Source of the DNA: Dehalococcoidia bacterium
GTDB taxonomy: Bacteria > Chloroflexota > Dehalococcoidia > DSTF01 > JALHUB01
Length of the DNA: 64,000 nt
Assembly (NCBI GenBank): GCA_030018455.1
Contig: JASEFU010000003.1
Location: forward strand, 124,001 to 188,000
Reading direction: 5' to 3'
Below the pieces are notes generated by a model, which saw nothing but the letters and a program-made list of their open reading frames with translations, was not told the DNA's origin and ran no database searches. Shown here in pieces: positions 1 to 64,000 of the stretch. Positions within the stretch are counted from its first letter, which is position 1. Every line of letters begins with the position of its first letter. Both the position numbers and the translations under genes were made by a program.

Positions 1-1338
1 CTTGCCACCATCGCCTTTGCCCTGGTCGGCTTCATCCTCGCGCCTTGGCTCGTCCCGATCATGGCCCCCGGCCTGGGAGAAGAATCGGGGCGCCAGGCGG
101 AGCTTCACGCGCTCGCCGTCGATCTGACGCGGATAATGCTCATCTCCCCCGTCTTCTTCTCCGTGAGCGGCATGTTCATGGGAATACTGAATGCGCGGCA
201 CCACTTCCTTTTCCCGGCGCTCGCTCCCTGGACGTACAACCTGTCGATCATCGTCGCCGCCCTCGTCTCCGACGACGTGCACGCGCTTGCCATCGGCGTC
301 GTGGTCGGCTCGCTGCTCCACCTTCTTGTTCAGATACCGGCGCTCCGCCTGGTCGGCATGGCGTACCGGCCGGCGGCGGACTGGCGCGATGCGGGCGTGC
401 GCGAGGTTGGGCGGCTCATGCTGCCGCGCGCCTTCGGGCTGGCGGCGGTGCAGCTCAATTTTCTCGTCACCATCTTCTTCGCCTCGCAGGTGAGCGATCA
501 GGCGATATCGGCTGTGAACTACGCCTGGCTGATCGTCATGACGCCGCTGGGGCTGTTCGGCATGGCCATCTCTACTGCCGTCTTCCCCACGCTCGCCGAG
601 CAAGCGGCGACGGAGAACATCAGCGAACTCAAGCGAATGCTCTCGCTCAGTCTCCGTCTGATACTCTTCCTCACGCTGCCCTCAAGCGTCGGTCTGATGA
701 TCCTGGGGCGGCCGCTGCTGACGTTCTTCTTCGAGCACGGCGCCTTCACCGCCGCCTCCACCGACATCACGCTCGACGCCCTGGTCTTCTACGCGATGGG
801 GCTCTTCGCGCTGGCCGGCACCGAGATCCTGAGCCGCGGCTTCTACGCCCTCTCCGACACGCGCACGCCGGTCAAATTCGCCGTCGTCTCGATGGTGGCG
901 AACCTCATCCTCTGTCTGATACTGGTCAACCCGCTCGAAGTGCGTGGGCTTGGCCTTGCCTATTCTCTGAGCGCTGTCCTTGAGTTCGCGCTGCTGTTCT
1001 CCGTGCTGAGGCAGAGGCTGTCCGGCCTCGACGACCGGCAGGTGACCGCCTCCGCCGTCCGAACGGCAGGCGCCACCGTCCTGATGGCGGAGGTCGTTGG
1101 GCTGTTCGTCATGCTGCTGCATCTGTCGGGGCATCTGAACACGGGCAGCCTGGGCGATGCCTTCGTGGCGCTGGTCGGCGGCGGAGCCCTCGGCGCGGCC
1201 GTCTTCCTGTTCGGCGCCTCGGTGTTCGGAAGCGACGAGACCGGCGTCCTGCTGCGCCGCTTTCCCACGCTGCGGCTCCCGTTCGCATCCACCGCGGCCG
1301 GCGGCGCCGACGTGTCGGGCGAAGTCCGCTTCCCCTGA
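1..1338 (+). CDS. murJ: MurJ-type lipid II flippase (5' truncated by window edge)
   Basis: The reading frame is open from base 1, so the N-terminus lies outside the window; about 445 C-terminal residues are present, against roughly 510 for a complete MurJ. The protein is almost entirely hydrophobic helices typical of the MOP/MVF superfamily, with MurJ-like segments such as 'NARHHFLFPALAPWTYNL', 'LPRAFGLAAVQLN' and 'SRGFYALSDTRTPVK' (the Y-A-L-x-D-T-x-T-P signature of MurJ). MurJ flips undecaprenyl-linked peptidoglycan precursor across the cytoplasmic membrane. If correct, the organism makes peptidoglycan, which matters because some Dehalococcoidia lack it. The gene is followed by 129 bases containing a promoter for the next gene. 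A Wzx-type flippase is a less likely alternative because of the D-T-x-T-P region. Confidence 0.88.
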   Translation, partial: LATIAFALVGFILAPWLVPIMAPGLGEESGRQAELHALAVDLTRIMLISPVFFSVSGMFMGILNARHHFLFPALAPWTYNLSIIVAALVSDDVHALAIGVVVGSLLHLLVQIPALRLVGMAYRPAADWRDAGVREVGRLMLPRAFGLAAVQLNFLVTIFFASQVSDQAISAVNYAWLIVMTPLGLFGMAISTAVFPTLAEQAATENISELKRMLSLSLRLILFLTLPSSVGLMILGRPLLTFFFEHGAFTAASTDITLDALVFYAMGLFALAGTEILSRGFYALSDTRTPVKFAVVSMVANLILCLILVNPLEVRGLGLAYSLSAVLEFALLFSVLRQRLSGLDDRQVTASAVRTAGATVLMAEVVGLFVMLLHLSGHLNTGSLGDAFVALVGGGALGAAVFLFGASVFGSDETGVLLRRFPTLRLPFASTAAGGADVSGEVRFP

Positions 1339-1403
1339 GCTAGAGCCGCAAGCGCCGTTTCCTGGACACACGCGCGGCCCGACCAAGCCGGACGGCGGCG
1401 TCC

Positions 1404-1432
1404 TTGCCCCGGCCCGGTCGTTCGGGTAACAT
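1404..1432 (+). promoter_or_regulatory. Sigma70-type promoter for the EF-G-like gene
   Basis: TTGCCC at 1404-1409 and TAACAT at 1427-1432 are separated by exactly 17 bases. The predicted start is near 1440, giving a leader of about 28 bases that holds an AGGAG ribosome-binding site before the ATG at 1468. Seen by eye only. Confidence 0.5.
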
Positions 1433-1467
1433 GATTTAAGCCCCCATTCAATCAGGAGCATTCACGC

Positions 1468-3540
1468 ATGAAGGAATACAGGACAGAGGATATCCGCAAC
1501 ATCGCCCTCGTCGGCCATGGAGGAACCGGCAAGACTTCTTTCGCCGAGGCGGCTCTGTTCGTCAGCGGCGCCATCAGCCGGATCGGCCGCGTTGAAGACG
1601 GCACCACCACCTCCGATTACGACCCCGACGAAGCGAAGCGCAAGATAAGCATCAACCTGTCCCTTCTTCCCTGCGAGTGGAAAGGCAAGAAGCTGAACCT
1701 CATCGACACGCCGGGGTACGCCGACTTCGTGGGCGAGGTGAAGGCCGGTCTCCGCGCCGCCGACGCCGCCCTGCTTGTCGTCGACGCCTCTTCGGGAGTG
1801 GAGGTGGGCACCGAGATGTCGTGGTCCTACATCGACGAACGCGACCTGCCCCGCCTCATCCTCGTGAACCGCATGGACCGGGAGAACGCCGACTTCTTCC
1901 AGGCGCTAAACCAGATACAATCTTTCTTCGGCAAGCAATGCGTCCCTCTCCAGCTCCCTATCGGCAGGCAAAGCTCATTCGAGGGCGTCGTCGATCTCCT
2001 GACAAGGAAGAGCTACAGCGGCGAGAAGGCGGCAGAGGCAGCCGCGCCCGACTCCCTTGCCGGCGAGGTCGAGAAATATCGCGAGCAGCTCGTGGAAGCG
2101 ATCGCAGAGGCGGACGATGAGCTTCTCAACAAGTACCTCGAGGGCGAGGAGCTGAGCGAAGAGGAGCTATCGCGAGGGCTGCGGGCGGGCGTGATCAAGA
2201 AGACCATCGTTCCGGTGCTCGTCGGCGCTTCCTTGAAGAACATCGGCACTCAGCGCGTTCTCGAAGCCGCCGTCGAATACCTGCCGTCGCCTGTCGATGC
2301 CGGGACCATCGTCGCAAAGAACGCCGGTTCGGGCGAGCAACAGGAGCTTGAGGCGGACGCCGCCGGCCCGCTGGCCGCGCTCGTCTTCAAGACCACAGCC
2401 GACCCCTACGTGGGCAAGTTGACGTACCTGCGCGTTTACTCCGGCACCCTCAAGGCCGATTCGCAGGCCTGGAACGCGAACAAGAGCACCGCCGAACGCA
2501 TCGCGCAGTTGTTCACAGTGCGCGGCAAGAACCAGGAGCCGACGCCCCAGTTGACGGCCGGTGATATCGGCGCGCTCTCCAAGCTCGGCGAGACCTCGAC
2601 CAATGACACCCTCTGCAACCGCGAGCTGCCCCTCATACTGCCGCCGATCGGGTTCCCGCCGCCCGCATTTAGCGCCGCCGTCTACCCACGGACGAAGGCC
2701 GACCTCGACAAGATGGGGAGCGCGCTCGCGCGCATCGTCGAGGAGGACCCGACGTTGCACGTACACCGCGACCAGAGCACGGGCGAGACGGTGCTTTCCG
2801 GCCTGGGGGAGCCCCACCTGGATGTCGCCGTCGAGAAGGTGCAGCGCAAGTTCGGCGTGGGCCTGGAGCTGACAACGCCCAAAGTGCCGTACAGGGAGAC
2901 GATCACGACCACCAGCAGCTCGGAGTACACGCACAAGAAGCAGACCGGCGGGCACGGACAGTACGCGCGCGTCGCCATAAGGCTGGAGCCGCTGCCGCGG
3001 GGCAGCGGCTTCGAGTTCGCCGACGCCATCGTGGGCGGCGTCGTGCCCAAGACCTACATTCCGGCGGTGGAGAAGGGCGTGACCGAGGCGATGAACGAAG
3101 GCGTCCTCGCCCATTACCCCCTCGTAGATACGAAAGTCACGCTTTACGACGGCAAGGACCACCCGGTCGATTCGTCGGAGATGGCGTTCAAGATCGCGGG
3201 CGCCATGGCCCTCAAGCAGGGGGCGTTGCAGGCCCGGCCCATCCTTATCGAGCCGATAATGAATCTGCGGGTGGTGGTGCCGGAAGCGAACACCGGTGAC
3301 GTGATGGGCGACCTCAACAGCAAGCGGGCGAAGGTGCTGGGCATAACACCTGAGGACGGCAGCAGCGTCATTGACGCGCAGGTGCCGCTCGCCGAGGTGC
3401 AGCGCTATGCCACCGATCTCCGCTCGATCACGCAGGGGCGCGGGCGCTACAGCCTGGAGTTCAGCCACTACGAGGAAGTGCCGGCGCACCTGGCGCAGAA
3501 GATCATCGAGAAGGCGAAGGAAGAAGCCAAGTCCTCCTGA
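1468..3540 (+). CDS. Elongation factor G-like GTPase (EF-G2/FusA paralogue)
   Basis: 690 residues, the usual EF-G length. The GTPase domain shows the P-loop GHGGTGKT (residues 16-23), DTPG (80-83) and NRMD (134-137, in place of the usual NKxD). EF-G domains II-V follow, including a domain IV segment with 'GGHGQYARV'. The switch I region is not the canonical RGIT(I): it reads KRKISI near residues 57-62, after 'TTTSDYDPDEA'. That substitution is characteristic of the second, EF-G2-like branch (as in Thermus EF-G-2 and the FusA2 group) and not the main translocase, so a canonical fusA should exist elsewhere. The role is uncertain: translocation under special conditions, recycling or ribosome protection. 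Start ATG is preceded by AGGAG at good spacing; the gene appears monocistronic. Confidence 0.85.
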   Translation: MKEYRTEDIRNIALVGHGGTGKTSFAEAALFVSGAISRIGRVEDGTTTSDYDPDEAKRKISINLSLLPCEWKGKKLNLIDTPGYADFVGEVKAGLRAADAALLVVDASSGVEVGTEMSWSYIDERDLPRLILVNRMDRENADFFQALNQIQSFFGKQCVPLQLPIGRQSSFEGVVDLLTRKSYSGEKAAEAAAPDSLAGEVEKYREQLVEAIAEADDELLNKYLEGEELSEEELSRGLRAGVIKKTIVPVLVGASLKNIGTQRVLEAAVEYLPSPVDAGTIVAKNAGSGEQQELEADAAGPLAALVFKTTADPYVGKLTYLRVYSGTLKADSQAWNANKSTAERIAQLFTVRGKNQEPTPQLTAGDIGALSKLGETSTNDTLCNRELPLILPPIGFPPPAFSAAVYPRTKADLDKMGSALARIVEEDPTLHVHRDQSTGETVLSGLGEPHLDVAVEKVQRKFGVGLELTTPKVPYRETITTTSSSEYTHKKQTGGHGQYARVAIRLEPLPRGSGFEFADAIVGGVVPKTYIPAVEKGVTEAMNEGVLAHYPLVDTKVTLYDGKDHPVDSSEMAFKIAGAMALKQGALQARPILIEPIMNLRVVVPEANTGDVMGDLNSKRAKVLGITPEDGSSVIDAQVPLAEVQRYATDLRSITQGRGRYSLEFSHYEEVPAHLAQKIIEKAKEEAKSS

Positions 3541-3559
3541 ACTGAAAAGGGCAACGAAA

Positions 3560-3585
3560 AAGGCCGGAGCGCGCGCTCCGGCCTT
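3560..3585 (-). terminator. Intrinsic terminator (mainly for the minus-strand gene)
   Basis: A perfect 11-bp stem with a GCGC loop. On the minus strand it is followed by a T-run (complement of AAAAA at 3556-3560), so it should terminate the gene at 3599-4084. It may also act on the convergent EF-G-like gene, but no T-run follows on the plus strand. Confidence 0.75.
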
Positions 3586-3598
3586 CTGCTCTCGAGCG

Positions 3599-4084
3599 CT
3601 ACCCGCTGCCCCCCTCGCCCGCTCCCGCTTGCTCGTCGGGCCGGTTCGGCATCGACTTCTCCCAGAGCGACTTGTAGTCCTCGCCCGTCACGGCGCGCAA
3701 CACCTCTTCCCTCTCCAGGCTCAGCAGCTCCTGCCAGGCGGCCTCGCACTGCCGCACGGCGTCGGGCGCCGCCGCGTTCACGAAGCGGCCGACGATGCGC
3801 TCCCAGACGCCCAGCCGCTCCAGGCTGGCGACGTACTTCGGCCAGGGGATGATCGTTATGCTCTCGGGACGCGGGAGCCGGGGGCGGAGCTGCCTCAGGC
3901 TGCGCAGCCGCTCGTCCGGGGTCGATACCATGGGCACCACCTTCACCATCGGCCCGTCGACGGCGCTGCTGCGGCCATCGATGAGGAGGGTCTTCCGCAG
4001 GAGTGGAAAGTAGAGGGCGACTACGTCGGCGCTCTCAACGACGTTCATTACCTCGTTCAGGTCGAGCCGAAAATCGAAGTCCAT
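3599..4084 (-). CDS. Conserved-looking hypothetical protein, 161 residues
   Basis: I do not recognise the family. The product starts 'MDFDFRLDLNEV' and is soluble and mixed alpha/beta: hydrophobic 'VALYFPLLRKTLLIDGR' near the N-terminus, then a charged helical C-terminal half with 'LGVWERIVGRF' and 'AWQELLSLEREEVLRAVTG', and a Gly/Glu-rich tail. It has no signal peptide or membrane segment. The frame stays open upstream to 4276, but that extension crosses two copies of a GC-rich repeat and reads as low-complexity sequence, so it is excluded. Even the ATG at 4084 sits inside the end of a repeat copy; a later ATG at 4051 is possible. The gene lies downstream of tyrS on the same strand and ends at a terminator. 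Confidence 0.6.
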   Translation of the reverse strand: MDFDFRLDLNEVMNVVESADVVALYFPLLRKTLLIDGRSSAVDGPMVKVVPMVSTPDERLRSLRQLRPRLPRPESITIIPWPKYVASLERLGVWERIVGRFVNAAAPDAVRQCEAAWQELLSLEREEVLRAVTGEDYKSLWEKSMPNRPDEQAGAGEGGSG

Positions 4085-4130
4085 CAGGGGACACCCCTGT
4101 AACCCCGGCGCATTCCCCTTCGGGAGCGCC
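4083..4130. repeat. Dispersed GC-rich hairpin element, short copy
   Basis: The core reads TCCATCAGGGG-ACA-CCCCTG followed by AACCCCGG. CAGGGG pairs with CCCCTG around an ACA loop. It matches the cores of the elements at 4187-4280 and 32444-32527 in the same orientation. It overlaps the start codon chosen for the 161-residue gene and places that gene's only Shine-Dalgarno-like stretch in a hairpin. Confidence 0.6.
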
Positions 4131-4186
4131 TTAATCGTAGCTACCGTCTTTTCGTCGCTCGATGCGGTGCCCTCTCGCCACGCGAT

Positions 4187-4280
4187 TCTTCCCACCCGCC
4201 CACCCAGTGGCGTTGTATTGGAATCTGGGGGACACCCCCAGACCCCCGGCAGAGGGGGCGCACCCCCTTTGCACACTCCC
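4187..4280. repeat. Dispersed GC-rich double-hairpin element
   Basis: The element begins TTCTTCCCACCCGCCC and has two consecutive hairpins: CTGGGGG-ACA-CCCCCAG, then CCCCC-GGCAGA-GGGGG. It lies between tyrS and the next minus-strand gene. The copy at 32444-32527 has the same leading sequence and the same two hairpins with different stem bases, so the stems co-vary. Confidence 0.7.
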
Positions 4281-4285
4281 GAAAC

Positions 4286-5680
4286 CTAGCGCCCCTCCCC
4301 GTGCTTATCCGCGTCCACGATGCGGAAAAACCGGCGCTTGCCCACCCGGATTACGGCGCCTTCCCTGATCATGGCAACGAAGTCGGTGCACGGCCTGCCA
4401 TCAATCTCGACCGCTCCCTGCCGAATGAGCCGGCGCGCTTCGCCCTTGCTGGAAGCCGCACCCTTCAACACCAGCAGGTGAGGCAGAGCCACTCTGTGCT
4501 CATACTGCGTCAGGTCACGTCCCCAGCCCACGCTCATGGGGAATGTCTCGGCGCGTTCCTCATCTGACTGCAACGGCAAGCCTCGAGCCAAAGCCGGATT
4601 GTCCGCGATCTCGTCCTGAAGACGAAGCGCCGCAGCCCTCAGTTGCTCCCACTCCTCACGCGTGAAAGTCCACTCGTCCGCCTCTTCTGGGAGCGCTTTT
4701 TCTTGGTAGATAGCCTGGAACCGCGCCTCTGCCTCCTGCGCCGGCTGCGGGCCGTGGAGCTCTGTGACGATCTCGCGGGCGAGGCGCTTCTTTATCTCCA
4801 TCGGGTTCACCGACCGCTCCGCAAGCTGCCGCCGCATCTCCTCGATCTCCTCCGCCGGCACCTCCGTCACCAGCGTAAAGTAATCGAGCATTGCGTGATC
4901 GGGCAGCGACATCACCTTGCCGTACATTTCCGCCGGCGGGTCGTTCACCGCGATGTAGTTCCCCTGGCTCTTGGACATCCGCATGTAGCCGTCCGTCCCC
5001 ACCAGTATCGGCATGCAGACGGCGATCTGCGGCCGCTGCCCGTAGGCCCGTTGCAGCGTGCGACCCGCCATCAGGTTGAAGAGCTGTTCCGTCGCGCCGA
5101 TCTGCGCGTCCGTCTCCAGGGCGACGGCGTCATACGCCTGCATGAAGGCGTAGAAGAACTCGTGCACGTAGATGGGGTCGCCCCGCTCGCGCCGGCGAGC
5201 GAAGTTGTCGCGCTGGAGGAACTGCCCCACCGTGAAGTTGGCCGCGATTTCGATAAGCTCCTTGAGGGTCAGCTTGCTCAGCCACTCGGCGTTGTTGCGG
5301 ACGACCGTCCGCTCGGGGTCGAGCACCTTGAACGCCTGCTCGGCGTAGGTGCGGCCGTTGGCTTCGATCTCGTCCAGCGTCAGCATCGGGCGGGCGCTGT
5401 CCTTATCGCTGGGGTCGCCCACAAGCGCGGTATAGCCGCCGATGACGAGCACCGCCTCGTGTCCGAGTTGCTGGAACTGGCGCAGCTTGCGCATGGGGAC
5501 GGTATGGCCGAGGGTAAGGTCGGGCGCCGTGGGATCGATGCCGAGATAGACGCGCAGCGGGCGGCCCTCAGCCAGCCGCTCGCGCAGCTCGTCCTCCATC
5601 GCTCGGCGCACGCCTTCGTCGCCGTACTCGACGCCCCTCATGAGGAGCCGCAGTTGCTCTTCCGCGGGCAGCATCTTCAT
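4286..5680 (-). CDS. tyrS: Tyrosyl-tRNA synthetase
   Basis: 464 residues, class Ic. The product charges tRNA-Tyr with tyrosine in the cytoplasm. The HIGH-type motif is LGHT (residues 57-60, in 'DPTAPDLTLGHTVP'), and the KMSKS motif appears as RMSKS near residue 235 within 'GYMRMSKSQGN'. A C-terminal S4-like RNA-binding domain ('ASSKGEARRLIRQGAVEIDG') follows. It is longer than the E. coli type (about 424) and closer to the TyrZ-like branch. It begins 7 bases after ribF and belongs to the uroD-like/ribF/tyrS operon; the next gene downstream is separated by 201 bases of repeat elements. Confidence 0.95.
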   Translation of the reverse strand: MKMLPAEEQLRLLMRGVEYGDEGVRRAMEDELRERLAEGRPLRVYLGIDPTAPDLTLGHTVPMRKLRQFQQLGHEAVLVIGGYTALVGDPSDKDSARPMLTLDEIEANGRTYAEQAFKVLDPERTVVRNNAEWLSKLTLKELIEIAANFTVGQFLQRDNFARRRERGDPIYVHEFFYAFMQAYDAVALETDAQIGATEQLFNLMAGRTLQRAYGQRPQIAVCMPILVGTDGYMRMSKSQGNYIAVNDPPAEMYGKVMSLPDHAMLDYFTLVTEVPAEEIEEMRRQLAERSVNPMEIKKRLAREIVTELHGPQPAQEAEARFQAIYQEKALPEEADEWTFTREEWEQLRAAALRLQDEIADNPALARGLPLQSDEERAETFPMSVGWGRDLTQYEHRVALPHLLVLKGAASSKGEARRLIRQGAVEIDGRPCTDFVAMIREGAVIRVGKRRFFRIVDADKHGEGR

Positions 5681-5687
5681 GCCTTAC

Positions 5688-6626
5688 CTATCGATGCGAC
5701 GCCAGATAGCCCCTGGCGTCCGCCACGTCCCGCCGGATCTGCTCGGCGAGCTCGTCAACGCTTGCGAACCGCACCTCGCCGCGCAACCGCTTCAGCACGT
5801 CGATGCGGACTTCCGCGCCGTAGAGATCGCCATCGAAGTCCATTATATAGACTTCCACCGTTCGCTCACCGTTGTCAAATGTCGGGCGGCGTCCGATGTT
5901 CGTAACGGAGTCGTAGGTCGCGGCGCCGATATGGGCGCGGGTGACGTAGACGCCGAACGGCGGCAGCGCCATCCCCGAACCGACGCCGATGTTGGCGGTA
6001 GGGAAGCCCATCACTTTCCCGCGTTCTACGCCGTGCACCACGGGCCCGTGCAGCGAGAACGGCCGCCCGAGGAGATGGGCCACGGTCTCCAGGTCGCCCT
6101 CCTGCAACGCGACCCGCACCGTCGAAGAGCTTATCACCTGCCCCTTCTCGACGAACGGCCCCACCTTCTCCAGCTCGAAGTTCATCTCTGAGGCGAGTTG
6201 CGACAGGAGTGCAGGGCCGCCCTCGCGGCCGCGTCCGAGCGCGAAATCGGGGCCGATGAGCAGAAAGCGCATCCGCAGCTTCTCCACAAGCAACGTTACG
6301 AATTCGCGGGCGGAAAACCGCGCCAGATCGAGCGTGAACGTAAGCGGGACGACGAAATCGACGCCGCTCGCGCGCAGCAGTTCCACGCGTTCCTCGATCG
6401 TCGTCAGGTAGACGATGGGCGTGCTCGGATTGAGGACAAGAGCGGGGTGAGGGTGAAGGGTGATGACGCCGCTGGCGAAGCCGCGCTCGGCGGCGCGCCG
6501 CTTGAGCGTATTCAACACGTGCAGGTGGCCGCGGTGCACGCCGTCGAAGACGCCGACGGTGAGGGCGGTCTCGCGCTCCACCCTGACGGCGCTCAGCTCT
6601 TCGACGGGCGAAACGCTCTCGCTCAT
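5688..6626 (-). CDS. ribF: Bifunctional riboflavin kinase/FAD synthetase
   Basis: 312 residues, the standard RibF length. The N-terminal FMN adenylyltransferase domain carries GVFDGVHRGH (residues 25-34), the nucleotidyltransferase HxGH-type motif. The C-terminal riboflavin kinase domain carries GFPTANI, with 'PPFGVYVTRA' after it. The enzyme makes FMN from riboflavin and then FAD. The start codon overlaps the end of the upstream uroD-like gene by 4 bases, indicating translational coupling, and tyrS follows 7 bases later. Confidence 0.95.
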   Translation of the reverse strand: MSESVSPVEELSAVRVERETALTVGVFDGVHRGHLHVLNTLKRRAAERGFASGVITLHPHPALVLNPSTPIVYLTTIEERVELLRASGVDFVVPLTFTLDLARFSAREFVTLLVEKLRMRFLLIGPDFALGRGREGGPALLSQLASEMNFELEKVGPFVEKGQVISSSTVRVALQEGDLETVAHLLGRPFSLHGPVVHGVERGKVMGFPTANIGVGSGMALPPFGVYVTRAHIGAATYDSVTNIGRRPTFDNGERTVEVYIMDFDGDLYGAEVRIDVLKRLRGEVRFASVDELAEQIRRDVADARGYLASHR

Positions 6627-7630
6627 CCTTCTCGACGTCTCTCCTCGACGGCGGCGAGCGCCGCCCGCAGATTGGCCTCCGGCGTATCAGGGGGAACCGA
6701 GCACCCCGCTGTAAGGAAGAAACGCCGGCCGCCCGTCTCCGCCAGCGCCTGCCGCGCCTCCGCTTCGACGGCCTCCGGCGTTCCAGCGACGGCCGTATCC
6801 ACCGCGACGCCGCCCATCACCGCCTTCTCGGTTGTTGCAAGCACGTCGCCGAGCCGGGGGTTCCCCGTGAGCCCGACAGCCCAATTGACGGCGTGCGCAG
6901 GGTAGTCAAGTAGCGACTCGATCATGCTGTTGCGCCGGCAAACGTGCAGGACGTTGAACTGCGCGTTCGCAAGGGCGCCGAGCACCTGAAGGTCGTACGG
7001 GCGCCCGAACGCCGCATATTGCTCCTCGCTGGCGCTGTCGTACGTAGCCCAGTCCACCGTGGCGAAGAAGATGCCGGCGGCTCCCGCCTCCACGCAGGCA
7101 GCGGCGTAGGCGGCGAGCGTCTGCGCGACCGCGGAAAGCGCCCGGTGTAGCGACTCCGCGTTTTCCCGCATCTGACGCCGCACGAAGGCGAGGTCGCCGT
7201 TGGCGAGCCGTCCGATGACGGTCAGGGGCGAAAACACGGTCTGGATGAACGGCGCCTCGTCGCCCAGGCCCCGTTTTATCAGCCGCAGCGCCTCGATTTG
7301 CTCGCCGAACGGGCCCGCGCTCCCATCGAGGGATTTGACGGCGTCGAGATCGGAGCCGTTTTTCAGCACGTAGTCAACGTTCACGGGGCCGCGGGTTGCC
7401 TCGCCGGAGGGCCGGTAGCGGTTGCCCCAGGCCTCGGCGTAGTAGGTGGCGCGCGGGTTCACCTTGACGAAGTCCCACCCGAACGCGCGGTAACGCTCCA
7501 GAGTCGCCTCCGCCAGCCCCTGCGCCGTCCACTCGCGGGCGTAGTCGTGCCCCCAGAAGCTGACAGGCGGACGGTCGACCTCGCGGCCGGCGAGGGCGGC
7601 CCTCACCCTCTCCCAGCGGGTCATTGCCAT
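6623..7630 (-). CDS. Uroporphyrinogen decarboxylase-family protein (not canonical HemE)
   Basis: 335 residues with the URO-D fold signature: 'TRWERVRAALAGREVDRPPVSFWGHD' at the N-terminus, 'SPLTVIGRL', 'GAAGIFFATVDWA', 'NVLHVCRRN' and a closing 'RFFLTAGCSVPPDTPEANLRAA'. The HemE active-site segment (RQAGRY with its catalytic Arg) is replaced by 'SFWGHDYAREW', so heme-pathway decarboxylation is unlikely. The superfamily also includes corrinoid-dependent methyltransferases (MtaA/MtbA-like), where a late 'GCS/GCD' segment and His/Cys residues bind zinc; that is a plausible but unproven role. It is the first gene of the operon with ribF and tyrS. ATG at 7630 has AGAGG upstream; a second in-frame ATG lies at 7624. 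Confidence 0.8.
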   Translation of the reverse strand: MAMTRWERVRAALAGREVDRPPVSFWGHDYAREWTAQGLAEATLERYRAFGWDFVKVNPRATYYAEAWGNRYRPSGEATRGPVNVDYVLKNGSDLDAVKSLDGSAGPFGEQIEALRLIKRGLGDEAPFIQTVFSPLTVIGRLANGDLAFVRRQMRENAESLHRALSAVAQTLAAYAAACVEAGAAGIFFATVDWATYDSASEEQYAAFGRPYDLQVLGALANAQFNVLHVCRRNSMIESLLDYPAHAVNWAVGLTGNPRLGDVLATTEKAVMGGVAVDTAVAGTPEAVEAEARQALAETGGRRFFLTAGCSVPPDTPEANLRAALAAVEERRREG

Positions 7631-7682
7631 CGTAAGCGGCCTCTAGCGCAAGTTGTCCAAACGGCGGGTCGAGATTCGGCGC

Positions 7683-7710
7683 GGGAAAAGAAAGAGGGGT
7701 TTCTTTCCCC
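7683..7710. other. Hairpin in the leader of the uroD-like operon
   Basis: GGGAAAAGAAA at 7683-7693 pairs with TTTCTTTCCCC at 7700-7710 (10 of 11 positions). It lies between the predicted transcription start (about 7729) and the start codon at 7630 on the minus strand. It could be an attenuation or stability element; no known riboswitch class is recognised. Confidence 0.4.
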
Positions 7711-7735
7711 TCCGTTGCGCCCTTCTGGCTAACGG

Positions 7736-7764
7736 ATACTAGCATAGGGGCTATGAGGGGTCAA
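7736..7764 (-). promoter_or_regulatory. Sigma70-type promoter of the uroD-like/ribF/tyrS operon
   Basis: On the minus strand, TTGACC (7764-7759) is followed after exactly 17 bases by TAGTAT (7741-7736). The predicted start is near 7729, about 100 bases before the first gene. Confidence 0.65.
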
Positions 7765-7900
7765 GAACGGCCCCTCGCTGGCCGCTGCCCGCGCGCGCGG
7801 CGCTCGGCTGTCCGGCGGACGCGAACGCGGGCACAGTTTCGGAGCACGCCTCTGTCGCCGATAATGACTCTGACATCATCGTCCGGGAAAGAGACGCAAC

Positions 7901-8359
7901 TTGACGGCTCGAACCTTTTCCATCGCGGCGGGCAGGCTAATTGCGGCGTGGCTTCCGGCCGCCCTCTGGATGGGACTCATCTTCTCGCTCTCCGCGCAGG
8001 AGCGGCCGCCCGGCGCCTCTCAGCCAGCCGCCGTCAACGTCTTCGGCCACTTCGCGGAATTCGCCTTTCTCACCGCCCTCATGACCTGGGGGCAGCTCTT
8101 CAGCGGCTTGCGGAAGAAGCGGGTCCCCATCGCGCTGACGCTCGCCCTCCTGGGCGCCGTCCTGTACGCCGCCTCCGACGAGTACCACCAGGGGTTCGTG
8201 GCCGGCCGCGACGCTTCCCTCAGCGACTTCGCAATCGACGCGCTGGGAGCGGCGGCCGCCGCGCTCCTCATCTGGCTCTGGGCGCGGGGTCTTCTACCGC
8301 GACGAGCACGATATCGCCGAACAATTCCTCCTGTTCGGCGGCAAGGCGGAGCGCCTTAA
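7901..8359 (+). CDS. VanZ-like membrane protein
   Basis: 152 residues with about four hydrophobic segments. The VanZ family pattern is clear: 'NVFGHFAEFAFLTAL' (the H..E[FY] motif), then 'ASDEYHQGFVAGRDASLSDFAIDALGAAAAALL' (DE.HQ.FV.GR..S..D....G). VanZ proteins are small integral membrane proteins whose biochemical role is not settled; the founding member gives low-level teicoplanin resistance. The start is TTG at 7901 with a purine-rich stretch (GGGAAAGAGA) before it, which is only moderately convincing. The 3' end overlaps the convergent scpA by 92 bases. Confidence 0.8.
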   Translation: MTARTFSIAAGRLIAAWLPAALWMGLIFSLSAQERPPGASQPAAVNVFGHFAEFAFLTALMTWGQLFSGLRKKRVPIALTLALLGAVLYAASDEYHQGFVAGRDASLSDFAIDALGAAAAALLIWLWARGLLPRRARYRRTIPPVRRQGGAP

Positions 8360-8993
8360 TCAGCTCAAGCACGGCGAGGAAGGAAACGATCACCTCGATC
8401 CGCGAGCGGCAAACGGAAATGAAGCTGCGAAAGCTCAGCTTCCCCACCGACCGCAACCGCGACTCGATTTCCTCGATCTTCTGCCGCACCGTCACGCGCT
8501 CGCGCTCGACTGCCGGCGGCGCCGCCGGCTGGCGACGCAGCGCCTCCTGAAAAAGCTCGACCAGCCGGTCGAGGGTCACTTTCTTCAGGCCCGTGGGCAG
8601 CGGGACGTCCGGCGGCGGAGCGACGCGCGGGTAGGCGCGCAGCCCTTCGTCTTCGATTGCCCGCAGCGCTCCCGCCACCTCCTTAAAGCGACGGTATTCC
8701 TGCAGCATCTCCGTCAGCTCGCGGCCCGCTTCTTCCAGCGAGGGCTCTTCTTCCTCCGCCGCCTCCTGTCGCGGGAGCAGCGCTCTCGATTTGAGATAGA
8801 TCAGCTTCGCGCCGATCGCCACGAAGTCGGCCAGGGCGTCGAGGCTTATCGCCTCCATCGATTGCAGGTGCGCGAGGTACTGGTCGGCCACCTGCACGAG
8901 AGAGACGGCGGTGATGTCGAGCTCTTCCTTCTCGATCAGGTGCAGGAGAAGGTCGAGCGGGCCCTCGAAGACGGGCAGCTTCAACTCAAACAC
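8268..8993 (-). CDS. scpA: Segregation and condensation protein A (kleisin)
   Basis: 241 residues. The N-terminus 'FELKLPVFEGPLDLLLHLIEKEELDITAVSLVQVADQYL' is diagnostic for ScpA and forms the SMC-neck-binding helices. 'FVAIGAKLIYLKSRALLP' follows, then an acidic linker, and a C-terminal winged-helix region ('VTVRQKIEEIESRLRS...') that binds the SMC cap. ScpA bridges the SMC heads with ScpB during chromosome condensation and segregation. scpB, usually adjacent, is not next to it here. Start GTG at 8993 has AGGGG upstream. It follows aroF on the same strand after 184 bases. Confidence 0.93.
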   Translation of the reverse strand: MFELKLPVFEGPLDLLLHLIEKEELDITAVSLVQVADQYLAHLQSMEAISLDALADFVAIGAKLIYLKSRALLPRQEAAEEEEPSLEEAGRELTEMLQEYRRFKEVAGALRAIEDEGLRAYPRVAPPPDVPLPTGLKKVTLDRLVELFQEALRRQPAAPPAVERERVTVRQKIEEIESRLRSVGKLSFRSFISVCRSRIEVIVSFLAVLELIKALRLAAEQEELFGDIVLVAVEDPAPRAR

Positions 8994-9053
8994 GGCCCCT
9001 AACCCCGCTTCTTAACGCACTGAATGCCGGTGGCGTGAGACGTTGCAACGCTT

Positions 9054-9072
9054 CCGAGGGCTAGAACCTCGG
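9054..9072 (-). terminator. Possible weak hairpin between aroF and scpA
   Basis: A 6-bp stem, CCGAGG with CCTCGG, around a 7-base loop, in the 184-base gap between aroF and scpA. No T-run follows, so termination is doubtful. Nothing else is recognised in this gap. Confidence 0.25.
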
Positions 9073-9177
9073 GTGAGCGAAGGCGATGTCGGATGCAGGC
9101 TGCAGGACTCATCCCGCAGAGCGTCAAGACCTTCAACGCCCGGCGTCCCGTGTCCCGATTCCTCGTTGCGTCTTCCC

Positions 9178-10230
9178 CTATCTCGCGACCTCCGCCGTCG
9201 GGCCGCCGCTCCTGACGAAGGGGCGTCCCACCGCCTCGGCCACCGACGACACCTTGTGCATCAGTTTCCGGAAGTTGTCGAAGTTCAGGCTCTGCGCCCC
9301 GTCCGACAGCGCCCGGTCCGGATTGGGGTGTATCTCCACCATCAGGCCGTCGGCGCCGGCGGCCACCGACGCCATGGACATCGGCTCCACCAGGTACCAG
9401 CGCCCCGTCCCATGACTCGGGTCGGCGACGACCGGCAGGTGGCTCAGCCGCTTCGCGAGCGGAATAGCGCTCACATCGAGCGTGAAGCGCGTCCCCGTCT
9501 CGAAGGTGCGGATGCCGCGCTCGCACAGGATCACCTGGCTGTTGCCGCGCGCAAGAATGTACTCGGCGCAAAGAAGCCAATCTTCCACCGACGACGCCAT
9601 CCCCCGCTTGAGGAGCACCGGCTTGCCGCACTTTCCCACCTCGTCGAGCAGAAAGTAGTTCTGGGCGTTGCGCGTGCCGATCTGCAGTATGTCGGCGTAG
9701 CCGGCGATGAGATCGACGTCGCGGGGGTCCATGACCTCCGTCACGATGGGAAGGCCCGTCTCCGCTCGCGCGGCGGCGAGCATCCTCAGGCCCGCTTCCC
9801 CCAGGCCGCGGAATGCGTGCGGGCTGGTGCGCGGCTTGAACGCGCCCCCCCGCAGGATGTGGCCGCCGCATTCCTTGACCAGGCGCGCCGTCGCCATGGT
9901 CTGCTCCTCGTTCTCCACCGAGCACTGGCCGGCCATAATCACCGTTGCGCCGCCGCCAATCGCCACGTCGCCCACATGGACGACGGTGTCTTCGGGCTTG
10001 AGCTCGCGGCTGGCCAGCTTGTAGGGCCGCGTTATGGGGACCGTCTCTTCCACGCCAGGCAGCGCCTCGAGCTCTTCGCCCAGCTCGGGGTAGATGTGGC
10101 CGAGGACGCCGATAACCGTGCGCTCGACGCCCACGCTCAGGTGAGAGCCGAGTCCTTTTTCCTTGAGGTAGACGAGCACCTCATCAAGATCCTTTTGGGT
10201 ATGGTCTTTCTTCATTACGACCATCATCAC
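9178..10230 (-). CDS. aroF: 3-deoxy-7-phosphoheptulonate (DAHP) synthase, type I-beta
   Basis: 350 residues. The product condenses phosphoenolpyruvate and erythrose-4-phosphate, the first step of the shikimate pathway. About 70 N-terminal residues form a small ferredoxin/ACT-like regulatory domain ('[13 protein letters not shown]...TVIGVLG'), as in Thermotoga-type enzymes that are feedback-inhibited by aromatic amino acids. The TIM-barrel domain follows with 'MAGQCSVE', '[15 protein letters not shown]', 'LLKRGM' and '[11 protein letters not shown]'. GTG at 10230 and ATGs at 10227 and 10224 are all possible starts behind a GGAGG site. It lies 20 bases after aroH, so an aroH-aroF operon is likely. 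Confidence 0.94.
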
Positions 10231-10250
10231 GAAATGCCTCCCAGACGAAA

Positions 10251-10622
10251 TCAGCGGGAATTGTATTCGATGTCGGGCCGGAGCGCGGCCGCCCCCTTCA
10301 GGTACACGTGAACGATCTCATCGGACCGCTTCTCCGTGTTCACGAGAAGGAGGATACGCAGACAGGAGGGAAGGCTGCCGGGTACCGCCATCTCGTGGCC
10401 GCAGAGAAGGGCCACGCTGGTGAAACCCATCTCGCGGGCAGCCCTGGCGGGGAAGTCTGCGTTCAGATCGGGGGTTGTGCTGAAGAAGATGCACGCTACA
10501 TCTTCGGGCTGGACGGCGTTCGCATTGATCACCGCCGTCAGGAGCTCGCGGCTGGCTGCCAGAATGTCCCGACTCGTATTGCTATCTACGGTGATAGCGC
10601 CCCGGATGCCTCTGCAGCGCAC
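10251..10622 (-). CDS. aroH: Chorismate mutase, AroH class
   Basis: 123 residues with a GTG start at 10622, matching the 115-127 residues of AroH-class (Bacillus-type trimeric) chorismate mutases. The N-terminus 'VRCRGIRGAITVDSN' has the active-site Arg (IRGA). 'CGHEMAVPGSLPSCLRILLLVNT' has the Glu and Arg equivalent to Glu78 and Arg90 of B. subtilis AroH. It converts chorismate to prephenate for Phe and Tyr synthesis. The frame stays open upstream to 10793, but that extension is Arg/Pro/Ser-rich, unlike the family, and is rejected. A GAGGG lies upstream of the chosen GTG. Confidence 0.9.
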   Translation of the reverse strand: MRCRGIRGAITVDSNTSRDILAASRELLTAVINANAVQPEDVACIFFSTTPDLNADFPARAAREMGFTSVALLCGHEMAVPGSLPSCLRILLLVNTEKRSDEIVHVYLKGAAALRPDIEYNSR

Positions 10623-10949
10623 TCCGCAATCAGCCCTCAACCCATCCGAGCCGAGCCTCTCGCCGCGCGGGGGCCGGCCGGACGTCAGCGAAAGACGCCG
10701 GCCCGGGAGCCATACGGACGGCCATGACGAAGAGGGCGGCTGGCCCGTCCCGTCACGACGCCTGAGCGTGGCTCTCTCATGGCCGGTGAACACCTCCCAG
10801 TCTTCTTCAACACAGAATGATTGCTAATAGTAACCGAAAACGGGCCCGCTGTCGATAGCGTTTTCGCGCGGCGACCCTACGATTTCCGGCGGGCGCGGCA
10901 GTGATCGACGCGGCAGCCGAATAGGGTCGATTCAAAATGAGATTGCGCG
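10623..10949. other. Intergenic region upstream of aroH and the first surface-protein gene
   Basis: This stretch separates the divergent aroH and cohesin-like genes. The aroH side is a GC-rich possible leader of 170 bases or more. It holds a GGGAGG at about 10795-10800 on the minus strand and a frame with no run of Trp, Phe or Tyr codons, so classical aromatic attenuation is not supported. I see no confident aroH promoter, tRNA or repeat. Confidence 0.4.
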
Positions 10950-10978
10950 TTGACCTTTTTCGTGGTTGCGCGTTCTTA
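10950..10978 (+). promoter_or_regulatory. Promoter of the first cohesin-like gene (shared surface-gene motif)
   Basis: TTGACC at 10950-10955, 17 bases, then TTCTTA at 10973-10978. The spacer contains CCTTTTTC and ends TTGCGCG. The promoter at 16037-16065 has almost the same spacer. The -10 itself is weak. Confidence 0.55.
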
Positions 10979-11068
10979 ATTTGCAATGTATCATGCGCCT
11001 AACTACGTTCCGTTTCGCCTTAGTTGGATCGCGCGGGGCTGGTGCGCGCGCCCGCAGGGAGGTGACCG

Positions 11069-12943
11069 ATGAGACGACCCATTACTCGTTCCCCCAGGTT
11101 CACGTTGCTCGCGGCAGCCGCCGTCGTACTGGCTGTGGCCGTCGCCATGATCAGCTTCGCGCTGATGCAGGGCGGCGGCGAGGAAGCGTCCGCCCACTAT
11201 TACGACTTCGATGGGGATACCCTCACCGACCTCCACATGGAGATCGATATGGACGTCACCAACGGCAGCGGCCCCTGCGACCCTGCGGCCACCGACAACG
11301 TCGGCCCGCAGCGACAGCTGGGTGTGGAGTACGAGGTGGCCGTCTGCGTGCACGGTCTGTACCTCGGCTTTCCGCCGGGGACAGTCGCCTTCGACGTGCT
11401 GTACGACGACACGCTCAACCTGGCGCCGGAGGTGGCGAATGTCGGAACCGGCCTCGACGACAACCCCGACGCCAACGCAGGCGCAACCACGTTCAACGGC
11501 GAAGGGCACGACCTGGGCGACGGCTGGGACTGCTCGTCCGGCGGTCTCGCTTTCCCCATGGGTGACAAGAACCCGGCCACCGGACCGGGCAACGGCCGCG
11601 CCTTCCTGTCCTGCTCGAGCCTCACGGGGCCTTTCCGTCTCGGCGATGACGAGGACTGGGGCACTCTGGCCGTAATCACCTTCATTCCCCTTGAAAACGG
11701 GACGGACACCCTCCAGATTAGCTGGGGGACGCTTGGCTACACCGACGCCTCGGAGATGGGGACCTGCAACCCGGACGTCCTGTTCCCGATGGTCTGCCTC
11801 GACGGCACCGACATCAAGGGCGAGCCGCCCACCGAAACGCCCACGCAGCCGGGCCCGACGAACACGCCTACGGAAACGGCCACACCGACCGAAACGCCAC
11901 TTCCCACTGACACGCCCACCGTCACCAACACACCCACCGAAACGGCCACACCCACGGAGACCAGCACGCCTACAGTCACCAGTACACCCACCGAAACGCC
12001 CACTCCCACCAACACGCCCACCGAGACGCCCACTCCTCCGCCGCGCGCCTACATAGACAAGGACATCACTAACGGCGAAGGCCCCTGCGACCCCGACGCA
12101 ATCGACGACGAGACGACGGAGTTCGTGGGCGACACCCACACCCTCGCCGTCTGCGTAGCCGACGTCTACGAGCCTGTCACCCGGTTCCGCGTGCTGGTCT
12201 CGTACGACGGCGAGTTGGACGAGTGCCTCGACGAGGAATGCGGCGTTGAGGACGAATGCCTCGATGACATGCCCGACGCCAACGCCGGATCGACAACCTT
12301 CGGCACCAGCCTCGGCGATGGTTGGGACTGCAACATCGAGATGGAGCCGTACTGCGGGGCGGAAGGCTCCGCCGGTGAAGCCGAAATCTGGTGCTGGGTC
12401 CTCGAAGGCACCGCCAATATCGGCGACATCACCAACTACGGCGCTCTCGCCACTATCGACTTCGAGGTCCTTGCCCCCGGCGCCGACCAGGTCGACATCA
12501 CACTGCTGGAGATATGGGGCGAAGAGGGGGTCATCGGGTACTGCCCCGGCCTGGATGGCCTCCCGAGCGGCGCGCCGGCCGCCCGGACCGGCCCGGGCGG
12601 CGTCGTGATGGACTGCCAGGGCGCGACGGACGAGAAGGTCCCGCCGACGACGCCCACGCCGTTCAGGCGCAAGACGGCGACGCCGACGCCTGAGCCCACG
12701 GACACGCCCGTCCCGCCGACGAGCACGCCCGCGCCCACGCTGCCGCCGCCGCCTCCGCCGACATCGACCGCGACGCCCACAGGCGGCGCCGGCCCGATCG
12801 TCGCTCCGCCTACGGGCAGCGGCCCGTCCGGAGGCTTTGACTGGACGCTCGCCGCCCTGCTGACGGCGGGCGCGGCGGGCGCCCTGGCTGCGGCCGGAGG
12901 CGTGTACCTGCGCCACGCCGGGCGCTGGCGCCGGGTCCGCTAA
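11069..12943 (+). CDS. Cell-surface protein with two cohesin-like domains and C-terminal sorting-type signal
   Basis: 624 residues. A signal peptide or anchor (residues 11-33) is followed by a calcium-loop-like '[11 protein letters not shown]' (46-56). A first cohesin-like beta domain spans about 57-250, with '[17 protein letters not shown]' and the signature '[10 protein letters not shown]...LGDGWDC'. A Thr/Pro/Glu linker of TPTET repeats (about 253-325) leads to a second cohesin-like domain (about 326-530), with 'PDANAGSTT...LGDGWDC' and extra cysteines. A second Pro/Thr linker ends in PPTG (580-583), a hydrophobic helix and the basic tail [10 protein letters not shown]. This layout resembles a sortase substrate or tail-anchored surface protein, and three sortases lie 5 kb downstream. 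Cohesin folds bind dockerins in cellulosomes, but the fold is also used in other adhesins, so the ligand is unknown. Confidence 0.75.
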
Positions 12944-12960
12944 GCGATAACAGAAAAGAC

Positions 12961-13017
12961 GAGGGCGGCGATTCCTTCGCCGCCCTCCCCACAAACGGCC
13001 CCGCCGGCGGCGGGGCC
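12961..13017 (+). terminator. Tandem GC-rich hairpins after the first surface gene
   Basis: GAGGGCGGCG (12961-12970) pairs perfectly with CGCCGCCCTC (12978-12987). A second 9-bp hairpin, GGCCCCGCC with GGCGGGGCC, spans 12997-13017. There is no T-run, so this is either a weak terminator or an mRNA-stabilising structure. Confidence 0.5.
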
Positions 13018-13086
13018 CGCCGGAAAGCGGATCGACCGCACGCCGGCTAATCGGAACAGGACGCCGGACTTTTCTTCGCGCATCGG

Positions 13087-13115
13087 TTGACATAGCGGAA
13101 GCTGATGCGTTACAA
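13087..13115 (+). promoter_or_regulatory. Promoter of the second cohesin-like gene
   Basis: TTGACA at 13087-13092 (consensus), 17 bases ending GATGCG, then TTACAA at 13110-13115. The layout is that of the promoters at 10950 and 16037. The leader is about 120 bases. The rest of the 12944-13241 gap holds the hairpins listed above and nothing else recognised. Confidence 0.6.
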
Positions 13116-13241
13116 GTACGTCGTTGGTCGGCATCCGGGCTGCGCGAGCGGCCCAACCCTCGCAATCGCAAGCATCGCGCGCAGGGCGCGCACATTTCGG
13201 CGGGGTACTCATATGCAAATGAGCCAGAGAGGAAGGGAACC

Positions 13242-14312
13242 ATGAAACGCTGGCGAATAATCTCTCTAGCCATCGTCGCAATCGCTTTGCTGGCCGGGCT
13301 GTTGCTCCTCGCCCGGCCCTGGGGAAGCGAGCAGGCCGCTGCTCAAGAGCCGGTACCCATCGTAGTCTCCCTCGACATGGAGACATCCGACGGCCCCTGC
13401 ACCGACATCGATGCGACGGCGTTCCATGATCCGGGCACAATCTACGACATCGGCCTCTGCGTGTCGGGCCTTTACGCTGCGGCCGGCGGGTTTACCGGGA
13501 CAGGGATAGGCACGCTCGCCTTCGATGTCCTCTACGACGACCTATTGAACGTGGCGCCCGAGGTGGCGAACAGCGGGAACGGGCTCGACGACAACCCCGA
13601 CGCCAACGCCGGTTCCACAATCTGGGGCGACGGTCTCGGCAGCGGATGGGACTGCTCCACCGGCGGTATCGCCTACCCGATGGGTGACAAGAACCCGGCG
13701 AGTGGCCCCGGCAATGGTTGGGCGTTTCTCCAATGCACAAGCCTTGCCGGCCCCTGGACGCTGGGAGATGACGAGACAAGCGGAGTAATCGCGGTGATCC
13801 ATTTCCAGGCAATCGCGGCCGGTGAGGACACGCTCACTATCGCCAATGGTCTGCTGGGCTTCCCGGACGCCTCCGAGATGGGAACGTGCAATCCCGCATA
13901 TAACTGGGAAATGACCTGCAACGGCGGCACGGAGAGCAAAAGCGGCGAACCGCCTCCGCCCACGGCCACGCCTACCGCCACGAGGACGTCGACTCCAACG
14001 CCCTGGTGCGGCGGCCCCGGCCAGCCCACGTGCCCGACCTCGACGCCGACGCCCAGGGCCTGGACGATGACGCCCACGCCGCCGCCAACCGATACCCCTG
14101 AGGCGCCGCCTCCGCCGGCGGAAGAGCCGACCCTACCGCCTCCGCCACCGCCACCGGGCGGCGGACAGCAGCCGGTCGTCGTGCCTCCGCCCACGGGCCA
14201 GGGCAGCGACAGCGGCGTGTCACCGGCGGCAGCGGGGCTTATCGGCATCGCCTGCGCAGGGGCGCTGCTGGTCGGGACAGGACTCGTGTTGCGGCGCGTG
14301 AGGAGCCGCTAA
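13242..14312 (+). CDS. Cell-surface protein with one cohesin-like domain and C-terminal sorting-type signal
   Basis: 356 residues, a shorter paralogue of the 11069 gene. A signal peptide (residues 1-35, ending AAAQ) precedes one cohesin-like domain (about 38-235). This domain shares long near-identical stretches with domain 1 of the paralogue: 'FDVLYDD.LN.APEVAN', '[10 protein letters not shown]', '[16 protein letters not shown]' and '[10 protein letters not shown]'. A Pro/Thr linker with 'TPTATRTSTPTP' leads to PPPTG (315-319), a hydrophobic helix and the tail LRRVRSR. The close similarity at DNA level (around 11410-11480 and 13550-13610) points to a tandem duplication. ATG start has GAGGAAGGG upstream. 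A terminator follows directly. Confidence 0.75.
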   Translation: MKRWRIISLAIVAIALLAGLLLLARPWGSEQAAAQEPVPIVVSLDMETSDGPCTDIDATAFHDPGTIYDIGLCVSGLYAAAGGFTGTGIGTLAFDVLYDDLLNVAPEVANSGNGLDDNPDANAGSTIWGDGLGSGWDCSTGGIAYPMGDKNPASGPGNGWAFLQCTSLAGPWTLGDDETSGVIAVIHFQAIAAGEDTLTIANGLLGFPDASEMGTCNPAYNWEMTCNGGTESKSGEPPPPTATPTATRTSTPTPWCGGPGQPTCPTSTPTPRAWTMTPTPPPTDTPEAPPPPAEEPTLPPPPPPPGGGQQPVVVPPPTGQGSDSGVSPAAAGLIGIACAGALLVGTGLVLRRVRSR

Positions 14313-14321
14313 CGATGCGTG

Positions 14322-14351
14322 AAAGGGGGCGCGTGAAAGCGTGCCCCCTTT
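14322..14351 (+). terminator. Intrinsic terminator after the second cohesin-like gene
   Basis: A 12-bp stem, AAAGGGGGCGCG with CGTGCCCCCTTT (one G-U pair), around a 6-base loop. A smaller hairpin, GGCAGC-CTGC-GCTGCC, lies at 14357-14372. The T residues are within the stem. Confidence 0.65.
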
Positions 14352-14480
14352 AACAAGGCAGCCTGCGCTGCCCCATAGGAACCTAGCCGGCTGCTGCCTC
14401 CGCGGCCGCTCTCTCGCAGGGAAGCGGCGCCGGAAGATGGCCGGACTGCTGGAGTGCAAGAAAAAAGGGGGACGCAAACA

Positions 14481-15941
14481 ATGAAATGGACAAAGCTGGC
14501 AATCACCATTTTCGTTCCCGTGCTGGCTCTTCTCGTTTTCGCGCAAACGTTTGAATCGAAGACGGCGGAGGCCAGGATCGTCTCCATCGTAACCGTCAAC
14601 CAGGTCCTCTGCACCACGATGACCGCTTCCCTGGACTGGGACGGCGACACGATACCGGGTGAAGCCGAGGACGGCACGGCCGCCTTTACCGCTTGCTTGT
14701 CCCTCGCAGGTGCGACCGAGTTCCGGCAACTGGTGACGGTGCTGGGGGCCGACCCGGACAAGCCCACTCCCGAGGACCTGGCGAAGATAGATGTCGACGG
14801 TGGGCAGTTCCACCAGATGGACGGCGCGGGCTACGTCATCGCCTTCGTCAACAGCGATCAGCCGGTAGGCTTCGCCGCCGATACCGGCATCTTCCAGCGC
14901 ACGGGGGCGAGCTTCGCGCGCTGCGGACCCATCGGCCCTGACTATGATTTCGAAGACGAAGACTGCGATAACGACGGGGTCAGGGGCGACGGCGTTGTCC
15001 TGGTCAAATGGCTTGCCAACCGCGACGACCGCGGCCCCGGCGTATTTCGCGTACGCCAGGGAATGATCGAGGTCGAAGAGCCTTACACCATCGTCGGCGA
15101 GCCACGTAACATCACGGTCAGCGCGAACAAGACGGTGATTCAGGCCGGCGCCGCCCAGTGCGAGCTCTTCGGCGACACCGCATCCTTCCTTGCCACGCTT
15201 CGCGCCGCGGAGAAGACCCCCCTTATGGCAAAGGTTGTCGACGAGGACGGGACGGAGGTGACAGCGGCCCTGGTCACGTGGGAGGTCAGGGATAGCGACG
15301 GCGCTATTACCGCCTTGCCCCTCGTCCCCACCGTCAGCAGTCCGCTCGGCGTCGGAGCCCCCAACGTTCTCTGCGGCCTCGAGCCGGGAACAGTAAGGGT
15401 GAGGGCCTCCACCGTCAAAGCTCCCAGCCCAACAAGCCCTCCGCTTGACTTGAATGCCACAGAACGGCACGTCGAAATCGAAGTCACCGTGATGGCGCCG
15501 CCGGAAGAGATGGTCCTGAGCGCCGAGCCGGCCAGCCTCGTCTGCGACGGCACCGCTACCGCGACCGTAAGCGCCACCCTTACCGACGCCGAAGGCAACC
15601 CTGCCGTCGACGGCAACGTTGTCGTTTTCGAGTCGAAGACGCTGGGCACCGTATCGCCGAAAGAGGCGAAATCGGCGGGGGGCGTAGCTACCACCGTTTT
15701 GACGCCGCTCTCCGACATCGCCAGGGGCGTCACCGTCAAGGCAACTTTTATGCTCCCTGAACTGGATGTGAACGACATAGAAGACCCCGATGACGACGAG
15801 GAGATTCTCGTGCCCGTTATCGAGAAGAGCATAATCGTGGCGTGTGCGGAGGCAGCGCCGGCGCCGCCGCCCGCGCCGCCGCCCGCTCCGCCGCCTGCCA
15901 TACAGCCGCCGCCCACAGGCAGCGGGGGCTACCTTCCCTGA
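14481..15941 (+). CDS. Secreted Ig-like (Big_1-type) protein ending in PPPTG motif
   Basis: 486 residues. The signal peptide is 'MKWTKLAITIFVPVLALLVF...TAEA'. The N-terminal region includes 'LDWDGDTIPGEAEDG' and 'PEDLAKIDVDGGQFHQMDG', then a beta domain resembling that of the 16358 protein. Two Ig-like units follow; the second ('LVCDGTATATVSATLTDAEGNPAVDGNVVVFESKTLGTV...GGVATTVLTP', split here by a gap) is a typical bacterial Ig-like group 1 domain. The C-terminus is a Pro/Ala linker and the final 11 residues PPPTGSGGYLP, with no hydrophobic helix after it. An upstream in-frame GTG at 14454 is rejected because ATG at 14481 has AGGGGG at good spacing and yields a clean signal peptide. I see no clear promoter of its own. 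Confidence 0.75.
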   Translation: MKWTKLAITIFVPVLALLVFAQTFESKTAEARIVSIVTVNQVLCTTMTASLDWDGDTIPGEAEDGTAAFTACLSLAGATEFRQLVTVLGADPDKPTPEDLAKIDVDGGQFHQMDGAGYVIAFVNSDQPVGFAADTGIFQRTGASFARCGPIGPDYDFEDEDCDNDGVRGDGVVLVKWLANRDDRGPGVFRVRQGMIEVEEPYTIVGEPRNITVSANKTVIQAGAAQCELFGDTASFLATLRAAEKTPLMAKVVDEDGTEVTAALVTWEVRDSDGAITALPLVPTVSSPLGVGAPNVLCGLEPGTVRVRASTVKAPSPTSPPLDLNATERHVEIEVTVMAPPEEMVLSAEPASLVCDGTATATVSATLTDAEGNPAVDGNVVVFESKTLGTVSPKEAKSAGGVATTVLTPLSDIARGVTVKATFMLPELDVNDIEDPDDDEEILVPVIEKSIIVACAEAAPAPPPAPPPAPPPAIQPPPTGSGGYLP

Positions 15942-15975
15942 GGCCTGCGTCGAAGGGAAGAGTTGTCCGGCAAGC

Positions 15976-16005
15976 AAAGGGAGGCCTCTTTGGAGGCCTT
16001 CCTTT
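15976..16005 (+). terminator. Intrinsic terminator after the first Ig-like gene
   Basis: A 13-bp stem, AAAGGGAGGCCTC (15976-15988) with GAGGCCTTCCTTT (15993-16005), one G-U pair and a 4-base loop. The 3' arm ends in CCTTT. Confidence 0.7.
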
Positions 16006-16036
16006 CACGCCATGCGGCCGCAGGCGAAAAAAGGCG

Positions 16037-16065
16037 TTAACCTTTTTCCGACTTGCGCGTTATAA
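16037..16065 (+). promoter_or_regulatory. Promoter of the second Ig-like gene (shared surface-gene motif)
   Basis: TTAACC at 16037-16042, 17 bases, then TTATAA at 16060-16065. The spacer TTTTTCCGACTTGCGCG closely matches that of the promoter at 10950-10978 (TTTTTCGTGGTTGCGCG). Confidence 0.6.
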
Positions 16066-16071
16066 GGAACA

Positions 16072-16357
16072 GCGCAGGCCCGACCGGGCGTGGCAGGGAA
16101 CACGCGCGCCTGTAAGGGATGACGCTAATCGGGAGGGAGCCCGCAAGCCGAATAACCGGCAGGCCGGCTACGGTCGGCAGGGAAGCGGGAAGAGCGAAAG
16201 GAGGTGCAGCAATCCACAAGCCCTGAACCGGCGCCTCACGCCCCGCGTCGTCGACAAGTGTCTCGGCCGAGGGCGACGGAGGGCTCAGCGCAGGGGAAGG
16301 GACAACCACTCGGTAAGTAAATCAAAACGTGAGTCTCAAGACTAAGGAGGGTTTGAA
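16072..16357 (+). other. Long structured 5' leader of the second Ig-like gene
   Basis: About 285 bases separate the predicted start of transcription from the TTG start codon. The part at 16130-16200 can fold: CCCGC near 16140 with GCGGG near 16185, enclosing CCGAATAACCG paired to CGGTCGG. It also contains an internal AGGAGGTG (16199-16206) with no matching gene. No known riboswitch consensus is recognised. No coding potential is evident. Confidence 0.4.
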
Positions 16358-17692
16358 TTGAAGAAGTTTGGAATACTGGCAGGGCTGGCATTCGTGGCGC
16401 TCCTGCTCGGCATGGCGGGAACCACCATCCGCAGCGACGACGCCCAAGCCCGCCCGACCGCGGTCATTGCGCTCAGCCCCACCATCGTTAATTCGCTCAC
16501 CGATGCGGCGTGCGCTCCCGCGTGCAACCTTGCTAACCCGGCACACCTTCTTGCCGTTGCCGACGAAGAAGGCGACGGGGATGGCAGGGTAGAGGCAAGC
16601 GACTTTGCCGACATCGACCTGGACGCCAACCAGCTAAATGAAGATACCGGCGTCTTGTGGATTCTGGCTTTCGTGACCAACGACGACCCGGTCACTTTCA
16701 GCGCCGACGTGGGCGCTTTCGCCGAATCGGGCGCCGCTAACTGGGTTTGTGACACAGCGCTGGAAGAGGCCGACTGCGACGCCAACGCCGCCACCGTTGG
16801 CGATGGAGCCGTCGTTGCCACCCTCACTGCCGGCGCGGGCGGCTTTGCCCGCGATGACGACTACGAGCTGCTTGTCAGCCAGTCGGGCATCGACGTCACA
16901 ATCGAGTACGCCGTCGTCGGCGACCCGGACGCGATCTCTGTGATCGCCTTCCCCTCTGACACCGTCATGGAAGGGCTGGACCTCGGCGACTGCACCGGTC
17001 TCGACCTCGCGGACTTCACGGATGAGATCGAGGAACCCACGGTTACCGGCCTCATCGCGACGGTAGAAGACGACGACGGGACTCCACTCGCCGGAGCCTT
17101 TGTCGGCTGGGAGTCCGATGACACCGATGTCGCCGTACTCACGCTCCCTCTGACCGTCAGCATCGAGACCGATTCAGGCACCTTCGCCGTCAACCTGGTC
17201 TGCGGAGTTGAACCCGGAACGGCCACCATCACCGCCAGCGCTCTCCTCAGCCCGATGGGGCCCGAGGTGGACGACGACGAAGTGGACATCACGGTCGTCG
17301 GCGAGCCGGCGGACATGACCGTAACCGCCAGCCCCGCATCCATCACCTGCGACGGCACAGCCAGCTCAACCGTGAGCGCCGCCCTGGTGGACGCTGAGGG
17401 CAACCCCGTCGTGGCCGGCATCAGAGTCCGCTTCGACGTTGTGGCGCTCGGCACCGCCGACCCGATCACGGCTGTCACTGACGCCGAGGGCGTTGCCAGC
17501 AGCACAATCACACCGCTGTCCGGCGTATCGGCTGGCGTGGTCGTGATAGTCAGCGTGCCGGACTTCGACCTTGAAAGCTCGATCAGGATCGACTGCGCCG
17601 CGCCGCCACCCACAGTGGCCCCGCCGCCCACGGTAGCGCCGCCACCCACAGTGGTGCCGCCGCCCACCGGCGACGCGGGACTGCTCGACTAG
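16358..17692 (+). CDS. Secreted protein with dockerin-like loop and Ig-like domains, ending in PPPTG motif
   Basis: 444 residues, a paralogue of the 14481 protein. The signal peptide covers residues 1-31. At 72-92 lies 'GDGDGRVEASDFADIDLDANQ', an Asp-rich loop plus helix resembling half of a type I dockerin or an EF-hand. A beta domain and two Ig-like units follow, the second ('ITCDGTASSTVSAALVDAEGNPVVAG') being Big_1-like. The linker is APPPTV repeats, and the last 11 residues are PPPTGDAGLLD with no membrane helix after them. Start is TTG at 16358, fixed by a strong AAGGAGGG (16344-16351) six bases upstream and by the signal peptide. The gene has its own promoter and an unusually long leader. 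Confidence 0.75.
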   Translation: MKKFGILAGLAFVALLLGMAGTTIRSDDAQARPTAVIALSPTIVNSLTDAACAPACNLANPAHLLAVADEEGDGDGRVEASDFADIDLDANQLNEDTGVLWILAFVTNDDPVTFSADVGAFAESGAANWVCDTALEEADCDANAATVGDGAVVATLTAGAGGFARDDDYELLVSQSGIDVTIEYAVVGDPDAISVIAFPSDTVMEGLDLGDCTGLDLADFTDEIEEPTVTGLIATVEDDDGTPLAGAFVGWESDDTDVAVLTLPLTVSIETDSGTFAVNLVCGVEPGTATITASALLSPMGPEVDDDEVDITVVGEPADMTVTASPASITCDGTASSTVSAALVDAEGNPVVAGIRVRFDVVALGTADPITAVTDAEGVASSTITPLSGVSAGVVVIVSVPDFDLESSIRIDCAAPPPTVAPPPTVAPPPTVVPPPTGDAGLLD

Positions 17693-17719
17693 GACAGTCT
17701 AGCCGGGAAGCTATTCTGA

Positions 17720-17752
17720 CTGGGGGTCCCGGACTGCAACCGGGGCCCCCAG
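17720..17752 (+). terminator. Strong hairpin after the second Ig-like gene
   Basis: A 13-bp stem, CTGGGGGTCCCGG with CCGGGGCCCCCAG (one G-U pair), around ACTGCAA. No T-run follows. Confidence 0.6.
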
Positions 17753-17834
17753 GACTATCAACACGATAAGGACGAAAGACAGGCTAACTCCCGCTGACAC
17801 AATCGGCAGGGACGGCCGATACCGCCGGAGAAGC

Positions 17835-17863
17835 TTGAAGGCCAGACGCGGCAAAAGTACAAT
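17835..17863 (+). promoter_or_regulatory. Promoter of the sortase genes
   Basis: TTGAAG at 17835-17840, exactly 17 bases, TACAAT at 17858-17863. Predicted leader about 55 bases. Confidence 0.6.
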
Positions 17864-17925
17864 TCGAAAGGGATTTCCCGGCAGAACCACCTTGATCGGC
17901 AATCAGGAGAGCGAAGAGGCCTACC

Positions 17926-18750
17926 ATGGATCGACTTAGACTACCGGGCGGACGGGACAGAGGGCCAGGAGGCGGAGGTCGGCTGGAGCAGTTGCGGCGG
18001 TGGCTCGACTGCCTTCAGCCGCGCCAGCGGTGGGCCGTAATCGCAGGCGTGCCCATAGCCCTTCTCCTCATCATCGCCGCCGTATCCACAACGCTCGCCC
18101 TTTCGCTGGGCGGCGACGGCGACGCAAAGAGCGCCGCCGCGCGGACTGCGACCCCTTCGGAGGGCGAATCGGAAGGGCTGCTCAACGAAGACCTGACGCA
18201 GTCGCTTCTGCTGGCCAAAGAACACCTTGAGCAGCGTCTGCAAACAAACGGCCTCGCCGGCACTCACCCCGAGGCGCCGGTGCCCGGCCAGGAAGGCGAC
18301 CGACTTCTAATCGCCAAGATCGGCGTCGACGCCCCTATCACCATGCGAGTCGTGGGCACGGACGGCCACATGCCACGGCCCGAGGGACCGACAGACGTCG
18401 CCTGGTATGACTTCTCCGCCTTCGAGGGGCTCGGCGGCCGGCCCGGCGTGGGCGGCAACACCGTCCTCTCCGGCCACGTCGACTACCGTGACTACGGCCC
18501 CGCTGTCTTCTGGGACCTGCGGAAGTTGGAGGCGGGCGACGAAATCGTCATCCGCCTCAGCGACGGCTCGGAGTACAAGTACGTCGTGCAGTGGAACCGC
18601 GTCGTCGATTCCAGCGCCGCCGTCTGGAACGACATCGTCGCCTCCACGCCTCAGGAATCGGTGACGCTGATTACCTGCGCCGGCACATTCGATCCCTCCA
18701 CGAGGACCTATGATCAGAGGCGCGTTGTCTGGGCTGTACGGGTGGCTTAG
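17926..18750 (+). CDS. Sortase (class F-like), first of three
   Basis: 274 residues. A cytoplasmic Arg-rich N-terminus and one membrane helix (about 38-61) are followed by a linker and a C-terminal sortase domain (about 125-274). The catalytic triad is visible: His184 in LSGHVDY, Cys251 in TLITCAG and Arg265 in TYDQRRVV. The 'GHVDY...PAVFWDL..L..GD.I' layout is that of class E/F sortases of Actinobacteria and Chloroflexota. Sortases cleave a C-terminal sorting motif and transfer the protein to a cell-wall or pilin amine. The PPTG-bearing proteins just upstream are the obvious candidate substrates. ATG at 17926 has GAAGAGG upstream. The end overlaps the next sortase by 41 bases. Confidence 0.88.
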   Translation: MDRLRLPGGRDRGPGGGGRLEQLRRWLDCLQPRQRWAVIAGVPIALLLIIAAVSTTLALSLGGDGDAKSAAARTATPSEGESEGLLNEDLTQSLLLAKEHLEQRLQTNGLAGTHPEAPVPGQEGDRLLIAKIGVDAPITMRVVGTDGHMPRPEGPTDVAWYDFSAFEGLGGRPGVGGNTVLSGHVDYRDYGPAVFWDLRKLEAGDEIVIRLSDGSEYKYVVQWNRVVDSSAAVWNDIVASTPQESVTLITCAGTFDPSTRTYDQRRVVWAVRVA

Positions 18751-19537
18751 GGAGAGGTCCTCGCGCCTTTCGTTCCGGCCGCGAAACCGGCTTCACATCG
18801 CTCTGCTGGCGGGCGTGCCCGTCGTCGTCCTGTCGACCGTTGCGGCACTCACATGGCTCTTCCTTTTCAGCGGTACCGGAGACGGGCCGTCGACATTAGC
18901 CCGCGTCCTCGACGCCGCCGTTTCCCCCACGCCTCGCTCGACACCGACGCCGCGCCTTACCGCTTCGCCGACCCCGCTCCCCACCGCCACCAGCGAAGCC
19001 CCGCTGGAGGCCGCTTCCAGCGACTCCGATGCGACAGGTTCGTCCGAAGTGACCCACGAATCGCAGGGCCCGGCAGCGGAAAGCGGCATGCGGATGGTGA
19101 TACCCAAGATCGGCGTGAACGCCCCCGTCACCATCCGCGTCATGGGCCCCGACGGCGTGATGGGCCCTCCCAACGGCCGCTTCGACGTCGTCTGGTACGA
19201 TTTCTCCGCCTTCCCCGGCCTCGGAGGCTACCCCGGCTCGTCCGGCAACGCCGTGTTCTCCGGCCACGTCGACTATCACCCCCACTACGAGGCGGTCTTC
19301 TGGGACCTCCGCCTCCTCGCGCCTGGCGATATCATCGAAGTCTATCTGCCCGACGGCGCAGTGGCCCGCTACTCCGTCCAGTGGGCGCAGACGATCAGCC
19401 CCGAGTCCGACTTCAGCTCCTACTGCGCAGACACGGGCGAAGGCACAATCACCATCGTCACCTGCCAGGGCACCTTCAACCCGGCGACGCGCCAATACAA
19501 CCAGCGGCTCGTCGTGCGCGGCGCCCTCGTTCCCTAG
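18710..19537 (+). CDS. Sortase (class F-like), second of three
   Basis: 275 residues. An Arg-rich cytoplasmic start and a membrane helix (about 29-54) lead to a long Thr/Pro/Ser linker ('TPRSTPTPRLTASPTPLPT') not seen in the first sortase. The sortase domain occupies about 127-275. Catalytic residues are His186 (FSGHVDY), Cys252 (IVTCQG) and Arg266 (QYNQRLVV). ATG at 18710 lies within the end of the first sortase gene, with GAGGA five bases upstream, so translation is probably coupled. It is a paralogue of its neighbours but clearly diverged, which suggests different substrate preferences. Confidence 0.87.
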   Translation: MIRGALSGLYGWLRERSSRLSFRPRNRLHIALLAGVPVVVLSTVAALTWLFLFSGTGDGPSTLARVLDAAVSPTPRSTPTPRLTASPTPLPTATSEAPLEAASSDSDATGSSEVTHESQGPAAESGMRMVIPKIGVNAPVTIRVMGPDGVMGPPNGRFDVVWYDFSAFPGLGGYPGSSGNAVFSGHVDYHPHYEAVFWDLRLLAPGDIIEVYLPDGAVARYSVQWAQTISPESDFSSYCADTGEGTITIVTCQGTFNPATRQYNQRLVVRGALVP

Positions 19538-19639
19538 CGTTCTGACACGCCCATGGCCCGCCGAAGAGCGCCGCCTCTTCCTCGTGCGGCGCCGGTTTCT
19601 TAGAATAGTGTTGCAGATTCTATTGGGGAGGGACGGGGC

Positions 19640-20329
19640 TTGCGCTTTCGGAACCCTAGACGGCAAGAGAGCCTGAGCAGGCTCTCCGTCGTGATCATGG
19701 GGCTCGGCGTTGCCGCTCTCATGGCCGCCGGCATCCTCTTCGGTCTTTCGGCGACCGGCATCATCGGTAACAACGGCCGGTACAGTGGGCCCGGGACGAC
19801 TACCGGTTTCGGCTCAGTCGTCGCTACGCCTCCTTCGATTACCCCGCCACCGCAGTCCACGCCCCCCAGCGACGCTCCCATCGCGCGGCTCGTCATCCCG
19901 CGGGTCGGGATCGACGCGCCGGTCGTCACCCTGGGCATCGACGGCGACGGCGTGATGCAGTCACCGTCGAACGCCTACGACGTCGCCTGGTACGATTTCA
20001 GCACCCGGCCGGGCTTCGGCAGCAACGCCGTCTTCTCCGGCCACGTCGACTATCATGACGTCGGGCCCGCCGTCTTCTGGGAGCTGCGCCATCTGCAAGC
20101 GGGCGACATCGTCGAGGTCCGCCTGGCGGACGGCACCATCTACCAGTACAGCGTCACCGCGCTCGAGTGCCTGCCCGTCGACACCGCGCCCATCGGCGAG
20201 ATCGTGGGGCCGACGCCCAATGAAGTCGTAACCCTCATAACCTGCTGCGGCGAGTTCAACTACAGCACAAGACAGTACAGCCACCGGCTCGTCGTGCGGG
20301 CCGAACGCGTGCTCGTACCGCCCTCCTGA
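19640..20329 (+). CDS. Sortase (class F-like), third of three
   Basis: 229 residues, the shortest of the three. It has one membrane helix (about 17-40), a Pro/Ser/Thr linker and a sortase domain (about 80-229). Catalytic residues are His135 (FSGHVDY), Cys202 (LITCCG, with an adjacent second Cys203) and Arg216 (QYSHRLVV). Start is TTG at 19640, supported by GGGGAGGGA upstream. It is separated from the second sortase by 102 bases, so it may have its own promoter; only a weak TAGAAT at 19601 is visible. The gene is followed directly by a tRNA-Ser promoter. Confidence 0.87.
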   Translation: MRFRNPRRQESLSRLSVVIMGLGVAALMAAGILFGLSATGIIGNNGRYSGPGTTTGFGSVVATPPSITPPPQSTPPSDAPIARLVIPRVGIDAPVVTLGIDGDGVMQSPSNAYDVAWYDFSTRPGFGSNAVFSGHVDYHDVGPAVFWELRHLQAGDIVEVRLADGTIYQYSVTALECLPVDTAPIGEIVGPTPNEVVTLITCCGEFNYSTRQYSHRLVVRAERVLVPPS

Positions 20330-20352
20330 CCCCCCGAGGCCGCCCCGGCTTA

Positions 20353-20361
20353 TGCTATAAT
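20353..20361 (+). promoter_or_regulatory. Extended -10 promoter for tRNA-Ser genes
   Basis: TGCTATAAT at 20353-20361 is an extended -10 (TGn plus consensus TATAAT). No good -35 is seen. It lies about 40 bases before the first tRNA-Ser and may serve both. Confidence 0.6.
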
Positions 20362-20401
20362 GTTGTCCGGGCGGATTCTCCGTGGAGGCCGCCTTCTGCT
20401 T

Positions 20402-20492
<91 letters not shown>

Positions 20493-20516
20493 TTAATACA
20501 ACGTCCTCCGCCGCGC

Positions 20517-20605
20517 GGAGAGGTGCTGGAGTGGACGATCAGGCGCGCCTGGAGAGCGCGTGACCCCTTTGGGGTCCGTGGGTTCGAATCCCACCCTCTC
20601 CGCCA
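20517..20605 (+). tRNA. tRNA-Ser (anticodon GGA)
   Basis: 89 bases including CCA, with the same acceptor stem and T-arm as the preceding tRNA-Ser. The anticodon stem CGCGC/GCGCG encloses loop CTGGAGA, giving anticodon GGA (reads UCC/UCU). The variable arm is ACCCC-TTT-GGGGT. It starts 25 bases after the first tRNA and is probably co-transcribed. Confidence 0.97.
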
Positions 20606-20797
20606 CTCTCCATACTCATCGCAGATCCGTTCATCCGCTTCCGACCCACCGAGAGAGATAGTCAACGGATAGGAGAAGAACATGCGGATGCCCTGCAGGA
20701 CCGCTTCTTCAGGGAATATCGGGTCCGGCGCCCGCGCGGAACGACGCGGTAGACGGCCGGCCGCCGAACGCAAGGCGGCAGGCGCCTGGGCGTGGGC

Positions 20798-21214
20798 TCA
20801 CATGCCCCTGCGGCGGCGTCTCGTCATAGTCTCGTAACGGTGGCGCGCCTCTTCCTGCCCCTCCACCATGCCCTCTCTCACCTCCGCCGCCGCATCCGAT
20901 AGCCTCTCCTTCACTGCCCGCAAGAAATTACGGATACGGGGGATTATGCCGCCGCCGGGCATGCTCTCCACCCTTTCGAACAGCGCCTGCGTACGCCCCA
21001 GCGCTTCTTCCGCCAGCTCCTGCCGCCGCTCCCACAGCTCCGGCGCCTTCTCCCGCGTCATCGCCCGAAACTCCTCCCCGGGCATGGGAGTAAACAGGAC
21101 GGCGAGAAGTCCGCCCAGGGCGGAACCGGACAGAAAGCCGGAGACAAAGCCGGGGCCGCCCTTCCCCGCCCGCTCCTCTTCTTCCTCGCGCTCCTTGTCG
21201 CCTTTCGCACCCAT
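20798..21214 (-). CDS. YtxH-like gas-vesicle/stress-type membrane-associated protein
   Basis: 138 residues. A very acidic/basic N-terminus (KGDKEREEEEE) is followed by one short hydrophobic segment 'GFVSGFLSGSALGGLLAVLFTPMPGEEFRA', the hallmark of YtxH-domain proteins (a Gly-rich helix followed by a P-x-x-G-x-E/K turn). The rest is an amphipathic helix-rich region and an Arg-rich tail (RRRRRGM). YtxH proteins are linked to general stress or envelope functions, but no activity is known. It is the third gene of a likely mnmA operon. Confidence 0.75.
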   Translation of the reverse strand: MGAKGDKEREEEEERAGKGGPGFVSGFLSGSALGGLLAVLFTPMPGEEFRAMTREKAPELWERRQELAEEALGRTQALFERVESMPGGGIIPRIRNFLRAVKERLSDAAAEVREGMVEGQEEARHRYETMTRRRRRGM

Positions 21215-21246
21215 CGAATGGCCTCCTCGCTCTCTTCTGCGGCCCC

Positions 21247-21567
21247 TCAGCGGCGCACCCTTCTCGTAAAGCCGAGCAGCGACATCAGGCCTCTTCTCAG
21301 TCCCGTGAAGAGACCGTAGAGGCGGATTATGGGGCTGACGGCGGTATCAGTGACGAAGGCGGTTGCGCCGCGGACGTTGTCCACCGCCTGCCGCGCGGAG
21401 TCCAGGGTTGGGGAAAGCTGCTGCTGCAACATCGACTGCGCCACCGATATGAGCCCCCGCGCCGAAAGCCCGACGACCAGCACGACCACAAGAGTCACAA
21501 ACAGGACCAGTATCGACATGGCCCCGCAAATGATGATTATGAGGTCGCGCACCTCCTGCAAGTCCAT
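21247..21567 (-). CDS. Small membrane protein, DUF948-like
   Basis: 106 residues with one strong N-terminal membrane helix (about 6-33, 'DLIIIICGAMSILVLFVTLVVVLVVGLSARG'-type, interrupted here only by notation). An amphipathic helix ('LDSARQAVDNVRGATAFVTDT') and a basic tail (FTRRVRR) follow. The arrangement resembles DUF948/YtxG proteins, which often neighbour YtxH. Start ATG at 21567 has GGAGGTG within the last codons of mnmA and sits 4 bases after the mnmA stop, so the two are coupled. The longer frame from 21627 would overlap mnmA and is rejected. Confidence 0.65.
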   Translation of the reverse strand: MDLQEVRDLIIIICGAMSILVLFVTLVVVLVVGLSARGLISVAQSMLQQQLSPTLDSARQAVDNVRGATAFVTDTAVSPIIRLYGLFTGLRRGLMSLLGFTRRVRR

Positions 21568-21571
21568 CTCA

Positions 21572-22684
21572 TCACCTCCCTGAGATAACGATGGCTTCCG
21601 GGCGTCCCCGGCGGGCGGCCGCCCCAACTACCGATATAATACCACCCCCGATTACCTCCTCCCCCTGATAGAACACGACTGCCTGGCCCGGCGTTACGGC
21701 CCGCTGCCGCTCGCGGAAACGCACCTCCGCCCTGGCACCGCGCATCCGGACGGTCGCCGGCGCGGCAGGAGTGCGATAGCGGATCTTCGCTTCGACGGCC
21801 GCTTCGCCTTCCGGCGGCCTGCCGCTCACCCAGTTCACGGCGTCGGCGATCAGCGCCTCGGACAGCAAATCCTCCTCGTCGCCGATCGTAATGACGTTTT
21901 CCCGCGCGTCTATCGACGCCACGTATCGCCGTTCGCCCAGCGCAACGCCCAGCCCGCGCCGCTGCCCGATGGTGTACCCGGCGATCCCATTGTGAGTCCC
22001 CACCGTCCTGCCGTGCACATCGACGACGCGGCCCGGCGCCCGCGCCACACTCCGCGCCTTCAAGAAGGCCAGGTGATCGTTCTCGGGGATGAAGCAGATC
22101 TCAACACTGTCGCGCTTCTCCGCCACCGGCAGCCCCAGCGAGGCCGCCATCCGCCGCACCTCCGCCTTCGTGCGCTCGCCGACGGGCAGCAGCAGCCGCG
22201 ACATCTCGTCCTGGCCCAGCGTGTAGAGGACGTAAGACTGGTCCTTCGAATCGTCGACGGCCCGCAGCAGCCGGTACTCGCCGTCAACCTGACGGATGCG
22301 GGCGTAGTGGCCCGTCGCCAGGTAGCCGGCGCCCCACCGGCCGATGCGGCGGAGGAGATGCTTGAACTTGATGCTGTCGTTGCAGGCGAGGCAGGGGTTG
22401 GGGGTGCGTCCCTGCTCATACTCGCGGCAGAAGTAGCGCACCACCTCCTCCTCGAACTCGCGCTCCAGGTTCACCACGTAGTGAGGTATGCGGAGGACAC
22501 GACAGACCTCGCGCGCGTCGTCGGCGCCGAGCACGCAGCAACCCGCCCGCAGCGAGGACCCGTCGCTCCACAGGCGCATCGTCACGCCGACGACTTCGTA
22601 GCCGCGCTCCAGCAGGAGGGCGGCGGCGACGGAGGAATCGACGCCCCCGCTCATCGCCACGACCACGCGCTTCTTCTCGTTCAT
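21572..22684 (-). CDS. mnmA: tRNA-specific 2-thiouridylase MnmA
   Basis: 370 residues with start at ATG 22684 (GGGGAACGG upstream). The enzyme thiolates U34 of tRNA-Lys, -Glu and -Gln. The PP-loop ATP pyrophosphatase motif SGGVDSS lies at residues 12-18. Catalytic Cys98 is in 'TPNPCLACND' and Cys198 in 'VEICFIP', the two cysteines that carry the persulfide. The C-terminal beta-barrel includes 'GQAVVFYQGEEVIGGG'. The frame is open 69 bases further upstream, but that part overlaps the divergent rsfS promoter and is rejected. It is divergent from rsfS and first of an operon with two membrane-protein genes. Confidence 0.95.
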   Translation of the reverse strand: MNEKKRVVVAMSGGVDSSVAAALLLERGYEVVGVTMRLWSDGSSLRAGCCVLGADDAREVCRVLRIPHYVVNLEREFEEEVVRYFCREYEQGRTPNPCLACNDSIKFKHLLRRIGRWGAGYLATGHYARIRQVDGEYRLLRAVDDSKDQSYVLYTLGQDEMSRLLLPVGERTKAEVRRMAASLGLPVAEKRDSVEICFIPENDHLAFLKARSVARAPGRVVDVHGRTVGTHNGIAGYTIGQRRGLGVALGERRYVASIDARENVITIGDEEDLLSEALIADAVNWVSGRPPEGEAAVEAKIRYRTPAAPATVRMRGARAEVRFRERQRAVTPGQAVVFYQGEEVIGGGIISVVGAAARRGRPEAIVISGR

Positions 22685-22717
22685 CGTCCGTTCCCCGGGT
22701 GCGCCCGCTTCCGGCCG

Positions 22718-22726
22718 TGTTATAAT
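22718..22726 (+). promoter_or_regulatory. Extended -10 promoter of rsfS
   Basis: TGTTATAAT at 22718-22726: consensus TATAAT with the TGn extension. No clear -35. The predicted start, about 22732-22734, leaves a leader of only about 24 bases before the CTG at 22757. Confidence 0.65.
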
Positions 22727-22756
22727 ATCGACACCGCGTCGAGAGGAGGTCACGGT

Positions 22757-23098
22757 CTGGAAGCAGGCGAGCTAGCCCAAAGAGTGGTTGAGCTGCTCTC
22801 AGAAAAGCAGGCTGAGGACATTATACTACTTGACATCGGCCGGGTCGCCAGCTTCGCGGACTACTTCGTAATCGCCTCAGCCGCCACCACGCGGCAAATG
22901 CAGGCCCTTCTTGATTCCATCGAGGACGAACTGGCGAAGAAGTCCGTCGCCGTGCGCCGCGAGGGGGCGTCCGACTCGGGGTGGGTCCTGCTCGACCTCG
23001 GCGACGTGATCGTCCACCTCTTCGACCCGGCGACCCGCGCTTACTACCGGATCGAGGAGCTATGGAGCAGGGGAGCGGCCGTTGTCCGCTTCCAGTGA
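22757..23098 (+). CDS. rsfS: Ribosome silencing factor RsfS, probable CTG start
   Basis: 113 residues. RsfS binds ribosomal protein L14 and blocks subunit joining in starvation. Family signature is clear: 'KQAEDIILLDIGRVASFADYFVIASAATTRQMQAL', 'GWVLLDLGDVIVHLFDPATRAYYRIEELWS'. No in-frame ATG, GTG or TTG exists between the promoter at 22718 and codon 22784. A strong GAGAGGAGGT (22741-22750) sits six bases before CTG at 22757, and this start gives the family's usual N-terminal length. GTG at 22784 would lose half of the first helix and is 33 bases from the site. The gene is convergent with ndk, 3 bases apart. Confidence 0.88.
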   Translation: MEAGELAQRVVELLSEKQAEDIILLDIGRVASFADYFVIASAATTRQMQALLDSIEDELAKKSVAVRREGASDSGWVLLDLGDVIVHLFDPATRAYYRIEELWSRGAAVVRFQ

Positions 23099-23101
23099 GC
23101 G

Positions 23102-23557
23102 CTACGCCTCCTTGATCCACGGCTCCAGGCTGCGCTCGTAGCCGACGATCTCGCTCTTGTCGAAGAACAAAGCGACCTCTCGCTCCGCCGATTGCGGCGA
23201 ATCGGAGCCGTGCACGAGGTTGCGCCCCAGGTCGATGCCGAGGTCTCCGCGTATCGTGCCGGGCGCTGCCTTCGCGGGGTCGGTCGCGCCCATCGTCTGG
23301 CGGACGAGCGCCACGGCGTTCTCCCCCTCGAACACGGCGGCGATTATGGGGCAGGAGGTGATGAACGCGACTAGCCCCGCGAAGAACGGCTTGCCGACGT
23401 GCTCGGCATAGTGACGTTTCGCCATCTCCTCGTCCATCTGAAGGAGGCGCATCGCCACGATCTTCAGGCCGCGCCGCTCTATGCGGCCCAGCACCTCGCT
23501 GGCGAGTCCCCGTTGCATCGCATCCGGCTTGACCAGCACCAGGCTCCGTTCCACCAT
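23102..23557 (-). CDS. ndk: Nucleoside diphosphate kinase
   Basis: 151 residues. The product transfers the gamma phosphate from ATP to other nucleoside diphosphates through a phosphohistidine: His116 in NLVHGSDS, the family signature. '[16 protein letters not shown]' at the N-terminus and '[20 protein letters not shown]' in the middle are also standard. Start ATG has GAGGAGA nine bases upstream. It is the last gene of the thiL-tsaE-tsaB-ndk series, 38 bases after tsaB. Confidence 0.96.
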
Positions 23558-23595
23558 GTTGTCGATTCTCCTCTAGACGAAGTCACGCAACGTCG

Positions 23596-24276
23596 CTAGC
23601 TCTGCGGGCCGATGGCGGGCTCGCGCAGGTACAGCGGCACGAGTGACCGCGCGTCGTCGGCCTGCCCGGCCGCGAGACGGCGCCACGCAAGCTCCGCCAG
23701 ATGATCGGCGCGCCGCCGGCCCGTGACCAGCATCCGCCCGCTCCCCTTCTCTCCCGACTGCCCGAGCAGCGACCCCAGGTCGTCGTCTTCCTCGCCGCAG
23801 AACAGGGCATCCCGCGGGGCCATCGAAAGCATCGCCTCCACCGACGACATGCGCGGCGACACCACCTCCGACCAGCGCTCCTTCGGCCCCACGTACACCG
23901 CCCAAGCGGCCTCGCCGCGACCGGCTCGGTGCACCGCGCACAGCGGCCGCCCGCAGCCCGCGTAGGGGTATGCGTCCAGCTCGAGCCGCCCGACGCCGAC
24001 GATGGGAACTCCGAACGCGAACGCCAGCCCTTTGGCAATGCTGACACCCGCGCGAAGCGCCGCATAGCTTCCCGGCCCCACGCACACGAAGACCGCCGTC
24101 AACTCCGCCCTGTCGATGGCGAAGCGGGCGAGCAGCGCCTCTATCGCCGGCATGAGCTGCGTCGAGTGCTGGCGGCGGCTGCGCCACGTCGTCTCCGCGA
24201 ACGCCTGCCCTTCGGTCGACAGCCCCACGCTCGCCCAGTCGCTCGCCGAATCGACGGACAGCTCCACCGCCGTCAC
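23596..24276 (-). CDS. tsaB: tRNA threonylcarbamoyladenosine biosynthesis protein TsaB
   Basis: 226 residues. TsaB partners TsaD and TsaE to make t6A37 in ANN-decoding tRNAs. The ASKHA-type start 'AVELSVDSASDWASVGLS', the 'QHSTQLMPAIEALL' helix and 'VCVGPGSYAALRAGVSIAKGLAFAFGVPIVGV' (canonically GPGSFTGLRIG) identify it. The Phe-Thr-Gly of the usual GPGSFTGLR is changed to Tyr-Ala-Ala, which is common in this non-catalytic subunit. Start GTG at 24276 overlaps the tsaE stop (GTGA), and a longer upstream frame is rejected. No RimI-like domain is fused. Confidence 0.88.
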   Translation of the reverse strand: MTAVELSVDSASDWASVGLSTEGQAFAETTWRSRRQHSTQLMPAIEALLARFAIDRAELTAVFVCVGPGSYAALRAGVSIAKGLAFAFGVPIVGVGRLELDAYPYAGCGRPLCAVHRAGRGEAAWAVYVGPKERWSEVVSPRMSSVEAMLSMAPRDALFCGEEDDDLGSLLGQSGEKGSGRMLVTGRRRADHLAELAWRRLAAGQADDARSLVPLYLREPAIGPQS

Positions 24277-24749
24277 CGCCTCTTCTCCAGACGTGACGCG
24301 AGGGCGGCGAGCAACTCCTCGTAGCGCGCGCCCCGCGCCTCGAACGTCAACTCCCGCGAGCGCTCGCCCGTCCACTCGATGCGCACGAGCAGACGCTCGG
24401 GCGGCATCTCCTGCCAGGCCCGCTCCGGCCACTCGACCGCCAGCACGCCGTCCGCCGCCGACTCCTCAAGCGCCAGGTCGGCCACTTCCTGCGGGTCTTC
24501 GAGCCGGTAGAGGTCGGCCAGGTAGAGCGTCAGCCGGCCCCGGTACTCGCTCAGGAGCACGAACGCGGAACTCTTGATGCCGGACGCTACTCCCAGTCCG
24601 GCTCCGATGCCCTGGGCGAGGCACGTCTTTCCCGCACCGAGCTCGCCTTGAAGGAGAACGACGTCGCCGGGGCGGAGAAGGCGCGCCAGCCTCGCGCCGA
24701 TGCGCCTGGTCTCAGCCGGGCTCTCGCTCCTCAGGAGCAGGCAGTCCAT
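24273..24749 (-). CDS. tsaE: tRNA threonylcarbamoyladenosine biosynthesis ATPase TsaE
   Basis: 158 residues, family length. Walker A is GELGAGKT (residues 35-42), followed by 'CLAQGIGAGLGV' and 'EWPERAWQEMPPERLLVRIE' (the conserved EWPE motif). The usual SPTF sequence after 'GLGV..' is SSAF here (60-63), an unusual change in a conserved switch-like segment. It shares one base with the thiL stop (TGATG) and four with the tsaB start, so the three are translationally coupled. Confidence 0.9.
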   Translation of the reverse strand: MDCLLLRSESPAETRRIGARLARLLRPGDVVLLQGELGAGKTCLAQGIGAGLGVASGIKSSAFVLLSEYRGRLTLYLADLYRLEDPQEVADLALEESAADGVLAVEWPERAWQEMPPERLLVRIEWTGERSRELTFEARGARYEELLAALASRLEKRR

Positions 24750-25786
24750 CAGCGCGCGCTTTCCGGAAAGAAGTGCTCCCAGCCGGCCCTTTCGAACGCC
24801 ATCTCGTTTCCCGCGTCGTCGAGGAAACGCGGGCGCCGCTCTCCGTCCTCCACCATCTCGCCGACAACAGTGATGGGCGTCGCGAAGCGGCCGCGCACGC
24901 GGTCGACGATGCGGGCGGGGCCGGTGAACAGCAACTCATAGTCCTCGCCGCCGCCGACCGCCATCGTCAGCGCTTCTTCGGGGAACGCGCTCTTTAGCTG
25001 ATCGCTCACCGGCAACTGGTCGACGCGGACCCTTGCTCCCAGTTGGGACTCCTCGCAGATGTGACCGAGGTCGAGGCCAAGCCCATCGCTCACGTCGATG
25101 GCGCAACGGACGCCGGCGATGACAAGGGCGCGTCCAAGGTCGACCTGCGGCCTCGGCCGGAGATAGGCCCGCCGCAGGTACTCGACCGTCTGGCGCGGCG
25201 CCGGCCGCCGTTCCGTCAGCAGGCGGAGCCCTCCGGCCGCGTTCCCCAGCACACCGGTCACGGCGATCAGATCGCCGGCGTGAGCGGCGTCGCGCGAGAG
25301 GAAGAGGGGCTCGCCGCGCTGGCTCTCGGTCGCCCGGCCCCAGAGGGCCACGGTCACGAACGGCCTGGACGCGCGCACCAGGTCGCCGCCGGCGATGACG
25401 ACGCCGTACTCCTTGCCCAGGTCCGCCATCCCGCGATAGAGCGCGAGCACGTCCTCGACGGCGAAATCAGATGGGAGGCCGAGAGTGACGAGCGCGTATT
25501 CGGGCGTGCCGCCCATGGCGGCGACGTCGCTGACGTTTACGGCGAGCGCCTTCCACCCTAAGTCGGCCCAGGGAACGCGCCCCTCGGGGAAGTGGACGCC
25601 GGCGACGAGGGTATCGGTCGTGGCGATCTGGGCGCTGCTGGGGCTCTGCCAGAGGGCAGCGTCGTCGCCGATACCCAGAAGGAGACGCGAATGGCGGCCC
25701 ATTGCCGTCTTCGCCGCCTCCTGCGCTCCCAGCTCATCCTTGATGCGCGCTATAAGCTCGAACTCCCCGAGCTCAGAGACCTTCAT
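24749..25786 (-). CDS. thiL: Thiamine-monophosphate kinase
   Basis: 345 residues. ThiL phosphorylates thiamine monophosphate to the active cofactor thiamine diphosphate. Family motifs: 'GEFELIARI', 'GIGDDAALW', 'TTDTLVAGVHF', 'GWKALAVNVSDVAAMGG', 'GGDLVRA', 'IDVSDGLGLDLGHI' and 'GGGEDYELLFT'. Fold is PurM-like, acting as a dimer. A TATAAT box ends only 6 bases before the ATG, so the transcript is predicted to begin at or next to the start codon (leaderless), and there is no Shine-Dalgarno sequence. It is the first gene of the operon with tsaE, tsaB and ndk. Confidence 0.93.
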   Translation of the reverse strand: MKVSELGEFELIARIKDELGAQEAAKTAMGRHSRLLLGIGDDAALWQSPSSAQIATTDTLVAGVHFPEGRVPWADLGWKALAVNVSDVAAMGGTPEYALVTLGLPSDFAVEDVLALYRGMADLGKEYGVVIAGGDLVRASRPFVTVALWGRATESQRGEPLFLSRDAAHAGDLIAVTGVLGNAAGGLRLLTERRPAPRQTVEYLRRAYLRPRPQVDLGRALVIAGVRCAIDVSDGLGLDLGHICEESQLGARVRVDQLPVSDQLKSAFPEEALTMAVGGGEDYELLFTGPARIVDRVRGRFATPITVVGEMVEDGERRPRFLDDAGNEMAFERAGWEHFFPESAR

Positions 25787-25792
25787 GCCTGG

Positions 25793-25822
25793 ATTATACC
25801 TTCAGCCTCTCTTGACCCTCAA
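25793..25822 (-). promoter_or_regulatory. Promoter of thiL operon (predicted leaderless mRNA)
   Basis: On the minus strand TTGAGG (25822-25817), 18 bases, TATAAT (25798-25793). The distance to the ATG at 25786 is 6 bases, which matches the usual -10 to +1 distance. Confidence 0.6.
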
Positions 25823-25887
25823 CCGGCGCTGGTCGACCCTACGATCTCTGGTATAGTGAAAACAGCGACCGAAGGAGCGGGCGGCAC

Positions 25888-26622
25888 TTGCGAATACTCA
25901 TCGTCAGCGACATCCACTCCAACCTCGCCGCCTTCGAGGCCGTCCTCCGCGACGCCGGTGCTGCCGGCCCCATCGACCGCGTGTGGTGCCCCGGCGACAT
26001 CGTCGGCTACGGCCCCGACCCGATCGCCTGCATCGCGCTGCTGCGCCCGTACTCCCACCTCGCTGTCTGCGGCAACCACGACCTGGCCGCAATCGACCGC
26101 ATCAGCACGTCGGACTTCAACCCGGCGGGAAGGATGGCGGCAGAGTGGACGGGGAAGCGGCTGGGCAACAAGGAGAGGCAGTACCTCGACGGCCTGCCGC
26201 AGGTCGCGAAGGAAGGCGACTTCACGCTTGTGCACGGCAGCCTGCGGGCGCCTGTTTGGGAGTACCTGCTATCGTCGGAAGCGGCTGAGGAGCAGTTCCG
26301 GCGCATGGAGACGGCCTACAGCATCATCGGCCACTCGCACATACCGTTTGTCGCCTGCGAGACGGCAGGGGGAACGGCGCGACTGACGCCGCTGCTGAAC
26401 GGAGACCGCATCGACCTGGGGGAGCGACGCCTCATCATAAACCCGGGCTCTGTGGGGCAGCCCCGCGACGGCGACCGGCGCGCCTCTTACGCCGCGCTCG
26501 ACCTCGAGGGGCGCGTCCTCACGCTCCGCCGCGTGGAGTACGATATCGCGGCGACGCAGGAGAAGATACGGGCGGAAGGTTTGCCCCGGTGGTTGGCGGA
26601 GCGCCTCGCCTTCGGCCAATGA
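25888..26622 (+). CDS. Calcineurin-like metallophosphoesterase (YfcE/diadenosine-type)
   Basis: 244 residues. Metal-binding motifs in order: 'SDIHSN' (D-x-H), 'GDIVGYGPDP' (GDxxxxG), 'GNHD' and 'GHSHIPF' (GHxH), with 'LVHGSLR' between. It is close to the family of bacterial phosphoesterases with 'NPGSVGQPRDGD', which includes MJ0936/YfcE-like enzymes; substrate not predictable. TTG start at 25888 is supported by GAAGGAG ten bases upstream and by the motif beginning at the very N-terminus. TATAGT at 25852-25857 may be its -10. The gene is divergent from thiL and convergent with lon (9 bases apart). Confidence 0.88.
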   Translation: MRILIVSDIHSNLAAFEAVLRDAGAAGPIDRVWCPGDIVGYGPDPIACIALLRPYSHLAVCGNHDLAAIDRISTSDFNPAGRMAAEWTGKRLGNKERQYLDGLPQVAKEGDFTLVHGSLRAPVWEYLLSSEAAEEQFRRMETAYSIIGHSHIPFVACETAGGTARLTPLLNGDRIDLGERRLIINPGSVGQPRDGDRRASYAALDLEGRVLTLRRVEYDIAATQEKIRAEGLPRWLAERLAFGQ

Positions 26623-26631
26623 GACCGAAGC

Positions 26632-29040
<2,409 letters not shown>

Positions 29041-29067
29041 TGCTTCCTTCCTTTGAAAACGCGAATT

Positions 29068-29535
29068 CTAAGACTCGCGGAGATTCACTCTCACAGATCG
29101 AGGGACTTGCTGTTCCACCTTAGGCAGGAGGATGCGGAGAAAGCCGTCCGAATAAGACACTTCCGCCCCCTCGGTCTTGACTGAGGCGGGAAGTCTCACC
29201 GTCCGCTCAAAGCGCCCGTAGCAGATCTCCACTTGCGCATGGCGATGGTGGGGTTCGGCGCGTCGGTCCCTCTTTTCGCCGCGAAAGGTCAAACGATCGC
29301 CCTGTATCTCGATCTCTACTTCTTCGTCCGCTATGCCCGCCACCTCCGCAACGATCACTACGTGGTTCGGCGTCTCGAAGATATCGGTCAGCGGCTGGAT
29401 GACGGGGGCGCAGAAGCCGGGACGGCCGGGAAGACCAGACACCATTCGACGCCACATCTGCTCCATTTGCTCGTGGAGCCGCTCGAACTCGTCAAAGGCA
29501 TGCTTCGTTTCCAAGATACCGGCCCCCCGTGACAT
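29068..29535 (-). CDS. Small heat-shock protein, Hsp20/alpha-crystallin family
   Basis: 155 residues. The alpha-crystallin domain spans about 50-140: 'PLTDIFETPNHVVIVAEVAGIADEEVEIEIQGDRLTFRGE' type strands (interrupted here only in quotation), 'YGRFERTVRLPASV' and the closing 'YSDGFLRILLPK' (A/G-x-L motif variant). A helical N-terminus with 'FDEFERLHEQMEQMWRRM' is typical of class A bacterial sHsps, which hold unfolding proteins as oligomers. It is followed by lon. ATG start at 29535 has only a weak ribosome-binding site. Confidence 0.92.
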   Translation of the reverse strand: MSRGAGILETKHAFDEFERLHEQMEQMWRRMVSGLPGRPGFCAPVIQPLTDIFETPNHVVIVAEVAGIADEEVEIEIQGDRLTFRGEKRDRRAEPHHRHAQVEICYGRFERTVRLPASVKTEGAEVSYSDGFLRILLPKVEQQVPRSVRVNLRES

Positions 29536-29641
29536 ATTGAGAAGAACGCCCTACGGCTAGAATAATTCCTTCGATACCGAATTACAAGCCGGAGGCCGGC
29601 TTCACGACTGCGCGATGGCCAAGGGTGCTTCTCGGCGGCGA

Positions 29642-32281
29642 CTACGAAGCGCCGGGTGGGCTCTTTGGCCTCCCGCCCGGTTGGCGACTCGACCGTTCTT
29701 CACCGCCCGGCGCCTGCGACCTGGGCTTCGCCTTGCCCGCTCCACCTTCGCCGCGCGCGGCTTTAGCGCGGACCGTCTGGCCCTTCTTCCTGGCGGGCGC
29801 CCTGGCCGGGGCCTTTCCAACGTCGATGGAGGCGATTGACGCGACGGCGTCGCCAGGCCCCACGCCCATCAGCGTTACGCCCTGGGCCGCGCGTCCGACG
29901 ATGGGGATGCTATCGACTCGCGTCCTCAGGATAATGCCGTTTCGCGATACGAGTATCAGTTCCTGGTCGCCATGCACGGTCCTCGCGACCACTACGGTGC
30001 CCGTTTTGTCCGTTGTCCTATGAGTTACGAGGCCTTCGCCGCCCCGGTGGTGCACGGTGTACTCCTCGAAGGCGGTGCGCTTTCCGAAGCCGTTCGCCGT
30101 TACGGTCAGTAGCTGCCGGCCGACCGCCACGACCTCCATGCTGACGAGGGAATCGTCCTTGGCGAGCGAGATCCCGCGAACGCCCCCGCTCATGCGCGAA
30201 GCGGACCGCAGCTCTTTCACCGAGAAACGCACCGACTTCCCCTTGCCGCTGACGAGGACCACGTGATCGTCTTCCGCCGCCTGCTTGGCAGTGATAAGCT
30301 CATCGCCTTCTTCCAGGTCCATTGCTATCAAGCCCGCCCGTCGCACCGACTCGAATTCGGAGAGCGCCGTCTTCTTCACTTCGCCGCGCGCCGTCGCCAG
30401 CACCAAGAAGTCCTTCTCAAAGCTCCGCACTCCGATCATCGCCGTGACCAGGTCGCCCTGAGCGAGCTCGATCAGGTTTACCAGCGGTATGCCGCGCGCT
30501 TGCCGCTTGGCGTCCGGCACCTCATAGGCCTTGAGCTGGAATACGCGGCCGCGTTGCGTGAAAAAGAGCAGACTATCGTGCGTGTCGGCGACGAGCAGAC
30601 GCGACACGGCGTCGGCCTCGCGCGTCACCATGCCCGTTATGCCGCGTCCTCCCCGGCGCTGCAGGCGGTACGTTTCCAGCGGCAGGCGCTTGATGTAGCC
30701 GCGGCTGCTGAGGGTGATCACCACCTCCTGGTGCGGCACGAGGTCTTCTTCAGAGAATTCTTCGACCTCCTGATCGATGATCTGCGTCCGGCGCGAATCG
30801 CCGTACCGCTTCTTGATATCCTGCGCGTCCTCTTTTATCAAGAAATCGATTTTGCGGGGATTGGCGAGCAGGTCTTCCAGGTAGGCGATCTGCTGGATTA
30901 TCTGCGCGTATTCCTCCTCGATCTTTTGTCGCTCGAGGCGCGCCAGGCGCCGCAGTTGCATGTCCAGAACCGCCTGCGCCTGCCGGTCGCTCATCTTGAA
31001 CGGCGGCTTCATCAGGCGCTCTTTCGCCTGCTCCGCCGACTGCGCGCGGCGAATGGCCTGAATGACGGCGTCGAGGTTCTCCAGCGCTTTCAGGAGCCCT
31101 TGCAGAATGTGTTCTCGCTCCCGCGCCTTTTCGAGCTCGAACTGCGAGCGCCGCCGAATGACCTCGCGGCGGAAGGCAATGTAGTGCTCCAGCGTCCGCC
31201 TCAAGCTCAGCGTGCGGGGCTGATTATCGACGAGCGCGAGCATGTTGATGGGGAAGGACGATTGCATCGCCGTGTGGCGGTAGAGCTGGTTGAGCACCTG
31301 CTGCGCCTGGCCAGCGCGGCTCACCTCAATGACGATGCGCATGCCATGCCTGTCCGACTCGTCGCGAAGGTCGCTGATGCCGTCGATGCGCTTGCTCCGC
31401 GCCAGGTCGGCGATGCGCTCAACGAGCGCCGCCTTGTTCGTCATATACGGCAGCTCGCTGACAATGATCTGCTGCCGTCCGCTGCGGGACTCCTCGATGT
31501 GTGTGCGGGCGCGCATGACGACACGGCCCCGACCGTCACGATACGCCTCCTGGATGGCGTCATGCCTGGCCTCCGTGCCGTCCTTACGCGTCCGCTCGTA
31601 CCGAAATATCAGCCCGCCGGTCGGGAAGTCGGGGCCCTTGACCACCTTCGTGATCTCGTCGATAGCGGCGTCCGGCTTATCGATGAGGAGGGCAAGCGCG
31701 TCGCAGATCTCTGACAGGTTGTGCGGCGGGACGTTTGTGGCCATGCCGACGGCGATCCCGTAGGCCCCGTTCACCAGCAGGTTGGGCAGGCGGGCGGGGA
31801 GGACGATCGGCTCTCGGAGGCTATCGTCGAAGTTGGGGCCGAAATCGACGGTGTCGCGGTCGATATCGGCTAGCATCTCTTCGGCGTGGGGTGTAAGGCG
31901 CGCCTCGGTGTAGCGCATTGCCGCCGCGGGGTCGCCGTCGATGCTGCCGAAGTTGCCCTGCCCGTCGACGAGCCGGTAGCGCATGGAGAAGTCCTGCGCC
32001 ATGCGCACCATTGCCTCGTACACGGGGTCGTCGCCGTGGGGGTGGTACTTCCCGAGCACCTCCCCCACGATACGGGCGCTCTTCTTATAGGCGGCGTTGG
32101 GGCGCAGCCCCAGCTCCGACATGGCGTAAAGGATGCGGCGCTGCACGGGCTTGAGTCCGTCGCGCACGTCGGGGAGGGCGCGGGAGACGATGACGCTCAT
32201 GGCGTAGTCAAGGTAGGAGGCCCGCATTTCGTCCTCGATCTTGATGGGGCGTATCCTGCCTGCCGTTGCATCAGTCGTCAT
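29642..32281 (-). CDS. gyrA: DNA gyrase subunit A
   Basis: 879 residues. The breakage-reunion domain has catalytic Tyr124 in 'MRYTEARL'. The quinolone-binding region reads [12 protein letters not shown]: Asp85 replaces the Ser equivalent to E. coli Ser83, and Glu89 replaces Asp87. The C-terminal beta-pinwheel contains the GyrA box QRRGGRG, which separates gyrase from topoisomerase IV. After the pinwheel a basic low-complexity tail of about 60 residues ([11 protein letters not shown]... ) extends the protein. GyrA with GyrB introduces negative supercoils; gyrB is not in the window. ATG has GGGAGAAG upstream. Confidence 0.96.
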
Positions 32282-32443
32282 CTTCTTCTCCCGAGGTAGA
32301 CTCGCAGCGCAGCGACGCTGCCGCGCGCCATTCTATCCTATCATACGCGGCCCTTACGGGCTCGGCCCTTCGTGCCGCTTCGCCGGCTCCGCACCGTGTT
32401 CGCCCAGGGCCGCCGCTTCCGCGGCCGGAAACATAAACGCTCA

Positions 32444-32527
32444 TCTTCCCACCCGCCCGCCCACAACCGTATTCCATTTCAGGGCACATCCCCTGAAACC
32501 CCTGCCTGAAGGGGCATCCCCCTCAGG
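32444..32527. repeat. Dispersed GC-rich double-hairpin element
   Basis: The element begins TCTTCCCACCCGCCC like the copy at 4187 and has hairpins TTCAGGG-(CACATC)-CCCTGAA and CCCCT-(GCCTGA)-AGGGG. It fills much of the 336-base gap between gyrA and the TPR gene. The remainder of that gap (32282-32443) is GC-rich, with no feature I can name apart from a probable gyrA promoter region. Confidence 0.7.
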
Positions 32528-32572
32528 ACTTCGCCGGCGCTGTGATAACGCCGCGGCCTTGAGACAAGAAAA

Positions 32573-32591
32573 GGCAGGCGCGATGCCTGCC
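32573..32591 (-). terminator. Intrinsic terminator of the TPR gene
   Basis: A perfect 7-bp stem, GGCAGGC with GCCTGCC, around a 5-base loop. On the minus strand it is followed by TTTTCTTGTCT, a good T-tract. Confidence 0.8.
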
Positions 32592-32617
32592 ATCTGCAAT
32601 CTGCAAGGAAAGGACGC

Positions 32618-33454
32618 CTACTCCTCGAACTCCTCCTCCTCGTCTCCTTCGCCCGCGGCCGTCTCCTGGTAGTCCTGGAGGGTCATATCCCCTTCCGTGG
32701 CCACCGTCTCCTGGTCCCACTCCTCCGCCTCTTCCAGCTCCTCCAGGATCTCTTCCTCCTCTACGTCATGCCGGAGCAGCCTCTCCTTTACATAGGGTCG
32801 GAACGTATCCCCCGTGAGCGCGGGAAACGACGGTTTCCCCTGTTGGCTGGGGTGCTGGTAGATCTCGCGGATGATTACGCGCACCTCGCCGTCCGAGAGC
32901 CCGGCCACCGCCGCCACGTAGCGGTTGCCGGCCTCCATCAGCCGCGACAGGCGCAGCCCCAGGCGGGGCTCGATCTCGCCCAGCGGCTCGCCGTCGAGCG
33001 TCTCCACCAGGATAGTGCTGCCGTGCGGCTTCAGGTTCACCGAGTCGCCTGCCGTCAGGTGCGCCCGTCGCTCAGCCGCGACGTCGTTCAGCATGACGAT
33101 GCCCGTCTTGCCGCTTTCGGCGATAAACAGCGACGGGTTAAGGTTCCGCGCCGCTTCGCAGCGTCCCCGGCGCGCCTTAATGGCGTCCAGCCGCGCCAGG
33201 TTCTTGCGGGCGATGACGTTCCCGGGGTCCAGCGTCAGCGCCTTCATATAGGCGCCTCGCGCCTCCTCATGTTCCCCCATCTCCATGAGCGCCTTGCCCA
33301 ACCGGTTGTACGCGTCGACGTCGGAGGGGAAAAGGCTTATGATCGACCGATTCAAGGCCGCCGCCTCATCCCAACGGTTCTGGAGAGCAAGCTGGATCGC
33401 CTGCTCCATGCGCTGTCTCTTCAACCGGGTTCTCTCTCCAGCCTGGAAGTTCAT
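32618..33454 (-). CDS. TPR protein with acidic C-terminal tail
   Basis: 278 residues. Two to three tetratricopeptide repeats occupy about 13-93 ('RWDEAAALNRSIISLFPSDVDAYNRLGKALMEMGEHEEARGAYMKALTLDPGNVIARKNLARL', split across repeats). A beta-rich middle (about 105-205) with 'LDGEPLGEIEPRLGLRLSRLMEAG' and 'VRVIIREIYQHPSQ' looks remotely like a HIRAN-type fold. The last 45 residues are strongly acidic (EEEEILEELEEAEEWDQE, DEEEEFEE). No signal peptide, so cytoplasmic. Function unknown; TPRs imply protein binding. ATG at 33454 has GGGGAT upstream, and a good terminator follows. Confidence 0.75.
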   Translation of the reverse strand: MNFQAGERTRLKRQRMEQAIQLALQNRWDEAAALNRSIISLFPSDVDAYNRLGKALMEMGEHEEARGAYMKALTLDPGNVIARKNLARLDAIKARRGRCEAARNLNPSLFIAESGKTGIVMLNDVAAERRAHLTAGDSVNLKPHGSTILVETLDGEPLGEIEPRLGLRLSRLMEAGNRYVAAVAGLSDGEVRVIIREIYQHPSQQGKPSFPALTGDTFRPYVKERLLRHDVEEEEILEELEEAEEWDQETVATEGDMTLQDYQETAAGEGDEEEEFEE

Positions 33455-33638
33455 GCCGCGTCCATCCCCTTATTAGCTCGGCGGTTTTTCCTTTTCCTTG
33501 AGAGCTCGGGCATGGGAAAAACGCAATTTCACCGACCGCTTCTTTCTCGTCCTGTTGCAGCAGTGGAGAAATACCGAAAAACGCTCCTGAAGTCAAGCGG
33601 GAAAATGCTGAATTATTGGAAAGTTGCGCGAAGAGGGC

Positions 33639-33716
33639 TGGTCGGGGTGGGCAGATTTGAACTGCCGACCTCACGGTCCCGAACCGTGCGCTCTAGCCTG
33701 ACTGAGCTACACCCCG
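33639..33716 (-). tRNA. tRNA-Pro (anticodon CGG)
   Basis: 78 bases including encoded CCA. The acceptor CGGGGTG pairs with CACCCCG, discriminator A. The anticodon stem CACGG/CCGTG encloses TTCGGGA, giving anticodon CGG (reads CCG). D-arm GTAGCTCAGTCAGGCTAGAGC and T-arm GGCAGTTCAAATCTGCC are regular. Confidence 0.96.
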
Positions 33717-33754
33717 CTTTGAAAGAAAAAGCCACATCCCGACCGCCGCATCCG

Positions 33755-33783
33755 ATCATAGCAAACCCACCCTTCGCTGTCGA
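33755..33783 (-). promoter_or_regulatory. Promoter of tRNA-Pro
   Basis: On the minus strand TCGACA (33783-33778), 17 bases, TATGAT (33760-33755) with a TGC extension. The predicted start is about 32 bases before the tRNA. Confidence 0.6.
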
Positions 33784-33899
33784 GGCGCGTCATCCCGGCA
33801 ACAAACGCCCGCCTGCAATATTGACGCCGCTCCGCCGCCGCCTTACACTTGCGTCGACCACTGAGGCGTTCTTTATAAGGGAACTGTAGAGAAGGCCAC

Positions 33900-35249
33900 G
33901 TGAACTTCTCCGACGAGCTCCGGCGAGACCTCTCCTCTCTGCGACGCTACCTCTGGCTTCTTTTGCTCGTTCTCGCCCTCGCGCTGGCCGCCGCAGCCGC
34001 ATCGTTCTTCTTCGCGCCCAGAAGCAAGGACGCCTCCTTCCGGCACTCTCTCGTCCTCTCCAGCCTGCCACCCCTCTTCGGCCCCGACACCCTGCCGACG
34101 ATGGACGATTTCGCGCGACTGGCGCTTTCCGACGAGGCGCTTAGCAGGACGAGCGAGGCGCTGCGCGAGCAGGGCGTCGGCCTGTCTGCCAACGCGCTTT
34201 GGAACGGCCTCTCCGCACGCGCCCGTCACAACGAGAACGCGATCGACTTCACCGCTTCGTTCGACAGCGACGACGTCTCTCTCGCCGTCGCCCGCGCCTG
34301 GAGCGAGGTCTTCGTCGCGCTCGCGCCCGAACGCGCGCCCGACTTGCAGCGAGAGGCGTCCGCCTCCTACCAGCGCCAGCTCGAGCGCGCGCAGGCGGAG
34401 GTGGAACGGAAGCGCGAGCGAGTCGCCGAACTGGGACTCGTGACCGGCGGCGGCGCCGACGCCGCGGACCCTTCGCAGGTGGCCTATGAGGCGAAGGCAA
34501 CGGTTCTTGCCGAAAAAGAGGCGGAGCGGACCGAGATCGCCAACCTCATCGCGACCCTGGGCGCCGTCGACCCGTCCTCGCTATCCGCCGACCAGTTGCG
34601 ACTGCTGCTAGCGGGGGTGCTGCCGCCGGAAGCGGCCGCGAGCCCCGATCTCACTGTCCCCCAGGCGATCGCCGCCCTGGAGCTGCGCGCCCGCTCCCTC
34701 GACGCCACGGTTCTTGCGCTGAGGCAGGAGGTGCAGCAACTCGCGACAGCAATCGACGAGTCGGGGACGCGGGCGCAGCAGGCGCTCACCGAACTGGCGG
34801 CAGCGGAGGAGAACTACGAGGTCGCTTCCCGTCTCGCCCAGTCCTACGAGGTCGTCGGCGATCTAATGCAGGTAGGCGTCTTCACGGTTAAGGCGCCGCA
34901 CCTTGAAGAGACGGGCGTTCTCTCTTACGCATCGCGCTTCGCCGCTGCCGGCGCCTTCGCCCTCGTCGCCGGGATGCTGGGTGCCGTCGGCTTGGGGCAA
35001 CTTCAAAGCCGTGGCAGGAAGGGGCCGTCGGCGCGGCGCGAGAGCGCCATCCCCACCCACATGCCCCAGAGGCCGGTAGAGGACAAGGCGCCCCTTCTGC
35101 GCGCCCGCTTCCGCCCGCGACGGCGCCGTCGCCCGGGCGGGAACGCCTACCTCCAGTTCGGCGCGTCCGCGCTCGCCGTGCTCCTCCTCGTCGGCATACT
35201 GGGCACCCTCCTGCCGCGAAAGACCCTTCGCCATCGCCCCCGCGAATGA
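33900..35249 (+). CDS. Wzz/chain-length-determinant-like membrane protein
   Basis: 449 residues. An N-terminal helix (about 17-38, 'YLWLLLLVLALALAAAAASFFF') is followed by an extracytoplasmic region with long coiled coils ('YQRQLERAQAEVERKRERVAEL', 'LDATVLALRQEVQQLATAI' and so on) and a second helix (about 342-362). A basic stretch (RARFRPRRRRRPGG) and a third helix (about 420-436) close the protein. The first-helix, coiled-coil, second-helix layout is that of polysaccharide co-polymerases that set glycan chain length; the third helix is atypical. No tyrosine-kinase domain is fused. Start GTG at 33900 has AGAAGG upstream. It opens the polysaccharide locus. Confidence 0.72.
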   Translation: MNFSDELRRDLSSLRRYLWLLLLVLALALAAAAASFFFAPRSKDASFRHSLVLSSLPPLFGPDTLPTMDDFARLALSDEALSRTSEALREQGVGLSANALWNGLSARARHNENAIDFTASFDSDDVSLAVARAWSEVFVALAPERAPDLQREASASYQRQLERAQAEVERKRERVAELGLVTGGGADAADPSQVAYEAKATVLAEKEAERTEIANLIATLGAVDPSSLSADQLRLLLAGVLPPEAAASPDLTVPQAIAALELRARSLDATVLALRQEVQQLATAIDESGTRAQQALTELAAAEENYEVASRLAQSYEVVGDLMQVGVFTVKAPHLEETGVLSYASRFAAAGAFALVAGMLGAVGLGQLQSRGRKGPSARRESAIPTHMPQRPVEDKAPLLRARFRPRRRRRPGGNAYLQFGASALAVLLLVGILGTLLPRKTLRHRPRE

Positions 35250-35306
35250 AGTAGAATCTGCACTGGGGCGAGACCGCTCCGTTTGCCCAGCCGCCCCATC
35301 GCCGTT

Positions 35307-36557
35307 ATGAACGTACTCATGATCTCCGCCCTCGACGTGTGGTCGCTCGCCGACGGCAAAGGCGCTCCCAGCCTCTATCGCACGCTCAAGGCCTACGGCG
35401 AACGCGGCCACAGCGTCCATTACCTCGCGCCCCTCATCGGCGCCAACCACTTCGGCCCCGGGGGCGGCCCGCCTCCGGAACCCCCGCCGCTGCCGAACGT
35501 CGCCTTCACCCGTTTTTCCGTCCCCAGCCTGCGCTGCCTGCCGCTGCCCTGGCCCGGCGCCGTCCTCAAGGCCGACCAGAAGCTGCGATTCGCCGTCGCC
35601 TTCCCGCTGATCGCCGCCCGCCGCGCGAAGACGATTCTCGAGCGTGAGAGCATCGACCTCCTGTACGCCTACGAGGTGCACGGCGCGCTCACCGTCCGCC
35701 GGTTGCGGCGGCGATGGCCCCTGCCGACGGTCTGCCGCTTCCAGGGCACGGTGATGGGCCCCGCGCTCGCCAATCCCCTCCTGCGCCTGCGCCGCTACGA
35801 GGAGGTGCTGGCGCTGCGCACCCCCGCCGACCTCTACATCATGACCGACGACGGCACCCGCGGCGACGAGGTGCTCGCGCGCCTCAATCCGCGCTCGGAG
35901 GACCGCGTGCGCTTCTGGCGGAACGGCCTCGATATGGGGCGTCTCGTCCCTGCCACGCCGCACCAGGCCGCCGCCGCCCGCGAATCGCTGGGCATCGAAA
36001 GCGACCGCTTTGTCCTCATGACGGCCTGCGTCCTCCTACCCTGGAAGCGGGTCGACCGCGCGATACGGGCGCTGCCCCTCGTCCTTCGCGAACGGCCGGA
36101 GACGGTGCTCTTCGTCCTCGGCGACGGCGAGGAGAGGCCGCGCCTCGAAAAGCTGGCGCGCGACCTGGGCGTCGCGGGCGCCGTCCGCTTCGAAGGCGCG
36201 GTACCGCAAGAGCAGGTCGTCCGCTATCTCTGGGCCGCCGACGTCTTCCTCTCGCTGAATGACCTCTCGAACGTGGGAAACCCTTTGCTGGAAGCGATGG
36301 CCTGCGGCAAGCCGATCGTCACTCTCGACAGGGGGACGACCGAGCGCTTGATCCGTACCGGCGAGACGGGGCTGCTGCTCGACTCGGGCGAGGCGGAGCG
36401 CGTGGCGGCGGCGCTGCTCTTGCTGGCGAACGACGCTGCCCTGCGGCAGGCGGTCGCCGCGGGAGCCCGCGCCTTCGCCGAGAAGAACTTCTGGACGTGG
36501 GAAGCGCGCCTCGCCGCCGAACTCGACGAGGTGGAGCGGCTGGTGCGGAAGACGTAG
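35307..36557 (+). CDS. Glycosyltransferase family 4
   Basis: 416 residues of GT-B fold. The N-terminal strand 'MNVLMISALDVWSLADGKGAPSLYRTLKAYGERGHSVHYLAP' (split in nature only by quotation) binds the acceptor. The donor-binding domain has 'CVLLPWKRVDRAIRALPLV', 'LFVLGDGEERPRLEKLARDLG', 'VRFEGAVPQEQV' and 'NPLLEAMACGKPIVT' (E-x7-E-like motif). It adds a sugar to a lipid-linked polysaccharide at the cytoplasmic face; the sugar is not predictable. ATG at 35307 fits the family N-terminus; an in-frame TTG at 35283 would add eight residues and has GGGGCGAG upstream, so it is a real alternative. Confidence 0.85.
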   Translation: MNVLMISALDVWSLADGKGAPSLYRTLKAYGERGHSVHYLAPLIGANHFGPGGGPPPEPPPLPNVAFTRFSVPSLRCLPLPWPGAVLKADQKLRFAVAFPLIAARRAKTILERESIDLLYAYEVHGALTVRRLRRRWPLPTVCRFQGTVMGPALANPLLRLRRYEEVLALRTPADLYIMTDDGTRGDEVLARLNPRSEDRVRFWRNGLDMGRLVPATPHQAAAARESLGIESDRFVLMTACVLLPWKRVDRAIRALPLVLRERPETVLFVLGDGEERPRLEKLARDLGVAGAVRFEGAVPQEQVVRYLWAADVFLSLNDLSNVGNPLLEAMACGKPIVTLDRGTTERLIRTGETGLLLDSGEAERVAAALLLLANDAALRQAVAAGARAFAEKNFWTWEARLAAELDEVERLVRKT

Positions 36558-36566
36558 GCTGGCAAC

Positions 36567-37913
36567 ATGCGCTTCTTTCGTGACATCAACCTCGTCTTCC
36601 TGACATACATCGCCAACTACCTGCTGGCGTTCGCCGTCAGCGTCCTCGTCGCGCGCGGGCTCGGCACCGACGGCCGCGGCGTCTACGAGATCGCCCTCCT
36701 CACCATCTCCATCGCCCAGGCGGTCATGTCGCTCGGCGTCGGCGTCGCCAGCCTCTACTACATCAATAAGGGAACCTATCCGCTCTCCGACCTGCTGTCG
36801 AACAGCCAGTTTGTGGTGCTGGCGTCCGCCGCTCTCAGCGGGCTCCTCGTTCTCCTCGCGGCCGGCACGTTCGGGCCCCGTCTCATCGAAGAGGATCTCC
36901 CCTACTGGGTGTTCGTATTCGGCGTGCCCCTGTTCCTCAACCTCAATTTGCTGACCACCTTCCTCCAGGCCCAAAGCCGCTTCTTGGCGATGAACTCGCT
37001 GCTCCTGCTGCGTCCCGTCATCATGCTCGCCTTGCTGGCGACGGGGCTTGCTGTGGGCAGCCTCGACACGACGAACGTCCTTGTCTTCTGGTCGCTGTCT
37101 GTTCTCGCCGCTGTCGTCCTCGGCCTGCTGCTGGTCGGCGCGCGCAACCTGCATCTCGGCACCGTGTTCCGGCCGGACTGGCGCGTTCTGCGGGCGCAGA
37201 TCCGCTTCGGCGTGCAGGGGCAGATGGGGAACGTGCTCCAGTTGCTCAACTACCGGTTCGACAAGTACGTCGTCCTGCCGTTTGCCGGCTGGTCGGGAGT
37301 GGGGATCTACGGCGTCGGCGTGGGCGTTACCGAGAGCATCTGGTTCATCGCCAACGCCGTCGCCGTCGTGCTGCTGCCGCGGCTCACGAGCGCCCACAGC
37401 GACGAGGCGGCGCAGTTCACGCCCGTCGTCTGCCGCAACACGCTGCTCCTGAGCCTCGTCGCCGCCGCCGGGCTGGGCGTCCTTTCGCCGCTGCTGCTGC
37501 CGCTCTTCTTCGGGGAAGACTTCTCACCTTCGGTGACGGCTGTTTGGTGGCTGCTGCCGGGGACGGTGGCGCTCAGCGGCACCAAGATACTCTCCAGCTA
37601 CATATTCAGTCAGGGGCGGCCGCTCATAAACACATACATCACTATCGCCAGCCTTGCCGTTACCCTCGCCTTCGACTTCGCGCTCATACCGTTCTTCGGC
37701 GTGCCGGGAGCCGCCGCCGCATCGTCCGTCGCCTACGGCAGCTCGCTCGCGCTCAGCCTCGCCGTCTACCGGCGCCTCTCGGGACGGCCCATCGCCGAGG
37801 CGCTGTTCGTGCGGCCCAGCGACGTCAGGATGTACGTCGACGCGGCGCGCACGCTGGGCTCGCGATATCTCCCGCTTCCCCAGCCCGCTGGCGATGCGGA
37901 GGGCCCGCCTTGA
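36567..37913 (+). CDS. Wzx-type polysaccharide flippase
   Basis: 448 residues with 12-14 predicted membrane helices. 'NYLLAFAVSVLVARGLGTDGRGVYEIALLTISIAQAVMSLGVG' at the N-terminus is characteristic of the polysaccharide-export (RfbX/Wzx) branch of the MOP superfamily, which moves undecaprenyl-linked repeat units across the membrane. 'RFGVQGQMGNVLQLLNYRFDKYV' in the middle supports it. It starts 9 bases after the preceding glycosyltransferase and overlaps the next one (TTGA), so all are one transcript. The C-terminal 20 residues are Arg/Pro-rich. Confidence 0.85.
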   Translation: MRFFRDINLVFLTYIANYLLAFAVSVLVARGLGTDGRGVYEIALLTISIAQAVMSLGVGVASLYYINKGTYPLSDLLSNSQFVVLASAALSGLLVLLAAGTFGPRLIEEDLPYWVFVFGVPLFLNLNLLTTFLQAQSRFLAMNSLLLLRPVIMLALLATGLAVGSLDTTNVLVFWSLSVLAAVVLGLLLVGARNLHLGTVFRPDWRVLRAQIRFGVQGQMGNVLQLLNYRFDKYVVLPFAGWSGVGIYGVGVGVTESIWFIANAVAVVLLPRLTSAHSDEAAQFTPVVCRNTLLLSLVAAAGLGVLSPLLLPLFFGEDFSPSVTAVWWLLPGTVALSGTKILSSYIFSQGRPLINTYITIASLAVTLAFDFALIPFFGVPGAAAASSVAYGSSLALSLAVYRRLSGRPIAEALFVRPSDVRMYVDAARTLGSRYLPLPQPAGDAEGPP

Positions 37914-39082
37914 CGCGCCCGCCCCTTCGTATCTGCGTCCTCGGCGACCTCGAAAGCGTCCACACGCGCCGCTGGATGCTGCCGTTCGTCGAGCGGGGCC
38001 ACGAGGTGCACGCCGTCTCTTACTACCCGCTTTCATCGCCCATCGAAGGCGTTACCGTCCACGCGCTGACCGGTCTGGGCGCCGCGACCCCGACCGGCGA
38101 CGCGAAGCGTACCGGCAGCAGCCTGGCCGGCCGGCTCCCGCCAACGCCGCTGCGCCTGCTAAACGCCCTCCGCTACCGGCGACGCGGCCTCGCCGACGCC
38201 ATCCGCCGCATACAGCCGCACGTCCTCCACGCCCACTACGCTGTCGAGTACGGCTTCTTCGCCGCCACGACCGGCTATCACCCCCTGGTGGTCACCGCGT
38301 GGGGCTCGGACATCCTTGTCGCCGCCGAGAGATCGCGGTACGCCCGGCGGGTCGCCCGCTATGCCCTGCGCCGCGCCGATCTCGTTACCTCGAACAACGA
38401 GTACATGACGGGCCGCATACGCGACCTGGGCGTGCCCGCGGGGAAGGCGCAGACGGTGGTCTTCGGGACGGAGCGCTTCTTCCTGGAAGCGGACGACGGC
38501 GTCAACGCCCGCTCCGTTGCCTCCGGCTACCCGCCGACGGTCATCAGCACTCGCTCCCTCGATTCGCCGCTTTACAGGGTCGATCTCGTTCTCAAAGCAA
38601 TGGCCGTCGTCCGCCGCCGTCTCCCGGACGCGCGGCTCCTCGTCGCGGGGTCAGGCCGGCTGCAACCGACGCTCGAACGCCTGGCGGGGCAGCTCGAGAT
38701 CAGCGATGCCGTCACTTTCCTCGGCTTCCTCGACCGCGCCGCCTTCCGCGACGCCCTCGCCTCGGCCCACGTCTACGTCTCCGTGCCCGCATCCGACGCC
38801 ACGTCCGTCAGCACGCTCTCGGCGATGGCGGTCGGGTGTTTCCCCGTCCTCTCCGATCTGCCGACGCAACACGAGTGGATAGAAGACGGCGCGAACGGGC
38901 TCCTCGTGCCGGTGGGCAACGTCGACGCGCTGGCGGAGGGTATTGTGCGGGCGCTGGAGGACGAAGAGTTGCGGCGACAGGCGGTCGCGCTCAACCGCCG
39001 CCGCATCGAGGAACGCGGCCTGTGGGAAAACGAATCGCTGCGCATGGAAGAACTGTACTACGATCTGGCGGATGTTCGCTGA
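37910..39082 (+). CDS. Glycosyltransferase family 4
   Basis: 390 residues of GT-B fold: 'LRICVLGDLESVHTRRWMLPFVERGHEVHAVSYYP' (in pieces) at the N-terminus, 'LHAHYAVEYGFFAATTGYHPLVVTAWGSDILV' with the G-S-D motif, and the donor domain 'DSPLYRVDLVLKAMAVVRRRLPDARLLVAGSG' and 'DATSVSTLSAMAVGCFPVLSDLP'. Start TTG at 37910 overlaps the flippase stop by 4 bases and has GGAGGG six bases upstream; a longer frame from 37544 is a shadow of the flippase gene and is rejected. It closely resembles the GT4 at 42435 in its 'VHT.RW..' start. Confidence 0.85.
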   Translation: MTRPPLRICVLGDLESVHTRRWMLPFVERGHEVHAVSYYPLSSPIEGVTVHALTGLGAATPTGDAKRTGSSLAGRLPPTPLRLLNALRYRRRGLADAIRRIQPHVLHAHYAVEYGFFAATTGYHPLVVTAWGSDILVAAERSRYARRVARYALRRADLVTSNNEYMTGRIRDLGVPAGKAQTVVFGTERFFLEADDGVNARSVASGYPPTVISTRSLDSPLYRVDLVLKAMAVVRRRLPDARLLVAGSGRLQPTLERLAGQLEISDAVTFLGFLDRAAFRDALASAHVYVSVPASDATSVSTLSAMAVGCFPVLSDLPTQHEWIEDGANGLLVPVGNVDALAEGIVRALEDEELRRQAVALNRRRIEERGLWENESLRMEELYYDLADVR

Positions 39083-39137
39083 GGGTAGCGACGTTCCCGC
39101 CGAAACGCGTCTTCGCCGATCTTCGTCTCGGAAAGCC

Positions 39138-39166
39138 TTGACCAACGACGGGGCACTGGTTATCAT
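39138..39166 (+). promoter_or_regulatory. Promoter of the repeat lipoprotein gene
   Basis: TTGACC at 39138-39143, exactly 17 bases, TATCAT at 39161-39166. Leader about 135 bases. Confidence 0.6.
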
Positions 39167-39307
39167 GCCGCCTAGCGGGGTAGGGGGTGTGGGATGCGCC
39201 TTTCATTCAGACCGAAGACCGGCACTGCGACCGCTGCAGAAGCGTCTCCCGGCGGCCGCAGTGCTTCATTTTCAGCCGTCTGCTCAAGAGCCGGAAGAGA
39301 TCGAGCC

Positions 39308-40825
39308 ATGAAGCCCCTCAACCGTTATCGCATCAGCCGCGCCGGCTTGGCGCTGCTCCCGCTGGTTGCCCTTGCCGCCCTTGCCGCCGCCTGCTACAAC
39401 GTGGGCACCGAGAACTCCTGGATAAGAGTCCAGAACATGGGCTCGCAGGCGGCCACGGTCGAAGTGCAGTACGTCAACGAAAACGGGAGCGTCATCACGT
39501 CCGAGACGAGCTGGCCCCTCGCGCCGGGAGAAGGCTGGACCTTCAGTCAGGCGGCAAGTCCGAACGTGCCCAAAGGCTTCCTCGGCTCCGCTGTCCTCAT
39601 CAGCGACCAGCCGATGGCCGTGCTCATGGCGAAGGACTCGGACCGCGGCGGCGGCTGGTACCAGGCAGCGGGCGAGACGATCGCACTGAATGCGGGCAGC
39701 GGCAAGCTCTACCTCCCGCTGGTCACCAATCGCGACGGCATGCTGCAGGACTGGAACGCCAGGTTTACCGTCCTCAACAGCGGCGAGACAACCGCCTGCG
39801 CCACCCTCATCTACACGAGCAACGTCACCGACTCTGAGGTCCACTGGGACCCTTACAGGCCATCGGACAGCGGCGCCGCCCGGCTTCCCGGCTGCCCCAA
39901 CGGCGGCATGCCGATACCGCCCGGCGGCTCGATATTCCGGTCGTGGTTCACGATGGGGGTCGGCCCCGGCTTCACGGGATCGGTCAGGATCGAACTTCAC
40001 AAGAACGATAGGGGCGTCGCCCCTGCGCGACAGCTCGTCGCCGCCACCGCCGACATCTGGAACACGAACACGCGGCACTTCGCGTCCTACCGCGGCCTCA
40101 CCTTTGACGAGATGGGCACCGACCTCGTGCTCCCCCTGCTCGAACGGGAGGCAAACGGCGAGTGGAGCACAGACTTCGAGATCATGAACAGCGACCCCTC
40201 GCAGCCGGCGACGATAACCCTCGATATCTCCGGCTGGGACGGCAGCCAGAACCCGCCCCAGTTCATCACCAAGCACAGCACGTTCACGGTGCGGGCATCG
40301 CGCATGTGCTTCCAGAACAGCGACTGGTTCAACTGCCTCATGCCCGGCGACACCCTGCCCCGCAACTTCTACGATGGCACCGGCCGCATCAAGTCCAACA
40401 AGCCCATCGGCGTAATCATCTCGCGCAGCTCCAACCGCAGCGAGTCCTACGTCAACTTCCGCGCGATCCGCACCGACCAGGCGGTCCGGAAGTACTACCT
40501 GCCCCTCGTCGACAAGAACGCGCTCGGCGTCTTTAACCGCACCGGCTGGCACTCATGGGTTCGGATAATCACCGCCGATGGGGGCGCGGCCAACATAACG
40601 GTTCGTTACTTCGGCGGCGGCCTGCCCAACGGCCAGACATCCTACGGCCTGCCCATGCACCGCAGCGCGACCATCATCCAGCCCTGGGACAACGCCCTGC
40701 CGGCGAGCTTCATCGGCTCGGCGGTAATCGAGTCGGACAGACCCATAGTCGTCATCGTCGATGTCGTTGCCGGAAGCTTCCCGGGCGACCCCGACATCAT
40801 GTACAACGCCGTCCCCGCATCCTGA
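39308..40825 (+). CDS. Predicted lipoprotein made of four tandem beta-rich repeats
   Basis: 505 residues. The signal sequence ends LAALAAAC with Cys29 as likely lipidation site (Ala at -3 is tolerated but not ideal). The mature protein consists of four units of about 110-120 residues. Units 2-4 begin with 'YLPLV', 'LVLPLL' or 'YYLPLV', contain a W...(I/V)xN/A...A..(T)(V/L) strand, and all four end near '(F)xGSAxIxSDxPIxVIV' (residues 91-106, 222-230, 354-371, 468-484). This repeat is common in secreted proteins of Chloroflexota, with unknown function. ATG at 39308 replaces an upstream frame start at 39194 because it gives the signal peptide and has GGAAGAGA upstream. Confidence 0.72.
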   Translation: MKPLNRYRISRAGLALLPLVALAALAAACYNVGTENSWIRVQNMGSQAATVEVQYVNENGSVITSETSWPLAPGEGWTFSQAASPNVPKGFLGSAVLISDQPMAVLMAKDSDRGGGWYQAAGETIALNAGSGKLYLPLVTNRDGMLQDWNARFTVLNSGETTACATLIYTSNVTDSEVHWDPYRPSDSGAARLPGCPNGGMPIPPGGSIFRSWFTMGVGPGFTGSVRIELHKNDRGVAPARQLVAATADIWNTNTRHFASYRGLTFDEMGTDLVLPLLEREANGEWSTDFEIMNSDPSQPATITLDISGWDGSQNPPQFITKHSTFTVRASRMCFQNSDWFNCLMPGDTLPRNFYDGTGRIKSNKPIGVIISRSSNRSESYVNFRAIRTDQAVRKYYLPLVDKNALGVFNRTGWHSWVRIITADGGAANITVRYFGGGLPNGQTSYGLPMHRSATIIQPWDNALPASFIGSAVIESDRPIVVIVDVVAGSFPGDPDIMYNAVPAS

Positions 40826-40984
40826 TCTGCTCGCCCAACGACGCCGACCGGACCCAAGCCCACGCCATCCGCTTCGTCCGCCTGATGCGACGCCCTCTAG
40901 CGCCGCATTGGCTCGATAAGTAGACTAAGAGCGCTCTCGTCTAGCGACGCCCGCCCTCGATAGCACGAGCGAAGGAACGTATCG

Positions 40985-42457
40985 ATGGCAGTAGCCGAAG
41001 CCCGACAGCCCGCAGCCCGCGCGCGGCCCCGGCACGCCGCGACGCCCGCTCTCGCCATCGTGGTGCTTGTGGGCGGCGTTGCCGCCGCCGTCGTCGTCGG
41101 CGCTCGCTACCCTGCCCTGCTTGCCCTTTCCGCGGGATGGCTCGTCCTTGCCGCCGCCGTATTCCGACGGCCGCAGCTCGCCGTCCCTGTCATCGTCCTC
41201 CTACTGCCGCTCGAGATATCGAAGCTTTTCTTCCCCTTCCTGTCGACGCGACAGGAGCTCGGCGGCGGCCTTCCCCCTACGTCCATCGTCGACGTCGGTC
41301 GTCTCGCCATTGTCACCGCGGGCGCTGTCTGGGCCCTCAACCCGCGCCTGCCGCGCTCTCTCGCTTTCGCCGGCTCCGCCCTGACGTTGCCCTCCCTCAC
41401 GCTTCTGGCTCTCTATGCGCTCTCCGTCCTCTGGGCGCGCGACGTCGAGGCCGCCCGTTCCGAGACGCTGCGCCTCGCCTTCCTCATCGCCTTCGCTGCC
41501 CTCATCCCCGTCTTCGTCCGCGACCGGCAGACGCTGCGCTGGTGCCTCTTCGCGCTCATCGCATCAGCGGCCCTGCTCGCCGTCGCCGGCGTCTACCAGC
41601 AGGCGACGGGCGTCTTCTTCTGGAACGAGGGGCTCGGCCTCTACGGCGAGCGCCGGATCAACGCCACCTTCGCCGACCCCAACCACTTTGCGCGCCTCCT
41701 GCTCCTTGCTCTCGTGCTGGGCATCGCCCTGTTCTTCTTCGTCGAGCGCTGGTGGCGTCCGCTGCTGGCCGCCGCCCTCGCGTTCTGCGCCCTCACCCTC
41801 GTGTTCACCGGCTCGCGCAGCGCCTGGCTCATCGCCGCGCCGCTGCTGCCTCTGCTCGTTCTCTTACTGCCGCTCTCCGGCCGGCTGCGACTCCGCCTGC
41901 TGGCGGCGGGCGGCCTGGCGCTTGTCGCCGCCGTCGCCCTCGGGCTTGCCGTCAGCCCCTACTTCCGCGACCGCATCGAGACCTTCCGCTTCGGCGCCGA
42001 GGCGTCGGGGGCGCGCCCGTACCTCATCGAAGCGGGGCTGCACATGTTCCGCGATCACCCCGTCTGGGGCGTCGGCGCAGGCGGCTACCAGGACTCGTTC
42101 GTGAACGACTACTACTACTACAAAGACCCGAAGATAAAGGCGAACGTGACCCTTTCCCACACCTCCGCCGTGACCGTCATCTCTGAGCTCGGCGTCCTGG
42201 GCGCCGTCGCCGCGCTGTTTCTCCTCTTCCGCTGGGCGCGGATAGGAGGTCGTCTCTGGGCGAACGGCGCCAGCGAGACGAAAGCGCTCGTGCTCGGCCT
42301 GTGGGGGATGTCGCTCGTAATACTGTTGTCCAGCCAGACGGAGGGACGCCTCTTCGACGACCCCTACCTCTGGCTCGCGTTCGGACTCGGCGTGGCGCTG
42401 CAACGGATCGCCAGAGAGGAGGAGTCGACCTCGCGTGCGGGTCTGCTATCTCGCTGA
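40985..42457 (+). CDS. O-antigen ligase/Wzy-type polymerase
   Basis: 490 residues, about 11-12 membrane helices. The Wzy_C/WaaL features are 'INATFADPNHFARLLLLALVLG' (the F.DPN..A motif), 'FTGSRSAWL' and, after a periplasmic loop, 'DHPVWGVGAGGYQDSFVNDYY' (HP..G.G...). These enzymes polymerise or ligate undecaprenyl-linked glycans on the outer face of the membrane. With Wzx and Wzz-like proteins nearby, Wzy is the likelier role. ATG has AAGGAA upstream. The end overlaps the next glycosyltransferase by 23 bases. Confidence 0.85.
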   Translation: MAVAEARQPAARARPRHAATPALAIVVLVGGVAAAVVVGARYPALLALSAGWLVLAAAVFRRPQLAVPVIVLLLPLEISKLFFPFLSTRQELGGGLPPTSIVDVGRLAIVTAGAVWALNPRLPRSLAFAGSALTLPSLTLLALYALSVLWARDVEAARSETLRLAFLIAFAALIPVFVRDRQTLRWCLFALIASAALLAVAGVYQQATGVFFWNEGLGLYGERRINATFADPNHFARLLLLALVLGIALFFFVERWWRPLLAAALAFCALTLVFTGSRSAWLIAAPLLPLLVLLLPLSGRLRLRLLAAGGLALVAAVALGLAVSPYFRDRIETFRFGAEASGARPYLIEAGLHMFRDHPVWGVGAGGYQDSFVNDYYYYKDPKIKANVTLSHTSAVTVISELGVLGAVAALFLLFRWARIGGRLWANGASETKALVLGLWGMSLVILLSSQTEGRLFDDPYLWLAFGLGVALQRIAREEESTSRAGLLSR

Positions 42458-43484
42458 CGCCCCCTACGTCCATACCGTGCGCTGGGTGCGCCACTTCGCC
42501 GCCCTCGGCTGGGAGGCGCACGTCGTCTCCTTCCGCCCGGCCGAGATCGAGGGCAGCCGCGTCCACTACGTCGACGGCTGGGAGCGCGCGCGCAAGCTGC
42601 GCTATCTCATCCACGCGCGGCGGGTCCGGCGCCTCGTCCGCAGCATCGAGCCCGACCTGCTGCACGCCCTTCACCTGACGAGCTACGGTTTCCTGGGCGC
42701 GTACGCCGGCGTCCACCCGTTCATCGCCTCCGTCTGGGGCACCGACATCCTCCAGGCGCCGCGTCTGAGCCCGTTTCACGGGTTTATCACGCGCTACGCC
42801 CTCCGGCACGCCGACCGCATCACCGCGACCGGCGTCCGCCTCGCCGAGGCCACCGTGCGCTACGTTCCCGAAGGCAAGCCGGTCACCGTCGTGCCGTACG
42901 GGGTCGACCTCGATGCGTTCCGCCCGCAGCCGAAGCCGGACGGCGCCGCCCTCACCATCGGCAGCGTGGGACGCCTCTCGCCCGAGAAGGGGCTGCCCTA
43001 CCTCCTGCGGGCAGCGGCGGAGGTCGCGCGCGTGCGCCCCGATGTGCGGGTGCTGCTCGCCGGCGACGGCCCGGAGCGGCGGCGTCTCCAGCGGCTGGCG
43101 GCGCGGCTGCGGCTGGACGTCGAGTTCGCGGGCGAAGCGCCGCACGAGCGCGTCCCCGACATCCTCGCCCGCCTCAACGTCTTCGTCATGCCCTCCACCT
43201 ACGAGGGGTTCGGCGTCGCCGCCCTGGAGGCGCAGGCGATGGAGGTGCCGGTAGTGGCCTCGAACGTGTACGGCATCCCCGACGTGGTGGAAGACGGCGT
43301 GACGGGCATCCTCGTGCCCCCCAGGGACGTTCGGGCGCTGGCCGACGCCCTGCTGTCGCTCCTCGACGACGCGGAGAAGCGGCGCGCGATGGGGAGCGCG
43401 GGGAGGCGGTTCGTCGCACACCGCTACTCGTGGCGGGAGAACGCCGCTCAGATGGAGGCGCTCTACCGCGAGCTGCTGCAATAG
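42435..43484 (+). CDS. Glycosyltransferase family 4
   Basis: 349 residues of GT-B fold: 'MRVCYLADAPYVHTVRWVRHFAALGWEAHVVSF' (in pieces), 'LLHALHLTSYGFLGAYAGVHPFIASVWGTDIL', 'VPYGVDLDAFRP', 'GSVGRLSPEKGLPYLLRAAAEV', 'VFVMPSTYEGFGVAALEAQAMEVPVVAS' with the retaining E-x7-E motif. Start GTG at 42435 overlaps the Wzy-like gene; GGAGGAG lies 13 bases upstream. It is the last gene of the first polysaccharide operon; a new promoter follows at 43580. Confidence 0.87.
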   Translation: MRVCYLADAPYVHTVRWVRHFAALGWEAHVVSFRPAEIEGSRVHYVDGWERARKLRYLIHARRVRRLVRSIEPDLLHALHLTSYGFLGAYAGVHPFIASVWGTDILQAPRLSPFHGFITRYALRHADRITATGVRLAEATVRYVPEGKPVTVVPYGVDLDAFRPQPKPDGAALTIGSVGRLSPEKGLPYLLRAAAEVARVRPDVRVLLAGDGPERRRLQRLAARLRLDVEFAGEAPHERVPDILARLNVFVMPSTYEGFGVAALEAQAMEVPVVASNVYGIPDVVEDGVTGILVPPRDVRALADALLSLLDDAEKRRAMGSAGRRFVAHRYSWRENAAQMEALYRELLQ

Positions 43485-43579
43485 TCACGTCTCTTGATTC
43501 GACGGACGCTTCGGGGGCCTTGACGCGCAGCGCAGATGCTCGACCGCTACTCCTGCGTCCGCAAGCACACCGCCATAGG

Positions 43580-43608
43580 TTGCGGCGCTCGCCAAGCCGT
43601 GCTATTTT
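43580..43608 (+). promoter_or_regulatory. Promoter of the ten-gene glycan operon
   Basis: TTGCGG at 43580-43585, exactly 17 bases, TATTTT at 43603-43608 with TGC extension. It lies in the only sizeable gap (195 bases) between 40985 and 53447, and the genes from 43680 to 53447 mostly overlap. Confidence 0.5.
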
Positions 43609-43679
43609 CTTAAGGCATTCGCCAAACAAGCCGGCTCATTCACCCGCTGTTTCACAATCGTCACAAGATCGCGACAGAA

Positions 43680-44720
43680 ATGGCCAAAGCCACGGATGGC
43701 CTGCCCTTCGTATCCGTTCTCATTCCGATGCGCAACGAGGAGCGCTACATCGGACCGTGCCTGCGCAGCCTCGCGCGCCAGGACTATCCCCGCGACCGCT
43801 TCGAGGTGCTGGTGATGGACGGCGCCTCCACCGACCGCTCGCGCGAACTCGCGCAGAACGTGGCGCAGAGCGAGAGCCTGCCGCTCCGCCTCATCGATAA
43901 CCCCGGTCGCTCGACCGCCCGCGGCCTCAATCTCGGGCTGCGCGAGGCCCGCGGCGACGTCATCGTCCGCGTCGACGCCCATACGGCCGTGGCGCCCGAC
44001 TTCCTGACGGAGAGCGTCGCCGCCCTGCGTGAGACGGACGCCGACGGCGTGGGCGGCCCCATCGAGAGCGTGGGCGAGGGGCTTGTCGGCGAGGCGATAG
44101 CGCTCGCCATGTCGTCGCCCTTTGGCGTCGGCAACGCCCACTTCCGCTATAGCCGGGAGACCCTCTACACCGATACCGTCGCTTTCCCCGCCTACCATCG
44201 AAAGCTGTTCGATGAAGTGGGCCCCTTCGCGGAGGACATCGAGTACGGCGAGGACGACGAGTTCAACTACCGCCTCGGCGACGCCGGCAAGAAACTGCTG
44301 CTGACCCCGCGCATAAGGTCGACTTACTTCACACGCTCGTCATTCGCCGCCCTCTTCCGTCAGTACCTGGGCTACGGCAGGGCGAAGGTGGAGGTGCTGC
44401 GGCGGCACCCCCGTCGCGCGCGGCTGCGGCAGTTTGTGCCTGCCATCTTCGTCGGCACGCTCGCCGCGCTCAGCGCCCTCTCACTCGTGTGCGGGGCGTC
44501 GAGGAGAGCGCTGGCCGTCGTGGCCCTGTCGTATCTCGCCGCCTCGCTCGCGTTCTCCGTGCGGATCGCCTCCCGCCGCGGGTGGCGCTACCTGCCGCTA
44601 CTGCCGGCGGCGTTCGCCTGTTTGCACGTCGCCTACGGCATCGGCTTTCTGTGGAGCCTTGCGCGCACGGCCTCGAATAAGACCAGCACGCGACCAGACT
44701 TTGGGGAGGAAGTGGGATGA
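43680..44720 (+). CDS. Glycosyltransferase family 2 (ExoA-like)
   Basis: 346 residues. The GT-A domain has 'VSVLIPMRNEERYIGPCLRSL', 'EVLVMDGASTDRS', 'RVDAHTAVAPDFL' (D-x-D-like) and 'EDIEYGEDDEFNYRL' (ED.E/EDDE), resembling succinoglycan-type ExoA. Two or three C-terminal membrane helices (about 247-330) anchor it. It adds a beta-linked sugar to a lipid carrier. The gene begins the second glycan operon and overlaps the next gene by 4 bases (ATGA). Confidence 0.87.
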   Translation: MAKATDGLPFVSVLIPMRNEERYIGPCLRSLARQDYPRDRFEVLVMDGASTDRSRELAQNVAQSESLPLRLIDNPGRSTARGLNLGLREARGDVIVRVDAHTAVAPDFLTESVAALRETDADGVGGPIESVGEGLVGEAIALAMSSPFGVGNAHFRYSRETLYTDTVAFPAYHRKLFDEVGPFAEDIEYGEDDEFNYRLGDAGKKLLLTPRIRSTYFTRSSFAALFRQYLGYGRAKVEVLRRHPRRARLRQFVPAIFVGTLAALSALSLVCGASRRALAVVALSYLAASLAFSVRIASRRGWRYLPLLPAAFACLHVAYGIGFLWSLARTASNKTSTRPDFGEEVG

Positions 44721-45910
44721 CACAATCTGAAAACACGGGCGCGACGACCGAACAGGCCGCACCCTTGCCCTTCTGCCGGCCCGATATCACCGACGCCGAG
44801 ATCAATGAGGTCGTCGACACCATACGCTCCGGCTGGCTGACCACCGGCCCGAAGACGCAGCAGTTCGAGGAGCAGTTCAAACGCTACGTCGGCAGCAAGC
44901 ACGCCATCGCAGTCAGCTCCTGCACGGCCGCCATGCACCTCTCGCTGGCAGCGGCCGGCATCGGCGAGGGCGATGAGGTGATCACGACTCCCCTCACGTT
45001 CTGCGCCACCGTCAACGTCATCATCCATCAACGCGCCACTCCCGTCCTCGCCGACATCTCCCTCGACGACTACGACATCGACCCCGAGCAGGTCGAGCGG
45101 CGCATCACCCCGCGCACAAAGGCGATCATGCCTGTTCACTACGGCGGCCAGCCCTGCAAGATGGATGCCCTGCTCGACATCGCGCGGCGCCATAAGCTGC
45201 TGCTCATCGAGGACGCCGCCCACGCCGTCGGCGCCAACTACCGCGGGCGCCCCATCGGCACCATCGGCGACACGACGTCGTTCAGCTTCTACGTCATCAA
45301 AAACCTGACGACAGGCGAAGGCGGGATGATCACCACTAACGACGACGCCCTCGCCGACAAGCTCCGGCTGCTGCGGCTGCACGGCATGAGCCACGACGCC
45401 TGGAAGCGCTACGACGCCCGTGGCTCCTGGTACTACGAGGTGCTCGCGCCCGGCTTCAAGTGCAACATGACGGATGTCCAGGCCGCGCTCGGCCTCCACC
45501 AGTTGGAGCGGCTGGAGGGCTTCCTCGGGAGACGGCGCCAGATTGTCGCCCTTTACGAGGAACGTCTGTCGCGCTTGCCCGAGTTGATTCTGCCCGCAGC
45601 GCGGCCCGAGGTGCGGCACGCCTGGCACCTCTACCCCATCGTGCTCAAGAACGACGGCCTGACCATCGGGCGCGACGAGCTCATTGAAGAACTCAAGGCG
45701 CGCGGGATCGGCACGTCCGTCCACTTCATACCCATCCATCATCATCCTTACTATCAGCAGGCGTTCGGCTGGAAGCCCGGCGACTTCCCCAACACCGACC
45801 AGGTGTTCTCCGGGCTCCTCTCGCTACCCCTGTTCACCCGCATGAGCGATGACGATGTTGAACGCGTGGCAACCGCTTTGGAGGAGATCATTGTCAACCA
45901 CCGACGCTAA
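44717..45910 (+). CDS. DegT/DnrJ/EryC1/StrS aminotransferase (UDP-4-keto-sugar type)
   Basis: 397 residues. A PLP-dependent sugar aminotransferase with Lys195 in 'SFYVIKNLTTGEGGM', 'VSSCTAAMHLSL', 'EDAAHAVGANYRGRPIGTIG' and 'FIPIHHHPYY'. 'SGWLTTGPKTQQFEEQF' at the N-terminus resembles the ArnB/PglE/PseC branch that aminates C4 of UDP-4-keto-hexoses. With the adjacent PglC-like transferase and FlaA1/PglF-like protein it suggests a UDP-4-amino-4,6-dideoxy-sugar (bacillosamine-type) route. It overlaps the GT2 gene by 4 bases and the next gene by 20. Confidence 0.88.
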   Translation: MTQSENTGATTEQAAPLPFCRPDITDAEINEVVDTIRSGWLTTGPKTQQFEEQFKRYVGSKHAIAVSSCTAAMHLSLAAAGIGEGDEVITTPLTFCATVNVIIHQRATPVLADISLDDYDIDPEQVERRITPRTKAIMPVHYGGQPCKMDALLDIARRHKLLLIEDAAHAVGANYRGRPIGTIGDTTSFSFYVIKNLTTGEGGMITTNDDALADKLRLLRLHGMSHDAWKRYDARGSWYYEVLAPGFKCNMTDVQAALGLHQLERLEGFLGRRRQIVALYEERLSRLPELILPAARPEVRHAWHLYPIVLKNDGLTIGRDELIEELKARGIGTSVHFIPIHHHPYYQQAFGWKPGDFPNTDQVFSGLLSLPLFTRMSDDDVERVATALEEIIVNHRR

Positions 45911-46511
45911 ACCTTTATTGCCGGCAGAGCTCTTCGACCGGGTGGCTGCTACGCTGGGCTTCGTCGTCCTGAGTCCGCTCGTGCTTCTTCTCGGCCTGCT
46001 GGTGAAGCTCGATTCGCCGGGCCCTGCCCTCTTCGCCCAGAAACGGATCGGTTTACGCGGGCGGCCGTTCACCATGTACAAGTTCCGCACCATGACCGCG
46101 AACGCCCACGAGCAACCGCACCCGCCGCAGCGAGTGAACGACTTCTCGACCTTCGTCTTTCACTCCATCTGGCCCGACAAGCGGGTCACGCGGTTGGGGC
46201 GCATCATGCGGCGCGCCAGCCTCGATGAACTCCCGCAGCTCCTCAACGTCATCAAGGGCGACATGCGCCTCATCGGCCCCCGCCCGGACGAGCCTTATCT
46301 CGTCGAGCAGTACCGTCCGGAGTTCCACCGCCGCCACGACGTCAAGCCGGGAATCACCGGCCTCGCCCAGGTCAACGGCCGCTCCGATTTGACGTACTCT
46401 CAGATGATGGCTTACGATCTGGACTACGTGGACAATCACCCCTTTTCTCGCGATCTCGCCATTCTAATGAAGACGGTGGCGGTCGTCTTGCGCAAGGAAG
46501 GAGCCCGTTGA
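45891..46511 (+). CDS. PglC-like initiating phosphosugar transferase
   Basis: 206 residues, the minimal form of the bacterial sugar-transferase family. One N-terminal re-entrant hydrophobic helix ('VAATLGFVVLSPLVLLLGLLV') precedes the catalytic 'SPGPALFAQKRIGLRGRPFTMYKFRTM', 'RRASLDELPQLLNVIKGDMRLIGPRP' (the D-E dyad) and 'KPGITGLAQVNGR'. It transfers phospho-sugar from a UDP-sugar to undecaprenyl phosphate to start the glycan. Start TTG at 45891, not the frame's first ATG at 45849: GGAGGAG lies 4 bases upstream and the overlap with the aminotransferase shrinks to 20 bases. Confidence 0.9.
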   Translation: MSTTDAKPLLPAELFDRVAATLGFVVLSPLVLLLGLLVKLDSPGPALFAQKRIGLRGRPFTMYKFRTMTANAHEQPHPPQRVNDFSTFVFHSIWPDKRVTRLGRIMRRASLDELPQLLNVIKGDMRLIGPRPDEPYLVEQYRPEFHRRHDVKPGITGLAQVNGRSDLTYSQMMAYDLDYVDNHPFSRDLAILMKTVAVVLRKEGAR

Positions 46512-46558
46512 GAGAGGCCCCGCGCAAAGCCCTTAAGGGAGGAGGCGGCTAGACAAGG

Positions 46559-48415
46559 ATGCGAGACCTGAGCCAGATCAGACTGTTCGTGCGGGCGCTG
46601 CCCTTCCTGGCGATCGACTTTCTCATCGTGATGGCCGCCTACGCCGCCGGTTTGGCCCTCCGCTTCGACGGCAACGTCCCCGAAGAGTCGTGGAACTGGT
46701 TCTTCTGGGCCGTCCCCCTCATCGGTGTCGCGTATCTCTTCAGCAACCTGGTGTTCGGCGTCTACCGCACCGCCTGGCAGTACGGAGGCCTCACCGACGC
46801 CTTCTATCTGGGGCTGGCCGTCAGCCTGGTCACCCTGCTGGCATTCGGCATAAACGCCATGCTGGAGCACCGGCCCATCCCTCTCAGCGTCAACCTGATA
46901 AGCGGCGCACTCATCCTCCTTTTCATGGGTCTTGTGAAGCTTTCTCCGCGTCTTATCTCAGGCACGGCGGCCCCCCTGCGCTTCGGCTCCCGCGCCGGGC
47001 GCGGCGTCATCATCGTCGGAGCGGGGAGCACCGGCCAGCTCCTCGCCCGCGAGCTGCTGCACAATCCGCACTGGAACTACCGGCCGCTTTGCTTCATCGA
47101 CGACGACCCGAAGAAGAAGGGCGTGCGCATCCACAGCGTGCCCGTCCTCGGCAACCGCTACGACATCCCCACGCTTGTCGACAAGCACAGCGCCGACCTC
47201 GTCGCCCTTGCCGTCCCCACGGCGACGGCGGCCAGCATCCACGAACTTCTGACCCTTTGCGAGTCGATACACGTTCCCGTGCGCATCGTGCCCCCCCTCG
47301 ACGCCATCGTAAGCGGCAAGGCCAAGCCGGGCGAGATGCGCGAGGTCACCATCGACGACCTCATAGACCGCGACGAGGTGGGGATCGACCTGCCGCGCTG
47401 CCGTGAGCTGATCGAGGGCAAGTCCATACTCATAACGGGCGCCGCCGGCTCCATCGGCTCCGAGCTTGCGCGGCGCGTCCTCGAATTCAAGCCCGCCAGC
47501 CTTCACCTCCTCGACGCCAACGAGGGCGGCCTCCACGAGCTGCGCGTCGAGCTTTCCCAGCGCTCGGAGGACTGCCAGATCAGGCCCTGGATGGGCGGAA
47601 TCAACGACAGGAACAAGGTCTTCCAATCATTCGAGGCGGCGCGGCCCCACCTCGTCTTCCACTCCGCCGCCTATAAACACGTGCCTTTGCTGGAAGAGAA
47701 CCCCGACCAGGGCTTCCTCGTCAATGTACTTGGCACGCTTAACGTCTTTCAGGCGGCGAGGCACGTCGGCACCCAGAAGGTGATCTTCCTCTCCAGCCAC
47801 GCCGCCATGAACCCCTCCAGCGTCATGGGTGCCACCAAGCGCATCGGCGAGCTCCTTGCCCGCAGCCTCGGCGACGAGCGGACGAAGATCGCCGCCGTCC
47901 GCCTCGCCAACGTCATCGACAGCCGCGGCGGCGTGATGAGCACGTTCTGGCGCCAGATCCAGCGCGGCGGCCCCGTCTCCGTCACCCACCCCGACGTCGC
48001 CCGCTACTTCCTCACCGTCCACGAGGTCGCAAGCCTCATACTGCAGGTCGCCGTCCTCGCCGACACAGGCAACGTCTTCGTGCTCGACGTCGGCGAAGAG
48101 GTCAAGATTGCGGACCTCGCGGAGCGCATGATCCGCTCCAAAGGGTTCGAGCCGGGGCGCGACATGGAGATCGTCTTCACGGGGCTGCGTCCGGGCGAGA
48201 AGCTGCGCGACGACCTTGTCGGCGAGGGCGAGGCCCTTCAGCCGACCGCGCACCCGAAGGTGTTCGCCGCCCGCGGGCCCGCCGTCTGCCCTTCCGACGA
48301 ACTGCTTCGCCGCATCGCCGAGACGGAGATGCACCTCGCGCGCGGCCCCGACGCCGTCGCCGCCGAGCTCCACGCCCTCGCCCGCCTCGACCTCTCCGCG
48401 CCGACGGCCACTTAG
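46559..48415 (+). CDS. FlaA1/PglF-like nucleotide-sugar dehydratase homologue with altered catalytic triad
   Basis: 618 residues. Four N-terminal membrane helices (about 12-125) are followed by a CoA-binding-like domain ('GRGVIIVGAGSTGQLLAREL', 'CFIDDDPKKKG') and a C-terminal short-chain-dehydrogenase domain with 'ILITGAAGSIGSELARRVL'. This is the PglF/WbpM/CapD layout. The catalytic segment normally reads S-T-D-K-A...N-V-M-G-A-T-K. Here it is SSHAAMNPSSVMGATK (412-427): Thr-Asp-Lys become Ser413-His414-Ala415, while Met423 is retained. Loss of the Asp and Lys should impair 4,6-dehydration, so activity is doubtful or changed. Downstream binding motifs such as 'FTGLRPGEKLRDDL' are intact. Confidence 0.88.
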   Translation: MRDLSQIRLFVRALPFLAIDFLIVMAAYAAGLALRFDGNVPEESWNWFFWAVPLIGVAYLFSNLVFGVYRTAWQYGGLTDAFYLGLAVSLVTLLAFGINAMLEHRPIPLSVNLISGALILLFMGLVKLSPRLISGTAAPLRFGSRAGRGVIIVGAGSTGQLLARELLHNPHWNYRPLCFIDDDPKKKGVRIHSVPVLGNRYDIPTLVDKHSADLVALAVPTATAASIHELLTLCESIHVPVRIVPPLDAIVSGKAKPGEMREVTIDDLIDRDEVGIDLPRCRELIEGKSILITGAAGSIGSELARRVLEFKPASLHLLDANEGGLHELRVELSQRSEDCQIRPWMGGINDRNKVFQSFEAARPHLVFHSAAYKHVPLLEENPDQGFLVNVLGTLNVFQAARHVGTQKVIFLSSHAAMNPSSVMGATKRIGELLARSLGDERTKIAAVRLANVIDSRGGVMSTFWRQIQRGGPVSVTHPDVARYFLTVHEVASLILQVAVLADTGNVFVLDVGEEVKIADLAERMIRSKGFEPGRDMEIVFTGLRPGEKLRDDLVGEGEALQPTAHPKVFAARGPAVCPSDELLRRIAETEMHLARGPDAVAAELHALARLDLSAPTAT

Positions 48416-48435
48416 CGCTGCACAGGAACCTCGCC

Positions 48436-49485
48436 GTGAAGATCGTCTCGGTGGTGGGAGCGCGCCCTCAGTTCATAAAGGCCGCCGCCCTCAGCCGCGT
48501 GCTGTCCGCCCGCCACCAGGAGGTGCTCGTCCACACCGGCCAGCACTACGACCCCCTCCTTTCCGATGTCTTCTTCTCCGAGCTCGATCTGCCGCCGCCG
48601 GACTACCATCTCGGCGTCGGCTCCGCCACGCACGGAAAGCAGACGGCGCAAATCCTCGAGCGACTGGAGCGCGTGCTGCTGAAGGAGCGGCCGCAGCGCG
48701 TCCTCGTCTACGGCGACACTAATTCGACCCTCGCCGGCGCTCTCGCCGCCGCCAAGCTCAACATCCCGCTCGCCCACGTCGAAGCGGGGCTCCGCAGCGG
48801 CGACCGCACGATGCCCGAAGAGCTCAACCGCATCCTCGCCGACCACTGCGCCGACCTCCTCTTCTGCCCCACGCAGACCGCAGTCGACAATCTGGCCCGC
48901 GAAGGGATAACGGCCGGCGTCCACCTCGTCGGCGACGTCATGTACGACGCCCTTCTCGCGCAACTGGAGCGGCTGGACCCGCGGGCCAAGCTCGAACGCC
49001 TGGCGCTTACCCCCCGCGGGTACGTTCTCGTGACCGTTCACCGCGCCGCCAACACCGATGATCCGCGCCGTCTCCGCGCCATCCTGGACGCCCTCGGCGC
49101 GCTCGCGCTGCCCGCCGTCTTCCCCGCGCACCCGCGCGTTCTCAAGGCAATGGCCGCCGCGCGCCTCTCGCCGCCTCCTAACGTCCGCGTGATCGACCCC
49201 GTCGGCTACGGCGACATGCTCGCCCTCGAAAAAGAGGCCCATCGCGTCCTCACCGACTCCGGCGGCATGCAGAAAGAGGCCTTTCTTCTCGGCGTCCCTT
49301 GCGTTACCCTGAGGGACGAAACGGAGTGGCCCGAGACTGTAGCGTGCGGTTGGAACACGCTCGCCGGCGCGGACGCGGAGCGCATTGCCGCCGCCGTTGA
49401 GCGCCCGCCGCCGACCGGCGACAGGCCGCCGCTCTTCGGCGATGGCCACGCCGCAGAGAAGATCGTGAGGGTCCTGAAGGGATGA
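48436..49485 (+). CDS. wbpI: UDP-N-acetylglucosamine 2-epimerase family (WecB/WbpI-like)
   Basis: 349 residues. 'IVSVVGARPQFIKAAALSR', 'HTGQHYD', 'VYGDTNSTLAGALAA', 'HVEAGLRSGDRTMPEELNRILADH', 'TVHRAANTDD', and 'SGGMQKEAFLLGVPCVTLRDETEWPET' are the hallmarks of non-hydrolysing epimerases. WecB acts on UDP-GlcNAc; WbpI acts on UDP-2,3-diacetamido-glucuronate. Because homologues of WbpD, WbpE, WbpB and WbpA follow directly, the WbpI role is inferred. Start GTG at 48436; overlap ATGA with the next gene. Confidence 0.85.
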   Translation: MKIVSVVGARPQFIKAAALSRVLSARHQEVLVHTGQHYDPLLSDVFFSELDLPPPDYHLGVGSATHGKQTAQILERLERVLLKERPQRVLVYGDTNSTLAGALAAAKLNIPLAHVEAGLRSGDRTMPEELNRILADHCADLLFCPTQTAVDNLAREGITAGVHLVGDVMYDALLAQLERLDPRAKLERLALTPRGYVLVTVHRAANTDDPRRLRAILDALGALALPAVFPAHPRVLKAMAAARLSPPPNVRVIDPVGYGDMLALEKEAHRVLTDSGGMQKEAFLLGVPCVTLRDETEWPETVACGWNTLAGADAERIAAAVERPPPTGDRPPLFGDGHAAEKIVRVLKG

Positions 49486-50060
49486 TCCACCCCAGCGCTG
49501 AAGTTTCGCCGGACGCGAAGATCGGCGAGAAGACGGTCATCTGGAACGAGGCGCAGGTCCGCGAGGGGGCTGTCGTTGGCGCCGAATGCATCATCGGCAA
49601 GGGTGCCTACATCGACAGGGACGTGGTGGTAGGAAACAAGGTGAAGGTCCAGAACCGCGCCTCCCTCTACCGGGGCGTGACGGTCGAGGACGGCGCCTTC
49701 ATCGGACCGCACGTCGCCTTCACCAACGATCGCTACCCCCGCTCGATCACGCCCGACGGCCGCCTGCGCACCGACGACGATTGGGAGCCGGAGCCAACGC
49801 TCGTGCGCTACGGCGCGTCCATCGGCGCGGGCTCCGTCATCCTCCTCGGCGTGACCATCGGCCGCTGGGCCATGGTGGGCGCCGGGTCGCTTGTCACCCG
49901 CGACGTGCCCGACCACGCGCTCGTCAAAGGCAGTCCCGCACGCGTGACCGGCTACGTCTGCTGCTGCGGCCGCCCGCTCCGGTACGATGCCGCCTGCGGC
50001 CACTGGCTCTGCGACGCCTGCGGCGCCTTCTTCGATCTCTCGGCACCGAGCTGCAGATGA
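49482..50060 (+). CDS. wbpD: Left-handed beta-helix N-acetyltransferase with Cys-rich tail (WbpD-like)
   Basis: 192 residues. Hexapeptide repeats start immediately ('MIHPSAEVSPDAKIGEKTVIWNEAQVREGAVVG'-type, read in pieces), with 'AFTNDRYPRS', the typical loop of WbpD/WlbB enzymes that N-acetylate the 3-amino group of UDP-GlcNAc(3NH2)A with acetyl-CoA. The C-terminus has Cys160-162, Cys172, Cys177 and Cys180 ('CCCGRPL...CGHWLCDACG'), a probable zinc ribbon. It overlaps wbpI and wbpE by 4 bases each. Confidence 0.87.
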   Translation: MIHPSAEVSPDAKIGEKTVIWNEAQVREGAVVGAECIIGKGAYIDRDVVVGNKVKVQNRASLYRGVTVEDGAFIGPHVAFTNDRYPRSITPDGRLRTDDDWEPEPTLVRYGASIGAGSVILLGVTIGRWAMVGAGSLVTRDVPDHALVKGSPARVTGYVCCCGRPLRYDAACGHWLCDACGAFFDLSAPSCR

Positions 50061-51166
50061 CCCTCATTCCTATCGCTCAACCGCTTCTCGGAGATGAGGA
50101 GAAGCAAGCGGTCCTGGAGGTCATCGACTCCGGGCGGCTGGCGCAGGGGCCGCGCGTCCAGCGCTTCGAAGAGGCCTTCGCCGCCATGTGCGGCGTACGG
50201 GAAGCAGTGGCCGTCTCGTCGGGCACGACGGCGCTGATGGCCGCCCTCCTCGCTTGCGGCATCGGCGCCGGCGACGAAGTTATCACGAGTCCGTTCACGT
50301 TCATCGCCACCGCCAACGCCATCGTCTTCACCGGCGCCCGCCCTGTCTTCGTCGACGTCAGCGAAAGCGACTTCAACATCGACCCAGCGCTCATCGAGGC
50401 GAAGATCACTTCCAATACGAAGGCTATCTTGCCCGTGCACCTGTACGGCCATCCCGCCGACATGGAGCAGATCATGCGCATCGCAGGCGCGCGCGGCCTC
50501 GCCGTCATCGAAGACGCCTCCCAGGCGCACGGCGCCGCCATCGATAGGCGCAGGACGGGCAGCTTCGGCGCCGGCTGCTTCTCCTTCTACGCGACGAAGA
50601 ACATGACCACGGCTGAAGGGGGCATGATCACGACAGACGACCCCGAGATCGCCCGTCGCGCCCGTCTGCTGCGGGACCACGGGGAGACCGCCCGCTACCA
50701 CAGCGAAACGCTGGGCTACAACTTCCGCATGACGGAGATTCAGGCCGCTATCGGCCTCGTGCAATTAAGCAAGCTCCACGAGTTGAACGAGCGCCGCCGC
50801 GCCAACGCCCGCTTCCTGACCGAAAACCTGCGCTCCGTGATTACCCCCAGGGAAAGGCCGGGCTGCCGCCACGTCTACCACCAGTACACCGTCCGCGTCC
50901 CGTCGCCGCAAGGCGGCCCCACCGCCCGCGACGCCCTGGCCGCGCGCCTTCTCGATGCCGGCATCCAGACGAGCGTCCACTACCCGCTGCCCGTGCACCG
51001 CCAGCCGCTCTACCTTCAGATGGGTTACCGCGACGAGCTACCGGTAGCGGAGCGCCTGAGCGATGAAGTGCTGTCCTTGCCGGTGCACCCCGGCCTCACC
51101 GAGTACGATTTGGCGGCGATCGTGAAGGCAGTGAACGAAAGCCTGCCTGACGGAGGTGGGAGTTGA
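50057..51166 (+). CDS. wbpE: PLP-dependent 3-aminotransferase (WbpE-like)
   Basis: 369 residues. DegT/DnrJ/EryC1/StrS family with Lys181 in 'SFYATKNMTTAEGGMITT', 'VSSGTTALMAALLACGIGAGDEVITSPFTFIATANAI', 'DASQAHGA', and 'SVHYPLPVHRQPLY' (WbpE/WlbC-type). It should aminate the 3-keto group made by the WbpB-like enzyme using glutamate. Start ATG at 50057 overlaps wbpD; the longer frame from 49586 is a shadow of wbpD and is rejected. It is only distantly similar to the other aminotransferase at 44717, consistent with distinct substrates. Confidence 0.88.
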   Translation: MTLIPIAQPLLGDEEKQAVLEVIDSGRLAQGPRVQRFEEAFAAMCGVREAVAVSSGTTALMAALLACGIGAGDEVITSPFTFIATANAIVFTGARPVFVDVSESDFNIDPALIEAKITSNTKAILPVHLYGHPADMEQIMRIAGARGLAVIEDASQAHGAAIDRRRTGSFGAGCFSFYATKNMTTAEGGMITTDDPEIARRARLLRDHGETARYHSETLGYNFRMTEIQAAIGLVQLSKLHELNERRRANARFLTENLRSVITPRERPGCRHVYHQYTVRVPSPQGGPTARDALAARLLDAGIQTSVHYPLPVHRQPLYLQMGYRDELPVAERLSDEVLSLPVHPGLTEYDLAAIVKAVNESLPDGGGS

Positions 51167-52170
51167 CAGCGCCGCTCAACGCCGCTGTCATCGGACTGGG
51201 CTCGATGGGCCTGAACCACGCCCGCGTCTACCGCGAGATCGACGGCGTGGAGCTTACCTCCGTCGCCGACATCGATCCCGCGCGATTGCGCCTCGTGCCG
51301 GGCCCTCGCCGGTACGAGGACTACCGCCGCCTGCTCGCCGAGGAGAGCGTCGACCTCCTCTCCGTGTGCGTGCCCACGCGCCTCCACCGCGAGGTAGCCC
51401 TCGCCGCTATCGAGCGGGGCGTCGCCACGCTTATCGAGAAGCCGATAGCGGCCGGTCTCGATGAAGGACGAGAGATCGCGCGCGCCGCGCTCGAGGCGGG
51501 CGTGCCCCTCATGATCGGCCACGTCGAGCGGTTCAACCCGGCGGTGCTGGAGCTGAGGCGGCGCCTGCGGGCGGGCGAACTCGGGCGCGTCTTTCAGGTC
51601 CACGCCCGGCGCACCGGCCCCTTCCCGAAGAGGGTACGCGACGTCGGCGTCGTCCTCGACCTCGCGCCCCACGATATCGATGTCATGCGCTTCCTGCTCG
51701 ACTCGGATGTGGCCCGCCTGTATGCGGAAACGGAGCAACGCATCAGCACCGAGCACGAGGACATGCTCTGCGGCCTGCTGCGCTTTCAGAACGGCGTCGT
51801 TGGCCTGCTCGATGTCAACTGGCTGACGCCCGTCAAGGTGAGGCAGCTTGCCGTCCTGGGAGAGAGAGGGCTGTTCACACTCGATTACCTGAAGCAGGAG
51901 CTGCGCTTCTTCGCCGGGCGGGCGGAGCTTCCGGAGGGCGCGTCGCCGCCGGGCATCGAAGAAGCAGAGGCGGAGCTGGTTCCGGTGGAGAAACGCGAGC
52001 CGCTGCGGGTGGAGCTGGAAGCGTTCGCCGGCGCCGTACGGAGAGGCGACCCGCCGCCCGTCGGGCCCGACGAGGGGCTGGCCGCCCTCGACATCGCTTA
52101 CCGCCTCGTCGAGTCCGCGCGCGCGCACCGGCCCATCGACTGCGTCCGTAATAGAGAGGCCGCGCCGTGA
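51163..52170 (+). CDS. wbpB: Gfo/Idh/MocA sugar dehydrogenase (WbpB-like)
   Basis: 335 residues. A Rossmann N-terminus 'LNAAVIGLGSMGLNHARVYREI', 'VPTRLHREVALAAIERGVATLIEKPIA' (EKP motif), 'GHVERFNPAVLELRRRL', and 'DVGVVLDLAPHDIDVMRFL' (D..H catalytic region) identify the family. WbpB/WlbA oxidise C3 of UDP-GlcNAcA with recycling of bound NAD+. Start TTG at 51163 overlaps the wbpE stop (TTGA) and has GGAGGTGGGAG upstream. The next gene overlaps by GTGA. Confidence 0.87.
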   Translation: MTAPLNAAVIGLGSMGLNHARVYREIDGVELTSVADIDPARLRLVPGPRRYEDYRRLLAEESVDLLSVCVPTRLHREVALAAIERGVATLIEKPIAAGLDEGREIARAALEAGVPLMIGHVERFNPAVLELRRRLRAGELGRVFQVHARRTGPFPKRVRDVGVVLDLAPHDIDVMRFLLDSDVARLYAETEQRISTEHEDMLCGLLRFQNGVVGLLDVNWLTPVKVRQLAVLGERGLFTLDYLKQELRFFAGRAELPEGASPPGIEEAEAELVPVEKREPLRVELEAFAGAVRRGDPPPVGPDEGLAALDIAYRLVESARAHRPIDCVRNREAAP

Positions 52171-53447
52171 GCGAAGACCTGTCGCCGGCGGCCGTCATCG
52201 GGCTGGGACGCATCGGGCTGCCCCTGGCCGCGCAGTTCGCGTCGAAGGGGCTGCCCGTTGCCGGCTGCGACATCGACGCGGCGCTCGTGGCGCGGGTGGC
52301 GGCCGGCGCCTGCCCGTACGAAGACGAGGACGGGCTGGAGCCACTGCTGAAGACGGCCCACGACGCGGGTCTCTTCTCGGCGACGACCGATACGGCGGCA
52401 ACGGTGGCGGAGAGCGCCGTTATCGTAATCATAGTCCCCGTCGGGCTGACGGCGGAGCAGCGCCCCGACTTCAGCGCCCTCGACGCCGCCGCCCGCGCCA
52501 TCGCCCCCCGGCTCCGACGCGGTTCCCTCGTAGTCCTGGAGACGACCGTTCCCGTGGGTACCACGCGGCGGCGCCTCGGCCCGCTGCTGGAAGCGGGCGG
52601 CCTGAAAGCGGGGCGCGACTTCGCCCTCGCTTACAGCCCCGAGCGCGTCTACGTCGGGCGCGTCCTCGCCGACCTCCGGCGCTACCCCAAGATCGTGGGC
52701 GGGATCGATGCGGAGAGCACACGAAGGGCCGTCACGTTCTATCAGCGGGCCCTCGACGCCACGGTGACGCCCGTCGCCTCCTGCGAGACGGCCGAGTTCG
52801 TGAAGCTGGCGGAGACCACCTACCGCGACGTCAACATCGCCCTCGCCAACGAGCTGGCGCGCGCAGCCGACGACCTCGGCGTCGACGTGACGGAGGCGAT
52901 AGCGGCCGCCAACTCACAACCGTTCTCGCACATCCACCAGCCCGGCGTCGGCGTGGGCGGACACTGCATCCCCGTCTACCCGCGCTTTCTGCTCGAGAAC
53001 GCGCCCGCCATGTCGTTGCCGCGGACGGCGCGGGAGACGAACGACGGCATGGCCGGCTACGCGGCGGAAAAGCTCTCGCGGGCGCTCGGCGGTCTTTCCG
53101 GCAAGACCGTCCTTATTCTCGGCCTCTCCTACCGTCCCAACGTCAAGGAAGCCGCCTACTCAAGCACGTTCGCACTGGCGCGCGAGCTCTCCGCTGCCGG
53201 CGCGCGCGTCCTTGTCCACGATCCTTACTTCAGCGATGCGGAGGTGCGCGCGCTCGGCCTCCAGCCGCCGCCCGCCTTCCCGCCGCCGCAGGTCGACGCG
53301 GTGGTTGTCCAGGCGCTCCACGACCAGTACCGCGGCCTCGATCCGGCATCGTTCCGGGGCTGCTCGGTAGTGCTGGACGGGCGCAACGCGCTTCGAAGGG
53401 AGCCAATCGAGGCGGCGGGACTGCGCTACCTGGGCATCGGCAGGTGA
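52167..53447 (+). CDS. wbpA: UDP-N-acetylglucosamine 6-dehydrogenase family (WbpA-like)
   Basis: 426 residues. UDP-glucose/GDP-mannose dehydrogenase family: 'AAVIGLGRIGLPLAAQFASKGLPVAGCDID', 'VVLETTVPVGTT', 'AYSPERVYVGRVL', 'EFVKLAETTYRDVNIALANEL' with Lys213, and 'GVGVGGHCIPVYP' with catalytic Cys267. It oxidises C6 of UDP-GlcNAc to the uronic acid, the first step of the WbpA-B-E-D-I pathway. Start GTG at 52167. It is the last gene of the operon, followed within 4 bases by a hairpin. Confidence 0.9.
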   Translation: MSEDLSPAAVIGLGRIGLPLAAQFASKGLPVAGCDIDAALVARVAAGACPYEDEDGLEPLLKTAHDAGLFSATTDTAATVAESAVIVIIVPVGLTAEQRPDFSALDAAARAIAPRLRRGSLVVLETTVPVGTTRRRLGPLLEAGGLKAGRDFALAYSPERVYVGRVLADLRRYPKIVGGIDAESTRRAVTFYQRALDATVTPVASCETAEFVKLAETTYRDVNIALANELARAADDLGVDVTEAIAAANSQPFSHIHQPGVGVGGHCIPVYPRFLLENAPAMSLPRTARETNDGMAGYAAEKLSRALGGLSGKTVLILGLSYRPNVKEAAYSSTFALARELSAAGARVLVHDPYFSDAEVRALGLQPPPAFPPPQVDAVVVQALHDQYRGLDPASFRGCSVVLDGRNALRREPIEAAGLRYLGIGR

Positions 53448-53450
53448 AAA

Positions 53451-53470
53451 GACGCCCCTCCGGGAGCGTC
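53451..53470. terminator. Bidirectional hairpin terminator
   Basis: GACGC at 53451-53455 pairs with GCGTC at 53466-53470, extended by a C/G-rich inner part. AAAA precedes it, giving a TTTT tract on the minus strand. It ends the wbpA operon and the convergent zinc-ribbon gene. Confidence 0.55.
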
Positions 53471-53509
53471 CTCCAATGATTGCCCTCCTATGACATTGGA
53501 CCAGCGCGG

Positions 53510-53722
53510 TCAGCGGTAGCGGGGAGTGTGCAGGGCGCCGCTCGTGATGGGCTCGTCTATGTAGAGGTCGCCGTTGCGGATCTTGATGTTGAAACCGCAT
53601 TCGGGGTTAGTGCAAGCCCATGCTTTGTAGTGAATGGGTGCGCCCTGACTGCCAAAATCAGATAGGGGAACGAGGTCTCCTATCTTGCACTTCTGACATT
53701 TTGGCAAAACGGGTATTTCCAC
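53510..53722 (-). CDS. Small zinc-ribbon protein
   Basis: 70 residues. Two Cys pairs, CQKC (9-12) and C..EC in 'ACTNPECG', frame a zinc-ribbon-like knuckle with 'GDLVPLSD' and 'FNIKIRNGDLYID' strands. No family assigned. GTG start at 53722 is supported by GGGGAGG six bases upstream. A promoter with extended -10 lies about 90 bases upstream. It is convergent with wbpA. Confidence 0.7.
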   Translation of the reverse strand: MEIPVLPKCQKCKIGDLVPLSDFGSQGAPIHYKAWACTNPECGFNIKIRNGDLYIDEPITSGALHTPRYR

Positions 53723-53816
53723 GAACCACCTCCCCGGCCGGGGCTTTGCGGCACCGGCTGTCGACGGGCTGCCTTGCCCGTCACTCCATGACCGTGCGGG
53801 GCTCTACGCGGCGCTG

Positions 53817-53846
53817 AGTATAGCAAATGCGCATACTTTTTAGCAA
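53817..53846 (-). promoter_or_regulatory. Promoter of the zinc-ribbon gene with TTGCTA box
   Basis: On the minus strand TTGCTA (53846-53841), 18 bases, TATACT (53822-53817) with TGC extension. The spacer resembles a segment upstream of fic at about 60100-60134. Confidence 0.6.
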
Positions 53847-53897
53847 CAGTTTCTGCGAAAACCATCGCGGCGCTTATTCCCGTCGCGCCGCCGCCTG

Positions 53898-54929
53898 TTA
53901 TTCCTCGCGCACACCGATTTCGACCAAGAGCCGCTTCTCCTCTCCCGGCTCAATTGTCTGGAGCCGGCCGGCAGCACGTTCCGCCGCCTGTCCCAAGACG
54001 AAAGCGTTGCCGGGCTCAAGTCCCAGCACATACGTGCCTTTCCCCATCATCCGCCATTGCGTGAGATACGGCAGCTCCGCCTTTCGGTAACGCACGTGCA
54101 CCGACAGCCCCAACCAGGGGTTGCGCAGCGCCGCCTCGGCCATTCCTTCATGGTCTGCGGGCAGATCGTGAAGGAACACCTGCTCCTGAAACTCCGCTGC
54201 CGGCGACTGAAACCTGGCCCACGCGTCCAGCCCCCCGGCGGCCACGTCGTCCCGGGGCTCCACGGTGTGCGGCGCGGCCACCATCTCGCTTTCCGGGCTG
54301 AGCAACGGGAACCCGAGATTCACGTGGTACAAGAGCATGAACGGCGACGGCGTGTCGCCCAGGTTCGTCACGCTGTCTTCTATCCGGATGTCGCGCCCGC
54401 CGAGGCGGAAGCTGATCGTCCGCCGCAACTCCAGGTGCTCGCTGAACAGCCGGTACTGCTTCATCCGCCCCTGGAGGCGCCACCTGTACTCGTCGCCCTC
54501 CCACTCACTGTCGACGATTACGCCTCGCGCCGGGATGACGGACAGCCGCCCGTGCAGCCCCAGCGGCTCCTTCTCCATCCCTTCACTCGGCGCGCCGATC
54601 TGGGTCAGTCCGCAGCCCGTCATCAGCCCGCCGCCGAACGTCCGCAGCCATCCCACACCTTCCGGCTCATAATGCGCAGGATGGGCGAAACCGGCGCCCG
54701 AAAGCCAGGCCAGGGGCACCCCTTTGTACTCTGCCGCTCCGATGTCCATCCCCCTATCGAGAAGCACCGTAAAACTGAGTCCGCCGCCGGTGCGGCAATC
54801 GGCGACGCGCACGCCGCGCTCGGGGCCGTCGGTAAGTTCCGCGAGCTTCACGCCGCCGATTTGAGATATGTCTCCCGTCATCGCCGCGAGGTCCTCGCGG
54901 CTCCATTCACGGCCAAACAGCTCTGCCAT
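53898..54929 (-). CDS. DUF4432 aldose-1-epimerase-like protein
   Basis: 343 residues. Galactose-mutarotase-like beta-sandwich: 'GLSFTVLLDRGMDIGAAEYKGVPLAWLSG', 'FGGGLMTGCGLTQIGAPSE', 'LHGRLSVIPA', 'ELRRTISFRLGG', 'LYHVNLGFPLL' (the H of NxGxP-type strands) and 'MMGKGTYVLGLEPGN' are typical of DUF4432. It probably binds or epimerises an aldose, substrate unknown. Start ATG has GAGGAGGGAGA upstream. Confidence 0.85.
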   Translation of the reverse strand: MAELFGREWSREDLAAMTGDISQIGGVKLAELTDGPERGVRVADCRTGGGLSFTVLLDRGMDIGAAEYKGVPLAWLSGAGFAHPAHYEPEGVGWLRTFGGGLMTGCGLTQIGAPSEGMEKEPLGLHGRLSVIPARGVIVDSEWEGDEYRWRLQGRMKQYRLFSEHLELRRTISFRLGGRDIRIEDSVTNLGDTPSPFMLLYHVNLGFPLLSPESEMVAAPHTVEPRDDVAAGGLDAWARFQSPAAEFQEQVFLHDLPADHEGMAEAALRNPWLGLSVHVRYRKAELPYLTQWRMMGKGTYVLGLEPGNAFVLGQAAERAAGRLQTIEPGEEKRLLVEIGVREE

Positions 54930-55110
54930 TCTCCCTCCTCGCCTGCAGGCAGCCGCGCATCGTTCTTTGCTGCGTCAATTGCCGGACGTCCGAATGATAG
55001 CACTCACGTCACGAGCGCCGCCACGCGTGCCGCCGCCCGCCAACGAGTGGCAATTCCCCGCGATTCGCGTATCATTAACGGGGGCATAACGCACGATAAT
55101 TCCCTGGAGC

Positions 55111-55137
55111 GATCGGCATCTTATCGAATCGCCGATC
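55111..55137. promoter_or_regulatory. Inverted repeat upstream of the response regulator gene
   Basis: GATCGGC at 55111-55117 and GCCGATC at 55131-55137, perfect 7-bp arms with 13 bases between. It could be an operator or leader hairpin. No good promoter is clear in the 54930-55204 gap, though TATCAT at 55068-55073 is a candidate -10. Confidence 0.4.
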
Positions 55138-55204
55138 ACCTGCCGATTTGCTCCCCGGGTTGTAATCTGTCAAGATCAACGCCGTACGGATAAGGCGGCC
55201 GCTG

Positions 55205-55897
55205 ATGGCACAGACGATCCTTGTCGTCGACGACGAGCGGAACATCGTGCAGCTAACGCGCCTCTATCTCACGAAAGAGGGGTTCGAGGTCGAGGCTGCA
55301 TACGACGGCCGCCAGGCGCTCGAAAAGGCGCAGGCGCACCGCCCCGATCTCATCGTCCTCGACCTCATGATGCCTGAGGTCGACGGCCTCACCGTCTGCC
55401 GCGAACTCCGGAAGCAGAGCAACGTGCCCATCATCATGCTCACGGCAAAAGGCGAGGACGTGGACAAGGTGGTGGGGCTCGAACTGGGCGCCGACGATTA
55501 CGTCACGAAACCGTTCAACCCCAGAGAGCTTGTGGCGCGGGTGAAGGCCGTTCTCCGCCGGGCGCAGGCGGCGGCGGAACCCGCTGCCGTGCTCGAGGCA
55601 GGCGGACTCCGGATCGACGTCGGCCGACGCGAAGCCGTCCTCGACGGCCGTCCCCTGAACCTGCGCAGCAAAGAGTTCGACCTGCTCGCCGCTTTTCTTC
55701 GCAATGAGGGAATGGTCATGGACCGCGAGCGGCTGATCCAGCAGGTCTGGGGACTCGATTTCTACGGCGACAGCCGCACAATCGACGTCCACGTCGCGTG
55801 GCTACGCGAGAAGCTCGCGGGCTCGCGCGTCCACATTCAGACCGTCTGGGGCATCGGCTACAAGCTGGTGGTGGCGGAAGATGCCGAGAAGCCTTAG
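55205..55897 (+). CDS. OmpR/PhoB-family response regulator
   Basis: 230 residues. Receiver domain (1-120) with 'VVDDERN', phosphoacceptor Asp53 in 'VLDLMMPEVDG', Thr in 'MLTAKGED' and Lys in 'DDYVTKPFNPREL'. A C-terminal winged helix (about 130-225) contains 'LRSKEFDLLAAFLRNEGMVMDRERLIQQVWG' and 'TIDVHVAWLREKLAG'. It should bind DNA as a dimer once phosphorylated by the histidine kinase whose gene overlaps its 3' end by 17 bases. Target genes unknown. Confidence 0.95.
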   Translation: MAQTILVVDDERNIVQLTRLYLTKEGFEVEAAYDGRQALEKAQAHRPDLIVLDLMMPEVDGLTVCRELRKQSNVPIIMLTAKGEDVDKVVGLELGADDYVTKPFNPRELVARVKAVLRRAQAAAEPAAVLEAGGLRIDVGRREAVLDGRPLNLRSKEFDLLAAFLRNEGMVMDRERLIQQVWGLDFYGDSRTIDVHVAWLREKLAGSRVHIQTVWGIGYKLVVAEDAEKP

Positions 55898-57323
55898 CAC
55901 CAAGCTCATCGCCGCGTTCGCTTTCATCATATTCGTATGCCTTTTCTCCGCGGGCACAGCCTTCGTTCTGTTCCTGCGCGATTCGGAGGTGGAACAAGCG
56001 CGGGAGCGCGTAGGACGGCTTGCGGAACCCCTCGCCCTCCAGGTCACGTATCTGGAATGGGTGGGACTGTCCACGGAGGATATGACTTCCGTCCTGAAAA
56101 GCTACGCCGAGCGGTTCGACGTCCGTCTCCTGCTCGTCGACAAGGCGACCTCGCGGGTGGTCTTCGATACCGAGGACCGCCTAGAGGGAGCCACTGTCGA
56201 CGCCTTCAACACCGCGACAGCAGGCACCGAACGCGTGGGGCCGATATACGTCTGGCAGATCCGCTTCAGCGAAAACGGTACGAACCTGCTCCTCTTCACC
56301 CCGCTCGACACAACGGCGGGGGGAGAGCGCCCGAGCCCCACTATTCTCAGCAGTTATCGCACGGTTGTGGCGGTGCCGGAAGAGGACATCACCTCCGCCT
56401 GGCTGGACGTTTTGCCCCGCCTTGCCGTCGCCGGCGGCATCGCCCTCGTCATATCCGTCGCCGTCGCCCTGCTCCTCTCCCGCTCCATCTCCGGCCGGCT
56501 CGCCCAGATCACGCGCGCCTCCGAGGAGATGGCCCGCGGCAGGTACGACCAGCAGATCGACGTGCGCGGACGCGATGAAGTGGGACGCCTGGCGACCGCT
56601 TTCAACACCATGGCAAGAGAGGTCGATCGCTCGCAAAGCGCCCTGCGTCAGTTCCTCGCCGACGCCTCCCACGAGCTGCGCACGCCCCTCACCTCAATCC
56701 AGGGCTTCAGCCAGGCGATGGTCGACGGCGCAATCGATACCCCGGAAGGGCTCGCCGATGCGGCGCGCATCATAAACGATGAGGCGCAGCGCATGCGCAC
56801 CCTCGTCGACGAGCTTCTCGAGCTTTCCCGCATCGAGGCCGGCCAGGCGGCGCTGCAAATCGAGCCGCTGCAATTGGAGGAGTTGTTGCAGGCGACAGTT
56901 GAGCGGTTCCAGCAGCGCGCAACAGAGAAGCAGATCGAAATGCGCCTCAGGGCTAACGACCTCCCACAATATGAGGGCGACGGGCGGGCCCTGGAGCAGG
57001 TCTTCTCCAACCTCGTCGACAACGCGGTGCGCCACACCCCGGAAAGCGGCCACATCAGCGTGGAGGCGAAAGTCGTCAACGGCTCCGTGAGGGTATCCGT
57101 GCGCAACAGCGGCTCGCTCATACCTCCCGAACACCTGCCGCACCTGTTCGAGCGCTTCTATCAGGTGAACGGCTCAGGCGCGGACGAAGGTCACACGGGG
57201 CTCGGCCTTGCTATCGCCTCGGAGGTGGTGCAGGCGCACGGCGGCGAGATAACGGTGAAGAGCTCGCAGCAAGAAGGGACCGAGTTTACGGTGGCGCTCC
57301 CGCTGAGCCGGAAGCAGCTCTGA
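55881..57323 (+). CDS. Sensor histidine kinase
   Basis: 480 residues. Two membrane helices (about 9-32 and 180-200) enclose an extracytoplasmic sensor of about 145 residues with no recognised ligand motif. HAMP (about 200-252), HisKA with His264 in 'DASHELRTPLTSIQGFSQAM', and HATPase with 'QVFSNLVDNAVRHTPESG', and 'HTGLGLAIASEVVQAHGG' follow. It autophosphorylates in response to an envelope signal and passes phosphate to the neighbouring regulator. ATG at 55881 lies within the regulator gene. It is convergent with cimA (3 bases apart). Confidence 0.95.
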   Translation: MPRSLSTKLIAAFAFIIFVCLFSAGTAFVLFLRDSEVEQARERVGRLAEPLALQVTYLEWVGLSTEDMTSVLKSYAERFDVRLLLVDKATSRVVFDTEDRLEGATVDAFNTATAGTERVGPIYVWQIRFSENGTNLLLFTPLDTTAGGERPSPTILSSYRTVVAVPEEDITSAWLDVLPRLAVAGGIALVISVAVALLLSRSISGRLAQITRASEEMARGRYDQQIDVRGRDEVGRLATAFNTMAREVDRSQSALRQFLADASHELRTPLTSIQGFSQAMVDGAIDTPEGLADAARIINDEAQRMRTLVDELLELSRIEAGQAALQIEPLQLEELLQATVERFQQRATEKQIEMRLRANDLPQYEGDGRALEQVFSNLVDNAVRHTPESGHISVEAKVVNGSVRVSVRNSGSLIPPEHLPHLFERFYQVNGSGADEGHTGLGLAIASEVVQAHGGEITVKSSQQEGTEFTVALPLSRKQL

Positions 57324-57326
57324 CGT

Positions 57327-58907
57327 TCACCGCGAACGCCGCACCAGCCACCACTCCAGGCTGTCCGACAACGCCAGCCAGCTCGCCTCGATGATGTTCG
57401 GAGAGCAGCCGACCGTCGTCCACGCGTGCTCGCCGTCCGTCGATTCGATGAGCACGCGCACGATGGCCGCCGTCCCCGATGGGCTGTCGACGATGCGTAC
57501 CTTGTAGTCGACCAGCTTGACGGCTTCAAGTGTGGGGTAGAACTCCAGCAGCGCCTTCCGTACCGCCAGGTCGAGCGCGTTGACCGGGCCGTCGCCCTCA
57601 GCGACCGTGTGCATGGTCTCGCTGTCCACGCGCACCTTGACTGCGGCCTCGGCGAGCATCTCGCCTGCCTCGCCGCGCTCCGGCTCGCTGTGACGGCGCA
57701 CGACGACCAGGAAGTCCTTCAGCTCGAACGGCGGCTCGTACCCGGGCCGGCTGCGGCGCGCCAGCAACTCGAACGAGGCCTCCGCGCCCTCGTACTGGTA
57801 CCCTTCCGCCTCCTTCGCCTTCACCCGCTCTAGGAGCTCCCGCGCCTCCTCGTTGCTGAGGGCGATATCGACTCCCCGCTCTTTCAGCTTGCTGATGACG
57901 TTGCGGTACCCGGCCAACTCAGAGACAAGCACCCGCTTTTCGTTACCCACCACGGCCGGATCGATGTGCTGGTACGACGACTCGCTTTTAACGACGGCCG
58001 CAACGTGCATCCCCGCCTTGTGCGCGAATGCGCTTGCGCCCACGTAAGGCGCGTGGTCGTCCGGCACCATGTTGGCGATCTCGCTCACGTAGTGCGAGAT
58101 CTCGGTCAGTCGCGCGAGCTGCTGATCGCTCACGCAATCGATGCCCATCTTCAGCTTGAGATTGGCGATAATGCTGACGAGGTTGGCGTTCCCGCAGCGC
58201 TCGCCGTAGCCGTTCATCGTGCCCTGGACGTGGACGGCGCCCGCTTCCACAGCGGCGAGGGAGTTGGCGACGGCGAGATCGGCATCGTTGTGGGCGTGAA
58301 TACCGACAGGCGCGCCCAGCGCGCGCGCCGCCGCCACGGCCTCGACGACCTTGCTCGTGACGGTGCCCCCGTTCGTATCGCATAGCACCAGGCAATCGGC
58401 GCCTGCCTTCGCGGCGGCGCGCAGACACTCCAGCGCATATTCGCGGTTATCGCGGAACCCATCGAAGAAATGCTCCGCGTCGAAGAACACCGTCAGGCCG
58501 TGCGACTTCATGAAAGCGATGGAATCGGTGATCATCGCCAGGTTCTCTTCGAGTGACGTCTCGAGCACCAGTCGCACGTGCTCCTCATTCGCTTTCCCCA
58601 CGAGGGTGACCGCGGGCGTGCGGGCATCGACGAGCGCGCGCAGGTTCGCGTCGCTCTCGACGGCCACACCGGCCCTACGGGTGCTTCCGAAGGCGACGAT
58701 CTTCGCGTTCCGCAGTCGCAGCGCTTGCGCCCGCACGAAGAACTCCGCGTCCTTGGGGTTGGAGCCGGGCCAGCCGCCCTCGATGTAGTGGATGCCCAAC
58801 TCATCGAGCTTCTGCGCGATCTTCAGCTTGTCCTCGACGGAGAGGGAAATGCCCTCCATCTGCGTCCCATCACGCAACGTCGTATCGTACAGCTCCACGC
58901 TTTTCAT
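57327..58907 (-). CDS. cimA: (R)-citramalate synthase
   Basis: 526 residues. The N-terminal DRE-TIM catalytic barrel has 'VELYDTTLRDGTQMEGISLSVEDKLKIAQKL', 'HAHNDADLAVANSLAAVEAGAVHVQGTMNGYGERCGNANL' (HxH metal ligands and GxGERxGN). The C-terminal LeuA-like dimer domain ('VRVDSETMHTVAEGDGPVNALDLAVRKAL') is regulatory. It makes citramalate from pyruvate and acetyl-CoA for isoleucine synthesis; LeuC, LeuD and LeuB-type enzymes encoded upstream can complete that route. Length and 'TQMEGISLS' favour CimA over LeuA. ATG at 58907 fits the family; in-frame ATG at 58919 and a longer frame are less likely. Confidence 0.9.
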   Translation of the reverse strand: MKSVELYDTTLRDGTQMEGISLSVEDKLKIAQKLDELGIHYIEGGWPGSNPKDAEFFVRAQALRLRNAKIVAFGSTRRAGVAVESDANLRALVDARTPAVTLVGKANEEHVRLVLETSLEENLAMITDSIAFMKSHGLTVFFDAEHFFDGFRDNREYALECLRAAAKAGADCLVLCDTNGGTVTSKVVEAVAAARALGAPVGIHAHNDADLAVANSLAAVEAGAVHVQGTMNGYGERCGNANLVSIIANLKLKMGIDCVSDQQLARLTEISHYVSEIANMVPDDHAPYVGASAFAHKAGMHVAAVVKSESSYQHIDPAVVGNEKRVLVSELAGYRNVISKLKERGVDIALSNEEARELLERVKAKEAEGYQYEGAEASFELLARRSRPGYEPPFELKDFLVVVRRHSEPERGEAGEMLAEAAVKVRVDSETMHTVAEGDGPVNALDLAVRKALLEFYPTLEAVKLVDYKVRIVDSPSGTAAIVRVLIESTDGEHAWTTVGCSPNIIEASWLALSDSLEWWLVRRSR

Positions 58908-58957
58908 AGCAGCACCCATTCTAGACACAGGCAGGCCGGGCCGACGCCGGTAGTAGG

Positions 58958-60067
58958 TCACGATTTGTCAACACTGATCTCCGCTACGACCGGTGCCTCA
59001 ATCGCCTCAAGGAGTTCCGATGCAACATAGACTCGCGGCCACTTACCCTTATCCAGGCGCACTATGCTGGTCTTCCTCAGCTTCTCAAGGGCGTTTCGAG
59101 CCCCTTGCGCGCTGCTCCCCAAAAGCCGCCGAGCGAAAGGCACGGTCATGAACGGATAGGCAAACAGTTCGTCCAGCAGACGCACAGCGTTTCCCGACAC
59201 GCCTGCCGCATGCAGCGTTGCCCTGTATTCCTCTTGCAGCACCCTGATTCGTCTCGACCTTACCAGCGCATCCTGCGCCTGCTCTGCCACGCCTCGAAGG
59301 AAGAACCGCAGCCACGAATGCCAGGCGCCGCGCGCGCTTACATCGTAAAGATGGTCATAGTACTCGTTTCGGTGACGGTCAAAGAATGCGCTAAGATACA
59401 GCAGCGGAGTGGGTAGTACGCCTTTCGCACACAAGAAGAGGGTTATCAAGAGCCGCCCGATGCGGCCGTTTCCGTCACGGTAAGGGTGTATGGCTTCAAA
59501 CTGATAATGCATCATCGCGCATTGAACCAACGGAGGGATCAGCACATCCTCGTTTACAAATCTCTCCCAGTCTGCCAGTGTTTCTGGCACAAGGTCAGGC
59601 GGAGGCGCGATGTATCGCGCTTCCTCGATGCTTGTCCCTTCTGAACCGATCCATACCTGGCATCCCCGAAGTTCACCCGGCCTCTGGTCTTTGCCGCGCA
59701 CGTCGGCCAGCAACTCGGCGTGAATCTGGTTGACCAATCTTATGCTGATCGGCAACAGATTGAGTTGAGCGAGGCCGTACTCCAGGGCCCGAACATAATT
59801 GGCGACCTCCCTGACATCCCCCCGAGCCCGCCTCTCCCCGGCAGCCTCAAATAAGAACAAGTCCGATATCGACGCCTGAGTTCCCTCGATCCTTGAGGAG
59901 AGGACAGCCTCGCGCCGCACAAAAGGTCTGATCAGCAGATGAGGGTTACGCAGCGTCTCGCCGATTCCGGCAAGTCTGGCCACCGAGCGCGACGCCCGGT
60001 CGAGCAGGAACACGAGAGAAGCATCCAAGTCCATTTGGCGCGGCAACGGGTCGGGCACAAAAGCCAT
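58958..60067 (-). CDS. Fic/DOC family AMP-transferase (class II)
   Basis: 369 residues with ATG at 60067 (AGGGG upstream). The Fic core motif HPYRDGNGRIGR (canonical HPFxDGNGRxxR) starts at His194. An inhibitory helix motif S-x-x-x-E-G (Ser57 to Gly62) N-terminal to the core makes it a class II Fic, autoinhibited until the Glu is displaced. A C-terminal winged-helix-like region ('FARRLLGSSAQGARNALEKLRKTSIVR') is typical of Fic proteins in which the enzyme may also bind DNA. Target unknown. It sits between leuB and cimA within a biosynthetic cluster but has its own promoter. The frame upstream to 60124 is excluded by the SD evidence. Confidence 0.9.
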   Translation of the reverse strand: MAFVPDPLPRQMDLDASLVFLLDRASRSVARLAGIGETLRNPHLLIRPFVRREAVLSSRIEGTQASISDLFLFEAAGERRARGDVREVANYVRALEYGLAQLNLLPISIRLVNQIHAELLADVRGKDQRPGELRGCQVWIGSEGTSIEEARYIAPPPDLVPETLADWERFVNEDVLIPPLVQCAMMHYQFEAIHPYRDGNGRIGRLLITLFLCAKGVLPTPLLYLSAFFDRHRNEYYDHLYDVSARGAWHSWLRFFLRGVAEQAQDALVRSRRIRVLQEEYRATLHAAGVSGNAVRLLDELFAYPFMTVPFARRLLGSSAQGARNALEKLRKTSIVRLDKGKWPRVYVASELLEAIEAPVVAEISVDKS

Positions 60068-60181
60068 CTGCCCCTGAATTGTCGGTACTACCCTGCCGCA
60101 TGGACTATGCTGCAATGCGTACACTATTTAGCAAAACACCACCACTTGCAAATTCACCGGGAATGCCAACTTTTCGGGCCT

Positions 60182-60210
60182 ATTGTAGCAAATTACTCCC
60201 GAGTTAGCAA
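60182..60210 (-). promoter_or_regulatory. Promoter of fic with TTGCTA box
   Basis: On the minus strand TTGCTA (60210-60205), exactly 17 bases, TACAAT (60187-60182) with TGC extension. A second TTGCTA lies at about 60129-60134 nearer the gene. The 60068-60258 gap holds no other feature. Confidence 0.6.
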
Positions 60211-60258
60211 TTGTCGTTGCTTCGTTGGCGCACAAGCCCTGGCCGTTCATGCCTCCGA

Positions 60259-61314
60259 CTAGACAAGCGAGGCGACGAGGTCGCCTACCTGCGATGTGCT
60301 CAGCCCCATGCGACCCGCGCTCAGCGACTTGATCTGCCCGCTCGTCAGCGCCTTCACCATCGCCTGCTCCACGCGGTCCGCCGCCGATTCCTCGCCCAGC
60401 TCAGTCAGGAGCATCTGCACGGCGCCGATCGCCGCCAGGGGGCAGATCACGTTCTGGCCTGTGTACTTCGGCGCGCTGCCCCCTATCGGCTCGAACATCG
60501 ATACGCCGTTCGGGTTGATGTTCCCGCCCGCCGCGATGCCCATGCCGCCCTGTATCATCGCCCCGAGGTCGGTGATGATGTCGCCGAACATGTTCTCGAC
60601 AACGATCACGTCGAACCACTCGGGGTTCTTCACGAACCACATGCACGTGGCGTCGACGTGCGCGTACTCCCGCCGGATGTCGGGGTAGTCGGTCTCGCCG
60701 ACCTCGTTAAACGCCCGCCACCAGGTGTCGTGAACGAACGTGAGCACGTTCGTCTTGCCGACGAGGTGAAGCTGCTTCATCCGGTTGCGCTTTCGCGCCA
60801 CGTCGAAGGCGTAGCGTATCGCACGCTCGGCGCCGAAGCGCGTGGTCAGGTGGACCTGCGTCGACACCTCCTGCGGTGTCCCCTTGTACTGGAAGCCGCC
60901 CATGCCGCCGTACAACCCTTCCGTGTTCTCGCGCACGACCACGAAGTCGATGTCTTCGGGGCCCTTGTCCTTGAGCGGGCAGTCGACGCCGGGGTAAAGC
61001 TTCACCGGGCGCAGGTTAATGTACTGGTCGAGCTCGAAGCGCAGGCGCAGCAGGATGCCCTTCTCGAGGATGCCCGGCGCCACGTCCGGGTGGCCGATGG
61101 CCCCCAGGTAGATGGCATCGAAGCGCCGCAACTCCTCGATGGCGTTGTCCGGCAGCGTCTCGCCCGTCCTGAGATAGCGGTCGCCGCCGAAGTCGTATTC
61201 CGTCGTCTCGTACCGGAAGCCCTCCGCCCGCGAGGCTGCCTCCAGCACCTTCAGCCCTTCGCGCACGACCTCAGGGCCCGTCCCGTCGCCCGGTATCACC
61301 GCAATCCGATACAC
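60259..61314 (-). CDS. leuB: 3-isopropylmalate dehydrogenase family enzyme
   Basis: 351 residues. 'RIAVIPGDGTGPEVVREGLKVLEAA', 'GAIGHPDVAPGILEKGILLRLRFELDQYINLRPVKLYPG', 'DFVVVRENTEGLYGG', 'KTNVLTFVHDTWWRAFNEV', and 'VENMFGDIITDLGAMIQGGMGIAAGGNINP' are the NAD-dependent beta-decarboxylating dehydrogenase pattern. The 'LLRLRFELDQYINLRP' region matches LeuB/citramalate-pathway enzymes. It oxidatively decarboxylates 3-isopropylmalate (and beta-methylmalate). Start GTG at 61314 has AGGA and GGGAGAA upstream. It follows the small Cys-rich gene in the leu cluster. Confidence 0.92.
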   Translation of the reverse strand: MYRIAVIPGDGTGPEVVREGLKVLEAASRAEGFRYETTEYDFGGDRYLRTGETLPDNAIEELRRFDAIYLGAIGHPDVAPGILEKGILLRLRFELDQYINLRPVKLYPGVDCPLKDKGPEDIDFVVVRENTEGLYGGMGGFQYKGTPQEVSTQVHLTTRFGAERAIRYAFDVARKRNRMKQLHLVGKTNVLTFVHDTWWRAFNEVGETDYPDIRREYAHVDATCMWFVKNPEWFDVIVVENMFGDIITDLGAMIQGGMGIAAGGNINPNGVSMFEPIGGSAPKYTGQNVICPLAAIGAVQMLLTELGEESAADRVEQAMVKALTSGQIKSLSAGRMGLSTSQVGDLVASLV

Positions 61315-61377
61315 TTCTCCCGTATCCTTCCTCTATTTGTTCTCTTGTCCGCCCTCACGGGGCTCTCGCGCCACCTG

Positions 61378-61548
61378 TCAGCAGCCGGGCTCGCCGTAAT
61401 GGCCGCAGCAACTGCGGCCGCTGCGCAACTTCCGCCAGTTGTTCGCGACAGCAACGCCGACCTTCCGGTGGAATGGCAGCGGTGATTCCCGCCAGTTTGT
61501 GAACACGGCCCTCAGGCCCGGCCGGTACCGTCGTCCGCCTCTGCTCAT
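61378..61548 (-). CDS. Small Cys-rich protein ending SCCGHYGEPGC (too short for ORF listing)
   Basis: 56 residues between leuD and leuB. Begins MSRGGRRYRPGLRAVFTNW, basic throughout, with 'VANNWRKLRSGRS' and the terminal motif SCCGHYGEPGC followed by TGA. The C-C-G-x-x-G-x-P-G-C ending, with three cysteines at the very C-terminus, looks like a metal-binding or redox motif and is reminiscent of small uncharacterised proteins I recall from other anaerobic lineages, but I cannot check that. ATG at 61548 lies 12 bases after the leuD stop, in frame with no interruption, and ends 63 bases before leuB. Codon use is that of its neighbours. Function unknown. Confidence 0.7.
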   Translation of the reverse strand: MSRGGRRYRPGLRAVFTNWRESPLPFHRKVGVAVANNWRKLRSGRSCCGHYGEPGC

Positions 61549-61560
61549 CGCTCGCTCTGC

Positions 61561-62064
61561 CTAGGGCTTCCTTTCGGCGAGACGCCGCCTGGTGTACTCC
61601 ACCAGGCCGCCCGCCCGCATCAGCTCGAGCATGAAGTCGGGATAGGGCTTGGCTCGGAACGTCGAACCCTTCGTAAGGTTGCGAATGACGCCCGACTCCA
61701 ATTCCACCTCAAGCCCATCGCCGGCGTCCGTCCCATCAACCGCGTCGTCGCACTCAAGAATCGGCAGGCCGATGTTGATGGCGTTGCGATAGAAGATGCG
61801 CGCAAAGCTTTTGGCGATAACGCAGCTTACGCCCGCCGCCTTTATGCACAGCGGCGCGTGTTCCCGCGAGGAGCCGCATCCGAAGTTCGTCGTCGCGACT
61901 ATTACGTCACCCGGGCGCACCCGCTCCGCGAACCCCTCGTCGATGTCCTCCATGCAGTGCTTTGCGAGCTCTGCCGGGTCGGTCATGTTCAGGTAGCGGG
62001 CGGGGATAATGGCGTCCGTGTCCACGTTCGCCCCGTACTTGTGCACATGTCCGCGCAGAGTCAC
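61561..62064 (-). CDS. leuD: 3-isopropylmalate dehydratase small subunit
   Basis: 167 residues. 'GHVHKYGANVDTDAIIPARYLNMTDPAELAKHCMEDID' (in pieces), 'VIVATTNFGCGSSREHAPLCIKAAGVSCVIAKSFARIFYRNAINIGLPILE' is the LeuD swivel domain. It pairs with LeuC to form the isomerase that interconverts 2- and 3-isopropylmalate, and also citramalate and beta-methylmalate. Length is that of the short archaeal-type LeuD, matching the short LeuC here. GTG at 62064 overlaps the leuC stop by 4 bases. Confidence 0.94.
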   Translation of the reverse strand: MTLRGHVHKYGANVDTDAIIPARYLNMTDPAELAKHCMEDIDEGFAERVRPGDVIVATTNFGCGSSREHAPLCIKAAGVSCVIAKSFARIFYRNAINIGLPILECDDAVDGTDAGDGLEVELESGVIRNLTKGSTFRAKPYPDFMLELMRAGGLVEYTRRRLAERKP

Positions 62065-63317
62065 TTCACCACCTCCTCGGGGCCGGCCAGCCGCCCGGCG
62101 ACGGCGCTCGCCGCCGCCACCGCGGGGTTAGCCAGGTACACCTCCGACCGCACGTGCCCCATGCGGCCGGGGAAGTTGCGGTTGCTTGTGCTCACGCAGC
62201 GCTCTCCCTCGGCCAGTATGCCCATGTAACCGCCCAGACACGGCCCACACGTCGTCGTCGATACCGCGCAGCCGGCCTCAGCGAACGTCTCCAGCAGCCC
62301 CTCGCGCAGCGCCTGCAAATACACCTCGTGCGACGCCGGCACGACGATGCAGCGCACGTTCTCGTGCACTTTGCGGTCGCGGATGACCTCCGCCGCCAGC
62401 CGCAGATCCGCCAGCCGCCCGTTGGTGCAACTGCCGATGAACACCTGATCGATGTTCACGCGCGGCGCCTTGCTCAGGGGCACCGCGTTCGCGGGCGACG
62501 ACGGCAGCGCGACCATCGGCTCAAGGTTCGATACGTCGTACTCGCGCGCCTCCCGATATTCGGCGCCGGGGTCCGGCTCGTAGACGCGCCAGTCCCGCTT
62601 CGCCCGTTCGCGCACGTACGCCAGCGTCGTTTCGTCCGGCGCCATCAGCCCCGCCTTGCCGCCGGCCTCGATTGCCATGTTGCTTATCGTGAAGCGGCCC
62701 TCCATGCCGATGTGCCGCAGCGCCTCGCCGTGAAATTCGAGGGCGCAATACAGTGCTCCGTCGACACCGATATCGCCGATAGTGTGCAGAATAATGTCCT
62801 TGCCGCCGACCCAGCGAGCCGGCCTGCCGTTGTAGACGACCTTGATCGTCGCCGGCACGCGCATCCAGATGTCGCCCGTCGCCATGGCGCAGGCGATGTC
62901 GGTGCTGCCCATCCCAGTAGCGAAGCAGCCGAGGGCGCCGTAAGTGCAGGTGTGCGAGTCCGCCCCAACAACGACGTCGCCGGGCAGCACCCAGCCGTCG
63001 TCGGGGAGGAGCACGTGGTCAACGCCGGCGCGGCCCTGCTCGTAGTAGACGGCTCCCTGCTCGAGCGCGAACTCGCGCATGAACTTCGCGTTCTGCGCGC
63101 TCTGGATGTCCTTGTTGGGGATGAAGTGCGACGGAATGAACGCCACCCTTCGCGGGTCGAAAAGGCGGTCCACGCCCAATTTGCGGAACTCCTGGATGGC
63201 GAGCGGCGCCGTTACGTCGTTCGCCATCACGAAGTCGACCCGCGCGCTTATCAGCTCGCCGGGCCGCACCGATTCGCGGCCGCAGTGCGCCGCCAGAATC
63301 TTCTCAGCCAGCGTCAT
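62061..63317 (-). CDS. leuC: 3-isopropylmalate dehydratase large subunit (short type)
   Basis: 418 residues, the archaeal/short LeuC branch (about 420), not the 470-residue E. coli type. 'MTLAEKILAAHCG', 'DFVMANDVTAPLAIQEFRKLG', 'GADSHTCTYGALGCFATGMGSTDIACAMATGDIWMRVPATIKVVYNG', 'GSCTNGRLADLRLAAEVI', and 'TTTCGPCLGGYMGILAEGER' carry the three cysteines for the 4Fe-4S cluster (Cys of SHTC, SCTN and CGPC regions). ATG at 63317 matches the family start; GTG at 63338 is an alternative that would leave 3 bases to vapC. Confidence 0.93.
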   Translation of the reverse strand: MTLAEKILAAHCGRESVRPGELISARVDFVMANDVTAPLAIQEFRKLGVDRLFDPRRVAFIPSHFIPNKDIQSAQNAKFMREFALEQGAVYYEQGRAGVDHVLLPDDGWVLPGDVVVGADSHTCTYGALGCFATGMGSTDIACAMATGDIWMRVPATIKVVYNGRPARWVGGKDIILHTIGDIGVDGALYCALEFHGEALRHIGMEGRFTISNMAIEAGGKAGLMAPDETTLAYVRERAKRDWRVYEPDPGAEYREAREYDVSNLEPMVALPSSPANAVPLSKAPRVNIDQVFIGSCTNGRLADLRLAAEVIRDRKVHENVRCIVVPASHEVYLQALREGLLETFAEAGCAVSTTTCGPCLGGYMGILAEGERCVSTSNRNFPGRMGHVRSEVYLANPAVAAASAVAGRLAGPEEVVK

Positions 63318-63341
63318 CCCCAATTCGCGCCCCTTCACCGG

Positions 63342-63833
63342 TTAGCCGTCAGCGTAATCATGCAGATAAATGATCTCCGGCATGTTCAAGCGCGTTTCTC
63401 CGCGAATCATTGCCGGGCCGCGGACGCCCAGGGCCTCGACGGCACGGCGCCAGCGACCATCGTTTGTTATCGTGGCATCACATTCGGCAAAAGCCCCCGT
63501 TGCCACTATTAGAGCGTCCGGGACATCCAGCCCCTGCGCGCGCACAACTGCCGCGTGCAAAGCGACGGGTCGAGAAACGTCAACCACTCGCAGATTCGGG
63601 GTTCGCTCTGTCAGTTCGATTATCTCGCCTGTGGCCTCCAAGTCCCCATCCCTAATGGGCTTGACGAGCAACTCCATCTGAGCGATGGACGATATCACGG
63701 CTTCCAGTTGCGCTTCGCTGACCAGGCGGAACAAGGCCTCCATAAGCTCGGCGTACGGCGCCCTGTCCTCCAGGTAGTAGACCAGGACATTAGTATCGAG
63801 ATTCACCCTCCGGCACTTAGAGAGCGCCTTCAA
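63342..63833 (-). CDS. PIN-domain ribonuclease (VapC-like toxin)
   Basis: 163 residues with TTG at 63833, overlapping the antitoxin-like gene by TTGA. PIN acidic residues: Asp in 'NLDTNVLVYYLED', Glu in 'QMELLVKPIRDG', Asp in 'DVPDALIVATGAFAECDATITND' (two near-C-terminal Asp). VapC toxins cleave RNA, often initiator tRNA or rRNA. A GTG at 63806 is an alternative, but its GGAGG is immediately adjacent, so less likely. The gene ends 24 bases before leuC on the same strand. Confidence 0.87.
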   Translation of the reverse strand: MKALSKCRRVNLDTNVLVYYLEDRAPYAELMEALFRLVSEAQLEAVISSIAQMELLVKPIRDGDLEATGEIIELTERTPNLRVVDVSRPVALHAAVVRAQGLDVPDALIVATGAFAECDATITNDGRWRRAVEALGVRGPAMIRGETRLNMPEIIYLHDYADG

Positions 63834-64000
63834 GAATCGAGCTGCTCCGCGCGGCGTCGCCAACTCTCCCTCTCTTTGCGTACGTACTCGTCCATCTCCT
63901 CCACGCTCGACCCATAAACTCCTCGGAGCCGGCCCCGGTAATACCTGACCCAGTCCCTCGGCCGGGGACGCAGCACGATCTTGTCATCTTCCAAGCCGAC
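63830..64000 (-). CDS. AbrB/VapB-like antitoxin, 3' fragment
   Basis: Frame open to the window edge; 56 C-terminal residues visible ('VGLEDDKIVLRPRPRDWVRYYRG', in pieces, then 'GVYGSSVEEMDEYVRKERESW'). A 'D..IVLRPR' strand then Arg-rich helical tail fits the end of a SpoVT/AbrB-type antitoxin that binds its cognate toxin. It overlaps the PIN gene by 4 bases, the usual TA organisation. The DNA-binding N-terminus is outside the window, so the family is inferred. Confidence 0.65.
   Translation of the reverse strand, partial: VGLEDDKIVLRPRPRDWVRYYRGRLRGVYGSSVEEMDEYVRKERESWRRRAEQLDS

Follow-up and report, generated by a model that had tools for sequence, protein, structure and literature searches.

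The textbook sorting signal includes a membrane helix and a basic tail that hold the substrate near the sortase. In Clostridioides difficile, whose Cd-SrtB cleaves PPKTG (PMC5118464), the hydrophobic helix and tail of CD3392 are required for membrane association and sorting (PMC5569036). The sole case of a tail-less sorting signal elsewhere that we found in the open-access literature is that of streptococcal AbpA, in which the C-terminal KAGKALPKTSAVK is needed for anchoring and, when transplanted, put GFP on the wall; AbpA is anchored by SrtB, and part of the protein is released (PMC4974636). S. aureus SrtA can likewise build soluble LPxTG peptides into the wall, albeit with low efficiency (PMC4723074). 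PPxTG already counts among the sortase motifs, and the physiological role of class F sortases is described as unknown (PMC13251363). No paper on sortases of the Chloroflexota was found in the open-access literature.

We analysed a locus in a window of 64,000 nucleotides (the whole stretch of DNA considered here) from a draft Dehalococcoidia genome of 2.38 Mb in 26 contigs; the searches covered 18 genomes of the order, including two from the source family (f1). An ORF check places four surface-protein genes followed by three sortase genes (Table 1), and the four exported proteins, each with (A/P)PPTG-G near the C-terminus, and the sortases after them lie as the initial annotation had described. 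Protein 2 is 59% identical to domain 1 of protein 1, and protein 4 starts at a TTG codon with an AGGAGG-type site immediately upstream. The four proteins are not alike in their signals: proteins 1 and 2 alone have a full sorting signal of motif, membrane helix and basic tail, whereas in proteins 3 and 4 the reading frame closes six residues past PPTG, with neither a hydrophobic segment nor a basic tail.

Table 1. Features of the surface-protein and sortase island (positions in the window).
Feature	Position	Strand	Description
Protein 1	11069..12943	+	Exported; two mutually related domains, also akin to protein 2; linkers rich in Pro/Thr; sorting signal and membrane tail at the C-terminus
Sorting signal of protein 1, complete	12803..12943	+	Motif, hydrophobic helix, basic tail
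Protein 2	13242..14312	+	Exported, one domain; paralogue of protein 1
Sorting signal of protein 2, complete	14184..14312	+	PPPTGQGSDSG, hydrophobic helix, RRVRSR
Protein 3 (IgA)	14481..15941	+	Exported; Invasin_D3/Big_1 Ig-like domain; tail-less
Tail-less motif of protein 3	15906..15941	+	PPPTGSGGYLP-stop
Protein 4 (IgB)	16358..17692	+	Exported paralogue of protein 3; tail-less
Tail-less motif of protein 4	17657..17692	+	PPPTGDAGLLD-stop
Sortase 1	17926..18750	+	Class F-like; groups with first sortase of related islands
Sortase 2	18710..19537	+	True start may be farther downstream; 41-base overlap with sortase 1 as called
Sortase 3	19640..20329	+	Predicted sortase fold, with a membrane helix at the N-terminus

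Proteins 3 and 4 have the features that mark the AbpA type of substrate, namely a signal peptide, a motif with a short tail and a gene near sortases. The AbpA/SrtB system of oral streptococci is alike in its signal peptide, its short-tailed LPxT-type motif (a three-residue tail), the lack of helix and basic tail, and the position of the gene beside that of the sortase (PMC4974636). Anchoring was shown experimentally for AbpA, which differs in its LPKTS-AVK ending, its SrtB enzyme, and its arrangement of one substrate with one sortase (PMC4974636); the island combines PPxTG-x-[AG]-G-[LY] endings on Ig-like proteins with three class F-like sortases, and has tailed substrates as well. C. difficile SrtB with its (S/P)PxTG substrates resembles the proposed system in having PPxTG as the cleaved sequence (PMC5118464, PMC5569036), but it is a class B enzyme, and the substrate tested has a full helix and tail and requires both for membrane association (PMC5569036). 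PPxTG was already known; the new features here are the class F-like context, the occurrence in Chloroflexota, and recurrent natural switching between tailed and tail-less endings.

The three enzymes had been described as class F-like sortases that keep the His/Cys/Arg triad. The Sortase family PF04203 scores 73.3, 64.2 and 83.0 bits in sortases 1, 2 and 3, far above the Pfam cut-off of 26.6, and the catalytic His, Cys and Arg are present in all three; in sortase 3 these are His135, Cys202 and Arg216, which are invariant among orthologues. The class assignment stands in one respect and not in another: class F (NF033748) is the top-scoring NCBIfam subfamily for each by a wide margin (94, 82 and 113 bits), but none of the three reaches its curated cut-off of 166 bits. 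From the class F enzymes of Actinomycetota (Cutibacterium acnes SrtF and Actinoplanes SrtF1-4, PMC13251363) the island sortases differ in these lower scores (82-113 of 166 bits), in coming from the Chloroflexota, and in being clustered with their putative substrates. The predicted structure of sortase 3 has an N-terminal membrane helix and a sortase barrel, and matches solved sortases with Z of about 16-17; assignment of the class from structure was rejected, as classes A, C, D, E and F score alike for this enzyme.

Both tail-less proteins match the Invasin_D3 and Big_1 families in Pfam, at 40.1 and 35.5 bits for protein 3 and at 47.5 and 43.5 bits for protein 4 (cut-offs 33 and 34.9, respectively). 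The label cohesin-like, given to proteins 1 and 2 in the initial annotation, found no confirmation: they have no cohesin match in Pfam at E 0.1, and their domain gave no fold match, from a low-confidence model (mean pLDDT 44).

A proteome scan covering about 95% of the source genome (1,885 usable gene models) found 11 of 16 PPTG occurrences within the last 60 residues of a protein, compared with 2.8 expected (p = 9e-6), which rules out chance as the source of this ending; nine of the 11 proteins have an N-terminal export-type sequence. Generic P-x-T-G is not enriched at C-termini in the same proteome (35 vs 31.7 expected). This enrichment, the synteny of the island, and the acceptance of PPxTG as a sortase motif (PMC13251363, PMC5118464) support the inference of the initial annotation that PPTG would be a sorting motif. 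The motif is not special to the island: about 11 proteins, among them proteins 1 and 2 and an LPPTG protein on contig 8, combine PxTG with a hydrophobic segment and a basic end, so that at least nine tailed PxTG proteins besides proteins 1 and 2 are encoded outside the island. Among short PxTG endings in the source genome, PPTG is present only in proteins 3 and 4.

Synteny of the island extends across an order of Dehalococcoidia (Chloroflexota), with the surface-protein block and three orthologous sortases kept across genera, which argues in favour of the earlier suggestion that it may be a dedicated surface-display locus. Ig-like homologues lie upstream of orthologous sortases in the sister families f2 and f3, and there they are tailed (PDTGNGGYLGQD-helix-RK; an example of the full signal is PDTGNGGYLGQDGSAGFPMWTLVALALGSVALVAGGMVTRKVSK). 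Compared at the same position within the protein, the Ig-like protein carries PDTGNGGYLGQDG-helix-RK in f2/f3 and PPxTGxGGYLP-stop in the two genera of f1; in the sister genus within f1, the Ig-like proteins end in TPPRTGDGGYLP-stop and SPPSTGDGGYLSGE-stop, with PPxTGxGGYL kept. Because the homologues are tailed in f2/f3 and tail-less in both f1 genera, loss of the tail is most simply a derived state of f1, common to both paralogues. Between the two f1 genera, identity is about 50% in the domains, 37-40% in the linker, and 64-73% in the last 11 residues (7-8 of 11 positions), a moderate degree of conservation for a motif that has lost its tail. In a tree of 68 sortases, island sortases 1-3 occupy separate groups, in which sortases 2 and 3 pair with sister-genus sortases and sortase 1 groups loosely with the first sortases of related islands; from these separate groupings with the enzymes of relatives, the sortase trio predates the tail loss. 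A scan of named genomes gave no match with the Ig-like protein and 39 loci with the sortase alignment, and the named relatives found via sortase 3 are metagenome-assembled Dehalococcoidia/Chloroflexi.

Two trivial sources of the short endings were considered. A frameshift or read-through to a hidden membrane tail was rejected, since the 240 bases that follow five tail-less genes in G000 and G001, which represent the two f1 genera, contain no hydrophobic stretch in any of the three frames. A sequencing or assembly error is unlikely, since two genera of the family share the ending, which recurs in further genomes as well.

A strict tail-less pattern, PxTG[NSDG][AG]G[LYFHQ]xx-stop, searched in 393 genomes of the class, gave 17 matches vs 14 in a reversed control; five of the 18 order genomes account for 11 of the 17, and the remainder is at the level of the control. 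Outside the order the pattern is at background level in genomes with and without sortases, and a class-wide link between tail-less endings and sortases was set aside as uninformative there; a class search with loose gaps was too noisy for use. The check proposed in the initial annotation, co-occurrence of motif and sortases, was run in part, and the tail-less pattern is indeed concentrated in this order, but sortases are present in all 18 of its genomes, so that co-occurrence within the order is uninformative. When the stop is not required, PPxTG[NSDG][AG]G[LYF] has 39 matches in the order and two in the reversed control, which rules out chance for the extended pattern. These are two forms of one ending, in which the tailed form continues for 29-40 more residues with a hydrophobic segment and the tail-less form for 1-6, a few being longer. 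About 18 tail-less PPxTG-x-[AG]-G-[LY] proteins, from several unrelated exported families, are found in nine of the 18 genomes. Tailed and tail-less homologues are encoded as neighbours in one genome (G004, C28), and the LPPTG protein adjoining the sortase of contig 8 has a tail-less homologue, L271. In one exported family (L222, L223, L227, L242 and L246), whose signal peptide ends near ACS/ACQ, every member seen lacks the tail; PPDAG replaces PPxTG in one of these, and Thr is therefore not strictly kept. As tailed signals directly beside sortases in relatives also bear x-[AG]-G-[LY] (PDTGNGGYLGQDG, PAKTGNAGLLGQS), these residues may be part of what the sortases read.

The reading we favour, and consider rather probable, is that the island is dedicated to surface display and that its sortases anchor both tailed and soluble, tail-less PPTG substrates. 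Secreted proteins would expose a PPTG-type motif at the C-terminus, and the three paralogous, membrane-bound class F-like sortases would cut it, presumably at the Thr-Gly bond, and link the product to an acceptor in the envelope, for which a peptidoglycan precursor is the likeliest candidate. The source genome encodes MraY of the lipid II pathway, with a score over the cut-off, and lipid II is therefore a plausible acceptor. In proteins 1 and 2 the usual helix and basic tail would provide retention at the membrane. Proteins 3 and 4, which appear to have lost the tail and kept the motif and following residues (PPxTG-x-[AG]-G-[YL]), are probably captured as soluble or just-translocated substrates, as AbpA is by SrtB, and part of the tail-less protein is likely to be released. 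We infer the cleavage, the pairing of enzymes with substrates, the acceptor, and the attachment of the tail-less proteins from sequence.

Proteins 3 and 4 might instead be merely secreted, the tail having been lost for release and PPTG being an unused leftover, and the island sortases would act on proteins 1 and 2 and on the tailed proteins scattered elsewhere. Nothing would hold a protein at the membrane once the tail is gone, one member of a tail-less family has the PPDAG variant, and AbpA is itself partly released (PMC4974636), all of which fit simple secretion. A leftover within a Pro-rich linker would be expected to decay, however, whereas the motif and [AG]G[LY] are still found in two genera that have diverged by about 50%, and about 18 proteins belonging to several families keep them; we therefore regard simple secretion as unlikely, albeit the most serious of the alternatives. 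The conservation that runs past PPxTG to x-[AG]-G-[LY], an extension absent from the ten source-genome proteins picked by the tailed-signal filter, could be read in another way, with the tail-less ending acting as a docking or interaction tag, or as the site of another protease, and resembling the tailed motif by descent only. The same extension in the tailed signals beside sortases in relatives fits sortase substrates also, and a tag or protease site seems improbable to us.

Pilus islands have several sortases beside Ig-like repeat proteins, and the grouping of several sortases with adjoining Ig-like repeat proteins here resembles them. An ordinary class C/F locus, with proteins 3 and 4 as polymerised pilus-like subunits, is nonetheless very improbable: no class C assignment was obtained, class F scores far higher, and the known pilin precursors carry a full tail.

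A further and more tentative proposal is that in this order of Dehalococcoidia tail-less sorting could be a second regular route, in which class F-like sortases would anchor soluble secreted proteins by reading both sides of PPxT|G-x-[AG]-G-[LY] without membrane retention, with several shifts from tailed to tail-less forms. This is possible, and we hold it with less assurance than the reading we favour. Where tailed and tail-less homologues sit beside orthologous sortases, a direct test of whether and when retention is needed becomes feasible; such pairs would also offer class F-like sortases a role, and the tail-less motif would be a handle for finding surface proteins of uncultured Chloroflexota that are overlooked by a three-part search.

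Two further sortases are encoded elsewhere in the source genome, on contigs 8 and 4. The fourth (G000:C8:35777-37058, L002) is followed directly by the LPPTG protein, and its locus adjoins genes resembling those of polysaccharide synthesis and chain-length control. The fifth (G000:C4:165250-166101, L005) is close to sortase 2 in the tree, and its N-terminus, MKRRFLFLGLLAVLPAFALMGC, resembles a lipoprotein signal rather than an uncleaved membrane helix. Directly downstream of sortase 3 are two tRNA-Ser genes (CGA and GGA, window 20402-20605), and beyond them on the minus strand (window 20798-22753) are two small genes and an mnmA-like gene, with the same placement in another genome of the comparison (G008, L281); this shared downstream block suggests an old chromosomal site.
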